From Acidovorax sp. CCYZU-2555 (GTDB lineage Bacteria > Pseudomonadota > Gammaproteobacteria > Burkholderiales > Burkholderiaceae_C): a DNA stretch of 64,000 nt. Positions 1 to 64,000 of the stretch are shown one piece after another. The stretch is taken from assembly GCF_018413525.1 (NCBI RefSeq), contig NZ_JAHCDD010000016.1, positions 1 through 64,000 on the forward strand. The letters are read 5' to 3'. The notes below the pieces were generated by a model. It had not been told where the DNA came from. It ran no database searches and was given only the letters and a program-made list of their open reading frames with translations. The translations under genes were made by a program, and so were the position numbers. Position 1 is the stretch's first letter; each line of letters opens with the position of its first letter.

Positions 1-121
1 GATCAAGATGCCGCGGCGCCGCGGCGCTGCGGCCTGCGCCGTATCCTCATGGTCTGGTCCGTGAGCCACTACCATTGCGCAGTCGGCCACGGGCCGCGAT
101 CGAGCCAGCCAGGAAAGCGCA

Positions 122-1576
122 ATGCAAGAGTCAGTCGAGAAGTCACCGCCGATGACGGCAACAGATCAGCCTTTGGCAAGAGAGCCTGGCGCAGACGGCC
201 TGCCCGCAGGGCGGCGCGCGCGCGCGATGCTGGTGATTCTGCTGGGCCTGGCGGTGGTGGTGCTCGACAGCAGCCTGCTCAATCTGGCGCTGCCCGCGAT
301 CGCGCGCGCGTTCCAGGCCGATGCCTCGCACACCATCTGGGTGGTCAACGCCTACCAGATCGCCACGCTGGTGATGCTGCTGCCGCTGGCGGCGGTGGGC
401 GAGCGCATAGGCTATCGCAGCGTGTATCTGTGGGGCATGGGGCTGTTCGCGCTGGCCTCGCTGGGCGCGATCTTCGCGCCGTCGCTGGGCGCGCTGATCG
501 CGGCGCGTGCGCTGCAAGGCCTGGGCGCGGCCGGCGTGCTGAGCGTGAACGCCGCCCTGGTACGCTTCATTTTTCCGCGCGCCCAGTTGGGCCGCGGCCT
601 GGCGCTCAACTCGGCGGTGGTGGCCAGCGCTTCGGTGGCCGGGCCGACGGTGGCCGCGGCCATTCTGTCCGCAGGCTCGTGGCCCTGGCTGCTCGCACCC
701 AATGTACCGCTGGGCCTGCTGACGCTGTGGCTGGGGCGCAAGTCCTTGCCCGAAACGCCGCGCCTGGTCGCCGAGCCCGGCGTGAAGGCTTTTTCCACGC
801 TGGACCTGGTGCTCAACATGGCGATGTTCGCGCTGGTGTTCCTCGGCGCCGACGCGCTGGGCGTGGCGCGCAAGGACCAGACCGGCTCCATGCTGATGGG
901 CGCGCTCATGCTGGGCGCGGGCCTGCTGATCGGCGCCTGGCATCTGGTGCGCCAGAGCCGCAAGCCGCGGCCGCTGTTTCCTGTCGACCTGTTGCGCATT
1001 CCGGTGTTCGCGCTGTCGATGGCGTCGTCGGTGAACGCCTTTTGCGCCCAGACGCTGGCCTTTCTGGCCCTGCCTTTCCTGCTGCTCGAAACCTACGGCC
1101 GCAGCGCGCTGCAGGCCGGGCTGCTGCTCACGGCCTGGCCGCTGGCCATCGTCACGGTGGCGCCGATGGCCGGCTGGATGATAGGCCGCTATCCAGACGG
1201 CCTGCTCGGCGGCCTGGGCATGGCGGTGTTCGCGGCCGGGCTGTGGCTGCTCGCGCTGCTGCCGGTGCAGCCATCCGATCTCGATGTCATCTGGCGCATG
1301 GCGCTGTGCGGCGCGGGCTTTGCGTTGTTCCAGTCGCCCAACAACCACACCATCGTGCGCTCGACGCCGGTGCTGCGCAGCGGCGCGGGCAGCGCGATGC
1401 TGGGCACGGCGCGGCTCACGGGCCAGACCATGGGCGCGGTCATTCTCGCCACGCTGTTCGCGCTGTGGCCCGGCCATGACGGCACGGCCGAAATGGTGGC
1501 GCTGGTCGGCGCGGGCGGCTTCGCGGCGGTGGCCGGCGTCTGCAGCAGCCTGCGCATTCGCCAGCCCCGGCCCTGA
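122..1576 (+). CDS. MFS drug/proton antiporter, DHA2 (QacA/SmvA-like) type
   Basis: Inner-membrane exporter expected to expel small cationic or hydrophobic compounds in exchange for protons. The 484-residue protein has a short charged N-terminal tail and then about 14 hydrophobic segments. D49 lies in the first membrane helix (VVLDSSLLNLALP), the classic DHA2 signature, and motif A appears as GERIGYR from residue 93. The ATG at 122 has a purine-rich site (aggaaag) just upstream; an in-frame ATG at 152 is a weaker alternative. It stands alone, with no TetR or MarR regulator beside it and a different class of gene downstream. Substrate cannot be read from sequence. Confidence 0.85.
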   Translation: MQESVEKSPPMTATDQPLAREPGADGLPAGRRARAMLVILLGLAVVVLDSSLLNLALPAIARAFQADASHTIWVVNAYQIATLVMLLPLAAVGERIGYRSVYLWGMGLFALASLGAIFAPSLGALIAARALQGLGAAGVLSVNAALVRFIFPRAQLGRGLALNSAVVASASVAGPTVAAAILSAGSWPWLLAPNVPLGLLTLWLGRKSLPETPRLVAEPGVKAFSTLDLVLNMAMFALVFLGADALGVARKDQTGSMLMGALMLGAGLLIGAWHLVRQSRKPRPLFPVDLLRIPVFALSMASSVNAFCAQTLAFLALPFLLLETYGRSALQAGLLLTAWPLAIVTVAPMAGWMIGRYPDGLLGGLGMAVFAAGLWLLALLPVQPSDLDVIWRMALCGAGFALFQSPNNHTIVRSTPVLRSGAGSAMLGTARLTGQTMGAVILATLFALWPGHDGTAEMVALVGAGGFAAVAGVCSSLRIRQPRP

Positions 1577-1693
1577 TCCCCGGCCCGTGCCGCGGCTGCG
1601 ACACGCTGGCGACATGGGGCGCGCCGGCGCCCGCGCACAATGCTCCAGCGGCCCTGCGGCCGGCCAATAACTACCATCACAGGAGACAGCGAG

Positions 1694-2485
1694 ATGACGC
1701 GTAAAGTGCAACAACTGTTTGATCTCGGCGGCAAGACGGCGCTGGTGACCGGAGGCTCGCGGGGGCTGGGCCTGCAGATGGCGCAGGCGCTGGGCGAAGC
1801 CGGCGCGAAGATCGTGCTGAGCTCACGCAAGGCGGCCGACCTCGAGGAGGCCGTCGCCGTATTGCAGGCCGACGGCATCGATGCGCGCTGGATCGCGGCC
1901 GATTGCGCGCGCGAGGAAGACATCCTGCGCCTGGTCGACGAAACGCTGCAGCGCGTGGGCGATGTCGACATCCTGGTCAACAACGCCGGCGCGAGCTGGG
2001 GCGCGGCCGCCGAAGACCACCCGACCGCGGCCTGGGACAAGGTGATGAACCTGAACGTGCGCGGCTACTTCCTGCTGAGCCGCGAGATCGCCAAGCGCAG
2101 CATGATTGCGCGCCGCACGGGGCGCATCATCAACATCGCGTCGATCGCGGGCCTGGCCGGCAATCCCATCGAGATGAAGACCATTGCCTACAACACGTCC
2201 AAGGGCGCGGTGATCAACTTCACGCGTGCGCTGGCCGCGGAGTGGGGCGTGCACGGCATCAATGTGAACGCGATCTGCCCGGGCTTCTTCAAGACCAAGA
2301 TGGCCACGGTGCTGATCGAGACGCTGGGCGAGGAAAAGATGGCCAGCCACGCGCCGCTGCGCCGCCTGGGCGACGACGAAGACCTCAAGGGCATCACGCT
2401 GCTCTATGCCTCGGACGCGGGCAAGCACATCACCGGCCAGTGGATGGCGGTCGACGGCGGCGTGAGCGTGGTCACTGGCGGATAG
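1694..2485 (+). CDS. Short-chain dehydrogenase/reductase (classical SDR)
   Basis: NAD(P)-dependent oxidoreductase of about 263 residues, the usual length of classical SDRs. The cofactor loop TGGSRGLG is at residues 19-26, NNAG at 96-99, and the catalytic S150, Y166 and K170 sit in IINIAS and YNTSK. The ATG at 1694 follows aggaga at a good distance, so upstream in-frame codons were not used. It is followed by a thioesterase, a medium-chain reductase and a second SDR on the same strand, which suggests a fatty-acid or CoA-ester catabolic cluster; the nearest known types are gluconate 5-dehydrogenase-like and 3-oxoacyl reductase-like SDRs. The substrate is unknown. Confidence 0.85.
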   Translation: MTRKVQQLFDLGGKTALVTGGSRGLGLQMAQALGEAGAKIVLSSRKAADLEEAVAVLQADGIDARWIAADCAREEDILRLVDETLQRVGDVDILVNNAGASWGAAAEDHPTAAWDKVMNLNVRGYFLLSREIAKRSMIARRTGRIINIASIAGLAGNPIEMKTIAYNTSKGAVINFTRALAAEWGVHGINVNAICPGFFKTKMATVLIETLGEEKMASHAPLRRLGDDEDLKGITLLYASDAGKHITGQWMAVDGGVSVVTGG

Positions 2486-2591
2486 CGCCCGGTCGGGGCC
2501 TGTTTCGCCCTGACAATAGCGCTGCCGCGGCGCGCTCAGCGTCCGGCCCCTGGCGGGCGGGTGCTGCCCCGAATCAAGAAAGGCCGATCCG

Positions 2592-2993
2592 GTGTTGAGT
2601 TTTGAAGCAGATATTCCTTTTGTGAGCGAGTTGGGTTTTACGCTGCACAAGCGCGCCGACGGCGAGTCCGAGCTGCATTACACGCCGCGTTCAGAGCACC
2701 TGAACTCGTTTGGCGTGACCCACGGCGGCGCGTTGATGGCGCTGCTCGACGTCACGATGGCCCAGGCCGCCTGCAGCGTGGTGCCGAACACCGGCGGCGT
2801 GACGATAGAAATGAAGACCTCGTTCATGCTGCCCGCGCGCGGCGCGCTGGTGGCCAAGGGACAGCTGCTGCACAAGACGCATGGCGGCATGGCCTATGTC
2901 GAAGGCGCGGTCTATGACGCCCAGGGCCTGATGTGCTGCAAGGCCTCGGGCACGTTCAAGCTCAAGCACCGCGATCCGGTCAAGCCGGGCTGA
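2592..2993 (+). CDS. PaaI-type hot-dog thioesterase
   Basis: Cytoplasmic acyl-CoA thioesterase of the hot-dog fold, 133 residues. The segment VTHGGALMALLDVTMAQAA carries the HGG turn (H44-G46) and the acidic residue on the central helix (D53) typical of PaaI/YbdB-type enzymes. The start is GTG at 2592, chosen because the purine-rich aagaaagg lies about 9 bases upstream and the hot-dog fold begins soon after. It sits between an SDR and an NADPH-dependent reductase in the same direction, consistent with hydrolysis of an acyl- or aryl-CoA intermediate. Confidence 0.8.
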   Translation: MLSFEADIPFVSELGFTLHKRADGESELHYTPRSEHLNSFGVTHGGALMALLDVTMAQAACSVVPNTGGVTIEMKTSFMLPARGALVAKGQLLHKTHGGMAYVEGAVYDAQGLMCCKASGTFKLKHRDPVKPG

Positions 2994-3069
2994 GTCGGTC
3001 GCGGCCTGCGCATGTCGCCTGTCTCACCCGGCTTTCGATGGCATTGCAATGATCACAAGGAGAAATCAC

Positions 3070-4086
3070 ATGACCCAGAATCAGCAAATTCTTCTCGATA
3101 ACCGCCCCCAGGGCGAAGCCGTGGAAAGCAACTTCCGGCTGGTGCAGACCGACGTGCCGGCGCTGCAGGACGGCGAGGTGCTGGTGCGCCACCATTACCT
3201 GAGCCTGGACCCGTACATGCGCGGGCGCATGAACGACAGCAAGAGCTATGCGGCCAGCCAGCCGCTGGGCGAAGTGATGATTGGCGGCACCGTGGGCGAG
3301 GTGGTCGAGAGCCGCAATCCCAAGTTTGCCGTCGGCGATCAGGTCGTGGGCATGGGCGGCTGGCAACAATACAGCGTGGTCGACGGCAATGCGCCCGGCC
3401 TGCTGCGCAAGGTCGACACCACCCATGTGCCGCTGTCGCATTACCTGGGCGCGGTCGGCATGCCCGGCGTGACGGCTTACTACGGCCTGGTGAAGATCAT
3501 TGCGCCCAAGGCCGGCGAGACAGTGGTGGTGAGCGCGGCCACGGGCGCGGTGGGCAGTGCCTTCGCGGCGCTGGCCAAGGCGCGCGGCTGCCGCGTGGTG
3601 GGCATCGCGGGCGGGCCCGACAAGTGCCGCTATGCGACCGAGGAACTCGGCTTCGATGTCTGCATCGACTACCGCGAGAACGCCGACGTCAAGGCGATGG
3701 CGCGCGCGCTCAAGGAAGCCTGTCCCGACGGCATCGACGGCTACTTCGAGAACGTGGGCGGCTACATTCTCGACGCCGTGCTGCTGCGCACCAATGCGTT
3801 CGCGCGCGTCGCGGTCTGCGGCATGATCGCGGGCTATGACGGCGCGCCGCTGCCGCTGCAGAACCCGGCGCTGATCCTGATCAACCGCCTGAAGATCGAA
3901 GGCTTCATCGTCAGCGAGCACATGGAAGTCTGGCCCGACGCGCTCAAGGAACTGGGCACGCTGGTGGGCACCGGCAAGCTGCGCCCGCGCGAAACCGTGG
4001 CCCAGGGCCTGGCGGCCGCGCCCGCGGCATTTCTGGGTCTGCTCAAGGGCAAGAACTTCGGCAAGCAGCTGGTGAAGCTCGTCTGA
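3070..4086 (+). CDS. NADP-dependent medium-chain reductase (CurA/PTGR-like)
   Basis: Zinc-independent member of the medium-chain dehydrogenase/reductase superfamily, about 338 residues, related to leukotriene B4 dehydrogenase/prostaglandin reductase and bacterial CurA, which reduce the double bond of unsaturated ketones and aldehydes. The N-terminal GroES-like domain has SLDPYMRGRM near residues 45-54, diagnostic for this subfamily. The Rossmann loop AATGAVGS is at 156-163, and no zinc-ligand cysteine set is present. The ATG at 3070 follows aaggag at 3059. The next gene starts 9 bases after its stop, so the two are probably co-transcribed. Confidence 0.85.
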   Translation: MTQNQQILLDNRPQGEAVESNFRLVQTDVPALQDGEVLVRHHYLSLDPYMRGRMNDSKSYAASQPLGEVMIGGTVGEVVESRNPKFAVGDQVVGMGGWQQYSVVDGNAPGLLRKVDTTHVPLSHYLGAVGMPGVTAYYGLVKIIAPKAGETVVVSAATGAVGSAFAALAKARGCRVVGIAGGPDKCRYATEELGFDVCIDYRENADVKAMARALKEACPDGIDGYFENVGGYILDAVLLRTNAFARVAVCGMIAGYDGAPLPLQNPALILINRLKIEGFIVSEHMEVWPDALKELGTLVGTGKLRPRETVAQGLAAAPAAFLGLLKGKNFGKQLVKLV

Positions 4087-4095
4087 AAGGCCGCC

Positions 4096-5007
4096 ATGAT
4101 TGAAGATTTTCAAGGCAAGACCGCGGTGCTGACCGGCGCCGGGTCGGGCTTCGGCCTCGAATGCGCGCGCATCGGCGCGCGCCTGGGAATGAACCTGGTG
4201 CTGGTCGACGTGCAAAAGGAAGCGCTCGAAGCCGCGGCCGAGGAACTGCGCGCCGCCGGTGCGCAGGTGCTGACCCAGCGCGTCGACGTTTCCAACCGCA
4301 TGCAGATGGAGGTGCTGGCGCGCAGCGTGCAGGAGCACTTTGGCGCGCCGCACCTGGTGTTCAACAACGCGGGCGTGGGCGCGGGCGGCCTGGTCTGGGA
4401 AAATTCTGTCGCTGACTGGGAGTGGGTGCTGGGCGTCAATGTCTGGGGCGTGATCCATGGCGTGCGCCTGTTCACGCCCATGATGCTCGCGGCCGCGCAG
4501 GACGATCCTGCCTACCGCGGCCATATCGTCAACACGGCCAGCATGGCCGGCCTGCTCACGCCGCCCAACATGGGCATCTACAACGTGAGCAAGCATGCCG
4601 TGGTGAGCCTGACCGAGACGCTGTACCAGGACCTGTCGCTGGTCACCGACCAGATCGGTGCGAGCCTGCTGTGCCCGTACTTCGTCGCCACGGGCATCAG
4701 CCAGAGCGAGCGCAACCGGCCCGAAGGCAAGGCCAACACTGTGCAGACCGCGAGCCAGAAGATAGGCCAGGCGATGACCGACAAGGCCGTGTCGTCGGGC
4801 AAGGTCTCGGCCGCCGAAGTCGCGCAGAAAGTGTTCGACGCCGTGGCCGCCAATCAGTTCTACATCTACAGCCATCCCCAGGCGCTGGGCGCGGTGCAGG
4901 CACGCATGGAAGATGTGGTGCAGGGGCGCAACCCCTCCGATCCGTTTGCGCACAAGCCCGAACTGGGCGCAAGCCTGCGCGCGGCCTTGCGGGCCGAGCC
5001 CGGCTGA
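4096..5007 (+). CDS. Short-chain dehydrogenase, 303 residues
   Basis: Second SDR of the cluster. The cofactor loop TGAGSGFG is at residues 13-20, NNAG at 90-93, catalytic S149 in VNTASM, and Y162/K166 in YNVSK. It is longer than a classical SDR because of a C-terminal extension that includes a substrate-loop insertion after the active site (ATGISQSERN region). It follows the reductase by 9 bases and ends just before a strong terminator, so it closes this cluster. The substrate is unknown. Confidence 0.85.
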   Translation: MIEDFQGKTAVLTGAGSGFGLECARIGARLGMNLVLVDVQKEALEAAAEELRAAGAQVLTQRVDVSNRMQMEVLARSVQEHFGAPHLVFNNAGVGAGGLVWENSVADWEWVLGVNVWGVIHGVRLFTPMMLAAAQDDPAYRGHIVNTASMAGLLTPPNMGIYNVSKHAVVSLTETLYQDLSLVTDQIGASLLCPYFVATGISQSERNRPEGKANTVQTASQKIGQAMTDKAVSSGKVSAAEVAQKVFDAVAANQFYIYSHPQALGAVQARMEDVVQGRNPSDPFAHKPELGASLRAALRAEPG

Positions 5008-5029
5008 ACTTTCGAGCTGCAACAACACC

Positions 5030-5056
5030 AAAGGCCGTCTCCACGGCCTTTTTTCA
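5030..5056 (+). terminator. Rho-independent terminator after the SDR gene
   Basis: A 9-bp GC-rich stem (aaaggccgt / acggccttt) with a 4-base loop, followed by a run of six T. It lies 22 bases past the stop codon of the second SDR and separates the cluster from the efflux operon. Confidence 0.85.
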
Positions 5057-5144
5057 TGGGTTTTTCATTCCTGGCATTTTTTGCGCATATGGGCAAAAAA
5101 AGGCGGAAAAAAATGTGGCGACCGCGCCCAAACCATAGGAATGC

Positions 5145-5167
5145 CCATGTAACAAGGCGCTACATGG
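5145..5167. promoter_or_regulatory. Inverted repeat, candidate operator of the RND efflux operon
   Basis: A perfect 7-bp inverted repeat, ccatgta-N9-tacatgg, lies in the 309-base gap upstream of the adaptor gene. TetR-family repressors of RND pumps bind repeats of comparable size, but no repressor gene is adjacent, so the regulator would be encoded elsewhere. The call is based on symmetry and position alone. Confidence 0.35.
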
Positions 5168-5316
5168 TGGCATGATTCTCAGGCTTGCCATGGACCGTTT
5201 CGCGGCTGTGCGGTGCCCATCGCCCGCGCGCTCGGCGTGCGCGCGGCGGGCTTTACAAAAGATAAATATTAGGCTTGCACAATGGTGCTCGCCTTCCACC
5301 CCTCGAGTTCCAATCC

Positions 5317-6657
5317 ATGACGTCTGCACTGTCCCCATCCCTGCGCGAGCGCCTGCAATCCTATTGGTCATCTCATAGGCCCGGCAGCGGCAAGCACGGC
5401 ACGGATTGGCGCATGGCGGTGGTGGCTGCGGCGGTGGTGGTCGTCGCGGCGGGCTGCTCGCCCAAGGCCAAGGAAGCTCCGGCCGCCAAGGTGCCGACCA
5501 AGGTGGGCGTGGTCACGCTCAAGGCCCAGAGCCAGCAGCTCGATGCCAGTCTGCCGGGCCGCACGCGCGCTTCGCTGACGGCCGAAGTCCGGCCGCAGGT
5601 GTCGGGCATCGTGCAAAAGCGCTTGTTCACCGAAGGCGCGAGCGTCAAGGCCGGCCAGCCGCTCTACCAGATCGACTCCGCTTCGCTGCGCGCGACCCAG
5701 GCCAGCGCCGAAGCGGCCCTCGCCAAGGTGCGCGCGAGCCAGCGCACGCTGCAGGCGACGGCGGCGCGCAATGCCGAACTCGTGAAGATCGACGCGATCA
5801 GCCGCCAGGCCAACGAGGAAAGCCAGGCTGCGGTGGCGCAGTCGGCCGCCGATGTGGCCGCGGCCCAGGCCGCGCTGGAGAACGCGCGCATCAACCTGCG
5901 CTACAGCAGCATCCAGGCGCCGATCAGCGGCCAGACCAGTCTGTCGACGGTCACTCCGGGCGCGCTGGTCACGGCCAACCAGGTCGATGCGCTGACGACC
6001 ATCGTTCAGCTCGACCCGATGTATGTGGATTTCACGCAGTCGAGCACCGAACTGCTGCAGCTCAAGCGCGATATCCAGGACGGCCGCTTTCAGAAGCTCG
6101 AGCGCGATGCGCTCGCGGTCCAGCTCAGGCTCGAAGACGGGCGTCTTTACGGACAGACCGGCAAACTCCAGTTCGCGGGCGTGATCGTGAACCCCAGCAC
6201 CGGCGTGGTGACGCTGCGCGCGGTGGTGCCCAACCCCGAAGGCGTGCTGCTGCCGGGCATGTATGTGCAGGCGCTGCTGCCCACGGGCGTGGCGCCCGAG
6301 GCCTTGCTCGTTCCCCAGCAGGCCGTGACGCGCGACATCGCGGGCAAGGCCAGCGTGCTGGTCGTCGACGCCGAAACCAAGGTGCAGCGCCGGCCGATTG
6401 AAATCGACCGCGCCATCGGCAGCCGCTGGATGGTCACATCGGGCCTGACGGCGGGCGAGAAAATCATCGTCGACGGCTTTCAGCGCATCAAGGTCGGTGA
6501 CGCGGTGGATCCCCAGGAAGTCGACCTGAGCGCCAAGGCCAAGGTCGCCGCTGACCGGGCGGCGCAGGCCAACGGCAAGCCCGCCGCCGATGCAGCGCCG
6601 GCCAGCGGCGCGCCGGCAAGCGCCGCGCCGGCTTCCGCCCCAGCGGCCAAGCCCTGA
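5317..6657 (+). CDS. RND efflux periplasmic adaptor lipoprotein (AcrA/MexA family)
   Basis: Membrane-fusion protein linking the inner-membrane RND pump to the outer-membrane channel. From the ATG at 5317 it has about 446 residues: a basic N-terminal stretch, a hydrophobic segment ending in AAGC (lipobox), the barrel/lipoyl half (VRPQVSGIVQKRLFTEGASVKAGQPLYQID), an Ala-rich helical hairpin, the second lipoyl half (IQAPISGQTS), and a C-terminal Ala/Pro-rich tail. The start is uncertain: 5317 has no strong ribosome site, and the ATG at 5413 would give a conventional short lipoprotein signal. It is the first gene of a tight three-gene operon. Confidence 0.88.
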   Translation: MTSALSPSLRERLQSYWSSHRPGSGKHGTDWRMAVVAAAVVVVAAGCSPKAKEAPAAKVPTKVGVVTLKAQSQQLDASLPGRTRASLTAEVRPQVSGIVQKRLFTEGASVKAGQPLYQIDSASLRATQASAEAALAKVRASQRTLQATAARNAELVKIDAISRQANEESQAAVAQSAADVAAAQAALENARINLRYSSIQAPISGQTSLSTVTPGALVTANQVDALTTIVQLDPMYVDFTQSSTELLQLKRDIQDGRFQKLERDALAVQLRLEDGRLYGQTGKLQFAGVIVNPSTGVVTLRAVVPNPEGVLLPGMYVQALLPTGVAPEALLVPQQAVTRDIAGKASVLVVDAETKVQRRPIEIDRAIGSRWMVTSGLTAGEKIIVDGFQRIKVGDAVDPQEVDLSAKAKVAADRAAQANGKPAADAAPASGAPASAAPASAPAAKP

Positions 6658-6671
6658 GAGAGCCGCACACC

Positions 6672-9600
6672 ATGGCACAGTTCTTCATCGACCGGCCCAT
6701 TTTTGCCTGGGTCATCTCCATCGTCATCATGCTTGCGGGCGCGCTGTCGATCTCCACGCTGCCGCTGGAGCAGTATCCCGACATCGCGCCGCCGCGCGTG
6801 ACCATCACCGCCACCTATACCGGCGCATCGGCCGAAACCGTCGAGAACTCGGTCACGCAGCTGATCGAACAGCAGCTCAAGGGCATCGACAACCTGCTGT
6901 ACATGGACTCGGTCAGCGACCAGTCGGGCCGTTCGCGCACCACGCTCACTTTCAGCCCCGGCACCAACATCGACGTGGCGCAGGTGCAGGTGCAGAACAA
7001 GCTGCAGTCGGCGATGAACCGTCTGCCCGAGGCCGTCAAGAGCCGCGGCGTGTTCGTCAACAAGGGCGGCAACGACTATCTGACGACCTATAGCTTCACT
7101 TCGCCCGACCCGAACGTGAGCCAGGTCGACATCGGCGACTACCTGACAAGCAACGTGGTCGATGTGATCGGCCGCGTCGACGGCGTGGGCGATATCCAGA
7201 TCTTCGGCACCGGCTATGCGATGCGCATCTGGATGGACCCGGCCAAGCTGCAGAAGTTTGCGCTCATGCCTTCGGACGTGATCGCCGCGCTCAACAACCA
7301 GAACGCCCAGGTCTCGGCAGGCCAGCTCGGTGCGCTGCCGGCCGTCAATGACCAGCAGCTCAATGCGACCATCACCGCGCGCACCAAGCTCAAGACCGTG
7401 CAGGAATTCGAGTCCATCCTGCTGAAGTCGTCGGCCGACGGCGCCATTGTGCTGCTCAAGGACGTGGCGCGCGTGGAACTCGGCGCCGACAACCTGAGCA
7501 TCACGTCGCGCCTGAACGGCCGTCCCGGCGCGGGCATGGGCATCGTGCTGGCCGACGGCGCGAACGCCACGGCCGTGTCCGAGGCCGTGAACGCCAAGCT
7601 CGCCGAAATGCAGCCGTTCTTCCCCAACGACCTCAAGCCGTTCATCAGCTCCGACTCGACGCCGTTCGTGCGCGCCTCGATCGAGGAAGTGGTCAAGGCC
7701 TTGTTCGAGGCCATGCTGCTGGTGGTCGTGGTGATGTTCCTGTTCCTGCAGAACCTGCGTGCCACGCTGATCCCGGCGATCGCCGTGCCCGTGGTGCTGC
7801 TGGGCACGTTCGGCGTGCTGTCGGTCGCGGGCTTCTCGATCAACACGTTGACGATGTTCGGCCTGGTGCTGGCGATCGGCCTGCTGGTCGATGACGCCAT
7901 CGTGGTCGTCGAAAACGTGGAGCGCGTGATGAGCGAGGAGGGCCTGTCGCCCAAGGAGGCGACGCGCAAGTCGATGGCCGAAATCACGCCGGCGCTGGTC
8001 GGCATCACGCTGACGCTGTCGGCGGTGTTCATTCCCATGGCCTTCTTCGGCGGCTCCACGGGCGTGATCTATCGCCAGTTCTCGATCACCATCGTTTCGG
8101 CCATGGTGCTGTCGGTGTTCGTCGCGCTGACGCTCACGCCCGCGCTGTGCGCGACGCTGCTCAAACCGGTGGAAAAAGGCCATGGCCACCATGACGGCCC
8201 GCCGCGCCCCGGCCTGCGCGGCGGCATGGACCGGTTCTTCCGCGCTTTCAACAAAGGCTTCGACTACAGCTCCCACAAGGCGCAAAGCACGGTGGGCGGA
8301 TTGCTGCAGCGCAGCAAGCGCATGGCGCTGGTGTTTCTGCTGATCTGCGCGGGCACGGCCTTCCTGTTCACCAAGCTGCCGACCTCGTTCCTGCCGGTCG
8401 AGGACCAGGGCTACATGCAGGTGCAGATCACGCTGCCTTCGGGCAGCACCAACGCGCGCCTGCAGGCGGTGATCGCCGAAGTGCAGCAGTATTTCGCCGA
8501 GCAGCCCGATATCGTGAGCTTCAACTCCATTACCGGTCTGGGCGGCGACCAGGCGTCGGCGCGCGGCTTCGTGCGGCTCAAGAGCTGGGCCGAGCGCCCG
8601 GGCAAGGACCAGTCCGCGGATGCGATCGCCCGCAAGGCCACCAGGGACCTGCGCCGCCTGCGCGATGCGCGCATCTTCGTGATGCTGCCGCCCGCGGTGC
8701 GCGGCCTGGGCGCGAACGCCGGCTTCAACTTCCAGCTCAAGGACCTGAACGGCATGGGCCATGAGGCGCTCGTCGCCGCGCGCGACAAGCTGCTGGCGCT
8801 GGCTCCAGGCGAATCCACGATTCAGAACCTGCGCACCAACAATCTGGACGACACCTCGCAATTGGGCGTGACCATAGACGACCGCAAGGCCGCGGCGCTG
8901 GGCGTGAGCACGGCCAACATCAACAGCGTGCTGTCCAGCGCCATGGGCGGAACCTACGTCAACGACTTCCTGAACAACGGCCGCGTCAAGCGCGTCTATG
9001 TGCAGGGCGACGCGCCTTACCGCATGCTGCCCCAGGACATAGGCCAGTGGACCGTGCGCAACGACAAGGGCGAGATGGTGCCGTTCTCGGCGTTCTCTTC
9101 GACCAGCTGGACCTACGGCTCGCCGCAGCTGATGCGCTACAACGGCAGCCCCAGCTTCGAATTCGTCGGCGACGCCGCGCCAGGCGTGAGCTCGGGCGCG
9201 GCGATGGACGCGATCGAACGCATGATGGAACAGATGCCCGTGGGCATTGGCTACGAATGGACCGGCGCTTCGTACCAGGAGCGGCTGTCGGGCGCGCAGG
9301 CACCGCTGCTGTACGCCATCTCCGTGCTGTTCGTGTTCCTGTGCCTGGCCGCGCTTTATGAAAGCTGGACCGTGCCGCTGGCCGTGATCCTGGCCGTGCC
9401 GCTGGGCGTGGTCGGCGCGCTGATCTTCACGGGTCTGCGCGGCATGAACAACGACGTGTACTTCCAGGTGGGGCTGTTGACCACCGTGGGGCTGGCGTCA
9501 AAGAACGCGATTTTGATCGTCGAGTTCGCGACCCAGCTGCAGGAGCAGGGCCGAAGTCTGCGCGACGCCACGGTCGAGGCCGTGCGTCTGCGGCTGCGCC

Positions 9601-9848
9601 CCATTCTGATGACGTCGCTGGCCTTCGGCTTCGGCGTGCTGCCGCTGGCCATAGGCACGGGCGCGGGCGCTGGCGGCCGTCAGGCCATAGGCACGGCCGT
9701 GCTCGGCGGCACGGTGTTTTCGACGGTGCTCGGCATTTTCTTCGTGCCGGTGTTTTTCCTGCTGGTGCGCAGCTGGTTTGCCTCGCGTCCCAAGAGCGCG
9801 GCGCCGGCGGCGAGTACCGATGACAGCAACGCAAAGGGCGTGGCATGA
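6672..9848 (+). CDS. RND multidrug efflux pump, inner-membrane transporter (AcrB/HAE-1)
   Basis: Proton-driven tripartite efflux transporter of 1058 residues, the normal length for HAE-1 RND pumps. It opens with MAQFFIDRPIFAWVISI, has the central transmembrane motif GLLVDDAIVVVENVERV with the two adjacent Asp residues of the proton relay, and shows two large periplasmic loops and about 12 membrane segments. The C-terminal half carries GLASKNAILIVEFA. It starts 14 bases after the adaptor gene, and its stop overlaps the start of the outer-membrane channel gene, so the three subunits should be made together. Confidence 0.95.
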   Translation: MAQFFIDRPIFAWVISIVIMLAGALSISTLPLEQYPDIAPPRVTITATYTGASAETVENSVTQLIEQQLKGIDNLLYMDSVSDQSGRSRTTLTFSPGTNIDVAQVQVQNKLQSAMNRLPEAVKSRGVFVNKGGNDYLTTYSFTSPDPNVSQVDIGDYLTSNVVDVIGRVDGVGDIQIFGTGYAMRIWMDPAKLQKFALMPSDVIAALNNQNAQVSAGQLGALPAVNDQQLNATITARTKLKTVQEFESILLKSSADGAIVLLKDVARVELGADNLSITSRLNGRPGAGMGIVLADGANATAVSEAVNAKLAEMQPFFPNDLKPFISSDSTPFVRASIEEVVKALFEAMLLVVVVMFLFLQNLRATLIPAIAVPVVLLGTFGVLSVAGFSINTLTMFGLVLAIGLLVDDAIVVVENVERVMSEEGLSPKEATRKSMAEITPALVGITLTLSAVFIPMAFFGGSTGVIYRQFSITIVSAMVLSVFVALTLTPALCATLLKPVEKGHGHHDGPPRPGLRGGMDRFFRAFNKGFDYSSHKAQSTVGGLLQRSKRMALVFLLICAGTAFLFTKLPTSFLPVEDQGYMQVQITLPSGSTNARLQAVIAEVQQYFAEQPDIVSFNSITGLGGDQASARGFVRLKSWAERPGKDQSADAIARKATRDLRRLRDARIFVMLPPAVRGLGANAGFNFQLKDLNGMGHEALVAARDKLLALAPGESTIQNLRTNNLDDTSQLGVTIDDRKAAALGVSTANINSVLSSAMGGTYVNDFLNNGRVKRVYVQGDAPYRMLPQDIGQWTVRNDKGEMVPFSAFSSTSWTYGSPQLMRYNGSPSFEFVGDAAPGVSSGAAMDAIERMMEQMPVGIGYEWTGASYQERLSGAQAPLLYAISVLFVFLCLAALYESWTVPLAVILAVPLGVVGALIFTGLRGMNNDVYFQVGLLTTVGLASKNAILIVEFATQLQEQGRSLRDATVEAVRLRLRPILMTSLAFGFGVLPLAIGTGAGAGGRQAIGTAVLGGTVFSTVLGIFFVPVFFLLVRSWFASRPKSAAPAASTDDSNAKGVA

Positions 9849-11332
9849 CCATTCAAAACAAGAGCGCCTACCGACTGCACGGCCTGGTCTTTGCCGTGGC
9901 CCTGGCGGCCGCGGCAATGACCGGCTGCATGAACCTCGCGCCGAAATACACCACGCCCACGGGCATGGTGCCCGCCGAAGTCGGCACGGCCGCGGCGCCG
10001 GTAAATGCCACGGCCGCAAGCCTGGACGCCGCCCAGGCCCTGGCCTGGGTGCAGTCGCCGGGTCTGCGCGAAGCGCTGGCACTGGCGCTGGCCAACAACC
10101 GCGACCTGCGCGTGGCGCTGGCCAATATCGACAAGGCGCGCGCGCAGTACGGCATCGCCGAGGCCGATCTGCTGCCCACGCTCAACGCCAACGGCCAGGG
10201 CAGCCGCAGCCGCACGGCGGCCGATCTGGCGAGCACCGGCCGCTCGGCCGTGGTCAGCCAGTACACGGCGCAGCTGGGCATGACCAGCTACGAGCTCGAT
10301 CTGTGGGGCCGGGTGCGCAACCTCAACGAAGCCGCGCTGCAGGCTTTTCTGCAGTCGGGCGAAAACCAGCGCAATGTGCAATTGACACTGCTCGCCGACG
10401 TCGCCAATGCCTGGCTCACGCTGGCCGCCGATCAGGCGCGGCTCACGCTCGCCGAGCAGACGCTGGCCGCGCGCCGCCAGTCGTTCAAGCTGACCGAGCG
10501 CATGTATGAGTTGGGCTCGACTTCGGGTCTGGTGCTTGAACAGAACCGCACCACGGTCGACGCCGCGCGCGCCGACGTGGCCAGCTTTGCGAGCCAGGTG
10601 GTGCGCGATCGCAATCTGTTGCAGCTGCTGACCGGCGGCCCGCTGCCCGAAACGGCCATGCCGGCGCCGCTTCAGCTGTCGGCCGCCACGTCCGCGGCGG
10701 CGCTGCTGCCTTTGCCCGTGCCCTTGCCGTCCAGCGTGCTGCTGGCGCGCCCCGACGTGCGCTCTGCCGAATACCAGTTGCGCGCGATGAACGCCAATAT
10801 CGGCGCCGCGCGCGCCGCGCTGTTCCCGACCATCAGCCTCACGGCCGCGGTGGGCACGGGCAGCGACGAGCTCTCGGGTCTGTTCGGCAGCGGCAACAGC
10901 ACCTGGAGCTTTGTGCCGCTGGTGCGTCTGCCTATCTTCGACGGCGGGCGCAACCGCGCGAACATCGCCGTGGCGCAGGCCAATGAACAGGTGGCGCTGG
11001 CGCAATACGAAAAAGCCGTGCAGACCGCGTTCCGCGAAACCGCCGATGCGCTCGCCGACCGCGCGCAGTGGAGCGAACGGCTGTCCGCCCAGACCTCGCT
11101 CGTGGCTTCGACGCAAAAGGCCTTCGATCTGTCGGAAGCACGCTTCAAGTCGGGCGTCGACAACTATCTGGCGGTGCTTGACGCGCAGCGCAGCCTCTAC
11201 GCCGCGCAGCAGACGCTGATCACGCTGCAGCTGCAGGAGCAGCTCAACCGCGTGACGCTGGTCAAGGTGCTGGGTGGCGAGCCCGTGCCCGTGGTGGCCG
11301 CGGCCGCGGCCGCCGCGCCCATCAGCCGCTGA
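9845..11332 (+). CDS. RND efflux outer-membrane channel lipoprotein (OprM/NodT family)
   Basis: Trimeric outer-membrane channel of the efflux system, 495 residues. The N-terminal signal ends in AMTGC, a lipobox, and is followed by MNLAPKYTTP, typical of OprM/TtgC. Two repeats of the OEP domain are visible (LALANNRDLRVALANIDKAR and ARPDVRSAEYQLRAMNANIGAARAALFP). Its ATG overlaps the pump stop codon (atga), implying translational coupling. Its last 11 bases overlap the convergent DUF72 gene. Confidence 0.93.
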   Translation: MTIQNKSAYRLHGLVFAVALAAAAMTGCMNLAPKYTTPTGMVPAEVGTAAAPVNATAASLDAAQALAWVQSPGLREALALALANNRDLRVALANIDKARAQYGIAEADLLPTLNANGQGSRSRTAADLASTGRSAVVSQYTAQLGMTSYELDLWGRVRNLNEAALQAFLQSGENQRNVQLTLLADVANAWLTLAADQARLTLAEQTLAARRQSFKLTERMYELGSTSGLVLEQNRTTVDAARADVASFASQVVRDRNLLQLLTGGPLPETAMPAPLQLSAATSAAALLPLPVPLPSSVLLARPDVRSAEYQLRAMNANIGAARAALFPTISLTAAVGTGSDELSGLFGSGNSTWSFVPLVRLPIFDGGRNRANIAVAQANEQVALAQYEKAVQTAFRETADALADRAQWSERLSAQTSLVASTQKAFDLSEARFKSGVDNYLAVLDAQRSLYAAQQTLITLQLQEQLNRVTLVKVLGGEPVPVVAAAAAAAPISR

Positions 11333-12404
11333 GGCGTGCGGCGCGCCGCTGCCGGTCGTCGGCGGCGGCCTGCAGCACCGCTTCGGCCAGCAGCGCAATC
11401 GAGCGCGGCGCGCAGCCTTCGGCGTCGTTGCTCACGGTGACATAGGCGCGCTGGCCCCGGCCCGTGATGCCCGCGATGGTGCGCGCCAGCAGCGCGCGCG
11501 TGTGCGGATCGGGCGAGCGAATTTCGCTGAACGGTGCGTGCGCTTTCTGCGCATCTTCATAGCCATAGGCGCCAAAACGCCGGTTCAGATTCCAGCGGCA
11601 GACCAGGGGCCCCGGCCACAGCGTGCGCAGCAAATCCAACTGGATTTCGATGGGCGGCATCTTGCCGTGCAACCCCAGGCAGAACGTGGTGCCGGTCGCG
11701 CGCAGCACGTCGGCGAAAGCCGGCACCAGCAGTTCGGGGTCGCGCACTTCGACGGCGACGATCACTTCGGGGTGCTGCGTGAGTTGTGATTGCACGCTGG
11801 CCAGCAATGCCTGCAGGCGCGCGAACAGCTCCGTCGGCCGCGTCATCCAGTCCCATGACAGGGGGCTGAGCTGGAACACCAGCACGCCCAGCTGGGCGCC
11901 CAGGCCTTCGAGCGTGGGTTGCACGAAGGCCGTCGCGGCCAGCGTGGGGTCCAGAAACGCGGGGTTGGCTTCGCGCCCGCGGCCGTCTTCGGCGCGCACC
12001 AGCGCGTCGGTGATCACGGACGGGCATTTGACGACAAAGCGGAAATCCGCGGGCGCCTGGCCCGCATAGGTGGCGTACTGGCTCACCGTGAGCGGGCGCC
12101 AGAAACTGCGGTCCACGCAGATCGTGCGCAGCAAAGGGTGCTGGGCATAGGCCGTGAGGCCCTTCTTGGCGAGCACGCTGGCGTCATAGGCGCCGTCCCA
12201 GACCAGGCCTTCCCAGCCGGGGTAGGACCAGGTGGACGCGCCCATGTGCAGCAGCGGGGGCAGGGCGCCGGCCATCTCGTCCATGACTGCCGGCCTGGGG
12301 GCGGGCTGAACGCCCGTGTTGCGCGCAGCGCGCGGCGCAGTGCCAGGCTTTTCAGGGCCATCGTCTTCAGGCGGCAGCGCTTCTTCAAATAGATCGTTTT
12401 GCAT
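11322..12404 (-). CDS. DUF72 (YecE-like) TIM-barrel protein
   Basis: Cytoplasmic protein of the DUF72 family, 360 residues, fold predicted as a TIM barrel with no established biochemical activity. The family entry motif is seen as MGASTWSYPGWEG near residue 53, followed by FRFVVKCP and the C-terminal RWNLNRRFGAYGYEDAQK and AYVTVSNDAEG blocks. About 50 residues precede the conserved core and are rich in Pro, Ala and Glu, so an internal start is possible. It runs convergently into the efflux channel gene with an 11-base overlap. Confidence 0.85.
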   Translation of the reverse strand: MQNDLFEEALPPEDDGPEKPGTAPRAARNTGVQPAPRPAVMDEMAGALPPLLHMGASTWSYPGWEGLVWDGAYDASVLAKKGLTAYAQHPLLRTICVDRSFWRPLTVSQYATYAGQAPADFRFVVKCPSVITDALVRAEDGRGREANPAFLDPTLAATAFVQPTLEGLGAQLGVLVFQLSPLSWDWMTRPTELFARLQALLASVQSQLTQHPEVIVAVEVRDPELLVPAFADVLRATGTTFCLGLHGKMPPIEIQLDLLRTLWPGPLVCRWNLNRRFGAYGYEDAQKAHAPFSEIRSPDPHTRALLARTIAGITGRGQRAYVTVSNDAEGCAPRSIALLAEAVLQAAADDRQRRAARLSG

Positions 12405-12520
12405 GGAATTGGAACGGTTTGTAAAACGATGTCACAAAAACCATGGCATGTTGTGCTGTGGGGTTGAGCTGCGGCCGCCGTTGCGGGAACTCCTGACATT
12501 CATTTCAAAAGTCGAAAAAT

Positions 12521-13549
12521 ATGAGTATCTCATCATTGCAACAGACGTTGACCGCCATTGGCTCCAACCAGGTGTCCGGCGAAAGCCTGTTGAAGCCCTT
12601 GGGGAAAACCTTGGGAAAGATACTCAACGTCATCTCGCTGGGGATCTATGGTGCCTACAAGCAAAGCGCTGCATCAGACATGAAAAATGATCTTCTTGAC
12701 CTGGGCAAGGCAATTATCAAATGGGATCCCGATTTTCCGGAAATTCCGGTTCAATTGATGCTCAACGGCCAGAAATATGAAATATCCGACGTGCCTCATG
12801 GAGGCGTGCGCTTGCATGAGTGCTCTGGAGGGGAAAGCACGGAGATTGATGGCGTCAGTCTTTCTTCGCTTAGGGATATGATTTTTTCCGAGCTGATGAA
12901 TCATCCTGATTTTTCGGACGCGATGGAAAGAAGAATATTTGAAGATTCCACGGTGCATGTGGATTTAAAAGGAATGAAGCAGGAGCGAGCCAACGCATGC
13001 GGGGAAGCCTGCAGGAATATGATTCTGGCCTACCATGGCATCGATTATGATCCTGCCACCAACTCGCGTGCAATTTTCGAAGGAAATACCAAGGACGAGT
13101 TGCTCGACCAGTTTCTGGACAATGGATTGATCGCCAGGCCTTTATTTGCGGGAGGAGTGAAGGCCTACACTTGCGAGCAAATTCAGGAAAGTTTACAGAA
13201 AGGGCCTTTGCTCTGCGAGTTGGAAGGGCACTACATCGTCGTGCATGGCGTCAACGCGCTGTTCGGTCGCATCGATGTGTATTGTCCATTGCTTGGTAAT
13301 CGATCTACCAGTCTGGAGGAGTTCAATGCGCATCTGGATTGGGATCAAGAATCCCACCAATCGCCATTGATGCAGTTTGAAAAAAAGAATATTTCGACCG
13401 AAGAGTCTTTGAGCGGATTCGGGCAAAGCAAGGATGCGGATTTCTCGCCCGGAATCATCGATAGATTGGGCGTTTTAGCTCTCACGAGCATCATTTCTAT
13501 TGGAAACAGCTGGCTCAAGGCTCCGGAAGATTTTTCCAGCATGAAATGA
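12521..13549 (+). CDS. Papain-like cysteine protease (C39/AvrRpt2-like), type III effector candidate
   Basis: 342 residues. A Ser-rich, Lys-poor N-terminus and an amphipathic region precede a papain-like core: KQERANACGEACRNMI places Q154 (oxyanion hole) and C160 (nucleophile) in the order seen in C39 and C70 peptidases, and LEGHYIVVHGVN supplies H237. The usual Asp of a DP motif after the His is not evident; the equivalent stretch reads YCPLLGNR. Base composition is clearly more A+T-rich than flanking genes. It lies beside a CesT-like chaperone and effector candidate. Family-level fold is fairly secure; secretion and target are inference. It could also be a secreted toxin or a bacteriocin-type processing protease. 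Confidence 0.6.
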   Translation: MSISSLQQTLTAIGSNQVSGESLLKPLGKTLGKILNVISLGIYGAYKQSAASDMKNDLLDLGKAIIKWDPDFPEIPVQLMLNGQKYEISDVPHGGVRLHECSGGESTEIDGVSLSSLRDMIFSELMNHPDFSDAMERRIFEDSTVHVDLKGMKQERANACGEACRNMILAYHGIDYDPATNSRAIFEGNTKDELLDQFLDNGLIARPLFAGGVKAYTCEQIQESLQKGPLLCELEGHYIVVHGVNALFGRIDVYCPLLGNRSTSLEEFNAHLDWDQESHQSPLMQFEKKNISTEESLSGFGQSKDADFSPGIIDRLGVLALTSIISIGNSWLKAPEDFSSMK

Positions 13550-13697
13550 TCAGAATGAGGTCTTGAGAAAAATCGCTCAGGTCCATGGGGAATTCCTGCG
13601 GCGGTTGGCGTAGCAACCTTGGGCAGCCGCACGGGCATCAGGCATTCATCCGGCGCAGGCGCATTCCAGGGCAATCGAAGCCGCTGGCTTGCGCTGG

Positions 13698-14330
13698 CTA
13701 TGGTCTGGCGGGAGCTTGTGGCCTGACAGGGTAGTCCGGCACATGCTTTTGTCCGCTCAGACGTTTTTCGAAGTCGGCCACTTTCTTCTCCTGTTCTTCT
13801 ACCTTGGCCTTCAATTCGGCTTCCTTGGGGTAACCCACTTTCAGCGCGGCAATCGAATCAGTATCGCTGATGTCTCTTGTGGATTTATTGAAGTTGATGC
13901 GGTTTTGTTCATGAATGAAATTCAATCCGTCTTTCAGCCTCGCAAGCTCGAATTGCATGGTTTTGAGTTCATGCCAGCTTCCCGGGGGGCGGGGGGTAAC
14001 GCTTGCGTCTCTGGCTTTTAATGGCTTATCGCTTTTGAGGAAGTCAGCTGCATTTTTGATGGCATTGGAAAAAACACCTCGCTTCAGTAAATGACTGATG
14101 GCGGATTGAAGCGCTGCTTTCAGTAGTTCTCCCATGTTTTTTGGCGGGAAAGGAAAAACCAACGCCGTCGACCTGCCCTTGAACAAATTATTTGCATTGA
14201 TCCTTTCTTTGCCGTTGTTTTTCGCGGACTCTTCACTTTTTTCGCTGCCGAACAGCGCCTTTGACATGCTTAAATTGGGAGTAAGCGATGTGGAGATACG
14301 TGAAATGTCGCTCATGGCATATCCATTCAT
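13698..14330 (-). CDS. Type III effector candidate coupled to a CesT-like chaperone
   Basis: No recognised family. The ATG at 14330 overlaps the chaperone stop codon (atga), so this start was chosen over the in-frame ATG at 14315 and over longer readings extending into the chaperone gene. About 210 residues: a Ser/Thr/Asn-rich N-terminus (MSDISRISTSLTPNLSMSK) typical of type III secretion signals, a middle segment with a hydrophobic helix (LLKAALQSAISHLL), and a C-terminal charged helix likely to be coiled coil (AELKAKVEEQEKKVADFEKR) ending in a Pro-rich tail. Composition is A+T-richer than the genome. Function as a secreted protein is inferred from the chaperone pairing. Confidence 0.5.
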   Translation of the reverse strand: MNGYAMSDISRISTSLTPNLSMSKALFGSEKSEESAKNNGKERINANNLFKGRSTALVFPFPPKNMGELLKAALQSAISHLLKRGVFSNAIKNAADFLKSDKPLKARDASVTPRPPGSWHELKTMQFELARLKDGLNFIHEQNRINFNKSTRDISDTDSIAALKVGYPKEAELKAKVEEQEKKVADFEKRLSGQKHVPDYPVRPQAPARP

Positions 14331-14779
14331 GCAAGGGTGGTATGGTCGAAGCTTGGAGGGGTAGCCATTGGCTGGGCCGAGCCCGGCACTGCATTGAATA
14401 GTTCGGTGCAGGCTTCGGCAGAATCCACAAAGCCTTTCACAACGGCTTCCCAATCGGATAGCTCCATGTTCGCTGTATCCACCAGCTGGGTCATGGCAAC
14501 CAGTCCGGTGCCGGCTTCGAGGCCGATGGTTCCTCCAGACGTCTTGTGGAAGAAATAATTGGCTTCAAGCAATCGCTTGTAGACTTCGGCCCCCGCGTCC
14601 TCCGGCACGACCCCCAGGCTACTATAGATAAGCACAGCGGATCCTTCTCCCACAGCTTCGATATTCAAATATATATCGTCGAAAGTCAGGCAACAATAGT
14701 CGTTCTCGTCCAGTGCGAGAGATTCCAGTCCGAGGTAATTTCCAAAATCAGTCAATAGGCGATTGATATCTTTGTGCAT
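14327..14779 (-). CDS. CesT/Tir-family type III secretion chaperone
   Basis: Small acidic cytoplasmic protein of 150 residues matching the CesT fold in length and pattern: LLTDFGNYLGLESLALDEND, YCCLTFDDIYLNIEA, an alternating strand around LIYSSLGVVPE, then LLEANYFFHKTSGGTIGLEA and a C-terminal amphipathic helix. Class I chaperones of this kind bind the N-terminal region of one or two effectors, keep them unfolded and guide them to the type III ATPase. Its gene overlaps the downstream effector candidate, the usual arrangement. No secretion apparatus genes are in this window. A purine-rich stretch (agaggaattcc) precedes the ATG. Confidence 0.75.
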   Translation of the reverse strand: MHKDINRLLTDFGNYLGLESLALDENDYCCLTFDDIYLNIEAVGEGSAVLIYSSLGVVPEDAGAEVYKRLLEANYFFHKTSGGTIGLEAGTGLVAMTQLVDTANMELSDWEAVVKGFVDSAEACTELFNAVPGSAQPMATPPSFDHTTLA

Positions 14780-15066
14780 TGGAATTCCTCTCTGAAAGTG
14801 TGTGCCCGGCAGAGGCCGGAAGATGAATAGGCCCTTTTGCTGTGTAACCCGCAGATATCAAAAGTTCCGGTTGCCACAGGGCGGCGGCCGCTGCGCAATA
14901 TGGACAACAGGGCTGCGAAAAGTCTCGCCAGCCTTGCGGGTGATCAATGACGCAAACACGCGGAAAAAGGTGTGTGCGCTGCTGGTTCATCGCTCTCATG
15001 TGAGTCTTCCCGCCTATGGCACACTGGCAGGCTTACCTTGATCCATCGCCGTGGGGCGAGTACCGC

Positions 15067-17418
15067 ATGCAAAAAATCATCGGGCAAATTGCCGCAGAAA
15101 TCAAAGTCAGCCAGCAACAGGTCACCGCGGCCGTCGAATTGCTGGACTCCGGAGCCACCGTGCCCTTCATCGCCCGCTACCGCAAGGAGGTCACGGGCGG
15201 ACTCGACGACGTGCAGTTGCGCGAACTCGAAGCCCGGCTGTCCTATCTGCGCGAACTCGAAGACCGGCGCGTGTCGGTGCTCAAGAACATCGACGAGCAG
15301 GGCAAGCTCACCGATGCGCTGCGCCTGGCCATCGCCGCCGCGCCGACCAAGCAGGAACTCGAAGACATCTATCTGCCGTTCAAGCAGAAGCGCCGCACCA
15401 AGGGCCAGATCGCCAAGGAGTTCGGCATAGAACCCCTGGCCGACAAGCTGTTTGCCGACCCCACGCTGGACCCGCACGCCGAAGCCCAGGCCTATTGCCG
15501 CCCCGCGACGCTGCTCGACGACGGCAAGCCCGGCCCCGATTTCTCCCACACGCTGGCCGTGCTCGACGGCGTGCGCGACATTCTTTCCGAACGCTGGGCC
15601 GAAGATGCGGTGCTGGTGCAGTCGCTGCGCGAATGGCTCTGGGACGAAGGCCTGCTGCGCAGCAAGAAGGTCGACGCGAAGAACGAGAACGACCCCGAAG
15701 TCGCGAAGTTTCGCGACTATTTTGAGTACGACGAACCCATAGGCCGCGTGCCTTCGCACCGCGCGCTGGCGGTGTTCCGCGGCCGGGCGCTCGAAATCCT
15801 CGAAGCCAAGCTGGTGCTGCCGGTCGAGCCCGAGCCCGGCCAACCGAGTCTGGCCGAAGGCCGCATTGCGCTGCACCTGGGCTGGAGCCATGCCAAGCGC
15901 GCGGCCGACGACCTGCTGCGCAAGTGCGTGGCCTGGACCTGGCGCGTGAAGCTGAGCCTGTCGACCGAGCGCGACCTGTTCTCGCGCCTGCGCGAAGACG
16001 CCGAGAAAGTCGCGATCAAGGTGTTCGGCGACAACCTGCGCGATCTGCTGCTGGCCGCGCCCGCGGGCGCGCGCACCGTCATGGGCCTCGATCCCGGCAT
16101 TCGCACCGGCGTCAAGGTGGCTGTGGTCGATGCCAACGGCAAGCTGGTCGATACCGCCACCGTGTTTCCGCACGAGCCGCGCAAGGATTGGGACGGCGCG
16201 CTGCACACGCTGGCCAAGCTCGGCGAAAAGCATGGCGTGAACCTGATCGCCATCGGCAACGGTACGGCCAGCCGTGAAACCGACAAGCTCGCGGGCGAAC
16301 TGATCAAGCTGCTGGCCCAGGCCGAGCGCAGCATCCAGAAAGTCGTGGTCAGCGAGGCCGGCGCGTCCGTGTATTCGGCCAGCGAATTCGCGTCGCAGGA
16401 AATGCCCGATGTCGACGTGAGCCTGCGTGGCGCGGCCAGCATTGCGCGGCGCCTGCAGGACCCGCTGGCCGAACTCGTGAAGATCGACCCCAAGAGCATA
16501 GGCGTGGGCCAGTACCAGCACGACGTGAACCAGAGCGAACTCGCGCGCACGCTCGACACCGTGGTCGAAGACTGCGTGAACTCCGTGGGCGTAGACCTGA
16601 ACACCGCGAGCGCGCCGCTGTTGGCGCGCGTCTCGGGCCTGTCGGGCAGCGTCGCCAAGTCGGTGGTGCGCTGGCGCGATGCCAACGGCAGCTTCAAGAG
16701 CCGCAAGCAGCTGATGGAAGTCAGCGGCCTGGGCGCCAAGACCTTCGAGCAGAGCGCGGGCTTTCTGCGCATCCGCGGCGGCGACAACCCGCTCGACATG
16801 ACCGGCGTGCACCCCGAAACCTATCCCGTGGTCGAAAGCATCATCGCCACCACCGGCAAGCCCGTGGCCGAACTGATGGGCCGCGCCGACATGCTCAAGA
16901 CGCTCAAGCCCGAGCTGTTCGCGAATGCGCAGTTCGGCGTGATCACCGTGCGCGACATCCTGGGCGAACTTGAAAAGCCGGGGCGCGATCCGCGGCCCGA
17001 CTTCGTCGTCGCGCGCTTCAACGACGGCGTCGACGACATCAAGGACCTCAAGGAAGGCATGACGCTTGAAGGCACCGTGAGCAACGTCGCCCAGTTCGGC
17101 GCCTTCGTCGATCTGGGCGTGCACCAGGACGGTCTGGTGCATGTGAGCCAGATGAGCCACAAGTACATCACCGACGCGCGCGAAGTCGTCAAGACCGGCC
17201 AGATCGTCAAAGTCAAGGTGCTGGAAGTCGACGTGGCGCGCAAGCGCATCAGCCTCACCATGAAGCTCGACGCCGCGCCCGCGCGCCGCGACGGCCCGCG
17301 CGACAACCGCTTCGAAGGCGCGGGCCGCGGCTATGCGCCTGCGCCGCGGCGCAACGAGCCGGTCGCGCAGAACGCCATGGCTTCGGCGTTCGCCAAGCTC
17401 CAGCCTGGGCGCAAGTAG
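15067..17418 (+). CDS. tex: Tex family transcription accessory protein, S1 RNA-binding
   Basis: Nucleic-acid-binding protein of about 783 residues, full length for Tex. It has an N-terminal helical region (IIGQIAAEIKVSQQQVTAAVELL, IARYRKEVTGGLDD), a YqgF/RuvC-like domain (MGLDPGIRTGVKVAVVD, AIGNGTASRETDKLA), tandem helix-hairpin-helix motifs (LNTASAPLLARVSGLS, LMEVSGLGAKTFEQSAGFLRI) and a C-terminal S1 domain (GMTLEGTVSNVAQFGAFVDLG). The tail is Arg/Pro-rich. The ATG at 15067 was chosen because the family starts at MQKIIGQIA; gggcgag precedes it. Divergent from the type III chaperone gene; convergent with the Sel1-repeat gene. Confidence 0.95.
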   Translation: MQKIIGQIAAEIKVSQQQVTAAVELLDSGATVPFIARYRKEVTGGLDDVQLRELEARLSYLRELEDRRVSVLKNIDEQGKLTDALRLAIAAAPTKQELEDIYLPFKQKRRTKGQIAKEFGIEPLADKLFADPTLDPHAEAQAYCRPATLLDDGKPGPDFSHTLAVLDGVRDILSERWAEDAVLVQSLREWLWDEGLLRSKKVDAKNENDPEVAKFRDYFEYDEPIGRVPSHRALAVFRGRALEILEAKLVLPVEPEPGQPSLAEGRIALHLGWSHAKRAADDLLRKCVAWTWRVKLSLSTERDLFSRLREDAEKVAIKVFGDNLRDLLLAAPAGARTVMGLDPGIRTGVKVAVVDANGKLVDTATVFPHEPRKDWDGALHTLAKLGEKHGVNLIAIGNGTASRETDKLAGELIKLLAQAERSIQKVVVSEAGASVYSASEFASQEMPDVDVSLRGAASIARRLQDPLAELVKIDPKSIGVGQYQHDVNQSELARTLDTVVEDCVNSVGVDLNTASAPLLARVSGLSGSVAKSVVRWRDANGSFKSRKQLMEVSGLGAKTFEQSAGFLRIRGGDNPLDMTGVHPETYPVVESIIATTGKPVAELMGRADMLKTLKPELFANAQFGVITVRDILGELEKPGRDPRPDFVVARFNDGVDDIKDLKEGMTLEGTVSNVAQFGAFVDLGVHQDGLVHVSQMSHKYITDAREVVKTGQIVKVKVLEVDVARKRISLTMKLDAAPARRDGPRDNRFEGAGRGYAPAPRRNEPVAQNAMASAFAKLQPGRK

Positions 17419-17471
17419 TCTTCAACCGCTGGGCATCGCGCGCGCCGTGCGATGCGCCAGTACGGGCCGCC

Positions 17472-18707
17472 TCATTGCGCAATTTGCTGCAATTGCTGCT
17501 GCCAGAACGAACCCAGAAGATCGAACAGCGGGGTGGGTTGGCGCAGCATTTGCGGTGTATTGACGCCCGAGGCCATGGTGACGCCGGGGTGGCTGAGATC
17601 GGCATTGGCCAGTTGCTGCATCCAGGCGACGTTCAGGCTGCCATCGGGCATGGGCCGGGAAAAGATCAGCTCCACCATCTTGTGCGCCTCGGGGCTGCCG
17701 CGTTGTTCGGCGAGCCGGTAAAAGCGCACGGCCTCCGCAAAGTTCGCCGGCACGCCCTGGCCCCGGTGGTACATGCGCGCCATGCTGAGCGCCGCCTGAG
17801 CGGTGCCGCTCGCGGCGGGCATCACCGGCGCCGACATGGAAGGTGAATGCGCCTTCAACTCCTTCAGGTTATGGGCGGCAAAAGGGGAGCGCGAGGCCAC
17901 GCGGCGAAAGTAGGCGTCTGCCTGAGGCTGTTGCCGGTTGCTGAAGGCGATGATGCCCAGTTCGATGTTGGCGGGAATGTCCCCGGCCGCAGCGGCACGC
18001 TCGAGCAACTGGGATTCAGGTATGGGCGTGGCGGCGTTGCCTGTCTGGCCTGGCGTGGCGATCTGCAGCGGTTGGCGTTGCGCGGCTTGCAGCCAGGCCA
18101 GGTAATCCGCGCGCCCGGGATGCGCCGCGCGCAGGCGCTGAATGGCGCGTGTGGCGGTGGCGGGATCGCGCGGGCCGGCGCAGCCATCGATCGCACACCA
18201 GGCCAGACCGGCGAAAGCCCAGGGTTCGCGGCCTTGCCGGGCGGAGCGTTCAAACCACTGCAGGGCCAGCGGCCGGTCTATGCGCACGCCGGCGCCATGC
18301 AGGTGTATCAGTCCCAGCTGCCATGCGGCCTGCGCGGCCACCGCCGTGGAGCCGTAGCCGCTGGCGGGCGCCGCGGCGCGCTGCAGCTGCTGCAATTCGC
18401 GGTCCAGCGCCTTGTCACGGGAGTCGCGTGGCAGCAGCGGGCCCGCGGCCACCGGCGCGGCGTTCATGGCCGGCCTTTGCACCACCGGAGGGGCCTCGAT
18501 GGGATGCACCTCGGCATCCAAGGGTGCAATGCTTGAAGCATTGACCCGCGCACGCTCCATGCGCTGCGGTACGGGGGCAGCCATCTCCAGCTGGGCCACC
18601 TGGGTGACGCGGGCACGCGCCGCCACGGGCACGGTGGTGATCAGCATGCCCAGGCCTAGGGCTTCGATCACCACGGGCCAGCGGCTCCTGTGCAGGGCTT
18701 GGCGCAT
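17472..18707 (-). CDS. Exported Sel1-repeat protein of the CsgG-like operon
   Basis: About 411 residues. A basic N-terminus followed by a hydrophobic segment (VVIEALGLGMLITTVPVAARA) suggests a signal peptide or membrane anchor. Several Sel1/TPR-like units follow, e.g. AAWQLGLIHLHGAGVRIDRPL with ALQWFERSARQG, and AALSMARMYHRGQGVPANFAE with AVRFYRLAEQRGSPEA. Such solenoids act as protein-protein scaffolds, often in the periplasm. The ATG at 18707 shares a base with the stop codon of the CsgG-like gene (tgatg), implying coupled translation, so the product probably works with that lipoprotein. It is the last gene of the operon. Confidence 0.75.
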   Translation of the reverse strand: MRQALHRSRWPVVIEALGLGMLITTVPVAARARVTQVAQLEMAAPVPQRMERARVNASSIAPLDAEVHPIEAPPVVQRPAMNAAPVAAGPLLPRDSRDKALDRELQQLQRAAAPASGYGSTAVAAQAAWQLGLIHLHGAGVRIDRPLALQWFERSARQGREPWAFAGLAWCAIDGCAGPRDPATATRAIQRLRAAHPGRADYLAWLQAAQRQPLQIATPGQTGNAATPIPESQLLERAAAAGDIPANIELGIIAFSNRQQPQADAYFRRVASRSPFAAHNLKELKAHSPSMSAPVMPAASGTAQAALSMARMYHRGQGVPANFAEAVRFYRLAEQRGSPEAHKMVELIFSRPMPDGSLNVAWMQQLANADLSHPGVTMASGVNTPQMLRQPTPLFDLLGSFWQQQLQQIAQ

Positions 18708-20407
18708 CACTTGGCCTCGTTTTCGGCGGGGCCAGCGGCCTTGCGGCCGACCACGTTCCAGCGTATCACCTGTGCCACCGAGCCTTGCGGGCCCATTGCA
18801 TCCAGGAAGCGCTGGCGCAAGCCCGGCGCGCCTTGCAAGTCCTTGACGGCAGTCAATGCCGGACCCTGCAGTTCGGGCGGCAGCTTGGGCATGGCATCCT
18901 CATTCGTGGCAATGCACAGCGCGCTCTCCGTGCCTGGCTTGCCCGCATCCAGGATGAAGCCTGGATTGGCGCCCATCCAGTCGGGAATGCGTATGGCCTG
19001 ATCGGCCGCCACCAGCGTGTTGGTCTGCAACGCATTGGGCAGCAGGCGCGTCGCCGTTCCCGCCGCATCGACGTAATAGCAGTAGAGATGCGATGCCCTG
19101 GAGACGGTGGCGGAAAGGAAGATCTGGTCGCCTTCGCTGAACGCCGGGCGCAGGCCCGCGGGTTGTGGGTTCTCCAGTTGCATGTTGATGAACCACGGAG
19201 CGACAGCGGCGGTGGCGGGGACGGTCACGCGGCTGGTCGATGGCCCGCTGTTGTCCCAGCCTATCCGGGTAAGCGCCCCGTTGTCATCCAGGGCCACGAA
19301 GTTGCGCAGCGCGAATTCATAGGTGGAAAAGTCGATGATGCCGGTCACGATCAAGCCGGTGTCGGCCTGGAAGCGCGCAGTGGCCTGGCGCATGACGGGG
19401 TGGTTGGCGCCCAGGTCGCTTTGATCGCTGGACAGATACCCGCGGCTGATGAGCGAGGAGCGTACCAGCCGCAGCTGGCCTGAAGTGCCGCTTTCGTTGT
19501 ACCAGTCGCGCATCTGGCGCTGAAAATTGGGGTTGGTCTGGTTCAGCATCAGGCATTGCCAGTAAGGAACGCGTGCCCACTTGCCCACCAGCTCGATCAT
19601 GGCCAGATCGACCAGGGTGCGCAGTGCGCCACCCGTGCCCATGGCGTAGTCGCGCCCGACATTGAAGCGCACGCCGTAGGTGCCGATGCGGCCGGCCAGA
19701 TCGAGGCCTTGTCCGGCGCCGCCTATGACCACCTCATTGGCGGAGTCGAGGCCGGGAATGATGGTGCGCGTGCGGAAGTCGCCCAGATGCACTTCCAGGG
19801 CCACGACGGTGGCGGAGTTGCTGGCGCTGTAGCCCGCGTCCACGCGGTCGCTGGAGACGCCGGCGCTCTTGCGCTGGCTGGTGACGTTCTGGTCGACAAA
19901 GGCAATCGCGCCCGACACATAGAGTGCGGGGCGCTGCAGCTGCATCTGGTTGTTGTTGAGCAGGATCGTCGTCAGGTTCTGCACCGTGTCCTGGCGAGCG
20001 ATGTCGACTTCATAGTCGACGTAGCGAAACGCATTGCTCAGATGGGACATCTGCGACAGCGACGTCACCACCATGTCCTTGACTGCCACAGGCACCTTGC
20101 CGGAGAAATCCGGAAACTGCTTGCTGCTGATCAGCGTGGTCGGCAACTCGGCCGCGCGCAGCATATGATCCATGCAATTGAGCGACTCCGAGAAGCTGGA
20201 AATGGAACGCACCGGCCGCACCACGGGCCGGTTCAGAACCGTGGCCTGCGAGTGCACTCCGATGTCGCGTCGCGCATCCAGCTGGCCGCAGCCGCTGGCC
20301 AGCATCATGGCGGCCAGCGCGGCGAAGTGCCATCGTTTGCCGGCCCTGCTCCCAGACACCGGCTTTGCAGCCAGCAACTCCCTCGCAGCGTATGTCGTGT
20401 GTTCCAT
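18707..20407 (-). CDS. CsgG-domain outer-membrane lipoprotein with peptidoglycan-binding-like and DUF4384-like domains
   Basis: 566 residues. A signal ends in the lipobox LASGC (C40). Residues about 65-280 read as the CsgG/HfaB pore-forming fold: PALYVSGAIAFVDQNV, ATVVALEVHLGDFRTRTIIPG and GVRFNVGRDYAMGTGGALRTL correspond in order to the strands and trans-membrane hairpin regions of CsgG. Residues about 310-370 resemble a PG_binding_1 helical bundle (VMRQATARFQADTGLIVTG). Residues about 405-505 resemble DUF4384 (SEGDQIFLSATVSRASHLYCYY). E. coli CsgG is about 277 residues and has neither extra domain. A good ribosome site (agaggtc) precedes the start. Predicted role: secretion channel for the repeat protein encoded upstream. 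Domain calls are by eye. Confidence 0.75.
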   Translation of the reverse strand: MEHTTYAARELLAAKPVSGSRAGKRWHFAALAAMMLASGCGQLDARRDIGVHSQATVLNRPVVRPVRSISSFSESLNCMDHMLRAAELPTTLISSKQFPDFSGKVPVAVKDMVVTSLSQMSHLSNAFRYVDYEVDIARQDTVQNLTTILLNNNQMQLQRPALYVSGAIAFVDQNVTSQRKSAGVSSDRVDAGYSASNSATVVALEVHLGDFRTRTIIPGLDSANEVVIGGAGQGLDLAGRIGTYGVRFNVGRDYAMGTGGALRTLVDLAMIELVGKWARVPYWQCLMLNQTNPNFQRQMRDWYNESGTSGQLRLVRSSLISRGYLSSDQSDLGANHPVMRQATARFQADTGLIVTGIIDFSTYEFALRNFVALDDNGALTRIGWDNSGPSTSRVTVPATAAVAPWFINMQLENPQPAGLRPAFSEGDQIFLSATVSRASHLYCYYVDAAGTATRLLPNALQTNTLVAADQAIRIPDWMGANPGFILDAGKPGTESALCIATNEDAMPKLPPELQGPALTAVKDLQGAPGLRQRFLDAMGPQGSVAQVIRWNVVGRKAAGPAENEAK

Positions 20408-20479
20408 GATGACCTCTTATTACTGACCTTGGTGCAACCATGTTTTCGGGATATTTGGCGATGCGCGGCGCTGCCTGCT

Positions 20480-20887
20480 TCAATTGCAGATATTGATGAC
20501 GTCGCCGCGCAAGACCACCACTTGTTCGTTGTTCATTGTCTGTACGCCGCCCGGTGCCGACACGCTGCCTATCGATTGATAGCAAGTGGTTTGCGTGCCA
20601 TTGGTCTGGACGGATTGCACGACATCCTTTTCCGTCTTGATCTGGCCGAGATTCGGCGAGTAGGCCTTTGCCGTGTAGCGGCTGACCTTGGCAGCGATGT
20701 CATCGGAGAGATCTTTGCGGTACTGCACATTGCCGGAGCGCACAGCCGGTGCGGTGGGCAGTTGCAGGTAGGTCACGCGGCCGGTGATCGTCACCGGGTC
20801 CTCACCAGGGGCCGCAGTCGCTGGTGCCATGGGCGCCAGGAGGCACAGCAAAGCCCCGAGGTGCAGAGAGCGAAGAAAGTAAGTCAT
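20480..20887 (-). CDS. Small exported protein of the CsgG-like operon, unrecognised
   Basis: 135 residues with a clear Sec signal (basic start, LGALLCLLAPMAPATAA) and a mature domain of about 110 residues rich in Thr, Gln, Val and Ser with two cysteines (one in TTCYQSIG, one in the C-terminal NICN), compatible with one disulfide. No family recognised. It lies between the repeat protein and the CsgG-like gene with the same strong leader (aggaga ... tctcATG) as the repeat-protein gene. By position it could be a nucleator, chaperone or gating factor equivalent to CsgB, CsgE or CsgF, or a minor fibre subunit; this is inference. Confidence 0.6.
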   Translation of the reverse strand: MTYFLRSLHLGALLCLLAPMAPATAAPGEDPVTITGRVTYLQLPTAPAVRSGNVQYRKDLSDDIAAKVSRYTAKAYSPNLGQIKTEKDVVQSVQTNGTQTTCYQSIGSVSAPGGVQTMNNEQVVVLRGDVINICN

Positions 20888-20993
20888 GAGAAATTCTCCT
20901 GGCAGATACTTCAGCCAAGGCGCCGGATCGGCAAGCCGATCCGGTACGCCTCGACCGGCGCGTGCGACGCCGGTCGGTGCCGAGCCCAGTGGC

Positions 20994-21767
20994 TCAGCGC
21001 ATTGCGAAGGGGCCGCAGGCCGGACCTACGCAAACAGCTGGAGGAGGGTCGCAGGAATCGTTGGAGGCAATGTTCTGGATTGCCACCGCATGCGTGCCCC
21101 GGGCCAGGTTGGCGACCTGAGCGCCATTGAGAATGCTGGTGCTCTGGTTGGAGTAGCCCGTGATGGCGACCTTGCCATAGTTGGACGACAGGTTCTGGAT
21201 GGCTGCAGTGCTCTTGCCGTCCGCTTCGTTGCTGACCTTGGTGCCGTAGCCCGAGACACCGACGGACTGGACGCTGGTGCCGCTGATGCTGATGTCGCCC
21301 ATGTTGCTGGCGGCGTTCTGATAGGCCAGTGCCGCATCCCGGCAGTTGGATCCGTAGCAGCCGCTGCCGCTGTCGGCTTCATTGGTCATGGAGCCGTTGG
21401 TGATGTAGACCGTCTGTGTGGAACTGCCGGTGAGCCAGTAGCTCTTGTCGACGGTCACGTCGCCGACGTTGGACGCCAGGTTTTGCACGGCGACATCCCC
21501 GGCAGACCGGGCGTCGTTGGTGACATTCGCCTGGGTCAGGACGGCGGTCTGTGACGAAGTTCCCTTGATCTCGACGCCGCCCTTGTTGGATGCGATGTTC
21601 TGGTTCGCATAAGCGTAGTCTTTGGCAGTGTTTGACACGTTGCCGCCATTGACCGACGCGACTTGGACGGAAGTTCCACTGATCTTGAGTGTGGGTGTGC
21701 TGACGGGCTGTGTCGCCATGGCAGCCGTGGCGATAGCGCTGAGGGCAAAGAAGGCAAGCGATTTCAT
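20994..21767 (-). CDS. Secreted five-repeat protein, candidate functional amyloid or beta-solenoid subunit
   Basis: 257 residues: a Sec signal (MKSLAFFALSAIATAAMA), then five imperfect repeats of about 40 residues. Each repeat carries a hydrophobic-x-hydrophobic strand, GTS-x-Q, a Val/Asn turn (V-x-N-x-A), and ends in QN-x-ASN-x-G. The QN pairs fall at residues 56, 95, 150, 191 and 231. The third repeat has a longer insert with a Cys pair (C137, C142), and the tail is Cys/Pro-rich (CDPPPAVCVGPAC). The ladder of Asn and Gln at fixed spacing recalls curlin repeats, but unit length and motif differ. A strong leader (aggaga) precedes the ATG. It is the first gene of the operon, as expected for a major subunit. 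Confidence 0.7.
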   Translation of the reverse strand: MKSLAFFALSAIATAAMATQPVSTPTLKISGTSVQVASVNGGNVSNTAKDYAYANQNIASNKGGVEIKGTSSQTAVLTQANVTNDARSAGDVAVQNLASNVGDVTVDKSYWLTGSSTQTVYITNGSMTNEADSGSGCYGSNCRDAALAYQNAASNMGDISISGTSVQSVGVSGYGTKVSNEADGKSTAAIQNLSSNYGKVAITGYSNQSTSILNGAQVANLARGTHAVAIQNIASNDSCDPPPAVCVGPACGPFAMR

Positions 21768-22470
21768 GAGATTTCTCCTAGAAGAGCCAACAAATGCCGC
21801 GGTGAGATTGGTGTACTTCCATCTCCCCCCCCGGATCTAGACTTGGCCAGGGCTGCAAACCTTGGCTTTGTCGGGGTCCAGTTTCAGCGCTTGTTCGCAG
21901 CGCCTCAATCACCACAAATGCGACCGTTGAATAGCGGTTTTTACTATCCACCTTGGCCCACGAATAGCTAAATTCAGCACGGCTGTCGCATCGCTTGCTA
22001 TGAAAATAAAAGTTACAACGAGCCCGGATTATTTGAAACAAATTGAATCTTTTGAAAATTACAGTGAATAGTTGAACCTTTGTCATTTCTGCGCCAGCTG
22101 CATGCCTCTGATGCGGCTGTCCTGGGTGATGCCTCTCGGAACGACTTGGCCTGAGCTTGCCAGGGCCGCGCAAGCCTGCGTGCGCAGGGCTTGGCGCCGC
22201 TGGCGAACGCATACGCTTGGTTACCAGATGCTGTAGCTCGATGTGCACCAGCGCGTGATCGGAATATGTCTCTGCATATGGACCTGGCCACCGCGCCAGA
22301 TGCCTCTGGCGGCACGCTTCAATGCGGCGATGCGACGCGCCGTTCTTTCTGTGCAGTCTTGTTGCTCGGTCTGTCGCAAAGCTGTCTGGTTGGCCTGCGC
22401 GCATCCCGTGGTGGCGGAGCAGAATTGCGCACCATGGGGTAGCCTGCTGCAGACCGTTTCCCTGAGGTGA

Positions 22471-22497
22471 CAGGAGGAGGTCTAAGGGTTCCTCCTG
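22471..22497. promoter_or_regulatory. 8-bp inverted repeat hairpin upstream of the response regulator
   Basis: caggagga and tcctcctg form a perfect 8-bp inverted repeat around an 11-base loop, about 150 bases before the response-regulator start. No T-run follows, so an operator or an RNA hairpin is more likely than a terminator. Confidence 0.35.
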
Positions 22498-22501
22498 AAT
22501 T

Positions 22502-22516
22502 GTTACTAAAAGTAAC
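22502..22516. promoter_or_regulatory. Palindrome gttact-aaa-agtaac, candidate regulator-binding site
   Basis: A perfect 6-bp inverted repeat with a 3-base A-rich centre in an A+T-rich stretch, about 130 bases before the response-regulator gene. The size fits a dimeric LuxR/NarL-type helix-turn-helix protein, so autoregulation is possible. Confidence 0.35.
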
Positions 22517-22648
22517 TATTGAAATTAAATCTGAATTCTGAAAAAAGATGTAGAGACTTGTTTCATTATCTTTTGGACGGATGAATGAACGCGGCGGCTA
22601 GGCCTCCGCTGTCAGCAGCAATCGCTTGTCTCTGTCGAAGGAGTTCTT

Positions 22649-23464
22649 ATGATGCCCGTTGACGTTTCCCTGGCGCCGCCAGCTGCAAGCTCACTTGGTG
22701 CCTCAACTGCCGAGCCCCTGCAGTTGCATGCTTTTTCCGCCGCACCGGCGCGTCCGAGTGCCCGGGTCTGGCCGGATTTCCTCGTTGGGCAGCTGGACAA
22801 GCCGGTGCGCGTGCTGCTGATCGATGACGATGCGCACATCCGCATGGTGATCGCGCAGGAGCTGATGGCCGATGAACGCACCTTGCTGGTCGCACAAGCC
22901 AGCAGCATCAAGGAAGGGCGCAAGGCGATACGCCAGCATTCCTTCGATGTGATGCTGGTCGACATGCACCTGGGCGATGGCGAAGGGCTTGAGTTGATCG
23001 ACTTCATGAAGACCCACCATCCTTCGGCCGAAGCCGTGGTGGTGTCAATCATGGAAAGTGACGATCTCGTGCTGCGCGCGTTCGAGCTCGGCGCCACTGG
23101 CTACCTGGTCAAGAATTCCTGGTTCGGCAACTACCCGATGGCCGTGCTGCAGGTCGCCAACGGCGGGGCGTCGATCACGCCCAACCTCGCACGCCGTCTG
23201 CTGCAGCGTTTTGACAAAACGGCAGACAAGACTGCCGTCGAGGAAGAGCGCCGGCGCCAGCCCGACGAGGCCGAACGCCTTTCGGCGCGCGAGCGCGAAG
23301 TGCTGCGCATGGTCGCCGGGGGCTACACCAGCGTGGAAATCGGCGTGCGGCTGACCATCAGCAGCATGACCGTCAACACCCATATCAAGAACATCTACCG
23401 CAAGCTCCAGGTGCGTACACGTGCGCAGGCCGTGCGCTTTGCATCGCTGCGGGGGATGTTCTGA
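22649..23464 (+). CDS. NarL/FixJ-family response regulator with LuxR-type HTH
   Basis: DNA-binding response regulator of 271 residues. A 50-residue Ala/Pro-rich leader precedes the receiver domain: acidic pocket D59-D61 (LLIDDD), phospho-acceptor D105 (MLVDMHLGD) and K155 (GYLVKN). A linker leads to a C-terminal LuxR HTH (LSAREREVLRMVAGGYTSVEIG ... MTVNTHIKNIYRKL split around the turn). The ATG at 22649 follows aaggag. The cognate kinase starts 38 bases downstream. It is divergent from the CsgG-like operon, the position CsgD (also a LuxR-HTH protein) occupies in curli loci, so control of that operon is likely. Confidence 0.85.
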   Translation: MMPVDVSLAPPAASSLGASTAEPLQLHAFSAAPARPSARVWPDFLVGQLDKPVRVLLIDDDAHIRMVIAQELMADERTLLVAQASSIKEGRKAIRQHSFDVMLVDMHLGDGEGLELIDFMKTHHPSAEAVVVSIMESDDLVLRAFELGATGYLVKNSWFGNYPMAVLQVANGGASITPNLARRLLQRFDKTADKTAVEEERRRQPDEAERLSAREREVLRMVAGGYTSVEIGVRLTISSMTVNTHIKNIYRKLQVRTRAQAVRFASLRGMF

Positions 23465-23502
23465 TGTGCATGTGCTGAGGCCACGGCAATTGCGGGCAAA
23501 AC

Positions 23503-24360
23503 ATGTTCGGCCATCGACCCCTGCGCCGTGCCGACCTGGCCGCGCTGCTGGCGCTGGTGGCACTGCTTTTGTGGTGTCTTCCCTTTGGCCTGCTGTGCTG
23601 GCTGATGGGCGCTGGCCGATTCCAGCCAAACTCTGATCCCTGGTTTCAGGTTCTGCTGGGCCTGGCCCTGGCGAGCTGGCTGCTGGTCGGCGCCTGGCTG
23701 GGCTTGCAGGCCCGGCGTGCCTGGGTCTGGCGCCGCCGGCGCAACCCGCGGCCCTCGCGCGAGATCCAGCAGGAACGCCAGCGCATTGCACGTGCGCTGC
23801 ACGATGCCGTGGGCTCGCAACTGGTCAACGCGTCCATGCTGCTGGACACCCGCGACACACGCCAAGTCCAGCTGCATGCAGTGCTCGAGCATTGCCTGCT
23901 CGATCTGCGGCTGCTGGTAGACAGCATGGACGGTGACCAGAGCATGCTCACCGACCGGTTGGCCATTTTGCGCCACCGCCTGCAGCCGGTGCTGGAGCGC
24001 CGCGGCATTCACTGCCAGTGGGATGTTCCCGACAGCCACGCGCCGGGATTGTTCACGGGCGAGCCCGCGCAGCACATTGCCGCCATCGTGCAGGAGGCCT
24101 TGAGCAATATGCTGCAGCATGCGCAGGCCACGCAGCTCGAAGTCACGCTGGAGCAGCACGCGGAAGAATGGCATCTGCGCGTGCGCGACGATGGCGTGGG
24201 CATTCCCCCGGCGGCGGGCAAGGCGTCGGCAGGCAAAGGTCTGCAGGGCATGGCCCACCGCGCCGCGCGCGCCGGTGCACGTCTGGAGCGCGGCGCGGGA
24301 ATCAGCGGGCGGGGCGTGTGTGTCCATGTGTACTGGCCTGTGACCGCGGCGCAGCACTGA
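23503..24360 (+). CDS. NarX-like histidine kinase (HisKA_3 type)
   Basis: Membrane-bound sensor kinase of 285 residues. Two hydrophobic segments at about 12-35 and 48-70 enclose a very short periplasmic loop, so no extracellular ligand domain is present. The H-box has H100 in RIARALHDAVGSQL, the N-box N202 in EALSNMLQHA, and the ATP lid DDGVGIP at 229-235 with a later GKGLQGM. This is the HPK7/NarX class that pairs with NarL-type regulators, matching the preceding gene. The ribosome site is weak, so translation may be coupled to the regulator. The signal may be envelope state. Confidence 0.82.
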   Translation: MFGHRPLRRADLAALLALVALLLWCLPFGLLCWLMGAGRFQPNSDPWFQVLLGLALASWLLVGAWLGLQARRAWVWRRRRNPRPSREIQQERQRIARALHDAVGSQLVNASMLLDTRDTRQVQLHAVLEHCLLDLRLLVDSMDGDQSMLTDRLAILRHRLQPVLERRGIHCQWDVPDSHAPGLFTGEPAQHIAAIVQEALSNMLQHAQATQLEVTLEQHAEEWHLRVRDDGVGIPPAAGKASAGKGLQGMAHRAARAGARLERGAGISGRGVCVHVYWPVTAAQH

Positions 24361-24489
24361 TCTGTGCCGCACGCTGCACTCATCCATCCGCTGCTGAGGG
24401 CGTTTCGAGGTCCCGGCTGACAGGCGTGCGCAGTGGTTTGGGATGCAATGGACGCTTGCTGCTTCCCTCTCTCACCCACCGTCCAAGCC

Positions 24490-27042
24490 ATGCCCGAGAC
24501 TTTCACTGACCCTGCATCGGCTGCTCCATCGGTGCCACGGCCCACCACTGCATCGGCTGCGCCCACGAAAGCTGCGCGTGCCCGCGCCGATGCGCCGGAG
24601 ATGGCACCCGTCGAATCGCCGGTTCTGGCCCAGCTCGCATCGATGCTGCCGGCCTTGCGCGTGCTCATCGGCTTGTTGATTGCGGCGCTGGTCATTGCAG
24701 GCCTGTTTTTCGGCCGCGACCTGCTGGTGCCGCTCGCATTGGCGCTGCTGCTGGGTTTTCTGCTCGATCCCGCCGTGAGCCGGCTCAAGCGCTGGGGGCT
24801 GTCGCGCATGGCGGCCACGCTGCTGGTGGTGGCCGTCACGCTGTGCACGCTCGGCGGCATGGGGGCCTATCTGGGCAATCAGGTCAGCCAGTTGAGCGCA
24901 GATTTGCCGACCTACCAGAACACCATCCGCACCAAGCTGCGCGATCTGCGCAAGTACATCAGCGGTCCCAGCGTATGGGATGGCGCGCGCAAGACCTACG
25001 ATACGGTCGAGAAGGAAATCACCAGCCCCAGCAGCCGCACCCCGGCGCCGCGCGTGCAGAAGGTCGAGATCCAGCCGGTGGAGCTCAAGCCCATGGCGCA
25101 GTTCACGGCCTGGCTCGACAGGGTCAGCGAACCGGTGCTGATGGCCGGCATCGTGCTGCTGTTCGTGGTGCTTATCCTGCTCGATCGCGATGATCTGCGC
25201 GACCGCCTGGTGCGGCTGATGGGCGGCAACCTGCATCTGGCGACCAATGCGCTGGATGAAGCGTCCGAGCGCATAGGCCGCTATCTGCGCATGCAGTTCA
25301 TCGTCAATGCCAGCTATGGGCTGCCGATGGCCGCGGGGCTGTGGTTCATCGGCGTGCCCGGCGCGATTCTGTGGGGCGTGGTCGCGGCGATCATGCGCTT
25401 CGTGCCTTACGTCGGGCCCATGGTGTCGGCGGTTTTCCCATTGGCGCTGGCGTTTGCGGTCGATCCCGGATGGAACATGTTCCTCTGGACGCTGTGCCTG
25501 ATCCTGCTGCTCGAGTTGATCAGCAACAACGTGGTCGAGCCCTGGCTCTACGGCACGAGCACCGGACTGTCGACGCTGTCGATCATTCTCGCGGCCACGT
25601 TCTGGACCGCGCTGTGGGGGCCCGTGGGCCTGATCCTGTCGACGCCGCTGACGGTGTGTCTGCTGGTTCTGGGGCGCTACCTGCCGGCGCTGAAATTCAT
25701 GGAAGTGCTGCTGGGCAACGCGCCCGTGCTGGATGCGCCGCGGCGTCTCTATCAGCGTTTGCTGGGTGGCGATGTCGAGGAGGCCATCGAGCTGTGCACC
25801 GACACCGTCGATGCGCTGCTGCCACCCAAGCCTACGCCGGCGCAGGTCAGCGATGGCGTGACCCGGCTGTATGACGATGTGGTGATGCCCGCGCTGCGCG
25901 TGGCCACCAGCCACCACACGGGAGCTGCCACGGCCGAGCACCGGCTGCGTCTGGCCCAGGGCATGGAGCTGCTGCTGGCCGAGCTGGCGGAGCAGTATCC
26001 CGCGCGCGCGCCGGCCGATGCCGATGCCGCGCCGCGCCCGCGCGTGCACTGCGTGGGCGCGCGCTGGGAAGTCGATGCGCTCGCGGCGTCCGCGATGGCG
26101 CATGCTTTGACCCTCAGCGGCCATGCCGCTAGCCATTCGGCGCATGCGCTGAGCGCGCGCATGCAGGCGCCCGACGATGCGAGCTGGGGCGAAGTCGATT
26201 TGCTGTGCCTGTCGGTCTTCACGCCACAGCCCGAGGCCCAGGTGCGGCAGATCTGCCGCCGGCTGCACCGGCGCTGGCCCGGGCTGCGCATCGTGCTGGC
26301 CTTGTGGAATGCACCGCCCGCGCTGCTCGTCGAAAGCGCCGCGGCCCAGCTGGGCGTGCAGGCGATCACCACCAGCGTGCGCGAATTGCGGCTGCGTGCC
26401 GATGCCTTGCTCGCCGCTTCATCCGATGCCGGGCCGCGCGCCGCGCCGGTGGGCGAGGGCGATGCGGCGCGGGTGGCGGCGCTCAATGCCAGCGGCTGGC
26501 TCGATACCAGCCATACGGAAACCATTCATGACATGGTGGTGCACGCGGCCAATGCGTTCCATGTGCCTTTTGCCCAGGTCTCGCTGGTGGACTCCGACTG
26601 GGTGCATACGCCGGGCACGCTGCTGACCTCGACACGCGACAGCACGCACAGCGGCGGCCTGGAGCGCGCGCTGTCGGTCTGCTCCTATGTGGTGCATGAC
26701 GACAATGAGTTGCAGGTGGAAGACATCGCGCGCGATCCGCGCTTTGCCGACAACCCGCTGCTGCAGTCGGCGCGGCTGCGCTTTTATGCCGGCGTGCCGC
26801 TGCATGACCGCCACGGCATGGTGTTGGGCAGCTTCTGCATCATGGACACCGTGCCGCGCAGCCTCGCGCCCAACGAGTTCGCGCTGTTGCATGACATGGC
26901 GCGGCAGTTGCAGGCCGCGCTCTCGCGCAGCGCCGAAGTGCCGCCGCCGTCGGACGCGGGGCCGGCCGCGCCGGCCGAACCCGCTGACGCGCCTGCACCT
27001 GGCCCGCTTCTGGGCCCGGGTGCCGGGCCGGCAATGGTCTGA
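24490..27042 (+). CDS. AI-2E/PerM-family permease fused to a B12-binding-like and a GAF domain
   Basis: About 850 residues. Residues about 50-415 form the AI-2E transporter (UPF0118/PerM) domain with eight hydrophobic segments, including IGVPGAILWGVVAAIMRFVP and VVEPWLYGTSTGLSTLSII. Residues about 518-636 look like a Rossmann-type B12-binding fold without a clear cobalamin His motif (DLLCLSVFTPQPEAQVRQI). Residues about 661-813 form a GAF domain (SVCSYVVHDDNELQVEDIA, AGVPLHDRHGMVLGSFCIMD). Most PerM proteins end after the membrane domain at about 350-400 residues, so this is an unusual fusion that could couple transport to a cytoplasmic signal. The start is uncertain; GTG at 24433 or ATG at 24448 would extend it. 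Confidence 0.8.
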   Translation: MPETFTDPASAAPSVPRPTTASAAPTKAARARADAPEMAPVESPVLAQLASMLPALRVLIGLLIAALVIAGLFFGRDLLVPLALALLLGFLLDPAVSRLKRWGLSRMAATLLVVAVTLCTLGGMGAYLGNQVSQLSADLPTYQNTIRTKLRDLRKYISGPSVWDGARKTYDTVEKEITSPSSRTPAPRVQKVEIQPVELKPMAQFTAWLDRVSEPVLMAGIVLLFVVLILLDRDDLRDRLVRLMGGNLHLATNALDEASERIGRYLRMQFIVNASYGLPMAAGLWFIGVPGAILWGVVAAIMRFVPYVGPMVSAVFPLALAFAVDPGWNMFLWTLCLILLLELISNNVVEPWLYGTSTGLSTLSIILAATFWTALWGPVGLILSTPLTVCLLVLGRYLPALKFMEVLLGNAPVLDAPRRLYQRLLGGDVEEAIELCTDTVDALLPPKPTPAQVSDGVTRLYDDVVMPALRVATSHHTGAATAEHRLRLAQGMELLLAELAEQYPARAPADADAAPRPRVHCVGARWEVDALAASAMAHALTLSGHAASHSAHALSARMQAPDDASWGEVDLLCLSVFTPQPEAQVRQICRRLHRRWPGLRIVLALWNAPPALLVESAAAQLGVQAITTSVRELRLRADALLAASSDAGPRAAPVGEGDAARVAALNASGWLDTSHTETIHDMVVHAANAFHVPFAQVSLVDSDWVHTPGTLLTSTRDSTHSGGLERALSVCSYVVHDDNELQVEDIARDPRFADNPLLQSARLRFYAGVPLHDRHGMVLGSFCIMDTVPRSLAPNEFALLHDMARQLQAALSRSAEVPPPSDAGPAAPAEPADAPAPGPLLGPGAGPAMV

Positions 27043-27122
27043 GCCAGGCGCGTCGCGGCCAGCCACTGTTGCAAAAGGTGGTCAGCGCGGCGTTTTTGCA
27101 TTCCCTGCGTCTTGATCCTGCA

Positions 27123-27254
27123 ATGGCAAGCCATGCCAGAGGGGCGGCGGCTGCAAAAGCGGCTGCGAAATTGCCTGTGCGGGCCAAGCGATGCCAGCAC
27201 TGCCAACAGTTGTTCTTTTGGCGCGAGCCTCGGCCCTTCCCATACTGCAAATGA
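27123..27254 (+). CDS. Possible small zinc-ribbon-like protein
   Basis: A 43-residue frame whose C-terminal half, LPVRAKRCQHCQQLFFWREP ending in PFPYC, resembles the CxxC ... FxWR ... YC layout of DUF2256 proteins. It is shorter than the family and has no good ribosome site, so it may be a decayed copy. It fills part of the 280-base gap before the tandem paralogues. Confidence 0.3.
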   Translation: MASHARGAAAAKAAAKLPVRAKRCQHCQQLFFWREPRPFPYCK

Positions 27255-27323
27255 CGTCGCTGCTGCTGCCAGCACGCGTTGCGTCACGGGAAGGGACGTG
27301 TTTTGTCTGCAAGGAGAACAGTT

Positions 27324-27860
27324 ATGCAACCCAAGATCAGCCATCTCGCAACGGCGCTGGTGGGGGCGGTCGCCGCATTGGCGTCGGTGTCCAGCATGGC
27401 GTGCACGCTCGCGCCAGCGAATCCGGTCAGGATCAAGCAGATGATGACCAATGAAGTCGCCTATCGGCTGGGAATGCGGCCCCAGCAGATTCCATTCGAT
27501 GCGATCACAGAGCCCCGGTTGATCACTCCGCTGGGTCTGGGCGCCGATTGCAGCGGGCTAGGCGCCTATCACCACACAGCGGGTTTCCGGATCTGGCAAC
27601 CAGGACGCCAGGGCCCTGGTTCCGGTCCTGGACCCAGGCCTGGGCCTGGGCCTGGGCCTGGCCCTGGCCCTGGCCCTGGCCCTGATCCCTGGCCCGGCAC
27701 CGGGCCCGACGGCGGCCCCCGGCCGGGCTGGCCGCCGGGCGGCGGACCCAGGCCATGGCCCGGTCAGGGCCGCCAATGCGTCTATGAAGGCGTGGTGGTC
27801 GTGCTGGGCTATGGCTATTCCAGCCCGGTGTCCGTGAACTTCGAGCGCCGCTGCCGTTGA
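27324..27860 (+). CDS. Exported Cys-rich protein, tandem family copy 1
   Basis: About 178 residues, no family recognised. A Sec signal ends at SSMA/C. The N-terminal block (APANPVRIKQMMTNEVAYRL ... LGLGADCSGLGAYHHTAGFR) and C-terminal block (RQCVYEGVVVVLGYGYSSPV ... RRC) are shared with the next two genes, with four conserved cysteines (mature first residue, DCSG, QC-x-YEG, terminal RC). Between them lies a Pro-Gly repeat linker encoded by a tandem hexamer. The ATG at 27324 follows aaggaga, the same leader as the other copies. Probably periplasmic or surface-exposed and disulfide-bonded; function unknown. Confidence 0.7.
   Translation: MQPKISHLATALVGAVAALASVSSMACTLAPANPVRIKQMMTNEVAYRLGMRPQQIPFDAITEPRLITPLGLGADCSGLGAYHHTAGFRIWQPGRQGPGSGPGPRPGPGPGPGPGPGPGPDPWPGTGPDGGPRPGWPPGGGPRPWPGQGRQCVYEGVVVVLGYGYSSPVSVNFERRCR
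27639..27680 (+). repeat. Tandem hexamer cctgg[g/c], seven units
   Basis: Three cctggg units followed by four cctggc units inside the first tandem paralogue, encoding Pro-Gly dipeptides. Because units are 6 bases, length changes would keep the reading frame and alter only linker length. Confidence 0.8.
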
Positions 27861-27932
27861 GCACGGCCAGGCCTGCGCCCGTGGCCGCGCTGCAAGCGGC
27901 CACTTCTTCTTCTTGATGGCAAAGGAGAACCC

Positions 27933-28412
27933 ATGCCCATGCATTTGCGTCGTCTAGCCACCGCCATGGTCGGCATCACCGCCTTCACGGCTTCGGCCGT
28001 CAGTTTGGCCTGTTCGCTCGTTCCTGCCGATCCGCAGCGCATCACGCAAATGATGCGCAAGGAGATCGCCCACCGCCTGGGCATCGCTCCCATGCGTATT
28101 CCGGCCAGCGCCATCTCGCCGCCGCAGTTGCACATGCCGTTTGCGCTGGGCGCGGATTGCAGTGGACTGGGCGCCTTTCACCATAGCGCGGGCTTTCGCT
28201 GGGAAGAGACTCTGCGTCCGGGCCCGGGGCCCATGCCCATACCGGAGCGGCCGTCGCTCACCGAGTCCCCCGCGGCCATCGAGCGCATGCCGCCCGGCAG
28301 CGCGGCACTGCGGCCCGCCGCGCGGCAATGCATCTATGAAGGTGTCGCGGTGGTGATGGGGTTCGATTACACCAGCCCCGTGGCCGTGCATTTCAGCCGC
28401 CGCTGTCGCTGA
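27933..28412 (+). CDS. Exported Cys-rich protein, tandem family copy 2
   Basis: 159 residues, paralogue of the genes on either side. Signal peptide, mature start at C after SLA, N-block VPADPQRITQMMRKEIAHRL ... LGADCSGLGAFHHSAGFR, C-block RQCIYEGVAVVMGFDYTSPV ... RRC. The linker is the shortest of the three and holds a Pro-rich start (RPGPGPMPIPERP). aaaggaga precedes the ATG at 27933; a second ATG two codons on is possible. Gaps to neighbours are about 72 and 33 bases, so the three may form one transcript. Confidence 0.7.
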   Translation: MPMHLRRLATAMVGITAFTASAVSLACSLVPADPQRITQMMRKEIAHRLGIAPMRIPASAISPPQLHMPFALGADCSGLGAFHHSAGFRWEETLRPGPGPMPIPERPSLTESPAAIERMPPGSAALRPAARQCIYEGVAVVMGFDYTSPVAVHFSRRCR

Positions 28413-28445
28413 GGGCCGGGCAACGTTGTCTGCAAGGAGAATCGC

Positions 28446-29171
28446 GTGCAAACTTCAAGAAAACCGCTGGTGATCGCCGTGCTGGGAAGCGCTGCCGTGA
28501 CGGTGCCGGCATGCTGCCTGGCCTGCGCCCTGGCGCCCGCCGACCCTTTGCTGCTCAAGCAAATGATGGCCAAGGAAATCGCGTTTCGGCTGGCGATCGA
28601 TGCCGAGCAGATTTCCTTGAGCGACATAACGCCGCCCAAACTGCACCGACCATTGGAACTGGGCGCCGATTGCAGCGGGCGCGCGGCCTTGCATCACAGT
28701 TCGGGCTTCAGAATTGTCGTGGCGCAGCAGCAGCATGCCTTTGCCACCATGGGCAAACCGCATACGGCAGCGGGCGCCGGTGCCCGGTATCGAGGTCGTG
28801 TGTCTTCGGGTTTCTATTCGGGCCGGGACTGGGCCGGAGTGCGGCGCAACTTCTGGCGTGCGCCCAAGGCGCAGCGAACGCCCGATGCGAACTATTCGGG
28901 TTATGAACGCTGGCCGCAGTACCCTATGGAGAAGGATGTCGCGCCCGCCAATCCGGCCATGCAGCCGGCGCAGCGCTGGCGGCAGTATCCGCACGAGTCG
29001 CAGGTCACGTGGCAAGAAACGCCGCAGCCTCCCGTGCGTTGGTCAACCATGGGTGTGGCGCCCGCCAAGCCTGCCGTGCAGGGCCTGTGCCGCTATGAGG
29101 GCGTGGCCGTGGTGCTGGGCTATGACGCTTCCAGTCCGGTGGCGGTGAACTTCCAGCAGCACTGCGATTGA
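28446..29171 (+). CDS. Exported Cys-rich protein, tandem family copy 3
   Basis: 241 residues from a GTG start preceded by aaggaga. Signal peptide, then LAPADPLLLKQMMAKEIAFR ... LGADCSGRAALHHSSGFR and a C-block LCRYEGVAVVLGYDASSPVA ending QHC. The linker is the longest (about 110 residues), Tyr/Trp/Arg/Gln-rich rather than Pro-Gly. The four cysteines match copies 1 and 2. Conserved ends with a freely varying middle suggest the ends pack into one disulfide-linked domain and the linker is an exposed loop. Function unknown. Confidence 0.7.
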   Translation: MQTSRKPLVIAVLGSAAVTVPACCLACALAPADPLLLKQMMAKEIAFRLAIDAEQISLSDITPPKLHRPLELGADCSGRAALHHSSGFRIVVAQQQHAFATMGKPHTAAGAGARYRGRVSSGFYSGRDWAGVRRNFWRAPKAQRTPDANYSGYERWPQYPMEKDVAPANPAMQPAQRWRQYPHESQVTWQETPQPPVRWSTMGVAPAKPAVQGLCRYEGVAVVLGYDASSPVAVNFQQHCD

Positions 29172-29354
29172 CGGTGGCGCGCGCGCCTGTACAGCGACCG
29201 GCGTGCAGCGCTGTGCCCATCGAGACGCGAATGGGGCGCGGCTTGCGGCATGATGGCGGCTGCCGGTGTCGGCTTATCCCTTGTTTGTACAATCTGCTGT
29301 GCTTGCCTTCGGTGGGTACCGCCTGGAGGCCTGCAGCACTGTGCCCTGCTTACC

Positions 29355-30317
29355 GTGAATGCTCCCCAAAATTTGTTGACCGCGCAGATGCGCGATGTGA
29401 TTCGCCGCATGGAGCGGGCCGGGCGCCCGCCGTTGCACAGCCTGTCGCCGCAAGCCGCACGCGCCGCCTATGCCGCGGGCTCGGGCGTGCTCGAAATCGC
29501 CAAGCCCGCGCTGGCGCGCGTCGAAGACCTGCAGGTGCCCACGCGCGACGGCCATGGCATGCTCGCGCGACTGTATGCGCCCGCAGCGGCCGAGGCCGGC
29601 CCCTTGCCCGTGCTGCTGTATCTGCACGGCGGTGGCTTCACCATAGGCAGCGTGGAAACCCACGATGTGCTGTGCCGCGAACTCGCGCGCCTGGCGGGCT
29701 GCATGGTGGTGTCGCTGGACTACCGGCTCGCGCCCGAGCACCGCTTTCCCACGGCCAGCAACGATGCCTGGGATGCCTTGCAATGGCTGGCGCATAACGC
29801 CCAGGCGCTGGGCGCCGATCCCGCGCGCCTGGCTGTCGGCGGCGACAGCGCGGGCGGCACGCTGGCCGCGGTGAACGCCATTTTGGCGCGCGATGCAGGC
29901 CTCACGCTGGCCTTGCAGTTGCTGATCTACCCGGGCACGACCGCCCACCAGGACACCGATTCCCACCGCCGCTTCGCGCACGGCATGGTGCTCGAGGAGG
30001 CCAGCATCACCTGGTTCTTCGGCAACTATGTGCGCAGCCCCGCGGACCGCGACGACTGGCGCTTCGCGCCGCTCAATGCCCACGACCTCGAAGGCGTGGC
30101 GCCGGCCTTCGTGTGCCTGGCCGAATGCGATCCGCTGGTCGATGAAGGCGTGGCCTATGCCGACAAGCTGCGCGCGTCGGGCGTGGCCGTGGACCTCGAA
30201 ATCTACCGCGGCGTGACCCACGAATTCATCAAGATGGGCCGCGCGATTGCCCAAGCGCGCCAGGCCCATGCAGACTGCGCGCGCGCGCTGCGTTTGGCAT
30301 TTGGACTGGAGAACTGA
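29355..30317 (+). CDS. Alpha/beta-hydrolase, hormone-sensitive-lipase-type esterase
   Basis: Cytoplasmic carboxylesterase/lipase of the HSL family (Abhydrolase_3), about 320 residues. The oxyanion-hole motif HGGGFTIGS, nucleophile elbow GGDSAGG, acid CDPLVDEG and His in GVTHEF are all present in the expected order. The start is not secure: GTG at 29355 gives the usual N-terminus (NAPQNLLTAQMRDVIRRM), ATG at 29388 would be shorter, and neither has a strong ribosome site. The next gene begins 4 bases after its stop, so the pair is an operon. Confidence 0.85.
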   Translation: MNAPQNLLTAQMRDVIRRMERAGRPPLHSLSPQAARAAYAAGSGVLEIAKPALARVEDLQVPTRDGHGMLARLYAPAAAEAGPLPVLLYLHGGGFTIGSVETHDVLCRELARLAGCMVVSLDYRLAPEHRFPTASNDAWDALQWLAHNAQALGADPARLAVGGDSAGGTLAAVNAILARDAGLTLALQLLIYPGTTAHQDTDSHRRFAHGMVLEEASITWFFGNYVRSPADRDDWRFAPLNAHDLEGVAPAFVCLAECDPLVDEGVAYADKLRASGVAVDLEIYRGVTHEFIKMGRAIAQARQAHADCARALRLAFGLEN

Positions 30318-30320
30318 GCT

Positions 30321-31181
30321 ATGTTGCACCGAGAATCGTTTCGCTGTTTTCACCGCCTGCGCGTGCGCTGGGCTGAAGTGGATGCGCAAAAAATCGTCTT
30401 CAATGCCCATTACATGATGTATGCCGACACGGCCATCAGCGAGTACTGGCGTGCATTGGCCTTGCCCTACGAGAGCGGCTTTGCCAAGCTGGGCGGCGAA
30501 CTCTATGTCAAGAAAGCCACGGTCGAATACCACGCGTCGGCGCGCTACGGCGATGTGCTCGACGTGGGCGTGCGCTGCGCCGCCATCGGCAATTCGTCGC
30601 TGCGCTTCGAGATCGGCATCTTCAGCGGCGCGGCGCTGCTTTCCAGCGTCGAGCTGGTCTATGTGTTCGCCGACCCGGCGACGCAGAAGTCCCAGCCCGT
30701 GCCCGCTGCGCTGCGCTCGCTGATCGACGATTTCGAAGCCGGCCGCGCGTTCACCGAACTGCGTTCGGGCGACTGGAATCTGCTGGGCCGCGAAGCGCTG
30801 CGCCTGCGCACCGACGTGTTCGTGCGCGAGCAGCAGATCGATGTCGCGCTCGAAGTCGACGGCCGCGACGAAGCCGCACGCCATGTGGTCGTCTACAACC
30901 GCCTGGAGCAGGCCGTGGCCACGGGCCGGCTGATCACCGAGTCGCCGGGCGTGGGCCGCATAGGCCGTCTGGCCGTGGACCGCGATCTGCGCGGCAGCCG
31001 CCTGGGCCGCCAGGTGCTGGACGCGCTGGTCGCGGCCTCGCAGGCGCGTGGCGACCGCGAAGTGCAATTGCACGCGCAGCGCAGCGCCGAAGGCTTCTAC
31101 CTGCGCGCGGGCTTCAGCGTGCAGGGCGAGCCCTACGACGAAGCGGGCATAGAGCACATCACCATGGTGCGCGGTTTCTGA
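30321..31181 (+). CDS. Fusion of a YbgC/FadM-type thioesterase and a GNAT acetyltransferase
   Basis: 286 residues. Residues about 8-130 form a 4HBT hot-dog domain (RVRWAEVDAQKIVFNAHYMMYAD, split over the catalytic Asp region). Residues about 145-286 form a GNAT N-acetyltransferase resembling ElaA (LRTDVFVREQQ, IGRLAVDRDLRGSRLGRQVLDAL, FYLRAGF). The two activities are normally separate proteins; the frame is continuous here. Co-transcribed with the esterase. Substrates are unknown, though both halves handle acyl-CoA. Confidence 0.82.
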   Translation: MLHRESFRCFHRLRVRWAEVDAQKIVFNAHYMMYADTAISEYWRALALPYESGFAKLGGELYVKKATVEYHASARYGDVLDVGVRCAAIGNSSLRFEIGIFSGAALLSSVELVYVFADPATQKSQPVPAALRSLIDDFEAGRAFTELRSGDWNLLGREALRLRTDVFVREQQIDVALEVDGRDEAARHVVVYNRLEQAVATGRLITESPGVGRIGRLAVDRDLRGSRLGRQVLDALVAASQARGDREVQLHAQRSAEGFYLRAGFSVQGEPYDEAGIEHITMVRGF

Positions 31182-31215
31182 AGCCCGTACTCCTTCACCT
31201 TACCTGGGCCATTCC

Positions 31216-31896
31216 ATGCGCAATTCATTGGCTTTGAGCGCCGCCCTGGTGCTGGGTCTGCCTCAGGTCCAGGCCCAGCCGAACGCCGCGGCAACGGCGG
31301 CCGCGGTTTCCACGCCGCTGCACCAGGCGGCGGGGCGCGATGACGCGCCCGCCATCTGGCAGTTGCTGGCCCAGGGCGCGGCCATCGATGCGCGCGATGC
31401 CCAGGGCCGCACGCCTTTGCTGGTCGCCACCCACGGCAACCATATCCAGGCGGCGCGGGCGCTGATCGGCGCGGGTGCCGATGTGAATGCCAAGGACCAG
31501 ATTCAGGACAGCCCTTATCTGTATGCGGGCGCGCGCGGCCATCTCGAGATTCTGACGATGACGCTGGCCCAGGGCGCCGATCTGCGCAGCACCAACCGCT
31601 ATGGCGGCACGGCGCTGATTCCGGCGAGCGAGCGCGGCCATGTCGAAACCGTGCGCCGGCTGATCAACGCCGGTGTGGCCGTGGACCATGTGAACCGGCT
31701 GGGCTGGACGGCGCTGCTCGAAGCCATCATCCTGAGCGACGGCGGGCCGCGCCACCAGCAGATTGTTCAGGCCTTGATCGACGCCGGGGCGAACGTGCAG
31801 CTCGCGGACGCCGAAGGCGTCACGCCGCTGCAGCATGCGGTGCAGCGCGGACACACCGAGACCGAAAGCATTCTGCGCGCGGCGGGCGCGCGCTGA
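31216..31896 (+). CDS. Exported ankyrin-repeat protein
   Basis: 226 residues with a Sec signal (MRNSLALSAALVLGLPQVQA) and then about five ankyrin repeats (TPLHQAAGRDDAPAIWQLLA, RTPLLVATHGNHIQAARALI, ASERGHVETVRRLINAGVAV, QIVQALIDAGANVQLADAEG, TPLQHAVQRGHTETESIL). A periplasmic protein-interaction scaffold is the likely role. It ends close to the convergent ygfZ gene. Confidence 0.85.
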   Translation: MRNSLALSAALVLGLPQVQAQPNAAATAAAVSTPLHQAAGRDDAPAIWQLLAQGAAIDARDAQGRTPLLVATHGNHIQAARALIGAGADVNAKDQIQDSPYLYAGARGHLEILTMTLAQGADLRSTNRYGGTALIPASERGHVETVRRLINAGVAVDHVNRLGWTALLEAIILSDGGPRHQQIVQALIDAGANVQLADAEGVTPLQHAVQRGHTETESILRAAGAR

Positions 31897-31915
31897 GCGT
31901 CAGGGGCTTGCGGCC

Positions 31916-32833
31916 TCAGATATCGTCGAGCAGCGCGTAGGGCAGGGGCTGGATCGCCAGCGCCGGTCCGCTGGCGCTGCCGGCGTGCAGGGCTTCGCCG
32001 GCCGATGCGATCTGAATCGATACCAGTGCGAGCCAGCCGCCTTCAGGCGCGGGCGCGGCCTGCACCACGGTGCCCGTGGGCTGCTCGGCGTCGCTGGCCG
32101 CGAACACTTCCATGCCCGCTTCGAGCGCTGCATCGGCCTGCACGATATAGGCGCGGCGCTTGAGCGTGCCGCGAAACTGGCTGCGCGCGACGATTTCCTG
32201 GCCCGGGTAGCAGCCCTTCTTGAAGTTCACGCCGCCCAGCGATTCGTAGTTGAGCATCTGCGGCACGAACAGCTCGAACAGCGGCGCCGTGAGCGTGGCC
32301 ACACCGCTTTGCACTTCGCTCCACAGCCAGATGTCGGCGGGCAGCGCGGCTGCCTGGGGCAGGGCCGTGCCCACGGGCGCGATCCACAGCGCGCGCGGCT
32401 GGCCGGCCGCGGGGTAGAGGTGCACTAGCTGGGCTTCGCCCAGGTCCTGCTTGTCCCAGGGCGCGGCCTGGGCCTGGCCCGACGTCGCGGCCACGGCGTC
32501 GCCTATTAGGCCGTACAGCGTGAATTCGGCCGTCGCGTCGCTGAGCTTGGCCTTGGCGCGCATCACGAACATCGACAGGCGCTTGAGCGTGGTGGCCAGC
32601 AGATCCTGGCTGCAGATGAGCAGGATTTCGGTGGCGCTGCGCTTGAATCCGATGAAGCTGGCCTGCATTCTGCCCTTGGCCGAGAGGAACGCGGCCAGGC
32701 GTGCATGCTGCAGGTCGAGCAGCGCGAAGTCTTGCGTGAGCTGGTTGTGCAGAAAGCTGGCGGCGTCTTCGCCCTGCACGCGAATCACGCCGAGGTGGGA
32801 AATGGGGGCAATGCCATGAAAGGACTGGGTCAT
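31916..32833 (-). CDS. ygfZ: tRNA-modifying/folate-binding protein YgfZ (GcvT-like)
   Basis: Tetrahydrofolate-binding protein used in Fe-S cluster assembly and repair, about 305 residues. The family signature KGCYPGQEIVARSQFRG is intact, including its Cys. The N-terminal block (GVIRVQGEDAASFLHNQLTQ) matches the folate-binding domain. The start at 32833 (MTQSFHGIAP) was chosen because a longer in-frame reading runs into the divergent mltG gene. The divergent mltG start is within 50 bases, so the promoters must be compact. Confidence 0.92.
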   Translation of the reverse strand: MTQSFHGIAPISHLGVIRVQGEDAASFLHNQLTQDFALLDLQHARLAAFLSAKGRMQASFIGFKRSATEILLICSQDLLATTLKRLSMFVMRAKAKLSDATAEFTLYGLIGDAVAATSGQAQAAPWDKQDLGEAQLVHLYPAAGQPRALWIAPVGTALPQAAALPADIWLWSEVQSGVATLTAPLFELFVPQMLNYESLGGVNFKKGCYPGQEIVARSQFRGTLKRRAYIVQADAALEAGMEVFAASDAEQPTGTVVQAAPAPEGGWLALVSIQIASAGEALHAGSASGPALAIQPLPYALLDDI

Positions 32834-32878
32834 GGGTGAATTATGATGCCCGGTCACTTTCATGGGACGGTAAAGGTT

Positions 32879-33871
32879 GTGCGTAGATTCTTTCAAGGAC
32901 TGCTTTTTCTGCTGTTGATGGCGCTGGTCGCCGGGGGCGCGGCTGCCTGGTGGCTGCTGCAGCCGCTGGCGCAGAGCGCGCCGTCGCTCGAGCTCGAGAT
33001 CGAGCCGGGCACGACACCACGCGGTGTCGCACGCAATGTGGTCCAGGCGGGCGTGCAGACCGATGCGCGGCTGCTTTACGCCTGGTTTCGCCTGTCGGGC
33101 AAGGACCGGCTGATCAAGGCCGGCAACTATGAGATTCCCGCAGGCACGACGCCCTACCAGCTGCTGCAGAAGCTCGCGCGCGGCGAAGAGTCGCTGCGTG
33201 CGCTGACATTGGTCGAAGGCTGGAACTGGCGCCAGGTGCGCGCCGCGCTGGCGCGCGAGGAATTCCTGCGCCAGGACAGCGCGGCTTTGAGCGACGAAGC
33301 GCTGATGGCTGCGCTGGACAAACCCGGCGTCGCGCCCGAAGGCCGGTTCTTTCCCGACACCTATACCTATGCCAAGGGCAGCAGCGACCTGGCCGTGCTG
33401 CGCCGCGCGGTGCACGCGATGGACCGGCGCATGGCGCAGGTTTGGGAAATGCGCTCCGCCGACCTGCCTCTGCGCTCGCCCGACGACGCACTGGTGCTGG
33501 CCAGCATCATCGAGAAGGAAACCGGGCGCGCGAGCGACCGTGCGCAGATTTCGGGCGTGTTTATCAACCGTTTGCGCATAGGCATGCCGCTGCAGACCGA
33601 CCCGACGGTGATCTATGGCCTGGGCGAAGCCTTCGACGGCAATCTGCGCCGCAGCCACCTGCGCGCCGATACACCCTGGAACACCTACACCCGCAACGGC
33701 CTGCCGCCCACGCCCATTGCCATGCCCGGCAAGGCGTCGATGATGGCCGCCGTGCAGCCCGCGACCACGCCGGCGCTGTATTTTGTTGCAAAGGGCGATG
33801 GCAGCAGCCACTTCAGTGCTTCGCTCGACGAGCACAATAGGGCTGTGAACCGTTACCAGCGCGGACGCTGA
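32879..33871 (+). CDS. mltG: Endolytic murein transglycosylase MltG
   Basis: Inner-membrane enzyme that cleaves nascent peptidoglycan and releases glycan strands, about 330 residues. One N-terminal membrane segment (GLLFLLLMALVAGGAAAWWLL), then the YceG domain with catalytic E212 in ASIIEKETG and the conserved LQTDPTVIYG and PPTPIAMPG blocks. GTG at 32879 gives the typical VRRFFQG start; ATG at 32843 would add 12 residues. It is first of the mltG-tmk-holB-pilZ-tatD block found in many Burkholderiales. Confidence 0.93.
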   Translation: MRRFFQGLLFLLLMALVAGGAAAWWLLQPLAQSAPSLELEIEPGTTPRGVARNVVQAGVQTDARLLYAWFRLSGKDRLIKAGNYEIPAGTTPYQLLQKLARGEESLRALTLVEGWNWRQVRAALAREEFLRQDSAALSDEALMAALDKPGVAPEGRFFPDTYTYAKGSSDLAVLRRAVHAMDRRMAQVWEMRSADLPLRSPDDALVLASIIEKETGRASDRAQISGVFINRLRIGMPLQTDPTVIYGLGEAFDGNLRRSHLRADTPWNTYTRNGLPPTPIAMPGKASMMAAVQPATTPALYFVAKGDGSSHFSASLDEHNRAVNRYQRGR

Positions 33872-33903
33872 CCCAGCGACCGCCGCATTGAGGATTTTTG
33901 ACG

Positions 33904-34578
33904 ATGAGCCGTACCGGCCTGTTTATTTCATTTGAAGGCATCGATGGCGCGGGCAAGTCCTCGCACATCAGCGGCCTGGCCGCGGCATTCACTGCCCAGG
34001 GCCGGCGCGTGGTGCTCACGCGCGAGCCCGGCGGCACGCCGCTGGCCGAGAAGCTGCGCGTGCTGCTGCTCAATGACGCCATGGACCCGCTGACCGAAGC
34101 GCTGCTGGCGTTTGCGGGCCGGCGCGATCATTTGGTGCAGGTGATAGAGCCCGCGCTGGCGCGCGGCGATGTCGTGCTCTGCGACCGCTTCACCGACGCC
34201 ACCTTCGCGTATCAGGGCGCGGGCCGGGGCTTCGATCTGGCGCCGCTGGCCCAGCTCGAGCGCCTGGTGCAGACCGGCGTCGCGCCCGATCCGCTGCAAC
34301 TGCGCGAGCCCGATCTCACGGTCTGGTTCGATCTGCCGCCCGAAGTCGCGGCCGAACGCCTCGCGCATGCGCGCGTTCCCGACCGCTTCGAAGCCCAGCC
34401 GCTCGAGTTCTTCCGCCGTGTCGCCCAAGGCTATGCCGACCGCGCCGCGGCCGCGCCGCAGCGCTTTGCGCGCATCGATGCCAACCACGAGCGCGCGCTG
34501 GTCTGGGGCCAACTGCAGGCCGCGTTCGCGGGCCGTGGCTGGCTGCCGGCCGCGCCCGCCGACCAGGACAGCGCATGA
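33904..34578 (+). CDS. tmk: Thymidylate kinase
   Basis: Phosphorylates dTMP to dTDP, 224 residues, normal length. The P-loop is [10 protein letters not shown] near residue 11, the DR motif is [17 protein letters not shown], and the opening FISFEGIDG is typical. The ATG at 33904 was preferred over the TTG two codons upstream. Its stop overlaps the start of holB (atga), so translation is coupled. Confidence 0.95.
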
Positions 34579-35585
34579 GCGCCGCCGAGCGCGCCGTGGT
34601 CGCGCCCTGGATCGCGGCCCAGCGCCAGGCGCTGCTGGCCCAGCGCGGCCATGCCTGGCTGCTGCAGGGGCCTTCGGGCCTGGGTCAATACGCCCTGGGA
34701 CTGGAAATGGTCCGCGCCTGGCTTTGCGAGGCGGTCGTCGACGGCCAGGCTTGCGGCCAATGCCGCAGCTGCCATGCGATCGACGTGCGTGCCCATGCTG
34801 ACCTGTGCGTGCTGATGCCCGAGACCCATATGCTGGCGCTGGGCTGGCCGCTGTCGGAAAAGGCCCAGGCCGATATCGACGACAAGAAGCGCAAGGCCAG
34901 CCGCGAAATCCGTGTCGACGCGATGCGCGACGCCGTCGAGTTCACGCAGCGCACCAGCGCGCGCGGGCGCGGCAAGGCGGTGCTGGTCTATCCAGCCGAG
35001 CAGATGAATGCGATCACGGCCAATGCCTTGCTCAAGACGCTTGAAGAGCCGCCCGGCGACGTGCGCTTCGTGCTGGCCAGCGAATCCGCCCACCAACTGC
35101 TGCCTACCATTCGCAGCCGCTGCCTGATCCACACCATGGGCTGGCCCCAGGACGCTGAAATGCTGGACTGGCTGCAAGCCCAGGGCCTGGAGCCCGCGGC
35201 CGCGCAGGCGTTTCTCAAGGCCTCGGGCGGGCGCCCCGAAGACGCGCTGGCGCTGGCGCGCAGCGGCAAGCCGGCCCAGGCCTGGACCCATCTTCCGCGG
35301 GCGCTGTCGCAGGGCGATGTGTCGGCGTTCGCCGATCTTGCGCCGGCGCAGGTGATAGGCGTGCTGCAGAAGATCTGCCACGACCAACTGGCGCGCGCCA
35401 GCGGCGCCGCGCCGCGCTATTTCGCGCCCAATGACCTGCCCGTGCCCGCATCCCTGGCGCTGCTCGCGGCCTGGAGCAAGGAGCTGACGGCCGCGCTGCG
35501 CACCGCCGAACACCCCTTCAATGCGGGCCTGATGCTCGAAGCGCTTGTCGCGCGGGGCCGAAGCGTCCTAAACTCCAGGCCATGA
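34575..35585 (+). CDS. holB: DNA polymerase III subunit delta prime
   Basis: Clamp-loader subunit of 336 residues. The zinc module is seen as [19 protein letters not shown], followed by the AAA+ blocks VFPAEQ-like [23 protein letters not shown] and SRCLI. The Walker A position reads [10 protein letters not shown] and lacks the GKT needed for ATP hydrolysis, as is normal for delta prime. Coupled to tmk by a 4-base overlap. Confidence 0.93.
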
Positions 35586-35631
35586 GGGCCCGCATTCTGC
35601 GGCCCCGAGCAAGCCAATTCCAATAATTCCC

Positions 35632-35991
35632 ATGAGCCAGATCCCCACCACGCCGCGTCCCAGCGTCATGCAGTTGGCCATCAAGGAAAAGGCCGCCCTG
35701 TACGCCGCCTATATCCCCATGTTCGCCAGCGGGGGCATTTTCGTGCCCACGCCGCGCGAGTACCGGTTGGGCGACGATGTCTACGTGCTGCTCACGCTGC
35801 CCGAAGACACGCAGCGCTACCCGATCGCCGGCAAGGTCGCCTGGGTCACGCCCGCGCGTGCCGCGGGCAACCGTACCCAAGGCATAGGCATACAGTTTCC
35901 CCAGGACGAGAAGTCGAACCAGCTCAAAGCCAAGATCGAGCAGATTCTCGGTAACGCGCTGTCCTGGGACAAGGCCACGCAAACGGTGTAG
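35632..35991 (+). CDS. pilZ: PilZ-domain protein, type IV pilus biogenesis
   Basis: 119 residues, single PilZ domain of the stand-alone pilus type. It has SGGIFVPTPREYRLGDDVYVLLTLP in two parts and GIGIQFP near the C-terminus. The N-terminal RxxxR c-di-GMP motif is absent, as in the Xanthomonas/Pseudomonas PilZ that binds PilB/FimX rather than the nucleotide. It sits in the conserved tmk-holB-pilZ-tatD order and is followed by a terminator. Confidence 0.88.
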   Translation: MSQIPTTPRPSVMQLAIKEKAALYAAYIPMFASGGIFVPTPREYRLGDDVYVLLTLPEDTQRYPIAGKVAWVTPARAAGNRTQGIGIQFPQDEKSNQLKAKIEQILGNALSWDKATQTV

Positions 35992-36011
35992 CAGCGTATT
36001 GTTGCGGCTGC

Positions 36012-36066
36012 ATGCCGATCCGCGGGCAGCGCGAATGCGCCGCAGTCGTGGATCGGCATTTTTGTT
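36012..36066 (+). terminator. Hairpin terminator between pilZ and tatD
   Basis: A perfect 10-bp inverted repeat (atgccgatcc / ggatcggcat) around a 28-base centre, followed directly by tttttgtttt. It starts 20 bases past the pilZ stop. The long loop makes it less certain than a compact hairpin. Confidence 0.6.
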
Positions 36067-36080
36067 TTGAGAGTTTTTTG

Positions 36081-36887
36081 ATGTTTACCGATTCCCACTG
36101 CCATCTGAACTACCCCGCGCTCGCGCAGAATCTGCCGGAAATCCGTGCCGCGATGGCCCAGGCCCAGGTCGACCGCGCGCTGTGCATCTGCACGACCATG
36201 GAAGAGTTTCCCGACGTTCATGCGCTTGCCACGGGCTACGACAACTTCTGGTGCACCGTGGGCGTGCACCCCGACACCGAAGACATGACCGAGCCCGGTG
36301 TGCAGGACCTGCTGGACCGCGCCGCGCTGCCGCGCGTGGTGGCTATCGGTGAAACCGGCCTCGACTACTATGGCATGGAAGACCGCAAGGGCGGGCGCAC
36401 GATTGCCGACCTCGAATGGCAGCGCGAACGATTTCGCGTGCACATTCGCGCGGCGCGCGCCTGTCACAAGCCGCTGGTGATCCACACGCGCAGCGCGTCC
36501 GACGACACGCTGGGCATTCTGCGCGAGGAAGGCGAAGACGGCTCGGCCGACCAGGCCGGCGGCGTGTTGCACTGCTTCACCGAAACCGCCGAAGTCGCGC
36601 GCGCGGCGCTGGACCTCGGGTACTACATCTCGTTTTCGGGCATCGTGACGTTCAAGAACGCGCAGCATCTGCGCGACGTCGCGGCCTTCGTGCCGCTGGA
36701 CCGCATGCTGATCGAGACCGACAGCCCCTATCTCGCCCCCATGCCTTACCGCGGCAAGACCAACAGCCCGGCCTATGTGCCTTACGTTGCCAAGCAGATC
36801 GCGGCCGTGCGCGGCATGCCGGTCGAAGAGATCGCGGCGCTGACCAGCGCCAACTTCGACGCCTTGTTCAAGGGAGTGGTTTCATGA
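36081..36887 (+). CDS. tatD: TatD-family metal-dependent DNase/deoxyribohydrolase
   Basis: Metallohydrolase of the amidohydrolase fold, 268 residues. The HxH metal site is H6/H8 in FTDSHCHLNY, with Glu in AIGETGLDYYG, His in PLVIHTRSA and LHCFTE, and Asp in LIETDSPYLAP. The ATG at 36081 was chosen because family members start directly at MFxDSHCH. Its stop overlaps the following ankyrin gene (atga). Confidence 0.93.
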   Translation: MFTDSHCHLNYPALAQNLPEIRAAMAQAQVDRALCICTTMEEFPDVHALATGYDNFWCTVGVHPDTEDMTEPGVQDLLDRAALPRVVAIGETGLDYYGMEDRKGGRTIADLEWQRERFRVHIRAARACHKPLVIHTRSASDDTLGILREEGEDGSADQAGGVLHCFTETAEVARAALDLGYYISFSGIVTFKNAQHLRDVAAFVPLDRMLIETDSPYLAPMPYRGKTNSPAYVPYVAKQIAAVRGMPVEEIAALTSANFDALFKGVVS

Positions 36888-37588
36888 CCCGACTGCACAC
36901 CCGCCGCATCTGGCTGCAAACCGTGGGCGCCGCCAGCGCCCTGGGCCTTGCGGGCCTGGCCCGGGCCGACGCCGCGCTGGACTTCGAGCGCGCGTTGATC
37001 CAGGACAACCCCAAGACCATGGTCGACCTGATTTTTCATGGCGCCGACCCAAACACCAAGGATTCGCGCGGCCGCCCCGGCATGGTGGCGGCGCTGCACC
37101 GCGATTCGCTGCGCGTGTTCGAAGTGCTGCTGCAGTCGCCCGGCATACGCCTCGATGAAGTCAGCGCCCAGGGCGAAAGCGCGCTGATGATGACCGCCAT
37201 CAAGGGCCATCTGGCGCTCGCGCGCAAGCTGCTCGAGCGCGGCGCCGCGGTCGACAAAGATGGCTGGACCGCCTTGCACTACGCGGCCTCGGCCGCGCTG
37301 CCCGACAGCCTGGCGCTCGTGCAACTGCTGGTGCGCAAGGGCGCCAAGGTCGACGCGCCATCGCCCAACGGCACGACGCCGCTGATGATGGCCGCGCAAT
37401 ACAGCTCGGAAGATGTCGTCGCCCAGCTGCTCAAGTATGGTGCCGATCCGCGCGCGAAGAACCAGCGCGGCTGGACTCCCGTGGACTTCGCGCGCCAGGC
37501 CTCGCGCGACTACCTGGTCGAGACCCTGACCCAGGCCCAGAAGCGCCAGCCCAGCGCGGCCCAACCGGCGCGCCGACCGGGTTGGTGA
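36884..37588 (+). CDS. Exported ankyrin-repeat protein coupled to tatD
   Basis: 234 residues. A twin-Arg-like N-terminus (TRRIWLQTVGAASALGLAGLARADA, split here only by reading) precedes about five ankyrin units (RALIQDNPKTMVDLIFHGAD, SALMMTAIKGHLALARKLLE, TALHYAASA, TPLMMAAQYSSEDVVAQLLK, TPVDFARQASRDYLVETL). Start codon overlaps the tatD stop. Probably periplasmic; partner unknown. A second ankyrin protein is encoded 5 kb upstream. Confidence 0.85.
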   Translation: MTRLHTRRIWLQTVGAASALGLAGLARADAALDFERALIQDNPKTMVDLIFHGADPNTKDSRGRPGMVAALHRDSLRVFEVLLQSPGIRLDEVSAQGESALMMTAIKGHLALARKLLERGAAVDKDGWTALHYAASAALPDSLALVQLLVRKGAKVDAPSPNGTTPLMMAAQYSSEDVVAQLLKYGADPRAKNQRGWTPVDFARQASRDYLVETLTQAQKRQPSAAQPARRPGW

Positions 37589-37658
37589 GCGGCGCCAGGC
37601 CCTGCAGGTCCATTCCCCGGTCCCTGCCGCAGGCAGCAAGGCAGAGGCCTGCACCGGC

Positions 37659-38132
37659 TTACGCCTGCGTGTTGCGTGCCTGTGCCCATTCGGCGTACAG
37701 GTTGGGTTCGCCCGATGTGCGCACGGGCTGGTGGCATATCGCCATGGACTGCTGGTCGAAGGGCTTGGCGAGGTCCTCGTAGACGGCCGCGGTCGACAGC
37801 CCGAACGGCGCGCCGTCTTCGTTGGAGTAGGCATAGGCGACCTTGCGCACGCCGGACATGCGCATCGCGGCCATGCACATGGGGCAGGGATGTCCGCTGG
37901 CATAGACGGCGCAGCTGCTCAGGTCGGGCGAGCCGAGCCGGCGGCTGGCGGCGCGCAGCGCCGTCATCTCGGCATGGGCGGTAGGGTCGTTGGTGGCCTG
38001 GATTTCGTTGACGCCGGTGGCGATCACCGCGCCATCGCGCACCACGACCGCGCCGAAAGGGCGTCCGCCCTGGGCGATGTTGGCGCGCGCCAGCGCGACG
38101 GCTTGCAGCAAGTAATGGTTGTCGTTCGTCAT
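37659..38132 (-). CDS. Nucleoside/guanine deaminase-like CDA-family enzyme
   Basis: Zinc-dependent deaminase of 157 residues. The zinc ligands are H53 and catalytic E55 in TAHAEM and C83/C86 in PCPMCMAAM. The C-terminal block (AYSNEDGAPFGLSTAAVYEDL) resembles GuaD-type guanine deaminases more than TadA. The ATG at 38132 follows aaggaa. No purine-catabolism genes are adjacent, so the substrate is uncertain. Confidence 0.82.
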   Translation of the reverse strand: MTNDNHYLLQAVALARANIAQGGRPFGAVVVRDGAVIATGVNEIQATNDPTAHAEMTALRAASRRLGSPDLSSCAVYASGHPCPMCMAAMRMSGVRKVAYAYSNEDGAPFGLSTAAVYEDLAKPFDQQSMAICHQPVRTSGEPNLYAEWAQARNTQA

Positions 38133-38270
38133 GGGGCGGTTTCCTTGGTGGGCCGGGGACATCGAGAAGTATCTGGAAAACAAATATCAAGATGGTATTT
38201 GTCTATTCTCTGCATGTTGTGCCCGCCACATGGCGCATCCTCGCCTGCTGCGCTCCTTTTATTGCCATCG

Positions 38271-38289
38271 CCGACGCGTGCCGCGTCGG
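38271..38289. terminator. Compact GC-rich hairpin near the small acidic gene
   Basis: A perfect 8-bp stem (ccgacgcg / cgcgtcgg) with a 3-base loop, followed on the + side by gtttt. It sits directly past the end of the small acidic protein gene, but the T-run is on the opposite side, so orientation is uncertain. Confidence 0.4.
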
Positions 38290-38293
38290 GTTT

Positions 38294-38464
38294 TCAGTCG
38301 GGCGCGATATCCGGCTCGCGGTGCGGCGAGAACGTCGGGTCTGGCGGATCGTCGCCGTCGGCAGGCTTGGTGTCGTCGGGCGTGAGCGGTTCCTGTTCGG
38401 GGTAGGGCTTGCCCACGGGGTCCATATCCTCGTCTTCTGGCAGCGATGCTGGCGGCTTGTTCAT
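38294..38464 (-). CDS. Small acidic Pro-rich protein
   Basis: 56 residues, dominated by Asp, Glu and Pro (MNKPPASLPEDEDMDPVGKP), with no hydrophobic segment, so probably cytoplasmic and unstructured. aaagga lies upstream of the ATG at a suitable distance, which supports a real gene over an accidental frame. No family recognised. It precedes the deaminase on the same strand. Confidence 0.5.
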   Translation of the reverse strand: MNKPPASLPEDEDMDPVGKPYPEQEPLTPDDTKPADGDDPPDPTFSPHREPDIAPD

Positions 38465-38553
38465 GTCCCGGTCCTTTGCGTTGGTGTTCCCAGCGTGGGG
38501 CAAGACGGCCTTGGCATTTGTAGGAGCGCTGCGCCGATTCACGCCACCGCGGT

Positions 38554-38745
38554 TCACTCCCCTGGACGCTCCGGGTCCAGGTACTCGATGAAGAAACGCA
38601 TCGCGGGAATGCCGTCCTGGCCGCCCAGCGGCATGCTCTCTGATAGCGGCCCGGGTTCTGCAACCACTTGGTAGCTGCTCAGGCCTGCCTGCTGCGCATG
38701 GGCATGGGCTTCTTCTTCCGACTTGAACGATTCGCTGCGTGGCAT
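38554..38745 (-). CDS. Small hypothetical protein, 63 residues
   Basis: Reads MPRSESFKSEEEAHAHAQQA followed by a short beta-like stretch (SSYQVVAEPGP) and MRFFIEYLDPE. A good ribosome site (aaggag) precedes the ATG. Single small globular domain, no membrane segment, no family recognised. Co-directional with the small acidic gene 90 bases downstream. Confidence 0.55.
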   Translation of the reverse strand: MPRSESFKSEEEAHAHAQQAGLSSYQVVAEPGPLSESMPLGGQDGIPAMRFFIEYLDPERPGE

Positions 38746-38851
38746 GTGCGTACTCCTTGGGTGTTGCGCACAGCATGCAGAAATGAGAGCGGGGATGCAA
38801 GCCGCCGCATAAAGAAATGAGATTTCTGTATTTGGCGTGCCTAGGTGTAAA

Positions 38852-38879
38852 CGATAGGATTTGTCGATAGATCCTATCG
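38852..38879. promoter_or_regulatory. 28-bp inverted repeat directly upstream of the MetQ-like gene
   Basis: cgataggat-N10-atcctatcg, a perfect 9-bp inverted repeat ending 6 bases before the ATG, so it covers the ribosome-binding region. It could be an operator or an RNA hairpin that hides the start site. The centre repeats the cgatag half-motif. Confidence 0.5.
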
Positions 38880-38885
38880 CTTCCT

Positions 38886-39683
38886 ATGAATAAACGTAAT
38901 CTCTTCAAATCGACCGTGGCTTTGGCCGCCTGCGCACTGTTCTCGGCAACGGCCTTCAGCCAGAGCGCGGAAATCAAAGTGGGCGTCACCGCTGGCCCGC
39001 ATGCGCAGATCCTGGAAGCCGTGAAGGCCGCGGCCAAGAAGAACGGCCTGAACATCAAGATCGTCGAATTCAGCGATTTCATCCAGCCGAACGCCGCGCT
39101 GGCATCGGGCGAGCTGCAGGCCAATGCCTACCAGCACGCGCCGTATTTCACCCAGCAGGTCAAGGACCGCAACTATGCGCTGTCGGCCGTGGGCAATACC
39201 GTGATCCTGCCGATCGCGCTGTATTCCAAGAAGATCAAGAGCCTGGACGCACTCAAGGTCGGTGCCCAGATCGGCGTGCCCAACGACCCCACCAATGGCG
39301 GGCGCGCCTTGCTGCTGCTGCAGCAACAGGGCCTGATCAAGCTCAAGCCCGGCGTGGACATCAAGGCGACGCCGCTGGACATCGTCGAGAACCCCAAGAA
39401 GCTGCGCATCCGTGAACTCGACGCCGCTCAATTGGTGCATGCGCTCAACGACCTCGACGGCGCGGTCATCAACACCAGCTACGCGATCGCCGCCAAGCTC
39501 AATCCGACCAAGGATTCGATTGCGCGCGAATCCACCGATTCTCCCTATACCAACCTGATCGCCGTGCAGACCAAGGACAAGGACAAGCCCTGGGTCAAGG
39601 AATTGATCAAGGCCTACCAGTCCGAAGACGTGCGCAAGTTCGTCGAGGCCGAGTTCCAGGGCTCCATCGTTCCCGCCTTCTGA
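38886..39683 (+). CDS. MetQ/NlpA-family substrate-binding protein
   Basis: Periplasmic binding protein of 265 residues for D/L-methionine or a related ligand. Signal peptide ending SATAFSQS with no lipobox Cys, so it is soluble rather than a lipoprotein as in E. coli MetQ. The core has KVGVTAGPHAQILEAVK, ELQANAYQHAPYFTQQ, GAQIGVPNDPTNGGRAL and INTSYAIAA, all typical. No MetN ATPase or MetI permease gene is adjacent, so it is an orphan receptor here. No purine-rich ribosome site; the long inverted repeat ends 6 bases before the ATG. Confidence 0.88.
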   Translation: MNKRNLFKSTVALAACALFSATAFSQSAEIKVGVTAGPHAQILEAVKAAAKKNGLNIKIVEFSDFIQPNAALASGELQANAYQHAPYFTQQVKDRNYALSAVGNTVILPIALYSKKIKSLDALKVGAQIGVPNDPTNGGRALLLLQQQGLIKLKPGVDIKATPLDIVENPKKLRIRELDAAQLVHALNDLDGAVINTSYAIAAKLNPTKDSIARESTDSPYTNLIAVQTKDKDKPWVKELIKAYQSEDVRKFVEAEFQGSIVPAF

Positions 39684-39701
39684 TTTACCGGGAACAATGA
39701 C

Positions 39702-40481
39702 GTGACGGGAAAAATCACCGAGGAACGCGACGGCCATGTGGCCCGTCTGCTCATCGACAACACCGCCAAGCGCAATGCGATCAGCCAGGCCATGTGGGTC
39801 GAACTGGCCGACAGGCTTGAAGTGTTGAACGCCGACGAGCAGCTGCGCTGCATCGTGGTGCGCGGCGCGGACGCACTGGCCTTTGGCAGCGGCGCGGACA
39901 TCGAGGAATTCGAGCAGTTGCGCTCGTCCAAGGAAAAGGGCATTGCGTTCGGCCAGCAGGCCCACCGCGCCATGCGGCTGCTCAAATCCTGTCCCGTGCC
40001 CACGCTCGCTGCCATTCAGGGCGCCTGCATAGGCGGCGGCCTGGAGCTGGCCGCCTGCTGCGACATCCGCATCGCGAGCAATGATGCCAAGTTCGGCATC
40101 CCCATCGGTCGCCTGGGCGGCGTGCTCGCCTATCCCGAGCTCGAAGCCTTGCTGGCCATCGCCACGCCCAGCGTCGCCTATGAGCTGCTGTTCGAAGGCC
40201 GGGTGCTCAATGCCGAGCAAGCCTATGTGAAGGGCCTGGTCGCGCGCAGCGTGCCCGGCGAGGAGTTCGAGGCCGAGATCGCGCGCAGCGTGAAGAACAT
40301 CGCCGAGCTCGCGCCCTTGTCGGCGCGCTGGCACAAGCAATTCATTGCGCGCATGGGTTCGCGCCAGCCGCTCGATGAAGCGCAGCGCAACCAGGCCTAT
40401 GATTGCTTCGATACAGAGGACTTCCAGGAGGGCTTCAAGGCCTTTCTGGAGAAGAGAAAACCGGTTTTCAAGGGTCAGTAG
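39702..40481 (+). CDS. Enoyl-CoA hydratase/isomerase family protein
   Basis: Crotonase-fold enzyme of 259 residues. Conserved oxyanion-hole regions are GADALAFGSGADIEEF and AAIQGACIGGGLELAACCDI. The catalytic Glu positions of true hydratases are not both evident (GRLGGVLAYPE), so the reaction may be an isomerisation, hydrolysis or decarboxylation. Start is GTG at 39702; the nearby ATG is in another frame. A CoA-transferase gene follows 6 bases after the stop, so they are co-transcribed. Confidence 0.85.
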   Translation: MTGKITEERDGHVARLLIDNTAKRNAISQAMWVELADRLEVLNADEQLRCIVVRGADALAFGSGADIEEFEQLRSSKEKGIAFGQQAHRAMRLLKSCPVPTLAAIQGACIGGGLELAACCDIRIASNDAKFGIPIGRLGGVLAYPELEALLAIATPSVAYELLFEGRVLNAEQAYVKGLVARSVPGEEFEAEIARSVKNIAELAPLSARWHKQFIARMGSRQPLDEAQRNQAYDCFDTEDFQEGFKAFLEKRKPVFKGQ

Positions 40482-40487
40482 TCAGTT

Positions 40488-41723
40488 ATGTCGATAGTGA
40501 AAAGAAAAGGGCCTCTGGCCGGGTTGCGCGTGATCGAGCTGACCAACGTGATGGCCGGCCCGGTCGCGGGTCTGCTGCTTGCCGACATGGGCGCCGATGT
40601 CATCAAGGTCGAGAAGCTGCCGGGCGGCGACGACACGCGCCGCGCGACTCCGCCTGAAATCAACGGCGAGTCGGCCGCGTTCATGATGGTCAACCGCAAC
40701 AAGCGCGGCATCGTGGTCGATCTGAAAAATGCCGCCGGTGTCGAACTGCTCAAGAAGATGATCAAGTCTTCCGACGTGGTGATCGAGAACTTCCGCCCGG
40801 GCACCATGGAAAAGCTGGGCCTCGACTTCCCCGCGCTGAGCGCCTTGAACCCGGCGCTGATCTACTGCAAGATCACCGGCTTCGGCCTGACCGGACCCTA
40901 TGCCCAGCGCGCCGGCTATGACCTGATCGCCCAGGGCATGTCGGGCCTCATGAGCCTGACCGGCGAAGGCGAGGGCCGCCCGCCGGTGAAGGTGGGCGTG
41001 CCGATTGGCGACGTGACTGCGGGCATTCTGGCGTCCAGCGGCATTCTGGCCGCCTACATCGAACGCCTGCGCACGGGACAGGGCCAGTACCTGGACACCT
41101 CGTTGTTCGAAGCCTCGATGATCCACACCTACTGGCAGATGGCCATGGCCTTTGCCACGGGCGAGTCCGCAGGCCCCATGGGCTCGGCCCATCCCGTGGC
41201 CGCGCCTTACCAGGCCATGCCCACCAAGGACGGCTGGCTGAACGTGGGCGCCGTGAGCCAGGCCACATGGCAGGGCCTGACGCGCGCCGTGGAGCTTCCC
41301 GAACTGCTGGCCGATGCGCGTTTCACGACCAATGCCGACCGCATGCGCAACCGTGACCAGCTGATAGCGATCCTCTCCGAGGCGCTGGCCGCTGACACCA
41401 CCGCCAACTGGGTGCTGCGCTTCGAGCGCCAGGGCGTGCCCGCAGGCCCCGTGCTGAACATGCAGCAAGTGATCGACGATCCGCAGACCGCGGCGCGTGA
41501 AATGGTCATCAACGTCAAGCACCCTGTCGCTGGCGAAATTCAGTCGCTGGGCCTGCCGATCAAGTTCTCCGGCGGCAATGGCGTGACCGACCGCGGCGCG
41601 CCCTTGTATGGCGAGCACACGCTGGAGTTGCTCAAGGAGTTCGATGTCTCGCCAGCCGAAATCGATGCGCTGATCAAGGCGAATGCGGTGCATGCACTGG
41701 TGGGGGCGACAGAGGTCGCCTGA
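40488..41723 (+). CDS. CaiB/BaiF family III CoA-transferase
   Basis: Transfers CoA between carboxylic acids, 411 residues, full length. The family start is LAGLRVIELTNVMAGPVAGLLLADMGADVIKVE (in two parts), with MVNRNKRGIVVDLK and IENFRPGTMEKLG. The catalytic Asp lies in QYLDTSLFEA. Acts with the preceding crotonase-type enzyme in an unidentified acid-catabolism pathway. Confidence 0.92.
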   Translation: MSIVKRKGPLAGLRVIELTNVMAGPVAGLLLADMGADVIKVEKLPGGDDTRRATPPEINGESAAFMMVNRNKRGIVVDLKNAAGVELLKKMIKSSDVVIENFRPGTMEKLGLDFPALSALNPALIYCKITGFGLTGPYAQRAGYDLIAQGMSGLMSLTGEGEGRPPVKVGVPIGDVTAGILASSGILAAYIERLRTGQGQYLDTSLFEASMIHTYWQMAMAFATGESAGPMGSAHPVAAPYQAMPTKDGWLNVGAVSQATWQGLTRAVELPELLADARFTTNADRMRNRDQLIAILSEALAADTTANWVLRFERQGVPAGPVLNMQQVIDDPQTAAREMVINVKHPVAGEIQSLGLPIKFSGGNGVTDRGAPLYGEHTLELLKEFDVSPAEIDALIKANAVHALVGATEVA

Positions 41724-41750
41724 AGCCAGGCCGCAGACACACGCAGCGCT

Positions 41751-42476
41751 TCACACGCTGCGCGCGTGCCGTGACCATTCGACGGCCCTGCGCGCCAACG
41801 CCGCCGTCGCATCGATCGTGGGAAGGGGTGCGTTTGCGTCATTGAGCACCAGCGGAACCTCGGTGCAGCCCAGAACCACGGCGGCCGCACCGCGGACATG
41901 CAACGCATTTGCGGCCTGAACCAGCAGGCAATGCCCTTCATCGAGCCTGCCGGCCTTGACCGCCGCGATGCCAGGCGTGATCCATTCGCGGATTTCGCTG
42001 GCAGTGGGCAGAAACCACTGCACGGCCTTGCCGTACGGGCGGTCCGTGTACAGGCCCGATGCCATGGTCGCTTCGGTCGCGAGCAGGCCCACGCGGGGTG
42101 TATCGCCGCTGGCCGCCGCCGCCATCGTCAGCGTCGCGTCAACGATGTGCAGCAGGGGAATCGCCACCGCGGCCTGGATCGCGTCGAACCACAGGTGGGC
42201 CGTGTTGCACGGCATCACGATCACGCCTGCACCCGCGGCCTCCAGCCGCCTGGCGCAGGCGACCAGGGCGGGCAAGGGCGATTCGCCCTGGCCCTGGAAC
42301 GCCTGGGTGCGGTCAGGAATCTGCGGGATGGAGCTGATCAGCGCGGGCACATGCTCCTGGTCCCGTGTCGCTGGCGTGGCCGCGACCATCTTCTGCATGA
42401 AGTCCACCGTTGCGAGCGGCCCCATGCCGCCGAGCACCCCGACCAGGCCGGGCAATGTACCGTCGCCTAAGGTCAT
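41751..42476 (-). CDS. Aspartate/glutamate racemase family protein
   Basis: Cofactor-independent racemase of about 241 residues. Both catalytic cysteines are present: VMPCNTAH and VLGCTEVP; the N-terminal block GVLGGMGPLATVDFMQKM is typical. The start at 42476 places the core soon after the N-terminus; an in-frame ATG at 42542 would add 22 basic residues. Divergent from a LysR-type regulator with a short shared promoter region, so it is a probable target of that regulator. Confidence 0.88.
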   Translation of the reverse strand: MTLGDGTLPGLVGVLGGMGPLATVDFMQKMVAATPATRDQEHVPALISSIPQIPDRTQAFQGQGESPLPALVACARRLEAAGAGVIVMPCNTAHLWFDAIQAAVAIPLLHIVDATLTMAAAASGDTPRVGLLATEATMASGLYTDRPYGKAVQWFLPTASEIREWITPGIAAVKAGRLDEGHCLLVQAANALHVRGAAAVVLGCTEVPLVLNDANAPLPTIDATAALARRAVEWSRHARSV

Positions 42477-42641
42477 GGAAGCTCTGGAATGAAAGCGCCT
42501 GCGCGAGGCGGTCTTCGGTGATTTGGGGTGGCGAATCTGCATGCCTCAATCCTATGAAACGCACAGGGTTCGTGTCATAGCAGTCTCGCCGCAGTTCATA
42601 AGCCCAGCTAATATCCCGCCTCCGCCAGAAAGGATGACCGC

Positions 42642-43532
42642 ATGCGGCTCAAGCACATAGAAGTGTTCAATGCATTGATGTTGACCGGCACCGTGAGCGC
42701 TGCGGCCAAGCTGCTGCATGTGACCCAGCCGGCCGCGACGCAAAGCCTGCAGCTCGCCGAGCTGCAGCTGGGCTACCAGCTGTTCACGCGCCAGCGGCGC
42801 CGGCTCGTGCCCACGCGCGAAGCGCATGCGCTTTACGTGGAAGTGCAGAAACTCATGACGCAGCTCGAGAGCGTCAAGCGCCTGGCCCAGGCCTTGGGCG
42901 AAGACGATTCGAGCAAGGGCTTGCGCATTCTCATTGTTCCTTCGCTGGCGATACGGGCGCTGCCGGATGCGCTGAGCCTGTTTCGCCAGCGCCACCCGAA
43001 GATCGCGGTGTCGGTGCGGACCCTGCACTCGAACGAGATCGCGCGCGCGATCGCGCTGCAGGAAGGCGATGTCGGCATCGTCTATGGCAATGTGATGCAT
43101 GCCGGTTTGAACGAGGCGCACATCGCCACGGGCCGGCTGGTCTGCGTGTCGCGCGTGGGCAAGAAGGGGGACGACCGCCGCAGCACCGTGGCGCTCGAGG
43201 AGCTGATGCGCGAGCCTTTCATCCGCATCGATGAACGCGACCCGCTGGGCGCCATGCTGGCGGACCAGTTTTCGCGCATGCAGGCGCAGCCCGTGGGCGG
43301 AATGTCGGTGCAGACGCACCACATCGCCATGGTCTTTGCCGAGCAGGGTTTCGGGCCGGCCATCATCGACTCGTTCACGGCCAAGGCCAGCCAGGTGGCG
43401 GAGTTGCACGTGCGCACCGTGACGCCTGAAATTCCGGTGGAAGTGCGCGCACTGATGCCGCGCGGCGAGATGTCTCAGCGCCCGGTCGACGACTTCATCG
43501 AAGCCATGCGCGCCGCGACCACCAGCGTCTGA
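42642..43532 (+). CDS. LysR-type transcriptional regulator
   Basis: 296 residues. An N-terminal winged HTH (HIEVFNALMLTGTVSAAAKL, LHVTQPAATQSLQLAELQLG) is followed by a periplasmic-binding-like effector domain. aaagga precedes the ATG at 42642. It is divergent from the Asp/Glu racemase gene, the classical layout for a LysR protein and its target, and lies just past the CoA-transferase. Ligand unknown. Confidence 0.92.
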   Translation: MRLKHIEVFNALMLTGTVSAAAKLLHVTQPAATQSLQLAELQLGYQLFTRQRRRLVPTREAHALYVEVQKLMTQLESVKRLAQALGEDDSSKGLRILIVPSLAIRALPDALSLFRQRHPKIAVSVRTLHSNEIARAIALQEGDVGIVYGNVMHAGLNEAHIATGRLVCVSRVGKKGDDRRSTVALEELMREPFIRIDERDPLGAMLADQFSRMQAQPVGGMSVQTHHIAMVFAEQGFGPAIIDSFTAKASQVAELHVRTVTPEIPVEVRALMPRGEMSQRPVDDFIEAMRAATTSV

Positions 43533-43559
43533 GCGGCGGAAAGGGCCGCACCATTGAAA

Positions 43560-43584
43560 ACGCCCGATGGATTGCATCGGGCGT
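43560..43584 (-). terminator. Hairpin terminator after mqo
   Basis: A perfect 10-bp stem (acgcccgatg / catcgggcgt) with a 5-base loop. On the minus strand it is followed by ttttcaatgg, so it best fits the end of mqo, whose stop is about 70 bases away. It may also slow transcripts from the LysR gene. Confidence 0.65.
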
Positions 43585-43656
43585 CGTCGGGCTGCGCTGG
43601 GGGAGAAAAAGGGGCCGCCATTGCGACGGCTCCTGTTTTCCCGGCGCTGAGCGGGT

Positions 43657-45351
43657 TTAAAGCGCTTGCATTTCCGTGTTGGCGTTGCGCGGTGCAACGG
43701 CTGGTGCAGCCGGCGCGGCAGGCGCCTTGTCTGCCACGGCGCCCTGGGCATTTACCGGCACTTCGAGGTAAGGCAGCTTCAGTGCCTGGCCTGTCATGGC
43801 GCGGATTTCGTTGGTCAGGGCCGCGCTGTCGTTGATCTTGCGGCCGTACGACGGAACGATGGTCTTGAGTTTTTCCTTCCAGCCTGCTTCCATCTCCTTG
43901 GGGAAGGCCTGGGCCAGCAGGTTGAGCATGATCGGCGGCGCAGTGGAGGCGCCTGGCGAGGCACCCAGCAGGGCGGCGATGGTCTTGTCCTGGTCGGTCA
44001 CGATTTCGGTGCCGAACTGCAGGATGGGGCCCTTTTCAGGATCATTCTTGATGATCTGCACGCGCTGGCCGGCGGTGACGAGTTGCCAATCTTCGCGCTT
44101 GGCGTTGGGGTAATACTTGACCAGCTCGGCGTGGCGATCGGCGTCGCTCAGTTCGGCCTGCTGCAGCAGATACTTCACCAGATCGAGGTTTTCGCTGCCG
44201 ACCTTCAACATGCCGGCCACGTTGTTGTGGTTGACCGACGAGTACAAGTCGAACCACGAACCTTCCTTCAGGAACTTGGTGCTGAACAGCGCGAAGGGGC
44301 CAAACAGCACCACGGGCTTGTCGTCGAGCTTGCGCGAGTCGATGTGCGGCACCGACATGGGCGGCGAACCGGTTCCGGCCATGCCGTAGACCTTGACCTT
44401 GTGGCGCTCGGCCACGGCCGGTGCCTTGAACGCCAGGAACTGGCCGCCGACCGGGAAGCCCGCGTAGTTCTTGGCTTCGGGAATGCCCGACATCTGCAGC
44501 AGCTTGAGCGCGGCGCCGCCAGCGCCGATGAACACGAAGCGCGACTTGACCGTGCGTTCCTGGCCGCTCTTGAGGTCCTTGACGGTGACGTTCCAGATCT
44601 TGTCGCTGCCCTGGCGCAGCGCCGTGACTTCATGCTGCACCTGCAGCTTGAAGTTGGGGTTGCGCTGCAGGCCGCGCGTCAATTCGTTGGTGATCACGCC
44701 GAAATTGACGTCGGTGCCCAGGGGCATATAGGTCGCGGCGACCTTCTGGTTGGGATCGCGCCCTTCCATCACCAGCGGTGCCCACTGCTTGATCTGCGCG
44801 GCGTCGGTGGTGAACTGCATGCCGTAGAACATGGGGTTCTTGACCAGCGCCTCATGGCGCTTGCGCAGGTATTCGATGCGGTCTTCACCCCAGACGAAGC
44901 TCATGTGCGGCGTCGGGTTGATGAAGTCGGACGGCTGGGGCAGGCGGCCCAGCTTGACCTGGTGCGACCAGAACTGGCGCGAGACTTCGAACTGCTCGGC
45001 AATGCCGACCGCGCGCTTGGTCTCGATCGAGCCATCGGGCAGCTCTGGCGTGTAGTTCAGCTCGGCGAAGGCCGAATGGCCGGTGCCGGCGTTGTTCCAG
45101 CCGTTGGAGCTTTCCAGGGCCACGCCGTCAAGGCGTTCGAACAGTTGCACGTTCAGGTCGGGCTGCAGTTCCTGCAGGTAGGTGGCCAGCGTGATGCTCA
45201 TGATCCCGCCGCCGACCAGCACCACATCCACAGGCTTGTCGTTCTCGGCGCCGGGCACCGAGCGCTCATAAAGAGGCCAATAGAGGAACAGTACCCCCGT
45301 GATTGCCAAAAGGGCCAGCAGGCTGGCGCCCCATATCTTGAATTTCCGCAT
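43657..45351 (-). CDS. mqo: Malate:quinone oxidoreductase
   Basis: FAD-dependent peripheral membrane enzyme oxidising malate to oxaloacetate and reducing quinone, about 564 residues. FAD-binding motif [20 protein letters not shown], then [19 protein letters not shown] and a C-terminal [11 protein letters not shown] block are diagnostic. Unlike most Mqo proteins it starts with a membrane segment ([19 protein letters not shown]) and ends in an Ala/Pro-rich tail. The start at 45351 was chosen because ggag lies 7 bases before it. Downstream of dctA on the same strand. Confidence 0.93.
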
Positions 45352-45717
45352 GAACATACTCCGTCGCATTGGCGAATCGGTTTGAATAGAAAGAAAATTG
45401 CGCACGGCCCGCCACCCCCTCCGGATTGCCGGCCCGGCCGTCAGGCCGCAGCATCAGCAGATCACTGTGTCGAGGGAATGCGCGCCTGGCGCTCGCAATT
45501 CATCGCGGCTGTCCGCGCTTGCTCCTGTAACCGTTTCCATCGCTGCAATCGGGCATGGCGCCCTGATCGGCAATGGTCCACACATGGCTTGGATGTGGTC
45601 GGTTTTGATGCGCGTGACGGGCTTGATGCCGAAGCAGGCCACCGTCGCGGACGACAGTGTGCCCGGTCATGGCGCGGATCGAAAGCCTAAACAGCAAATG
45701 TCATCGCTGCATCAAGG
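45352..45717. other. 366-base region between dctA and mqo
   Basis: No gene is supported here. It is the leader and probable promoter region of mqo. A GC-rich inverted repeat (ggcccggcc / ggccgtcaggcc area, 45433-45450) is visible. No tRNA or other RNA gene was recognised. Confidence 0.4.
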
Positions 45718-47034
45718 TCATGCAGGCTGTCCGCCGGTCGGGGCCATTGGGTGCGCCTCGACAGGATTGGCTTCGGCGGTCAGCAACACGTCGGTATCCG
45801 GCTGGGTTTCGCCCAGCTTGCCTTCCCACTTCGCCACCGCTGCCGTGGCGATGCTGTTGCCGATGACGTTGGTCGCGGTACGACCCATGTCGAGGAAGAC
45901 GTCAATGCCCATGATGAGCAGCAGGGCGGCCTCTGGCAGGCCGAACAGCGGCAGCGTCGCGGCCACCACCACCAGCGAGGCGCGCGACACGCCGGCCATG
46001 CCCTTGCTGCTGATCATCAGCACCAGCAGCATCGACAGCTGGGTGGCGAACGACATTTCGATGCCATACACCTGGGCGATGAACAGAATGGCGAACGCCT
46101 GGTAGATCATCGAGCCGTCGAGGTTGAAGGCGTAGCCCATGGGCAGAACGAAGCCCGTGACTTCATCCTTGACGCCGAACTTCTCGAGCTGTTCCATGGT
46201 CTTGGGATAGGCCGCCTCGCTGCTCGCGGTGAAGAACGCGATCAGGGTGGGGGCCTTCACCAGGCTCAGCAGCGTGAACACCCGCTTGCGCAGCACGATG
46301 TAGCCGGCCGTGATCAGCACCAGCCACAGCGTGGCCAGCGCGAAATAGAAGCTCGCGATGAACTTGGCATAGGTCGTCAGAACGCCCAGGCCTTGCACCG
46401 TGATGGCCGCGGCCACCGCGGCGAACACGCCGACGGGAGCGAAAAGCATCACATAGTCGGTGACGCGAATCATCACGTGCACCAGCTCTTCGAAGAACGA
46501 CTTGATCACGTCGCCGGTCTTGCTTTTCACCGTGCACAGTGCGAAACCGAAGAACAGCGAGAACACCACGATCTGCAAAACGGAATTGGTGGCCAGCGCC
46601 TCGAAGATGCTCTTGGGGAAGATGCCGACGATGAAGTGCTTGAAGTCCAGCGAAGCCGTCTTGAGGTGGGTGGACGCGCTCGCATCCGGCAAGGCCAGGT
46701 GCGTGCCGTCGCCCGGCCGAAACACATTGGCCCACAGCAGGCCCAGCAGCAGGGAAATCAGCGAAGCCGTGACGAACCATCCCAGCGCCTTCGCGCCCAC
46801 GCGGCCCACGCTTTTCGCATCGCCCATGCTGGCAATGCCGACCACCAGCGTGGCGAACACCAGCGGGGCAATGATCATCTTCACCAGGTGAAGAAATATC
46901 TCCGTCAGCGCCGTGAAGTAGCTCGCAATTTCCTTGGAGGTTTCAGCCGGAAAAGCGGTGTTGCAGATATAGCCGACGACGATGCCCGCGACGAGCGCGA
47001 TAAGTACCCAGGTGGTGAGTTTGTTGAATTTCAT
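45718..47034 (-). CDS. dctA: C4-dicarboxylate/proton symporter DctA
   Basis: Inner-membrane DAACS-family carrier for malate, succinate and fumarate, 438 residues. Family motifs include HLVKMIIAPLVFATLVVGIA, the helical-hairpin sequence AFFTASSEAAYPKTME, and GYAFNLDGSMIYQAFA, all intact. ggagac precedes the ATG at 47034. Followed by mqo on the same strand, so malate uptake and oxidation are encoded together. No DctBD sensor-regulator pair is adjacent. Confidence 0.95.
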   Translation of the reverse strand: MKFNKLTTWVLIALVAGIVVGYICNTAFPAETSKEIASYFTALTEIFLHLVKMIIAPLVFATLVVGIASMGDAKSVGRVGAKALGWFVTASLISLLLGLLWANVFRPGDGTHLALPDASASTHLKTASLDFKHFIVGIFPKSIFEALATNSVLQIVVFSLFFGFALCTVKSKTGDVIKSFFEELVHVMIRVTDYVMLFAPVGVFAAVAAAITVQGLGVLTTYAKFIASFYFALATLWLVLITAGYIVLRKRVFTLLSLVKAPTLIAFFTASSEAAYPKTMEQLEKFGVKDEVTGFVLPMGYAFNLDGSMIYQAFAILFIAQVYGIEMSFATQLSMLLVLMISSKGMAGVSRASLVVVAATLPLFGLPEAALLLIMGIDVFLDMGRTATNVIGNSIATAAVAKWEGKLGETQPDTDVLLTAEANPVEAHPMAPTGGQPA

Positions 47035-47224
47035 TCTGTCTCCGTTTTCTCGAACGCGTGCGCGCGGGCGCGGCTCTCAAAGCGATAGGGCAATAGGTAA
47101 GAAGGGGGATGGGACGAAAGCCTGAACCGGCGCGAACGATGGAAATGCGACACAAGCGCAAACATCGGGCTTTCGTTTCATTTCATCGGTAAGTCAAACA
47201 GGAGGCATGTAGACGTGATACAAA

Positions 47225-47257
47225 AAAAGCCTGCTATTTTTTAAATAGCAGGCTTTT
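47225..47257. terminator. Bidirectional terminator hairpin, twin of the tRNA-Lys terminator
   Basis: A perfect 15-bp inverted repeat (aaaagcctgctattt / aaatagcaggctttt) with a 3-base loop and T-runs on both sides. The stem matches the hairpin at 51214-51244 almost exactly. It lies upstream of dctA with no obvious gene ending at it. Confidence 0.8.
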
Positions 47258-47535
47258 CAACAACGGAGACATCTTGCCGGTAGATTGGGCACAGTGCGAA
47301 AGCGCGACCCAAGGTTTGAAAGTCCAATCCGCTGTTGAGGATTGGCGCGGATTCTACGGCTTTTCGGAGAGTGTTTTCTCAAATTGGGTCCCAGCATCCA
47401 TGCGTCTTTTGGGGATTTATCCTCAACAAGCTTGCGCCATGGGCCCGCAATGTGCGGCCCGGGTATGGAGATGGCGGTGGGAACCCTTGTGCCTTGCCTG
47501 ACCAGTGCGGCGCGCACGAGCGCGAGCTGGCTTGA

Positions 47536-47651
47536 CCATCATTGAAGCGGGCTGGGCTTGATTCCAGCTCTGGAAAACCGCGTGTCGCGTTTGTGCTTCG
47601 CTTCACTCTACGGCCCCCGCGTGTCCCTCCACGCCGCCACTTCAATGATGG
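47536..47651. repeat. 116-bp element bounded by a 12-bp inverted repeat
   Basis: ccatcattgaag at 47536-47547 and cttcaatgatgg at 47640-47651 are exact inverted copies around 92 bases of GC-rich sequence with no frame of note. It could be a small non-autonomous mobile element (MITE-like) or a long RNA hairpin. Confidence 0.4.
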
Positions 47652-47701
47652 CCCCGCATCTTCGTTGCCGGAGCCCGGGCTTGGCATTGCAAACCCGATG
47701 A

Positions 47702-47717
47702 CTGTGATTGTATACAG
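47702..47717. promoter_or_regulatory. LexA (SOS) box-like site
   Basis: ctgt-N8-acag with an A/T-rich centre (ctgtgattgtatacag) matches the LexA consensus layout of proteobacteria. It lies 16 bases before the ATG of the 47733 frame. Presence of a functional target gene is not established. Confidence 0.45.
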
Positions 47718-47732
47718 TTATTTTGCTGGTGG

Positions 47733-48164
47733 ATGCTTTTTGTTGATCGAGCTGGAAAGGACTCCGCAATCGTTGCTGCCTGCGAGTGGGTACGCGGCGT
47801 TGTTGCTGGCGCGATCAGCGATGGCGGGAAAACGCGCTCGCAGCTTGGCTGGGAAGACCGGCCTGCGCGCAGCCTTCGACCAGAAGCACGAAGCAGAGCG
47901 TGCCGGCGACGGCCACGGGTTGGCTGTGGATTGGAAGATTTGTGTTTGGTAGGCGACTTTGGCACCTCATTTCTCCGCTCTGGTGCACGGGATCACCTGC
48001 AAGTTGAGCGACCGAGCATGCCGACCGAGGCGCTGGCCGAAGATGCGGACCCGTTCGGCCTGATGCGCGCGACCCTGGCCGAGATTGACCGGCGCGAGGG
48101 CTATGAAGTGAAACTGGTCGCCGCCCTGGAGAACTGCAAGCGCCCGCTCATTTCACCTGAGTGA
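47733..48164 (+). pseudogene. Weak frame after the LexA-like site, possibly decayed
   Basis: A 143-residue frame with Arg-rich, non-protein-like middle sequence. Its last 48 residues, from ATG 48018 (MPTEALAEDADPFGLMRATL and onward to ISPE), look like genuine protein with amphipathic helices. A neighbouring frame ending at 47952 also starts near the LexA-like site. The pattern suggests a frameshifted or partly deleted gene. No family recognised. Confidence 0.25.
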
Positions 48165-48221
48165 GTTGCTGCGAATGGGAAAATTATGGAAGAAATCATC
48201 CCCGTCCATAACTCACACGAT

Positions 48222-50675
48222 TCAGGCGAACTCGATGCCCGTAGCCGCCAGACCCACCAGATCGATGCGCGTGGCGTTCAGGTCCAGATTGCTGGCCAGC
48301 ACCGCCAGTTCTCCGCCTGTCACACCCTTCGCCATCATGTTGACGAAGGGTTGCAGCTGGGCCGGAGTCGCGGCGCTGCCCACGACATTGGTCCAGATCA
48401 ACTGCGTCACTTCGATTGATGTCTTCGCGCCCAGCGCCTGCAGGCCCAGTTGCGCCAGGCTTTGCGCACTTACACCCTCATCCAGCGCGCGAATCACTTC
48501 ACCCACCAGCGGCTTGTTTTCCAGGAACGCGACGCCGGCCACGGCACCAATCAGCTTCGCGGCCTGGCCTGCATTGCCGTCAAGGTCCAGCGCCACCTGC
48601 GTGTCTTCCAGCGTCACGCGTTCGACATTGCTCAGTTCCAGCATCGCGCCATCGGTCATGCGCTGCAGCGTGTAGCCTGCATCGCTGGCCTCGATATGCA
48701 GCTGCGCAAAGCTGGCCGGGAAGACCACGGTGTCTATGCCCGCGCCACCATCCACCGACCAGGCCAGGCCAGGTGTCGGGTTGAAGGTGTTGTCGCCGGC
48801 ATCGCCCGTGAACGTGGTCGCGCGCGCCGCGTCCACGCGAATCGCGCCCGCGCCGGCCATGCCTTCGAGCAACTGCTGCGCAGTCTTGCCGGCTGCCTGC
48901 TGCGGGTACACCTGGGCAAACACGGCGGCAACCTGCACGGCGCTCAGGCCATCCAGCGTCTGGATCACCGCGCCTTCGGCCTGCGTCAGGTCGCGTCCCA
49001 TCCACTTCTGGAACAGAAAGGCCGCGGCTTCTTCAGCCGCGCTATGGGCCACCGTGAGACTCGGGCCTGTCGCGAAGCGCACCTGCTCCACATCGACCAG
49101 CCAGTCGGCGACGCCGCTGGCGATATGAGTCAGCTTGATACCCGCTCCGTCCAAGGTGATCGAGTAGTCGCTGCGCTTGCCTTCCTGCAGCGCCAGGTCA
49201 AATCCCGTGCCGCCATTGAGCAGGTCGCTGCCCGTGCCGCCCGACAGCAGATCGTTGCCCGCGCCGCCAAACACGATGTCGTCGCCCGCATCGCCGTAGA
49301 TTTGGTCGTTTCCGCCCTTGCTGCCCACGGTGTCGTTGCCACCGCCGCCATGGATGATGTCGTCCTCGGCGCCCAGCACGATGTACTGAGCCGCGCCGTC
49401 GCCGCTGGCCATGTTCTGGCCCGCGCCGCCGTTGACGCGCACCGCGCCCACCACGGCCAGGAAGTCGACGTTGTCCACCTGGATGGTGGTGCTGTCGGGC
49501 AGGGCGCTCGCGTCCAGGATCACGGCCTGCATGCCGTCGCCCGCAATGGCGCTGCCGTTGATCACCAGCGGCACATCGGGGTCAAAGCCCGCGCCGGCCG
49601 TGACGGTGATGGTCTGTATGGTCAGCGGCACCGACGGGTTCAGGGACGCCAGGAAGGCTTGGGCGTTGTTGGTCAGTTCGGCGTCGCCACCGGCCAAGCG
49701 CTCTATGCGCAGTGTCAATTCAGCCAGCGCTGCGGTACCGGTCATTGGTGCTGGCATGCCCTGGGCCTGCAGCGCCAGGCCCACTGGTACGCTGACCTGC
49801 AGGATGGAGTGGCCGTCTGCGCCCTTGACCAGGGGAATGTCGGCCAGCGGCGAAGGCGTACCGGGCGTGTCGGGCCGGCCGGGCAAGACCACCGGAATGC
49901 TGATGATGGCGCTGCCGCCGTCGCCGGGCGTGGTCACCACGGGCACGCCGTCGACGGACACAGCGGCGGAATCGGTCGGCGGCGCAGGCGTCGTATTTGT
50001 CACTGCCGTCGCCGCGAGCGGGGCGGCATCGTTGCCGGCGAGGTCCTGGATGGCACTGGCGGCATTGCCCACTTCGAGTTTGTCATAGGCAACGGTCACA
50101 TTGTCGCCATGGGTCACGGGTTTGGCCAGGGTCAGGGTGACGGTGTTCTTGGCCGCGCTGACGACCACTGCCGTGACCACATTGCGCACCAGACCCACCA
50201 TCACCGTAAAGGATTCTGGCGCTGGACCGTTGACGTCATCGAGTGTGTCCGACTTGGAGAAGGACAACACCAGGGTGCTGCGATTGACGGCGGCCGACTC
50301 AAAAACCGGCGCTTGCGTGTCGATGGTGACAACCAGTGCGTTGGATGCAGCGCTGATAGTGCCAACCGCGCCCAAAGCCTTGGCTGTCACGATGTGCATT
50401 CCTTCGGCTAGCGCAACGTAGGTTGTCACTTGCCACACGCCTTTGACAGCACGCGTCGTTGCCAGCACGGTGGTGCCGTCTGTGTCGTACAAGGTGACGA
50501 GGGCGCCCGACAGCGTCGAGCCTCCGATGGTGAGTTTGGTGGCATTGGTGATCTGATCCCAGTACGATTTACCGGTATCGCTGCCGTAAACCAGCCGTAG
50601 GCCGACTGGTGGCGGCATCACAACCTGGTCGGCAATACTCGCTTGGTTGAATTCCAGCGGTGCTAGTTCGTGCAT
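48222..50675 (-). CDS. RTX-type calcium-binding secreted protein with DUF4214-like C-terminus
   Basis: 817 residues, no N-terminal signal peptide, as expected for type I secretion. Residues about 20-115 form an Ig-like domain, and 118-215 a SwmB/Ig-like domain (VFESAAVNRSTLVLSFSKSD, IQDLAGNDAAP). Residues about 435-492 hold RTX nonapeptides (GGGGNDTVG, GDAGDDIVFGGAGND, GGTGSDLLNGGTG). Later segments (FLFQKWMGRDLTQAE; ALDEGVSAQSLAQLGLQALG; LNATRIDLVG) resemble DUF4214, frequent in S-layer-like and adhesive RTX proteins. ggagct precedes the ATG. No type I transporter genes are adjacent. Likely a surface or released protein. Confidence 0.82.
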   Translation of the reverse strand: MHELAPLEFNQASIADQVVMPPPVGLRLVYGSDTGKSYWDQITNATKLTIGGSTLSGALVTLYDTDGTTVLATTRAVKGVWQVTTYVALAEGMHIVTAKALGAVGTISAASNALVVTIDTQAPVFESAAVNRSTLVLSFSKSDTLDDVNGPAPESFTVMVGLVRNVVTAVVVSAAKNTVTLTLAKPVTHGDNVTVAYDKLEVGNAASAIQDLAGNDAAPLAATAVTNTTPAPPTDSAAVSVDGVPVVTTPGDGGSAIISIPVVLPGRPDTPGTPSPLADIPLVKGADGHSILQVSVPVGLALQAQGMPAPMTGTAALAELTLRIERLAGGDAELTNNAQAFLASLNPSVPLTIQTITVTAGAGFDPDVPLVINGSAIAGDGMQAVILDASALPDSTTIQVDNVDFLAVVGAVRVNGGAGQNMASGDGAAQYIVLGAEDDIIHGGGGNDTVGSKGGNDQIYGDAGDDIVFGGAGNDLLSGGTGSDLLNGGTGFDLALQEGKRSDYSITLDGAGIKLTHIASGVADWLVDVEQVRFATGPSLTVAHSAAEEAAAFLFQKWMGRDLTQAEGAVIQTLDGLSAVQVAAVFAQVYPQQAAGKTAQQLLEGMAGAGAIRVDAARATTFTGDAGDNTFNPTPGLAWSVDGGAGIDTVVFPASFAQLHIEASDAGYTLQRMTDGAMLELSNVERVTLEDTQVALDLDGNAGQAAKLIGAVAGVAFLENKPLVGEVIRALDEGVSAQSLAQLGLQALGAKTSIEVTQLIWTNVVGSAATPAQLQPFVNMMAKGVTGGELAVLASNLDLNATRIDLVGLAATGIEFA

Positions 50676-51083
50676 TTTGAGCTCCGGCTTCGGTATATCT
50701 CAACTGGGGCGTGCGTGCTTCGTGCAACGGCCACGCACCATTCATCCACGGAAATCCCCAACTTGTTTGTCGCCTGTATGGCGAACTGGGCATCGAAGTC
50801 AATGGCCACAAGTTACTGTTGACAGAACATGGACCGGATTCGGCCTGTCGTATGTGCGGTGACCCACAGTGCGGTTGCGTTGTTGTTACGCCTGACCACA
50901 CACTGAACCCCGTCTGAGCCTTGGCAACGTGACACGCACCTGATTCGCAGGCACCGAGACGCACTCGAGTCATGCTATCACATGCGTTTGCGGGCCCCCA
51001 TTGCTGCCGGACAGGACCCGAGGCAGCCCGCAGACCAGCAGGACAAGCGCAGCGTTATCACGATCGAGCGCCAAGACGTGGAT
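50676..51083. other. Region upstream of the RTX gene, no secure gene
   Basis: Probable promoter region of the RTX gene. One 68-residue frame on the plus strand (50711-50917, GTG start) has a cysteine cluster CRMCGDPQCGC but no ribosome site, so it was not called. Nothing else was recognised. Confidence 0.35.
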
Positions 51084-51188
51084 CTATGGCTTGCGGGCAC
51101 CATATAACACTTCGAAGACGGTGTAATCGGCGGGCAACTCGGGGGGGATGTGCACTGCGCCATCAACGTGCGCTGTCCAACCATACAT
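51084..51188 (-). CDS. Possible 34-residue small protein downstream of tRNA-Lys
   Basis: A short frame reading MYGWTAHVDGAVHIPPELPA and ending YGARKP, with protein-like composition. Its ATG follows directly after a perfect 17-bp palindrome, so expression could be under operator control. It is too short for family recognition, and could instead be the remnant of a longer gene. Confidence 0.3.
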   Translation of the reverse strand: MYGWTAHVDGAVHIPPELPADYTVFEVLYGARKP

Positions 51189-51205
51189 ATTCCCACGGTG
51201 GGAAT
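51189..51205. promoter_or_regulatory. Perfect palindrome attcccac-g-gtgggaat
   Basis: An 8-bp inverted repeat around a single base, directly upstream of the 34-residue frame and just past the tRNA-Lys terminator. The size and symmetry suit a dimeric repressor. No identified regulator. Confidence 0.4.
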
Positions 51206-51213
51206 AAAACAAA

Positions 51214-51244
51214 AAAGCCTGCTATCTTTTGGATAGCAGGCTTT
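51214..51244 (-). terminator. Terminator of tRNA-Lys
   Basis: A 13-bp perfect stem (aaagcctgctatc / gatagcaggcttt) with a 5-base loop. On the minus strand it is followed by ttttttgtttta. It lies 12 bases past the tRNA 3' end. Confidence 0.9.
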
Positions 51245-51256
51245 CTTTATGGGGGT

Positions 51257-51332
51257 TGGTGGGTCGTGCGTGATTCGAACACGCGACCTACGGATTAAAA
51301 GTCCGCTGCTCTACCGACTGAGCTAACGACCC
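51257..51332 (-). tRNA. tRNA-Lys, anticodon TTT, CCA encoded
   Basis: 76 bases including the encoded CCA. The acceptor stem is gggtcgt paired with acgaccc, the anticodon stem-loop reads cggacttttaatccg with TTT in the centre, and the T-loop is gttcgaatc. Followed by a strong terminator. The tcdA gene, whose product modifies A37 of such tRNAs, is immediately upstream on the same strand. Confidence 0.97.
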
Positions 51333-51378
51333 AACCTGCTTCACAAAACTGTTGTTCTGATCAGCGAAGAACTCGATT

Positions 51379-52212
51379 CTAGCATGAAATTTTAGACACT
51401 TTTGGCTCGGTGGCCGCAATTTGGTCGAGCACCCAGCCGGCCGCGCATTGGCCGAAAGTGGCTGTCACGGCAACGACCGAGCCGTAGCCGTGGCAATTGA
51501 GCGTGCCGTCGGCGTTGTCGAGCGCGCAGGATGCGTCGGGCGGGGCGACGGCTTCGCGACTGAAGACGCAGGCTACGCCCATCTTCTTGCCGTCGCGCGG
51601 CGCGTTGTGTTCCCGGCGCAGGCGGTAGCGCAACTGGGCGAGCAGCGGGTCGTGGGTGGTCTGGCTCAGGTCGTCGATGTCGACCTTGTGGGCCTGGCGC
51701 TTGCCGCCGGCTGCACCCACGCTGATGAACAGCAGTTTGTTGCGGCGCGCATGGGCGGCCATGGCCGTCTTGGCCTTGACCTGGTCGCAGGCGTCGATCA
51801 CGGCCGTCACGCCCTCGGGCAACAACGCCGGCCAGTTGTCGGGCTCGACGAATTCCTCGATGCAGTGCACTTCGCAATCGGGGTGGATCTGCGCAATGCG
51901 TTCGCGCATCGCGACCACCTTGGCCTGGCCCACGGTCGAGGTGAGCGCATGGATCTGGCGGTTGATGTTGGATTCTGCGACCTGGTCCAGGTCGATCAGC
52001 GTGATGCGGCCCACGCCGCTGCGCGCCAGCGCTTCGGCGGCCCAGGAGCCGACGCCGCCGATGCCGACCACGGCCACATGCGCGCCGCGGATGCGCTGCG
52101 CACCCGGCACGCCGTACAGACGTTCCAGGCCGCCGAAGCGGCGCTGGTTGTCGGGGGCCAGAAAGTCGGCGTCGGGCAGGGCGGCCGTCGCAATGCTCAG
52201 CGCTTCGGTCAT
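51379..52212 (-). CDS. tcdA: tRNA threonylcarbamoyladenosine dehydratase TcdA
   Basis: E1-like (ThiF/MoeB superfamily) enzyme that cyclises t6A37 to ct6A37 in ANN-decoding tRNAs, 277 residues. ATP-binding loop GIGGVGSWAAEALARSG, then LIDLDQVAESNINRQ, DACDQVKAK and the ISVGAAGGK block characteristic of TcdA/CsdL. Its ATG overlaps the cpoB stop (atga). The tRNA-Lys gene lies 46 bases downstream on the same strand. Confidence 0.9.
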   Translation of the reverse strand: MTEALSIATAALPDADFLAPDNQRRFGGLERLYGVPGAQRIRGAHVAVVGIGGVGSWAAEALARSGVGRITLIDLDQVAESNINRQIHALTSTVGQAKVVAMRERIAQIHPDCEVHCIEEFVEPDNWPALLPEGVTAVIDACDQVKAKTAMAAHARRNKLLFISVGAAGGKRQAHKVDIDDLSQTTHDPLLAQLRYRLRREHNAPRDGKKMGVACVFSREAVAPPDASCALDNADGTLNCHGYGSVVAVTATFGQCAAGWVLDQIAATEPKVSKISC

Positions 52213-52985
52213 TTCAGACGAGAGAGCTGTTCCTTGGCCGCGCCCGCGGCTTCGCTGCGGGGATAGGCCTTGATCAGGTCTTCCAGCGTCTTGCGTGCCG
52301 CGCGCGTGTCTTTCAACTCGGTCTGGCAGTTGGCGATGGACAGCGCGGCTTCGGGCGCACGCGCGTGTTCGGGCGTCGCGGTCAGCAGCGACCTGAAGTT
52401 GGCGATCGCCTCCTTGTAGTCGCGTTCTGCGTATTGCGCATTGCCCAGCCAGAAGCGGGCCGACGGCAGGTAGCCGCTGCGCGGGTACTGGCGGATGAAC
52501 GCGCTGAACGACTTGTTGGCATCAGCGAACTTGCCGCCGCGGAAGACTTCGAGCGCGGCTTCGAAGTCGCGCTTTTCAGCTGGGTCGGCGGTGAACTGCT
52601 GGCCGTCGACGGTCACGGTGACCGGCTCGAATTGCTTGAGCCGTTCTTCCACACCCTGGGCGATGTCCTTTTGCTTGCGTTGCAGTTCAGACGACTGCTG
52701 CAGCAATTGTTCATTTTGCCCACGCAGACGGGCCTGGTCCTGGCGCAGTGTTTCGATCTGCGACTGCAGATCGAGCAGGCTGCGGCGCAGCTGCGAAGTG
52801 TCTTCGCTGGCGCGCTGATTCGACTGCTGCATCGCGTCCAGACGCTGGCGCAGCTCGATGATCGCCTTGCGCGCCTCGTCGTCACCGAACAGGGCGGCCT
52901 GGCTGGCCGTGGCGAACGACGCAGTACAGGCGAATGCCAGTACCAGTCGGGCCACGGAAGTGGTGCGGAAAAACGGTGTTGCCAT
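52209..52985 (-). CDS. cpoB: Cell division coordinator CpoB (YbgF)
   Basis: Periplasmic partner of the Tol-Pal system and of PBP1b, 258 residues. Signal peptide ending ATASQA, an N-terminal trimerising coiled coil (IELRQRLDAMQQSNQRASED and the Gln/Leu-rich stretch after it), then three TPR units (FSAFIRQYPRSGYLPSARFW, LGNAQYAERDYKEAIANF, AALSIANCQTELKDTRAARK). It begins 2 bases after pal ends and overlaps tcdA downstream. Confidence 0.93.
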   Translation of the reverse strand: MATPFFRTTSVARLVLAFACTASFATASQAALFGDDEARKAIIELRQRLDAMQQSNQRASEDTSQLRRSLLDLQSQIETLRQDQARLRGQNEQLLQQSSELQRKQKDIAQGVEERLKQFEPVTVTVDGQQFTADPAEKRDFEAALEVFRGGKFADANKSFSAFIRQYPRSGYLPSARFWLGNAQYAERDYKEAIANFRSLLTATPEHARAPEAALSIANCQTELKDTRAARKTLEDLIKAYPRSEAAGAAKEQLSRLK

Positions 52986-52987
52986 AT

Positions 52988-53530
52988 TTAACGGTAGGAC
53001 AGTTCAGCGCGACGGTTCTGGGCGAAGGCATCTTCGCTGAAACCTTGCACGGCAGGCTTTTCCTTGCCGAAGCTCACCGCTTCGACTTGGGCGTCGGACA
53101 CGCCCAGCAGGCCCAGCGAGCGGCGCACGGCTTCGGCGCGCTTCTGGCCCAGTGCCAGGTTGTATTCGCGGCCGCCGCGTTCGTCGGTGTGGCCTTCGAC
53201 CACGACCTTGCGGCTGGGGGCAGCCTTGATGAAGCGTGCGTGGGCTTCGATCTGCGATTGTGCGTCGGCCTTGATGACGTACGAGTCGTAGTCGAAGTAC
53301 ACGATGCGGCTCACGCCTTGGGGGCCGGCCTGGTCGCCACCCGATTGCGTCAGGTCGACACCTGCCACACCGCTTTGGCCCGTGGCGCCGCCGTTGGCAC
53401 CGGTGCCCGCGCCGCTGCTCAGGGCAGACTTGTCGGTGACGGGGGTTTCGTCGAGCTTGACGCCCGAGCTGCAGCCTGCCATCAGGGCGGCAACGGTCAT
53501 GGCGATGGAAAGGCGTTTGAAGGTAATCAT
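52988..53530 (-). CDS. pal: Peptidoglycan-associated lipoprotein Pal
   Basis: Outer-membrane lipoprotein tethering the membrane to peptidoglycan, 180 residues. Lipobox LMAGC near residue 20, a Gly/Ala/Thr-rich linker, then an OmpA-C domain (YFDYDSYVI, VEGHTDERGGREYNLALGQK, RAEAVRRSLGLLG). The start at 53530 was chosen because ggag lies 7 bases before it and a proper lipoprotein signal follows. Order tolB-pal-cpoB is the standard one. Confidence 0.95.
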   Translation of the reverse strand: MITFKRLSIAMTVAALMAGCSSGVKLDETPVTDKSALSSGAGTGANGGATGQSGVAGVDLTQSGGDQAGPQGVSRIVYFDYDSYVIKADAQSQIEAHARFIKAAPSRKVVVEGHTDERGGREYNLALGQKRAEAVRRSLGLLGVSDAQVEAVSFGKEKPAVQGFSEDAFAQNRRAELSYR

Positions 53531-53599
53531 GGAAAAACTCCGCAGCGTTCGACAGAACGCCATCAGCGATACGGTTGAAAAGAAAAGAACTACAGAAAC

Positions 53600-54919
53600 T
53601 CAGTGTTTGAGGAACGGGCCCCAGTCGGGTTCGCGGATGTCGCCACCCTGGCCGGCGAGTCGCGCCTTGATCTTGCCGTCCAGTGTCGTGGTCATCAGTG
53701 ATTCACGCCCTTGTTGCAGGGTCGCGTACACAATCTGGCGGCTGTTCGGAGCAAAGCTCGGGTTTTCATCGGCCGTGGTATCGGTGATCGCGGTCACGGT
53801 GCCCGCGCTCAGGTCCATCACGTGCAGCTTGAAGCCTCCGCCCACGCGCGAAATATACGCGAGCCAGCGACCGTCCGGACTGACACTTGGAGAAATGTTG
53901 TAGTTGCCGGTGAAGGTCACGCGTTCGGCGCTGCCGCCGCCGGCAGAAACCTTGTAGATCTGCGGTGCACCGCCGCGGTCGCTGACGAAGAAAATCGTCT
54001 GGCCGTCGCTGGAGAACACGGGTTCGGTGTCGATGCCGCTGCTTTGCATCAGGCGGCGCGGCTCGCCGCCTTCGGCGCTGATCATGTACAGCTGCGAGCC
54101 GCCGTCGCGCGTGAGCGTCACGGCCAGCGATTCGCCGTTGGGCGCCCAGGCCGGAGCGCTGTTGGAGCCGCGGAAGTTGGCCAGCAGGCGCCGGCGGCCG
54201 CTGGCCACGTCATGTACGTAGACCACGGGCTTGCGCGATTCGAACGACACATAGGCCACCTGGCGGCCGCTGGGCGACCAGGCCGGGGAGATGATGGGCT
54301 CGGGGCTCGACAGCGCCGATTGCGCGTTCTCGCCATCGGCGTCGGCAATCCACAGGCTGTAGCGCTTGCCGGCCTTGGTCACATAGGTGATGCGCGTCGA
54401 GAAGATGCCGCGCTCGCCGGTGAGTTTTTCGTAGACATAGTCGGCGATGCGGTGGGCCACGAGGCGCAGATCGCCTGAGGTCACGGCAAAGCCCTGGCCG
54501 CCCAGATCCTGGCCGCGCACCACGTCCCAGAGGCGAAAGCGCACGTCGAAACGGCCGTCGGCCAGGCGCGTCACGCTGCCTGTGACCAGCGAGTCGGCCA
54601 TTTTCTGCTTCCACAGCGCGACGTCGGGGCGCGAAGTTTCATCGAGCTGCGTGCCCGAGGCGTCGACGCCTCGGAACTGGCCGCTGCGTTCGAGGTCGGC
54701 CTGGACGATGGCCGCAAGCTTTTGCGGCGACTGGGGCTCGCCGCGGAACGGGGCGATTGCAATCGGCAACTGCGTCAAGCCCACGCCCGTGACTTCGACA
54801 CGGAACTGGGCCAGCGCGGGCAACGCGGAAGAAGAGGCGAGGGCCGCGAGAAAACTGCGGCGCATCGTTTGCGGCACCGCCGCGGAAAAGGAGGTGGATG
54901 GAGTTCGGTCAATAGTCAT
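53600..54919 (-). CDS. tolB: Tol-Pal system beta-propeller protein TolB
   Basis: Periplasmic protein that binds Pal and TolA, about 439 residues. An N-terminal domain (FRVEVTGVGLTQLPIAIAPF) is followed by a six-bladed propeller with repeated SPDG/WSPSG motifs (ISPAWSPSGRQVAYVSF, SPSVSPDGRWLAYIS). The start is uncertain: 54919 gives a leader before the signal, while ATG 54865 gives a plain signal peptide (MRRSFLAALASSSALPALAQ). tolQRA are not upstream; the next gene is divergent msbA. Confidence 0.93.
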   Translation of the reverse strand: MTIDRTPSTSFSAAVPQTMRRSFLAALASSSALPALAQFRVEVTGVGLTQLPIAIAPFRGEPQSPQKLAAIVQADLERSGQFRGVDASGTQLDETSRPDVALWKQKMADSLVTGSVTRLADGRFDVRFRLWDVVRGQDLGGQGFAVTSGDLRLVAHRIADYVYEKLTGERGIFSTRITYVTKAGKRYSLWIADADGENAQSALSSPEPIISPAWSPSGRQVAYVSFESRKPVVYVHDVASGRRRLLANFRGSNSAPAWAPNGESLAVTLTRDGGSQLYMISAEGGEPRRLMQSSGIDTEPVFSSDGQTIFFVSDRGGAPQIYKVSAGGGSAERVTFTGNYNISPSVSPDGRWLAYISRVGGGFKLHVMDLSAGTVTAITDTTADENPSFAPNSRQIVYATLQQGRESLMTTTLDGKIKARLAGQGGDIREPDWGPFLKH

Positions 54920-55165
54920 TGGCAACCATCTTAGTGTGACCAACACAACCCTTGGCACATCGTTGCGTTGCCTGGGCGCGTGCAAGTTGCACTGCGCCTG
55001 GTGTCCACCGCAAATCCCGCGATTTTTCGGGCCGTGTCAGGCCGTGTCAGCGACTGTTGCTCCGGGTAAATCCCGGTGCTTACGGATCGCATGTTACACA
55101 CTCTGGCGCGGCCGAACTGTAAGAGGATGAACAGTCATGCCGTAGGGCCGTAAAATTCGCGTCAC

Positions 55166-56944
55166 ATGCAAGCATCCCACTCCGCCCCAGAAGCCCCAGC
55201 CCTCGTGCCTTCGCGTCCCTTGAGCATGCGCCAGCGTCTGCAGCGTCTTGCGCCTTATTTCGGCGGACGTCGCTGGACCTGGGTGCTGGCCGTGGCCGCA
55301 ATGCTGGTCGGCGCCGCGACCGAACCCATGATTCCGGCGCTGCTCAAACCCCTGCTGGACAACGGATTTACCGACGGCAGCCTGCAGCTGTGGCTGGTGC
55401 CCGTGGCCATCATGGGCGTGTTCCTGTTGCGCGGCATCGCCCAGTTCGTCGGCCAGTACGCGCTGGCGCGCATTGCCAACGAAGGCATGCTGAGCCTGCG
55501 GCACGCGCTGTTCGACCGACTGCTGGCCGCAGACATGGCGCTGTTCTCGCGCCACTCGGCGAGCAGCTTGTCGAACACCGTGGTCTATGAAGTGCAGACC
55601 GGCTCGACGCTGCTGGTCCAGGCCATGATGGGCCTGTCGCGCGACAGCTTCACGCTGATCGCCTTGCTCGGTTACCTGCTCTATCTGAATTGGCAGCTGA
55701 CGCTGGTCGTGGGCCTGGTCGTGCCCGGCGTGGCATGGATCATGAAGACGCTGTCGCGCCGGCTGTACCGCATCACCAAGGACAGCCAGGAAGCCACCGA
55801 TTCGCTGGCCTATGTGGTCGAAGAGAACGTGCTGGCCCACCGCATGGTGCGCCTGCACGGCGCGCAAGACGTGCAGCAAAAGCGCTTTGGCGGTTTGAGC
55901 CAGCGCCTGCGCCACCTGGCCGTCAAATCGACGATTGCCTCCGCTGCCATGACGCCGCTGACGCAGCTGCTGGCCGCGGCCGCGCTGTCGACCGTGATCT
56001 GCATTGCGCTGTGGCAAAGCCGCCAGGCGCTGCGCGCCGACGATGTGACCGTGGGCGGCTTCGTGTCGTTCATCACCGCCATGCTGATGCTGGTGGCGCC
56101 GATACGCCGTCTGGCCGATGTGGCCAACCCGATCACGCGCGGCGTGGCCGCGCTCGAACGTGGCTTGGCGCTGCTCGACAGCACTCAGGCCGAACAGGGC
56201 GGCACCCACCGCCAGGAGCGCGCGCAAGGTGCGATCGAGTTGCGCGATGTAGGCGTGGCGTTCGGTGAAGATGAGGCCCCCGCGTTGGCCCAGGTGAACC
56301 TGCGCGTGCAGCCCGGCGAAGTCGTGGCCCTGGTCGGGCCTTCGGGCGCGGGCAAGACCACGCTGGTCAACCTGCTGCCGCGCTTTCTCGCGCCGACCAG
56401 CGGCGAGCTGCTGCTCGATGGCCGGCCGCTGGCCGAATGGGATCTGGCCAGCCTGCGCCGGCAGTTCGCGATGGTCAGCCAGGACGTGGTGATGTTCAAT
56501 GACAGCATTGCCGCCAACGTCGCGCTGGGTGCGGAGCTCGACGAGGCCAAGGTCTGGGCCAGCCTCGAAGCGGCGAATCTGGGTGATCACGTGCGCCGCA
56601 TGCCCCAGGGCCTGCAGACCGTGGTCGGCCACAACGCGGTGCAGCTTTCGGGCGGCCAGCGCCAGCGGCTGGCGATTGCGCGCGCGGTCTACAAGGACGC
56701 GCCGATTCTGATTCTGGACGAAGCGACTTCAGCGCTCGATACCGAGTCCGAGCGCCTGGTGCAGGACGCGCTGCAGCGGCTGATGCAGAACCGCACGACG
56801 CTGGTCATTGCCCACCGCCTGTCGACCATAGAACATGCGGATCGTGTGGTGGTCATGGAGCGCGGTCATATCGTGGAGCAGGGCACGCACGCGCAGTTGC
56901 TGGCCCAGGGCGGGCTGTATGCGAGGTTGCAGGCCGCGGGCTAG
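55166..56944 (+). CDS. msbA: Lipid A/phospholipid ABC exporter MsbA
   Basis: Homodimeric inner-membrane flippase for lipid A core, 592 residues. Six membrane segments in the first 330 residues, then an ATPase domain with Walker A GPSGAGKTT, signature LSGGQRQRLAIARA, Walker B ILILDEATSALD and a switch His in IAHRLSTIEHADR. The start lacks a good ribosome site; an ATG 20 codons later is an alternative. Divergent from tolB; convergent with the small effector-like gene. Confidence 0.92.
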   Translation: MQASHSAPEAPALVPSRPLSMRQRLQRLAPYFGGRRWTWVLAVAAMLVGAATEPMIPALLKPLLDNGFTDGSLQLWLVPVAIMGVFLLRGIAQFVGQYALARIANEGMLSLRHALFDRLLAADMALFSRHSASSLSNTVVYEVQTGSTLLVQAMMGLSRDSFTLIALLGYLLYLNWQLTLVVGLVVPGVAWIMKTLSRRLYRITKDSQEATDSLAYVVEENVLAHRMVRLHGAQDVQQKRFGGLSQRLRHLAVKSTIASAAMTPLTQLLAAAALSTVICIALWQSRQALRADDVTVGGFVSFITAMLMLVAPIRRLADVANPITRGVAALERGLALLDSTQAEQGGTHRQERAQGAIELRDVGVAFGEDEAPALAQVNLRVQPGEVVALVGPSGAGKTTLVNLLPRFLAPTSGELLLDGRPLAEWDLASLRRQFAMVSQDVVMFNDSIAANVALGAELDEAKVWASLEAANLGDHVRRMPQGLQTVVGHNAVQLSGGQRQRLAIARAVYKDAPILILDEATSALDTESERLVQDALQRLMQNRTTLVIAHRLSTIEHADRVVVMERGHIVEQGTHAQLLAQGGLYARLQAAG

Positions 56945-56992
56945 GAGCGCGCCGGGCAGGTGCTGCCGGCGAGGTGCGGCCGGGTGCGCCGT

Positions 56993-57505
56993 TCAAATCC
57001 CGTTCTTTGCCAATTCAGTGCCCACCTGAAGTACCGCCGATGCAATCGCCATGGGTGGCGAAAAGGTCGCGCCTACATTGAATAGCAGTTTGGCACCCGA
57101 CACCGCGACGGACTCGAAGTCTCCCGACTGGTAGTTGCGATAGGCTTCCTCGGCGTTGCCCACCGCATCGGCAAGGTTGTAGAAGCGGCCCAGGCCCAGG
57201 GCTGCAGCGGCTTTGAAGATTGAGATTCCAGCCTGCAAGGAATCGCCCTTCTTGTAGGATTGCGCGCCGCTGTAGAGATTGGTGAACATGCCCACCTTGG
57301 CCATGAACAGCTGGGCTGCCAGTTTCGGAATGCCCTTTTTCATGAAGATATCGGTGACCAGCGATGCCGCGGAGGCGGTCTTGTCGACCGTCCCCAGATG
57401 GTTGGCGGCCGTGCCGGTGGTCTCGGGCGGATCGGCAGCTTTCCTTTCGAGGTGGGCGCGAAACATGGGAAACGAGAACGGGGTAGTTCCAGGCGTGAAG
57501 CTCAT
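56993..57505 (-). CDS. Type III effector-like small protein, unrecognised
   Basis: 170 residues, no family recognised. A Pro/Thr/Ser/Phe-rich N-terminus (MSFTPGTTPFSFPMFRAHLE) is followed by predicted helices with two hydrophobic stretches (ISIFKAAAALGLGRFYNLAD, AVSGAKLLFNVGATFSPPMA). It begins 12 bases after a CesT-like chaperone gene on the same strand, which is the basis for suggesting type III secretion. A weak ribosome site implies translation coupled to the chaperone. Confidence 0.5.
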   Translation of the reverse strand: MSFTPGTTPFSFPMFRAHLERKAADPPETTGTAANHLGTVDKTASAASLVTDIFMKKGIPKLAAQLFMAKVGMFTNLYSGAQSYKKGDSLQAGISIFKAAAALGLGRFYNLADAVGNAEEAYRNYQSGDFESVAVSGAKLLFNVGATFSPPMAIASAVLQVGTELAKNGI

Positions 57506-57517
57506 GCGGGTTCGCTT

Positions 57518-58006
57518 TCAGGCAAAGTTGGAACGCATGAACCCGGCATCGGGCGCAGCCGATTCGATGGGGGGCGCCAGGACTTTTTCAATGTCGCGCG
57601 AGGCAATTGAGCGCGCAAGCTGCTCGGCATGTCTGCCAAATGCCGCCAGCAACTGGAAGAACGCCTCCTCCTGCCACTGTTCCTCGCCCGGGGACCAGAC
57701 CAGACGCAGAAGAATCTGGCGCGTCTGCGGGGCGATGCCGACATGACCCGTACCCGACAATATCGGGTCCAGATTCAGTGCCAGAAGGGCTTGATACAGC
57801 TGCGGCGGGGTGCTGTCATCCACTTCGCCGAGTTCGGCGGTCAGCACCAGTGCCGGGCGCTGCGGCACGGGCTCGATGCCCAGCTGCACGCCGCCCTGGG
57901 TTTCCAGCACGAAAGCGCCCTCGTCGGTGAAGCCAATGGTGATGTCCCAGGCGTCTTCAATGCTTTTTGCCCAGTTTCTCAGTGATGTCGCGGAATCAAG
58001 CACCAT
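57518..58006 (-). CDS. CesT-like type III secretion chaperone, second locus
   Basis: 162 residues, acidic. The pattern matches the CesT fold: LRNWAKSIEDAWDITIGFTD, GGVQLGIEPVPQRPALVLTA, LGEVDDSTPPQLYQALLALN, a strand segment HVGIAPQTRQILLRLVW and a C-terminal helix LLAAFGRHAEQLARSI. A very strong ribosome site (aggagggg) precedes the ATG. It is followed by the effector-like gene and preceded by selD. Sequence similarity to the chaperone at 14327-14779 is at fold level only. Confidence 0.6.
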   Translation of the reverse strand: MVLDSATSLRNWAKSIEDAWDITIGFTDEGAFVLETQGGVQLGIEPVPQRPALVLTAELGEVDDSTPPQLYQALLALNLDPILSGTGHVGIAPQTRQILLRLVWSPGEEQWQEEAFFQLLAAFGRHAEQLARSIASRDIEKVLAPPIESAAPDAGFMRSNFA

Positions 58007-58115
58007 GTTCCCCTCCTGCCGTAGTGGAGGTAAGTAACAAATGCCGCGATCCAGTTCCTTGCCAAGCTAGCGGTGATGCGCCCGCTGGGGGCGCTGGCAC
58101 AGCTCGCGCCCCGCT

Positions 58116-59186
58116 TTAACCCATTACGCTCACCTGAGCGGCGCCGGCCTCCATGCGGCCAATGACGCCAGCCTGGGCAAAGCCCTGGGCCGCAAACAGG
58201 TCGAGCACCTGCTGCACGCTGCCCGGGGTGCACGACACCAGCAGCCCGCCCGAGGTCTGTGGATCGGTGAGCAAGGCCTGCAAGGATGCGGGCACTTGGG
58301 CATCGATCACGATCTGGTCGCCATAGGCCGCCCAGTTGCGCGCCGACGCGCCCGTCACCACACCTTGTTCGGCAAACGCCTGTACCGTGGGCAGCAGCGG
58401 CAGCGCGCGGCTGTCGATGCGCGCCGTGAGGCCGGCGCCGCGCGCAAGTTCCAGCGTGTGGCCCAGCAGGCCGAAGCCGGTCACGTCGGTCAGCGCATGC
58501 ACGCCTTCGATCTGCGACAGCGCCGTGCCCGGGCGGTTGAGCTGGGTCGTGGTCTGGACCATGGCGCGGTAGCCGTTGTCGTCCAGCAGGTTCTTCTTCA
58601 GTGCGGCCGACAGGATGCCCACGCCCAGCGGCTTGCCCAGCACCAGCAGATCGCCGGCCTGGGCATCGGCATTGCGCTTCATATGTTTGGGATTGACGAT
58701 GCCAATGCCCACCAGCCCGTAGATGGGCTCGACCGAGTCGATCGAATGCCCGCCAGCCAGTGGAATGCCGGCTTCGCGGCAGATCGATTCGCCGCCTTCG
58801 AGCACCTTGGCGATGACGGCATGCGGCAGCACATTGATGGGCATGCCGACGATGGCCAGCGCCATCAGCGGCGTGGCGCCCATGGCATAGATGTCCGACA
58901 GCGCATTGGCCGCGGCGATGCGCCCGAAGTCATACGGGTCGTCGACGATGGGCATGAAGAAGTCGGTGGTTGCGACAATGGCCTGCTCGTCGTTGATGCG
59001 GTACACGGCCGCGTCGTCGGCGGTCTCGTTGCCCACCAGCAGATCGGGGAAGAACTGCTTGGGCAGCGCGCTTTGCCCGATCAGCTGCGCCAGCACGCCC
59101 GGCGCGATCTTGCAGCCGCAGCCGCCGCCGTGGGACAGGGAAGTCAGGCGTGGTGCGGCCTGGGGCAGGGTGGTGGAGTCGTTCAT
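58116..59186 (-). CDS. selD: Selenide, water dikinase
   Basis: Makes selenophosphate, the selenium donor for tRNA-Sec and seleno-modified tRNAs, 356 residues. The catalytic Gly-rich loop is SHGGGCGCKIAP with C23 and K26, so the enzyme uses Cys rather than selenocysteine. ATP-binding Asp residues are in NETADDAAVYR and TTDFFMPIVDDPYDFG. The start at 59186 was chosen because a longer frame would run through tRNA-Sec. Last gene of the selenocysteine cassette. Confidence 0.95.
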   Translation of the reverse strand: MNDSTTLPQAAPRLTSLSHGGGCGCKIAPGVLAQLIGQSALPKQFFPDLLVGNETADDAAVYRINDEQAIVATTDFFMPIVDDPYDFGRIAAANALSDIYAMGATPLMALAIVGMPINVLPHAVIAKVLEGGESICREAGIPLAGGHSIDSVEPIYGLVGIGIVNPKHMKRNADAQAGDLLVLGKPLGVGILSAALKKNLLDDNGYRAMVQTTTQLNRPGTALSQIEGVHALTDVTGFGLLGHTLELARGAGLTARIDSRALPLLPTVQAFAEQGVVTGASARNWAAYGDQIVIDAQVPASLQALLTDPQTSGGLLVSCTPGSVQQVLDLFAAQGFAQAGVIGRMEAGAAQVSVMG

Positions 59187-59307
59187 GGTGTGTTCTCGCT
59201 GTTCAGCGCGCGCAGGCGCGCGGCGGTGGGCAGCTGCCATTATGGACAGGCCAGGCGAGATTGGCAGCCCGGTCCACATGCCAGACGGGCTGGCGACAGG
59301 CGAAAGA

Positions 59308-59403
59308 TGGCGGAAAGCAGCAGGAGTCGAACCTACCCAGGAGCGACTGACGCCCCTCACCGGGTTTGAAGCCCGGCCACACCACCGGGTGTGCATGCCT
59401 TCC
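59308..59403 (-). tRNA. selC: tRNA-Sec, anticodon TCA, CCA encoded
   Basis: 96 bases with the encoded CCA. The acceptor stem has 8 pairs (ggaaggca with tgctttcc), longer than in ordinary tRNAs. The anticodon loop is ggcttcaaacc with TCA, reading UGA. A long variable arm (gaggggcgtcagtcgctcctg region) and ggttcgactcc T-loop follow. It lies between selB and selD. Confidence 0.97.
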
Positions 59404-59440
59404 ATGGGTGCCCGGCCCCTTGGAGGGCAGGCACGCGAGC

Positions 59441-61375
59441 TTATTGTAATGGCGCTGCCGGACCTTGCCAGTGGGCATCGGGGCGCAGCAGATGGGCGTC
59501 GCGCAGGCGGCGCGTATAGCCCACGCGGTCGAAGAACTCGAGGATCTGGATGGCGCGCTTGCGGCCCAGGCCGGTGGCGTCGCGGAAGGCACGCGCCTCG
59601 ACTTCGGCGCGCGCATCGCTGGCCGCAAGCGTCGCGACCAACTGCGCGAGCTCCTGCATGCGCGCGGCGCCGTAGAACAGATCTTTGACCACCTGGAACA
59701 CCTGGCCGCGGCGCGTGAGCTTGCGCAGCAGCTGGCGCACGCCGTCTTCGCTGGCACCCGTGGTACCTGCGAGGTCGCGCACCCAGGGTGGGTCGTAGCG
59801 GCCCTCATCGAGCAGCGGCAACAGCCGCTCGGCGAGCAACTGTTCCGCGGCGCTCAGTTCGACGCGATGGTCTGGCAAATGCAGCCAGGCGCCGCTGGCG
59901 ACCATCTGCGCATCGCGCAGCAGGCCGTCGATCAGCCCTCGCCACAGCGCATCGTGCGCGCCTTGCACCAGCCCGGGCCAGGCCATGCGGCGCAGGCGCG
60001 CGGCGTTGAGGCCGGGTTCGTCGGCATGCTTGTCGTGGAATTGCGCCAGCGTGGCCAGCACCTGGTCGCGCAACTGCTGCCAGCGCGATGCCGACAGCAG
60101 CAGGGTGTCGGCGCCCAGCGGCAGTTGCAGGCAGTCGGCGGGCAGGTCCTGCGCGGGCCAGCGCCGGCCCGAAAGCCGCACCAGCTGCGACAGCGGCAAG
60201 CCATGTGGCGACTGCGCGAGAAGTTCCTCGGCGCTGCCGGTGGCGATCAGTGCGTCGAGCGCGCGCAGATAGGCCTGGCGTTCGGCGCTGCGGCGCTTGC
60301 GCGCGGGCGCATAGGGGTCGGTCACCGTGCCGCCCGCGATCGTGCGGCTGGCCTGGGCGTTGCGCAGGATCAACCGGTCGCCGGGCAGGCAGAACACGGG
60401 CGCTTCGAGCACCAGCTGCGCGCGCACCGTGCTGCCGGGCTCTATGCGCTCGCCTTCGAGCAGCGCCACATGGGCCGTGCAATGCGCCGTGCCCAGGTGC
60501 AGGTGCACGGGAGTCCATTGGCGGATTTCGGGTGCCGAGGCCAGCAGTTGCAATTGAACGTCGATGCGGTCGCTGGCCTGCAGCAGCGCGCCGTCGGCAA
60601 TCCAGTCGCCGCGCTGGATTTCATCCTTGCCCAGACCCGCGAGATTGAGCGCGCAGCGCTGGCCCGCGACGCCTTGCTCGCTGGCCTGGTTCTGCGCATG
60701 GATGCTGCGCACGCGCAGCGTCTGGCCGCTGCGCGAGTGCACCAGGCTGTCGCCCGTTGTCGCGGCGCCGCCAAACACCGTGCCCGTGACGACCGTGCCC
60801 TGGCCGGCGAGCGTGAAGCTGCGGTCCACGGCCAGGCGAAACAGGCCGCCCTGCGGCCGCGCGGGCATTTGCTGGGCCAGTGTTTCGAGGTGCTGGCGCA
60901 AGGCCGTGACGCCGACGTCAGCGGGCAGCGCTGCCGCGGTTTCGAAAACGCGGGCGCCGGCCAGCGGTGTGCTTGCGAGCAGGTCGCCCAACTGCGCACG
61001 CGCCGCAGCGATCTGCTCCTGGCTCGCGCGATCGACCTTGGTCAGCGCGATGGTCGCCTGGCCCACGCCCAGCAGTTGCAGTATGTCGAGGTGCTCGCGC
61101 GTTTGCGGCATCACGCCGTCATCGGCGGCCACGACCAGCAGCGCATGGTCTATGCCCACCGCGCCCGCGGCCATGGTGTGCACGAATTTCTCGTGGCCCG
61201 GCACGTCGATGATGCCCAGCACCTCGCCATTGGGCAGAGGCGCATAGGCATAGCCCAGCGCGATGGAGATGCCGCGCGCTTTCTCTTCCTTGAGCCGGTC
61301 GGTGTCCACGCCCGTGAGCGCGCGCACCAGCGTGGTCTTGCCATGGTCGATATGGCCTGCGGTGCCGATGATCAT
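59441..61375 (-). CDS. selB: Selenocysteine-specific elongation factor
   Basis: GTPase that delivers Sec-tRNA to UGA codons by binding the SECIS hairpin, 644 residues. N-terminal G motifs [29 protein letters not shown] and ALTKVDRA; the C-terminal half holds the winged-helix domains that bind mRNA, ending with [18 protein letters not shown]. Its ATG overlaps the selA stop (atga). Confidence 0.95.
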
Positions 61376-62838
61376 GAATGGAGGTGAGATGCCAACAAGG
61401 GCAGTTGTTCGGCGAACAGCGGCTGCTGCTCGGTTTCGAGGCAGCGCAGATCAAGCCACAGTGCATCGGCCTGGATGCGGCCTATCACCGGCCGGGGCAG
61501 GGCGCGCAGCGCGGCTTCAAGCTGCAGCAGCTGGCGGCCGGCCTGGCGCCCTGTTGCGGGGTGGATGCGCAGGCCGTGGCTGGGCAGCGATTCGACGGGC
61601 AGTGCGCCGCTGCCGATCTGGCTGGCCATGGCCGCGCTCTCGACCACATAGGCCGGGCCCAACGCGGCCTGCAAGGCCGGTGCGAGCGCCTGGGCCTGGG
61701 CCTGCATGTCGGCCGCTGGGCGTGTGAACAGCCGCAGCGTGGTCAGCCGCTGGGCCAGTTGTTCGGGGTGCAGATAGAGCCGCAGCACGGGCTCGAGCGC
61801 GGCCAGCGTGAGCTTGCCCACGCGCATCGCGCGCTTGAGCGGGTTCTTCTTGATGCGCGCGATCAAATCCTTGCGCCCGACGATCAGCCCGGCCTGCGGG
61901 CCGCCCAGCAGCTTGTCGCCGCTGAACGTCACGATGTCGGCGCCTGCTGCAATGGTTTCGCGCACCGTGACTTCGTAGGGCAGGCCCCACTGGCGCATGT
62001 CGACCAGCGTGCCGCTGCCCAGGTCGACGACCATGGGCAGGCCGCGGCCGTGGGCGATGTCGGCGACTTCATGGTCGCTGACGCTCTTGGTGAAGCCCGT
62101 GACGGCGTAGTTGCTGCAATGCACTTTCATCAGCAGGCCGGTCGCGTCGGACACCGCCTCGGTGTAGTCGCGTGCATGGGTGCGGTTGGTGGTGCCGACT
62201 TCGATCAGCCGCGCACCGGCGCGCGCCATGATGTCGGGAATGCGGAACGCGCCGCCGATCTCGACGAGTTCGCCGCGCGAAACGATCACTTCGCGCCCTT
62301 CGGCCAGCGTGCCCAGCGTGAGCAGCACGGCAGCGGCATTGTTGTTGACCACGGTCGCGGCTTCGGCGCCCGTGAGTTCGCAGACCAGGGCTTCGACCAG
62401 ATCATCGCGGTCGCCGCGCCCCCCGGTCGCGAGGTCGTATTCGAGGTTGGCCGGGCTCAGCATGGCTTCGATCACGGCGTCCACCGCTTCCTGGGGCAGC
62501 AGCGCGCGCCCGAGATTTGTGTGCAGCACCGTGCCCGTGAGATTGAAGACCGCCTGCAGGCGCGGTGCGAAGCGCTTTGTCAGTCGCTGCTCGGCGGCCT
62601 GCGCGAGGCATTCGAAGTCGGTCGCATCGGGCGCGAGCACCATGCCCGCGCGCAGCTGGTCGCGCAGGCCGTCGAGCGTTTCGCGCAAGGCCTGGGTGCA
62701 GGCCTGGTGGCCGTAGCGCGCGCGCAGCGGGGCGAGCGCCGGGCTTTGCAGCAGCTTGTCGACCGATGGCAGTTGCGGCCAGGGGCGCGCATCCGTGTCG
62801 TGCGCAGCCGCGGCCGCGTGCAGGGGGGCGGTTTTCAT
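61372..62838 (-). CDS. selA: L-seryl-tRNA(Sec) selenium transferase
   Basis: PLP enzyme converting Ser-tRNA-Sec to Sec-tRNA-Sec, 488 residues. The PLP Lys lies in [35 protein letters not shown] and [16 protein letters not shown] are diagnostic. It lies between fdhE (15 bases upstream) and selB (4-base overlap). Confidence 0.95.
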
Positions 62839-62853
62839 CGAGCCATTCTCGGC

Positions 62854-63819
62854 TTATTCCGCTGCGGGGTCGACCAGTGCCTGATCGCCTTCGGCCTGCT
62901 CTTCGGCGAAGGCGACATAAAGCAGCGGGTTGGTACTCGCGCGTTTGAACGGGGTTTCGCTCATCAGCAGATCCAGCATCAGCGAGGCGAGGTCATCGGC
63001 CAGCGGTTCGGCCAGCGGGTCCTTTTCCTGGTTGACGACCTTGCGGTAGCTGCCGCATTCCGTGCAGGTCTCGGCGGTGACGACTTCGCCCAGGCCTTCG
63101 ACGCCCTGGTACTGGATGCCCTTGGTCGACTCGCAGTGCGAGCACTTGACGCGCACCATGTGCCATTCGGTGCAGCAGGTGCCGCAGTGCAGATAGCGGT
63201 GGCCGTTGGCCTTGCCGCCTATGCGCAGCACGCTGGCCACGGGCTCGCTCGCGCAGACCGGACAGATCGATGCGGGCTCGGTGTAAGGAACATCGCTCAC
63301 CGACAGGTGGGCCGCGCGCTGCGTGAACACGACTTGCAGCGCGGCCATCACGAACGGCGCCATGCCGACATCGCGCGCCGCTACTTCCTTTTGCAGCAGG
63401 CGGCTGGCCACGGCTTCGCGCTCGGAATGGGGCATTTCGCGCAGCGCGCCTATCAGCGGTTGCAGCGCAGCGGGCAGGCCATGGGTGCTGCCCAGGCGGG
63501 CGAGCATGGTGTCGAGCACCTGGTGCCAGGCCGGGTCCAGGTGATCCGCCGCGGGCATCAACGGCATCGAATGCTGCTGGGCCAGCGCGATCGCGTCGCC
63601 GGGCAGCTCAGGCGCGGGCAGGCTGGCCAGCGCCTGGTGCTGGGCGTCGACGATCTGGGCGACGAACAGGATGTAGTCGGCGATAGGGTTGCCATCGGCG
63701 AGCTGGCGCAGGCGCGCGGCACGCTCGGCAAACAGGCTGCCGATCTCGGGCAGGCGTATGCGCGGGAAATTGATCTGATCGATGGCTTCGATCTCGCCGC
63801 GTTGAAGAATGCGTTGCAT
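62854..63819 (-). CDS. fdhE: Formate dehydrogenase accessory protein FdhE
   Basis: Cytoplasmic rubredoxin-type chaperone needed for active membrane formate dehydrogenase, 321 residues. Four CxxC pairs are visible (CPVC, CGTC, CSHC, CTEC) as in E. coli FdhE. ggaaag precedes the ATG. It is preceded by the formate dehydrogenase cytochrome subunit and followed by selA, which ties the selenocysteine cassette to a selenium-dependent formate dehydrogenase. Confidence 0.93.
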   Translation of the reverse strand: MQRILQRGEIEAIDQINFPRIRLPEIGSLFAERAARLRQLADGNPIADYILFVAQIVDAQHQALASLPAPELPGDAIALAQQHSMPLMPAADHLDPAWHQVLDTMLARLGSTHGLPAALQPLIGALREMPHSEREAVASRLLQKEVAARDVGMAPFVMAALQVVFTQRAAHLSVSDVPYTEPASICPVCASEPVASVLRIGGKANGHRYLHCGTCCTEWHMVRVKCSHCESTKGIQYQGVEGLGEVVTAETCTECGSYRKVVNQEKDPLAEPLADDLASLMLDLLMSETPFKRASTNPLLYVAFAEEQAEGDQALVDPAAE

Positions 63820-63839
63820 GGTGTCTTTCCAAAATAGGT

Positions 63840-63872
63840 GCCGCCGGCACGCCCTGGCGGGCGTCCGGCGGC
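63840..63872. terminator. GC-rich hairpin between formate dehydrogenase and fdhE
   Basis: An 8-bp outer stem (gccgccgg / ccggcggc) and a 6-bp inner stem (acgccc / gggcgt) separated by one bulged base, with a 4-base loop. No long T-run, so it may act as an attenuator or mRNA-stabilising hairpin between the subunit gene and fdhE. Confidence 0.45.
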
Positions 63873-63895
63873 GGTGACGGGCGCAGGCAGCGCGG

Positions 63896-64000
63896 TCAGT
63901 CTTTTTCGCCGGTCATCTTGCGATACCAGATCGGATGATGGTACTTGGCCCAGGCGCGGTTCACGGTGCCGTAGACCATGGCGCGCAGCGTGCCGCGCGT
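63896..64000 (-). CDS. fdoI: Formate dehydrogenase gamma (cytochrome b) subunit, C-terminal end only
   Basis: The window cuts this gene; 34 residues and the stop remain. The sequence RAMVYGTVNRAWAKYHHPIW followed by RKMTGEKD matches the C-terminus of FdnI/FdoI cytochrome b556 subunits. It lies directly upstream of fdhE on the same strand, which supports the call. The catalytic subunit, expected to contain a UGA selenocysteine codon, should lie beyond position 64000. Confidence 0.75.
   Translation of the reverse strand, partial: TRGTLRAMVYGTVNRAWAKYHHPIWYRKMTGEKD

What the first reader, a model, noticed from the sequence alone, without database searches (positions are those of the whole stretch)
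17472..24360. Curli-like secretion locus lacking recognisable curli subunits
Sequence: a four-gene operon encodes a repetitive exported protein, a small exported protein, a CsgG-fold lipoprotein and a Sel1-repeat protein, divergent from a LuxR-HTH response regulator and a kinase. Family knowledge: CsgG and HfaB are outer-membrane channels for curli or holdfast-anchor proteins, and curli loci pair such a pore with subunits and a LuxR-type regulator (CsgD). Inference: this is a separate lineage of surface-fibre or adhesin assembly with its own subunit type.
Basis: partly seen in the sequence, partly recalled or inferred. Interest (0 to 1): 0.85.

Follow-up and report, generated by a model that had tools for sequence, protein, structure and literature searches.

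The report
Curli-like pore with new fibre subunit
A conserved gene set in Comamonas and its relatives appears to pair a curli-type outer-membrane pore with its own kind of repetitive beta-solenoid protein, probably a surface fibre or adhesin that standard curli searches miss.

The parts
20994..21767 (-). A: exported tandem-repeat protein, candidate fibre/adhesin subunit (257 aa)
20888..20993 (-). A-B intergenic gap (106 bp) with two strong predicted hairpins, perhaps lowering expression of genes behind A
   Evidence: -56.6 kcal/mol; z<=-2 in 39 of 51 named loci with a 40-200 bp gap
20480..20887 (-). B: small exported protein with two conserved Cys, candidate accessory
   Evidence: no Pfam/NCBIfam hit
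18707..20407 (-). C: lipoprotein with predicted CsgG-like pore domain (about 68-289), PG_binding_1 (311-364) and DUF4384 (423-503)
17472..18710 (-). D: exported-looking Sel1-repeat protein, candidate periplasmic scaffold (412 aa)
22649..23464 (+). NarL-type response regulator (receiver with Asp105 of the ORF, LuxR HTH); start may be 22805
23503..24360 (+). Short histidine kinase: two hydrophobic segments, His97 box, HATPase

Best explanation
The locus encodes a CsgG-type outer-membrane secretion system with its own substrate. C is an outer-membrane lipoprotein whose N-terminal ~290 residues form a CsgG-like oligomeric pore and whose C-terminal PG_binding_1 and DUF4384 domains sit in the periplasm and may tie the pore to the cell wall. 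A is exported unfolded through C and folds outside into a beta-solenoid of about 40 residues per turn. All A proteins begin and end at nearly the same point of the repeat, so subunits could stack end to end into a fibre; alternatively A acts as a surface adhesin. B is a small, probably disulphide-bonded accessory (gate, chaperone or nucleator) and D a periplasmic Sel1 scaffold. The regulator-kinase pair controls the operon. Shown: genes, order, conservation. Supported by prediction only: pore fold and solenoid. Inferred: export, polymerisation, roles of B and D, regulation.
Confidence: 0.6

Rival explanations
1. It is a strongly diverged curli (csg) system: A descends from curlin by lengthening of the repeat, and B from CsgE or CsgF.
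For: CsgG-like pore; divergent LuxR-HTH regulator; strand motif that begins with N and ends with Q, as reported for curlin (PMC10192328 passages; consensus); some distant relatives carry QxGxxN repeats.
Against: 0 of 36 A proteins hit PF07012; QxGxxN 2 observed against 4.0 in shuffles; hhalign A against three curlins null; the QxGxxN repeat family does not match curlins by hhalign either; B matches neither CsgF nor CsgE. The curli profiles used had only three sequences each, so they are insensitive.
Confidence: 0.15
2. C is not a pore but a periplasmic lipoprotein ring (PelC, FlgT or GNA1162 style) at the outer membrane, and A is exported or anchored by another route or stays in the envelope.
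Against: CsgG scores clearly above PelC and aligns 172-206 residues against 124-128; long strands 162-186, 189-210, 215-237 lie where the CsgG hairpins would be.
Confidence: 0.13
3. It is a holdfast-anchor-like (HfaABD) set: the exported proteins anchor a polysaccharide and do not form a fibre of their own.
For: HfaB is described as CsgG-like, HfaA as curlin-like, and the complex anchors a polysaccharide (PMC6707917 passages).
Against: No polysaccharide genes stood out next to the operon in the window gene list. Hfa sequences were not compared here. Pfam CsgG rings in Caulobacter vibrioides as a control but in 0 of 25 C proteins.
Confidence: 0.07

Closest known systems
Curli system (CsgA/B, CsgG, CsgE/F, CsgD)
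   Same: CsgG-like pore by predicted fold; exported N/Q-rich tandem-repeat protein predicted as beta-solenoid; divergent LuxR-HTH regulator
   Different: No curlin repeat; unit of mostly 38-41 residues against about 23 for curlin (PMC10192328 passages); pore with PG_binding_1 and DUF4384; shorter Asp100-Met112 stretch, 13 residues in 40 of 40 against about 25 in three curli CsgGs; Sel1 protein; regulator with kinase; no recognised CsgE/F
HfaABD holdfast anchor (Caulobacter)
   Same: CsgG-like protein with two exported partners, as described in PMC6707917 (passages)
   Different: Not compared by sequence; C is missed by the Pfam CsgG model that rings in Caulobacter
MafA/MafB of Neisseria
   Same: MafA was likened by its authors to CsgG and exports a non-curlin substrate (PMC7738311 passages)
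   Different: Substrate is a toxin; no sequence comparison made here
PelC / GNA1162 / CsgG-DUF4810-DUF799 lipoprotein families
   Same: Shared alpha/beta core
   Different: Shorter alignment and lower Z; the only Pfam CsgG hit in this genome lies in such an operon on C64 (DUF labels recalled)

Membership tests
CsgG-type outer-membrane pore | CsgG fold with membrane hairpins | tested here: met
CsgG-type outer-membrane pore | Match to Pfam CsgG (PF03783) | tested here: not met
   0 of 25 members at E<=0.1; weak sub-threshold hits in 4 of 10 distant relatives
CsgG-type outer-membrane pore | N-terminal lipidation Cys | tested here: met
   Cys40 in 40 of 40 with lipobox-like context
CsgG-type outer-membrane pore | Oligomeric channel that exports a protein | not testable with these tools
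   No complex prediction or experiment
Curli (csg) system | Subunit with curlin repeats (PF07012, QxGxxN) | tested here: not met
   0 of 36; QxGxxN 2 against 4.0 expected; hhalign null
Curli (csg) system | CsgE and CsgF partners | tested here: inconclusive
   B has no Pfam hit and no hhalign match to three-sequence CsgF or CsgE profiles, which are insensitive
Curli (csg) system | CsgD regulator | tested here: not met
   NCBIfam CsgD 48.4 bits against cut-off 250, HTH part only
HfaABD holdfast anchor | HfaA and HfaD partners, link to holdfast polysaccharide | not tested
   No Hfa sequences were fetched
PelC/GNA1162-type lipoprotein ring | Core without membrane hairpins | tested here: inconclusive

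The most novel reading that the evidence does not exclude
A separate family of CsgG-type secretion systems, held together by the CsgG-PG_binding-DUF4384 pore and the two-cysteine B protein, in which the exported subunit has been swapped repeatedly for different tandem-repeat solenoids. In Comamonadaceae the subunit is a solenoid of about 40 residues per turn that builds surface fibres unlike curli; in other families other repeat types occur, some with the curlin-like QxGxxN signature.
Probability: 0.45. Interest if true: 0.78.

Novelty: new variant of a known kind. Interest (0 to 1): 0.66.

Why it matters
If A is exported by C and polymerises, fibre systems of the curli kind are more widespread and varied than curlin or CsgG sequence models show: C homologues occur in 43 of 200 genomes of the window's family, curlin repeats in 3 of 200. 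It would separate pore ancestry from subunit fold, give a testable basis for surface adhesion in Comamonas, Delftia, Acidovorax and Polaromonas (genera named), and offer pore scaffolds with built-in peptidoglycan-binding domains.

Tried and rejected
Direct hhalign of C with three curli CsgGs gave nothing; the link came through tier-2 relatives and structure. The C profile found no PDB sequence at E<=1. Foldseek on A found nothing at E<=0.001. Alignment of the region upstream of A in four close relatives showed no block shared by all four that I would call a promoter, and was dropped. CsgE/CsgF identity of B was not supported. hhalign of A against the QxGxxN repeat family aligned only the signal peptides and first residues. 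HfaABD sequences were not compared.

The AI-2E/GAF and Tex genes beside the locus are conserved neighbours in only part of the 80 named loci and were left out of the module. Three family genomes with true curlin hits (G008, G067, G084) were considered as a comparison; none is among the 43 with a C homologue.

Literature: nine searches listed no paper whose title or abstract start describes this gene set. For most listed papers I saw the listing only; passages were seen of five (PMC3521004, PMC6707917, PMC10192328, PMC10133297, PMC7738311). The library is open-access only, so this is weak evidence of novelty.

Full report
WHAT IS THERE. The minus strand carries A (20994-21767), B (20480-20887), C (18707-20407) and D (17472-18710). 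The plus strand carries a response regulator (22649-23464; the caller prefers a start at 22805) and a histidine kinase (23503-24360). C and D overlap by four bases; A-B and B-C gaps are 106 and 72 bp. The A-B gap folds into two strong hairpins (-56.6 kcal/mol for the gap). A fold stronger than its shuffles (z <= -2, 30 mononucleotide shuffles) is seen in 39 of the 51 named loci whose gap is 40-200 bp, out of 80 held. This fits raised expression of A over the genes behind it, but that is inference and the shuffles do not keep dinucleotides.

DISTRIBUTION. The closest named C homologues are 81% identical (Comamonas jiangduensis) and 84% (a MAG named only Proteobacteria bacterium). In the family, 43 of 200 genomes have a C homologue at E <= 0.001; in 24 of these, the window's own included, it is at E <= 1e-100. 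The other member of the genus in that draw, G128, has none. In wider draws 16 of 300 (order) and 21 of 398 (phylum) match a C profile; these draws overlap each other and the first. Profiles of A, B and D each hit in 24 of 24 loci from 23 other family genomes. A scan of named genomes found 139 relatives and kept 80. Of these, where the contig gives room: A 73 of 74 by script, the one miss (L142) being an over-long reading frame of C, with A directly upstream; B 77 of 77; D 77 of 77; divergent regulator 56 of 65; kinase beside it 49 of 56 (a narrower rule gave 47 of 56). The named and unnamed sets share genomes. The own genome holds one A-type locus; the only other match is weak (E 0.062).

B AND DISTANT RELATIVES. 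B ends in a motif like VV.RGD.(V/I)N.C. In 15 chosen rows, including loci of other families, C102, G128 and C134 are invariant. Around 36 more distant or wider-draw loci, A-profile hits at E <= 1e-5 lie upstream of C in five loci of three other families of the phylum (L180-L184), and weak B-profile hits (E <= 0.01) in eight of 36, one of them (L199) in the window's own genus. Others carry repeats such as QNQSGLANSQ..(I/V)GNA with QxGxxN; none of nine distant repeat proteins scanned hits PF07012. Many of the 36 showed neither A nor B by profile. The picture of a constant pore and B with a changing repeat protein is therefore suggestive, not counted over the whole family.

WORKING MODEL. Export of A, B, C and D to the periplasm (signal-peptide-like N-termini, by eye); C as lipid-anchored pore, perhaps tied to peptidoglycan by its own domain; A exported unfolded and folding outside; B as accessory; D as Sel1 scaffold; regulator and kinase controlling expression. 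Shown: gene content, order, conservation. Predicted: folds. Inferred: transport, fibres, roles.

COMPARISON. It resembles curli in the pore and in the style of the subunit. As a member of the curli family it fails the curlin test and the CsgD test; CsgE/CsgF remain undecided. HfaABD and MafA (PMC6707917 and PMC7738311, passages) are described as CsgG-like with other substrates. Dueholm and colleagues reported two curli systems in Burkholderiales and noted that CsgG belongs to a larger family with paralogues (PMC3521004, passages). Here curlin repeats occur in 3 of 200 family genomes, none among the 43 with a C homologue.

Noticed in passing
window 12300-15000 (minus-strand ORF 14327-14779): Stretch of lower GC (0.535 in 12001-14000) with few called genes; the 150-aa ORF is a CesT-type secretion chaperone (Pfam CesT E=1.4e-21).
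   Followed up: partly
window 27279-29171: Three successive look-alike ORFs of exported-looking proteins (27279-27860, 27933-28412, 28470-29171), two rich in Pro/Gly or with shared 'ACxLxPADPxxxxQMM' starts; no Pfam hit at E<=0.1.
   Followed up: partly
L067, L068, L069: A third CsgG-like setting in family genomes that also hold the A-D operon: very long ORF (1092-1184 aa), small exported protein, CsgG-like ~390 aa protein, Sel1-like protein and an OmpA-like protein.
   Followed up: partly
L193-L197, L057, L063: Repeat proteins beside distant C homologues with QxGxxN inside a longer repeat, yet no curlin Pfam hit in those scanned.
   Followed up: partly
L102 and L146 (Ottowia beijingensis); L053 and L054 (G113): Two separate copies of the operon in one genome.
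   Followed up: no
L001 (own genome C64, about 116832-117329): The only Pfam CsgG hit of this genome lies in a three-lipoprotein operon, not a curli locus (family labels recalled).
   Followed up: partly
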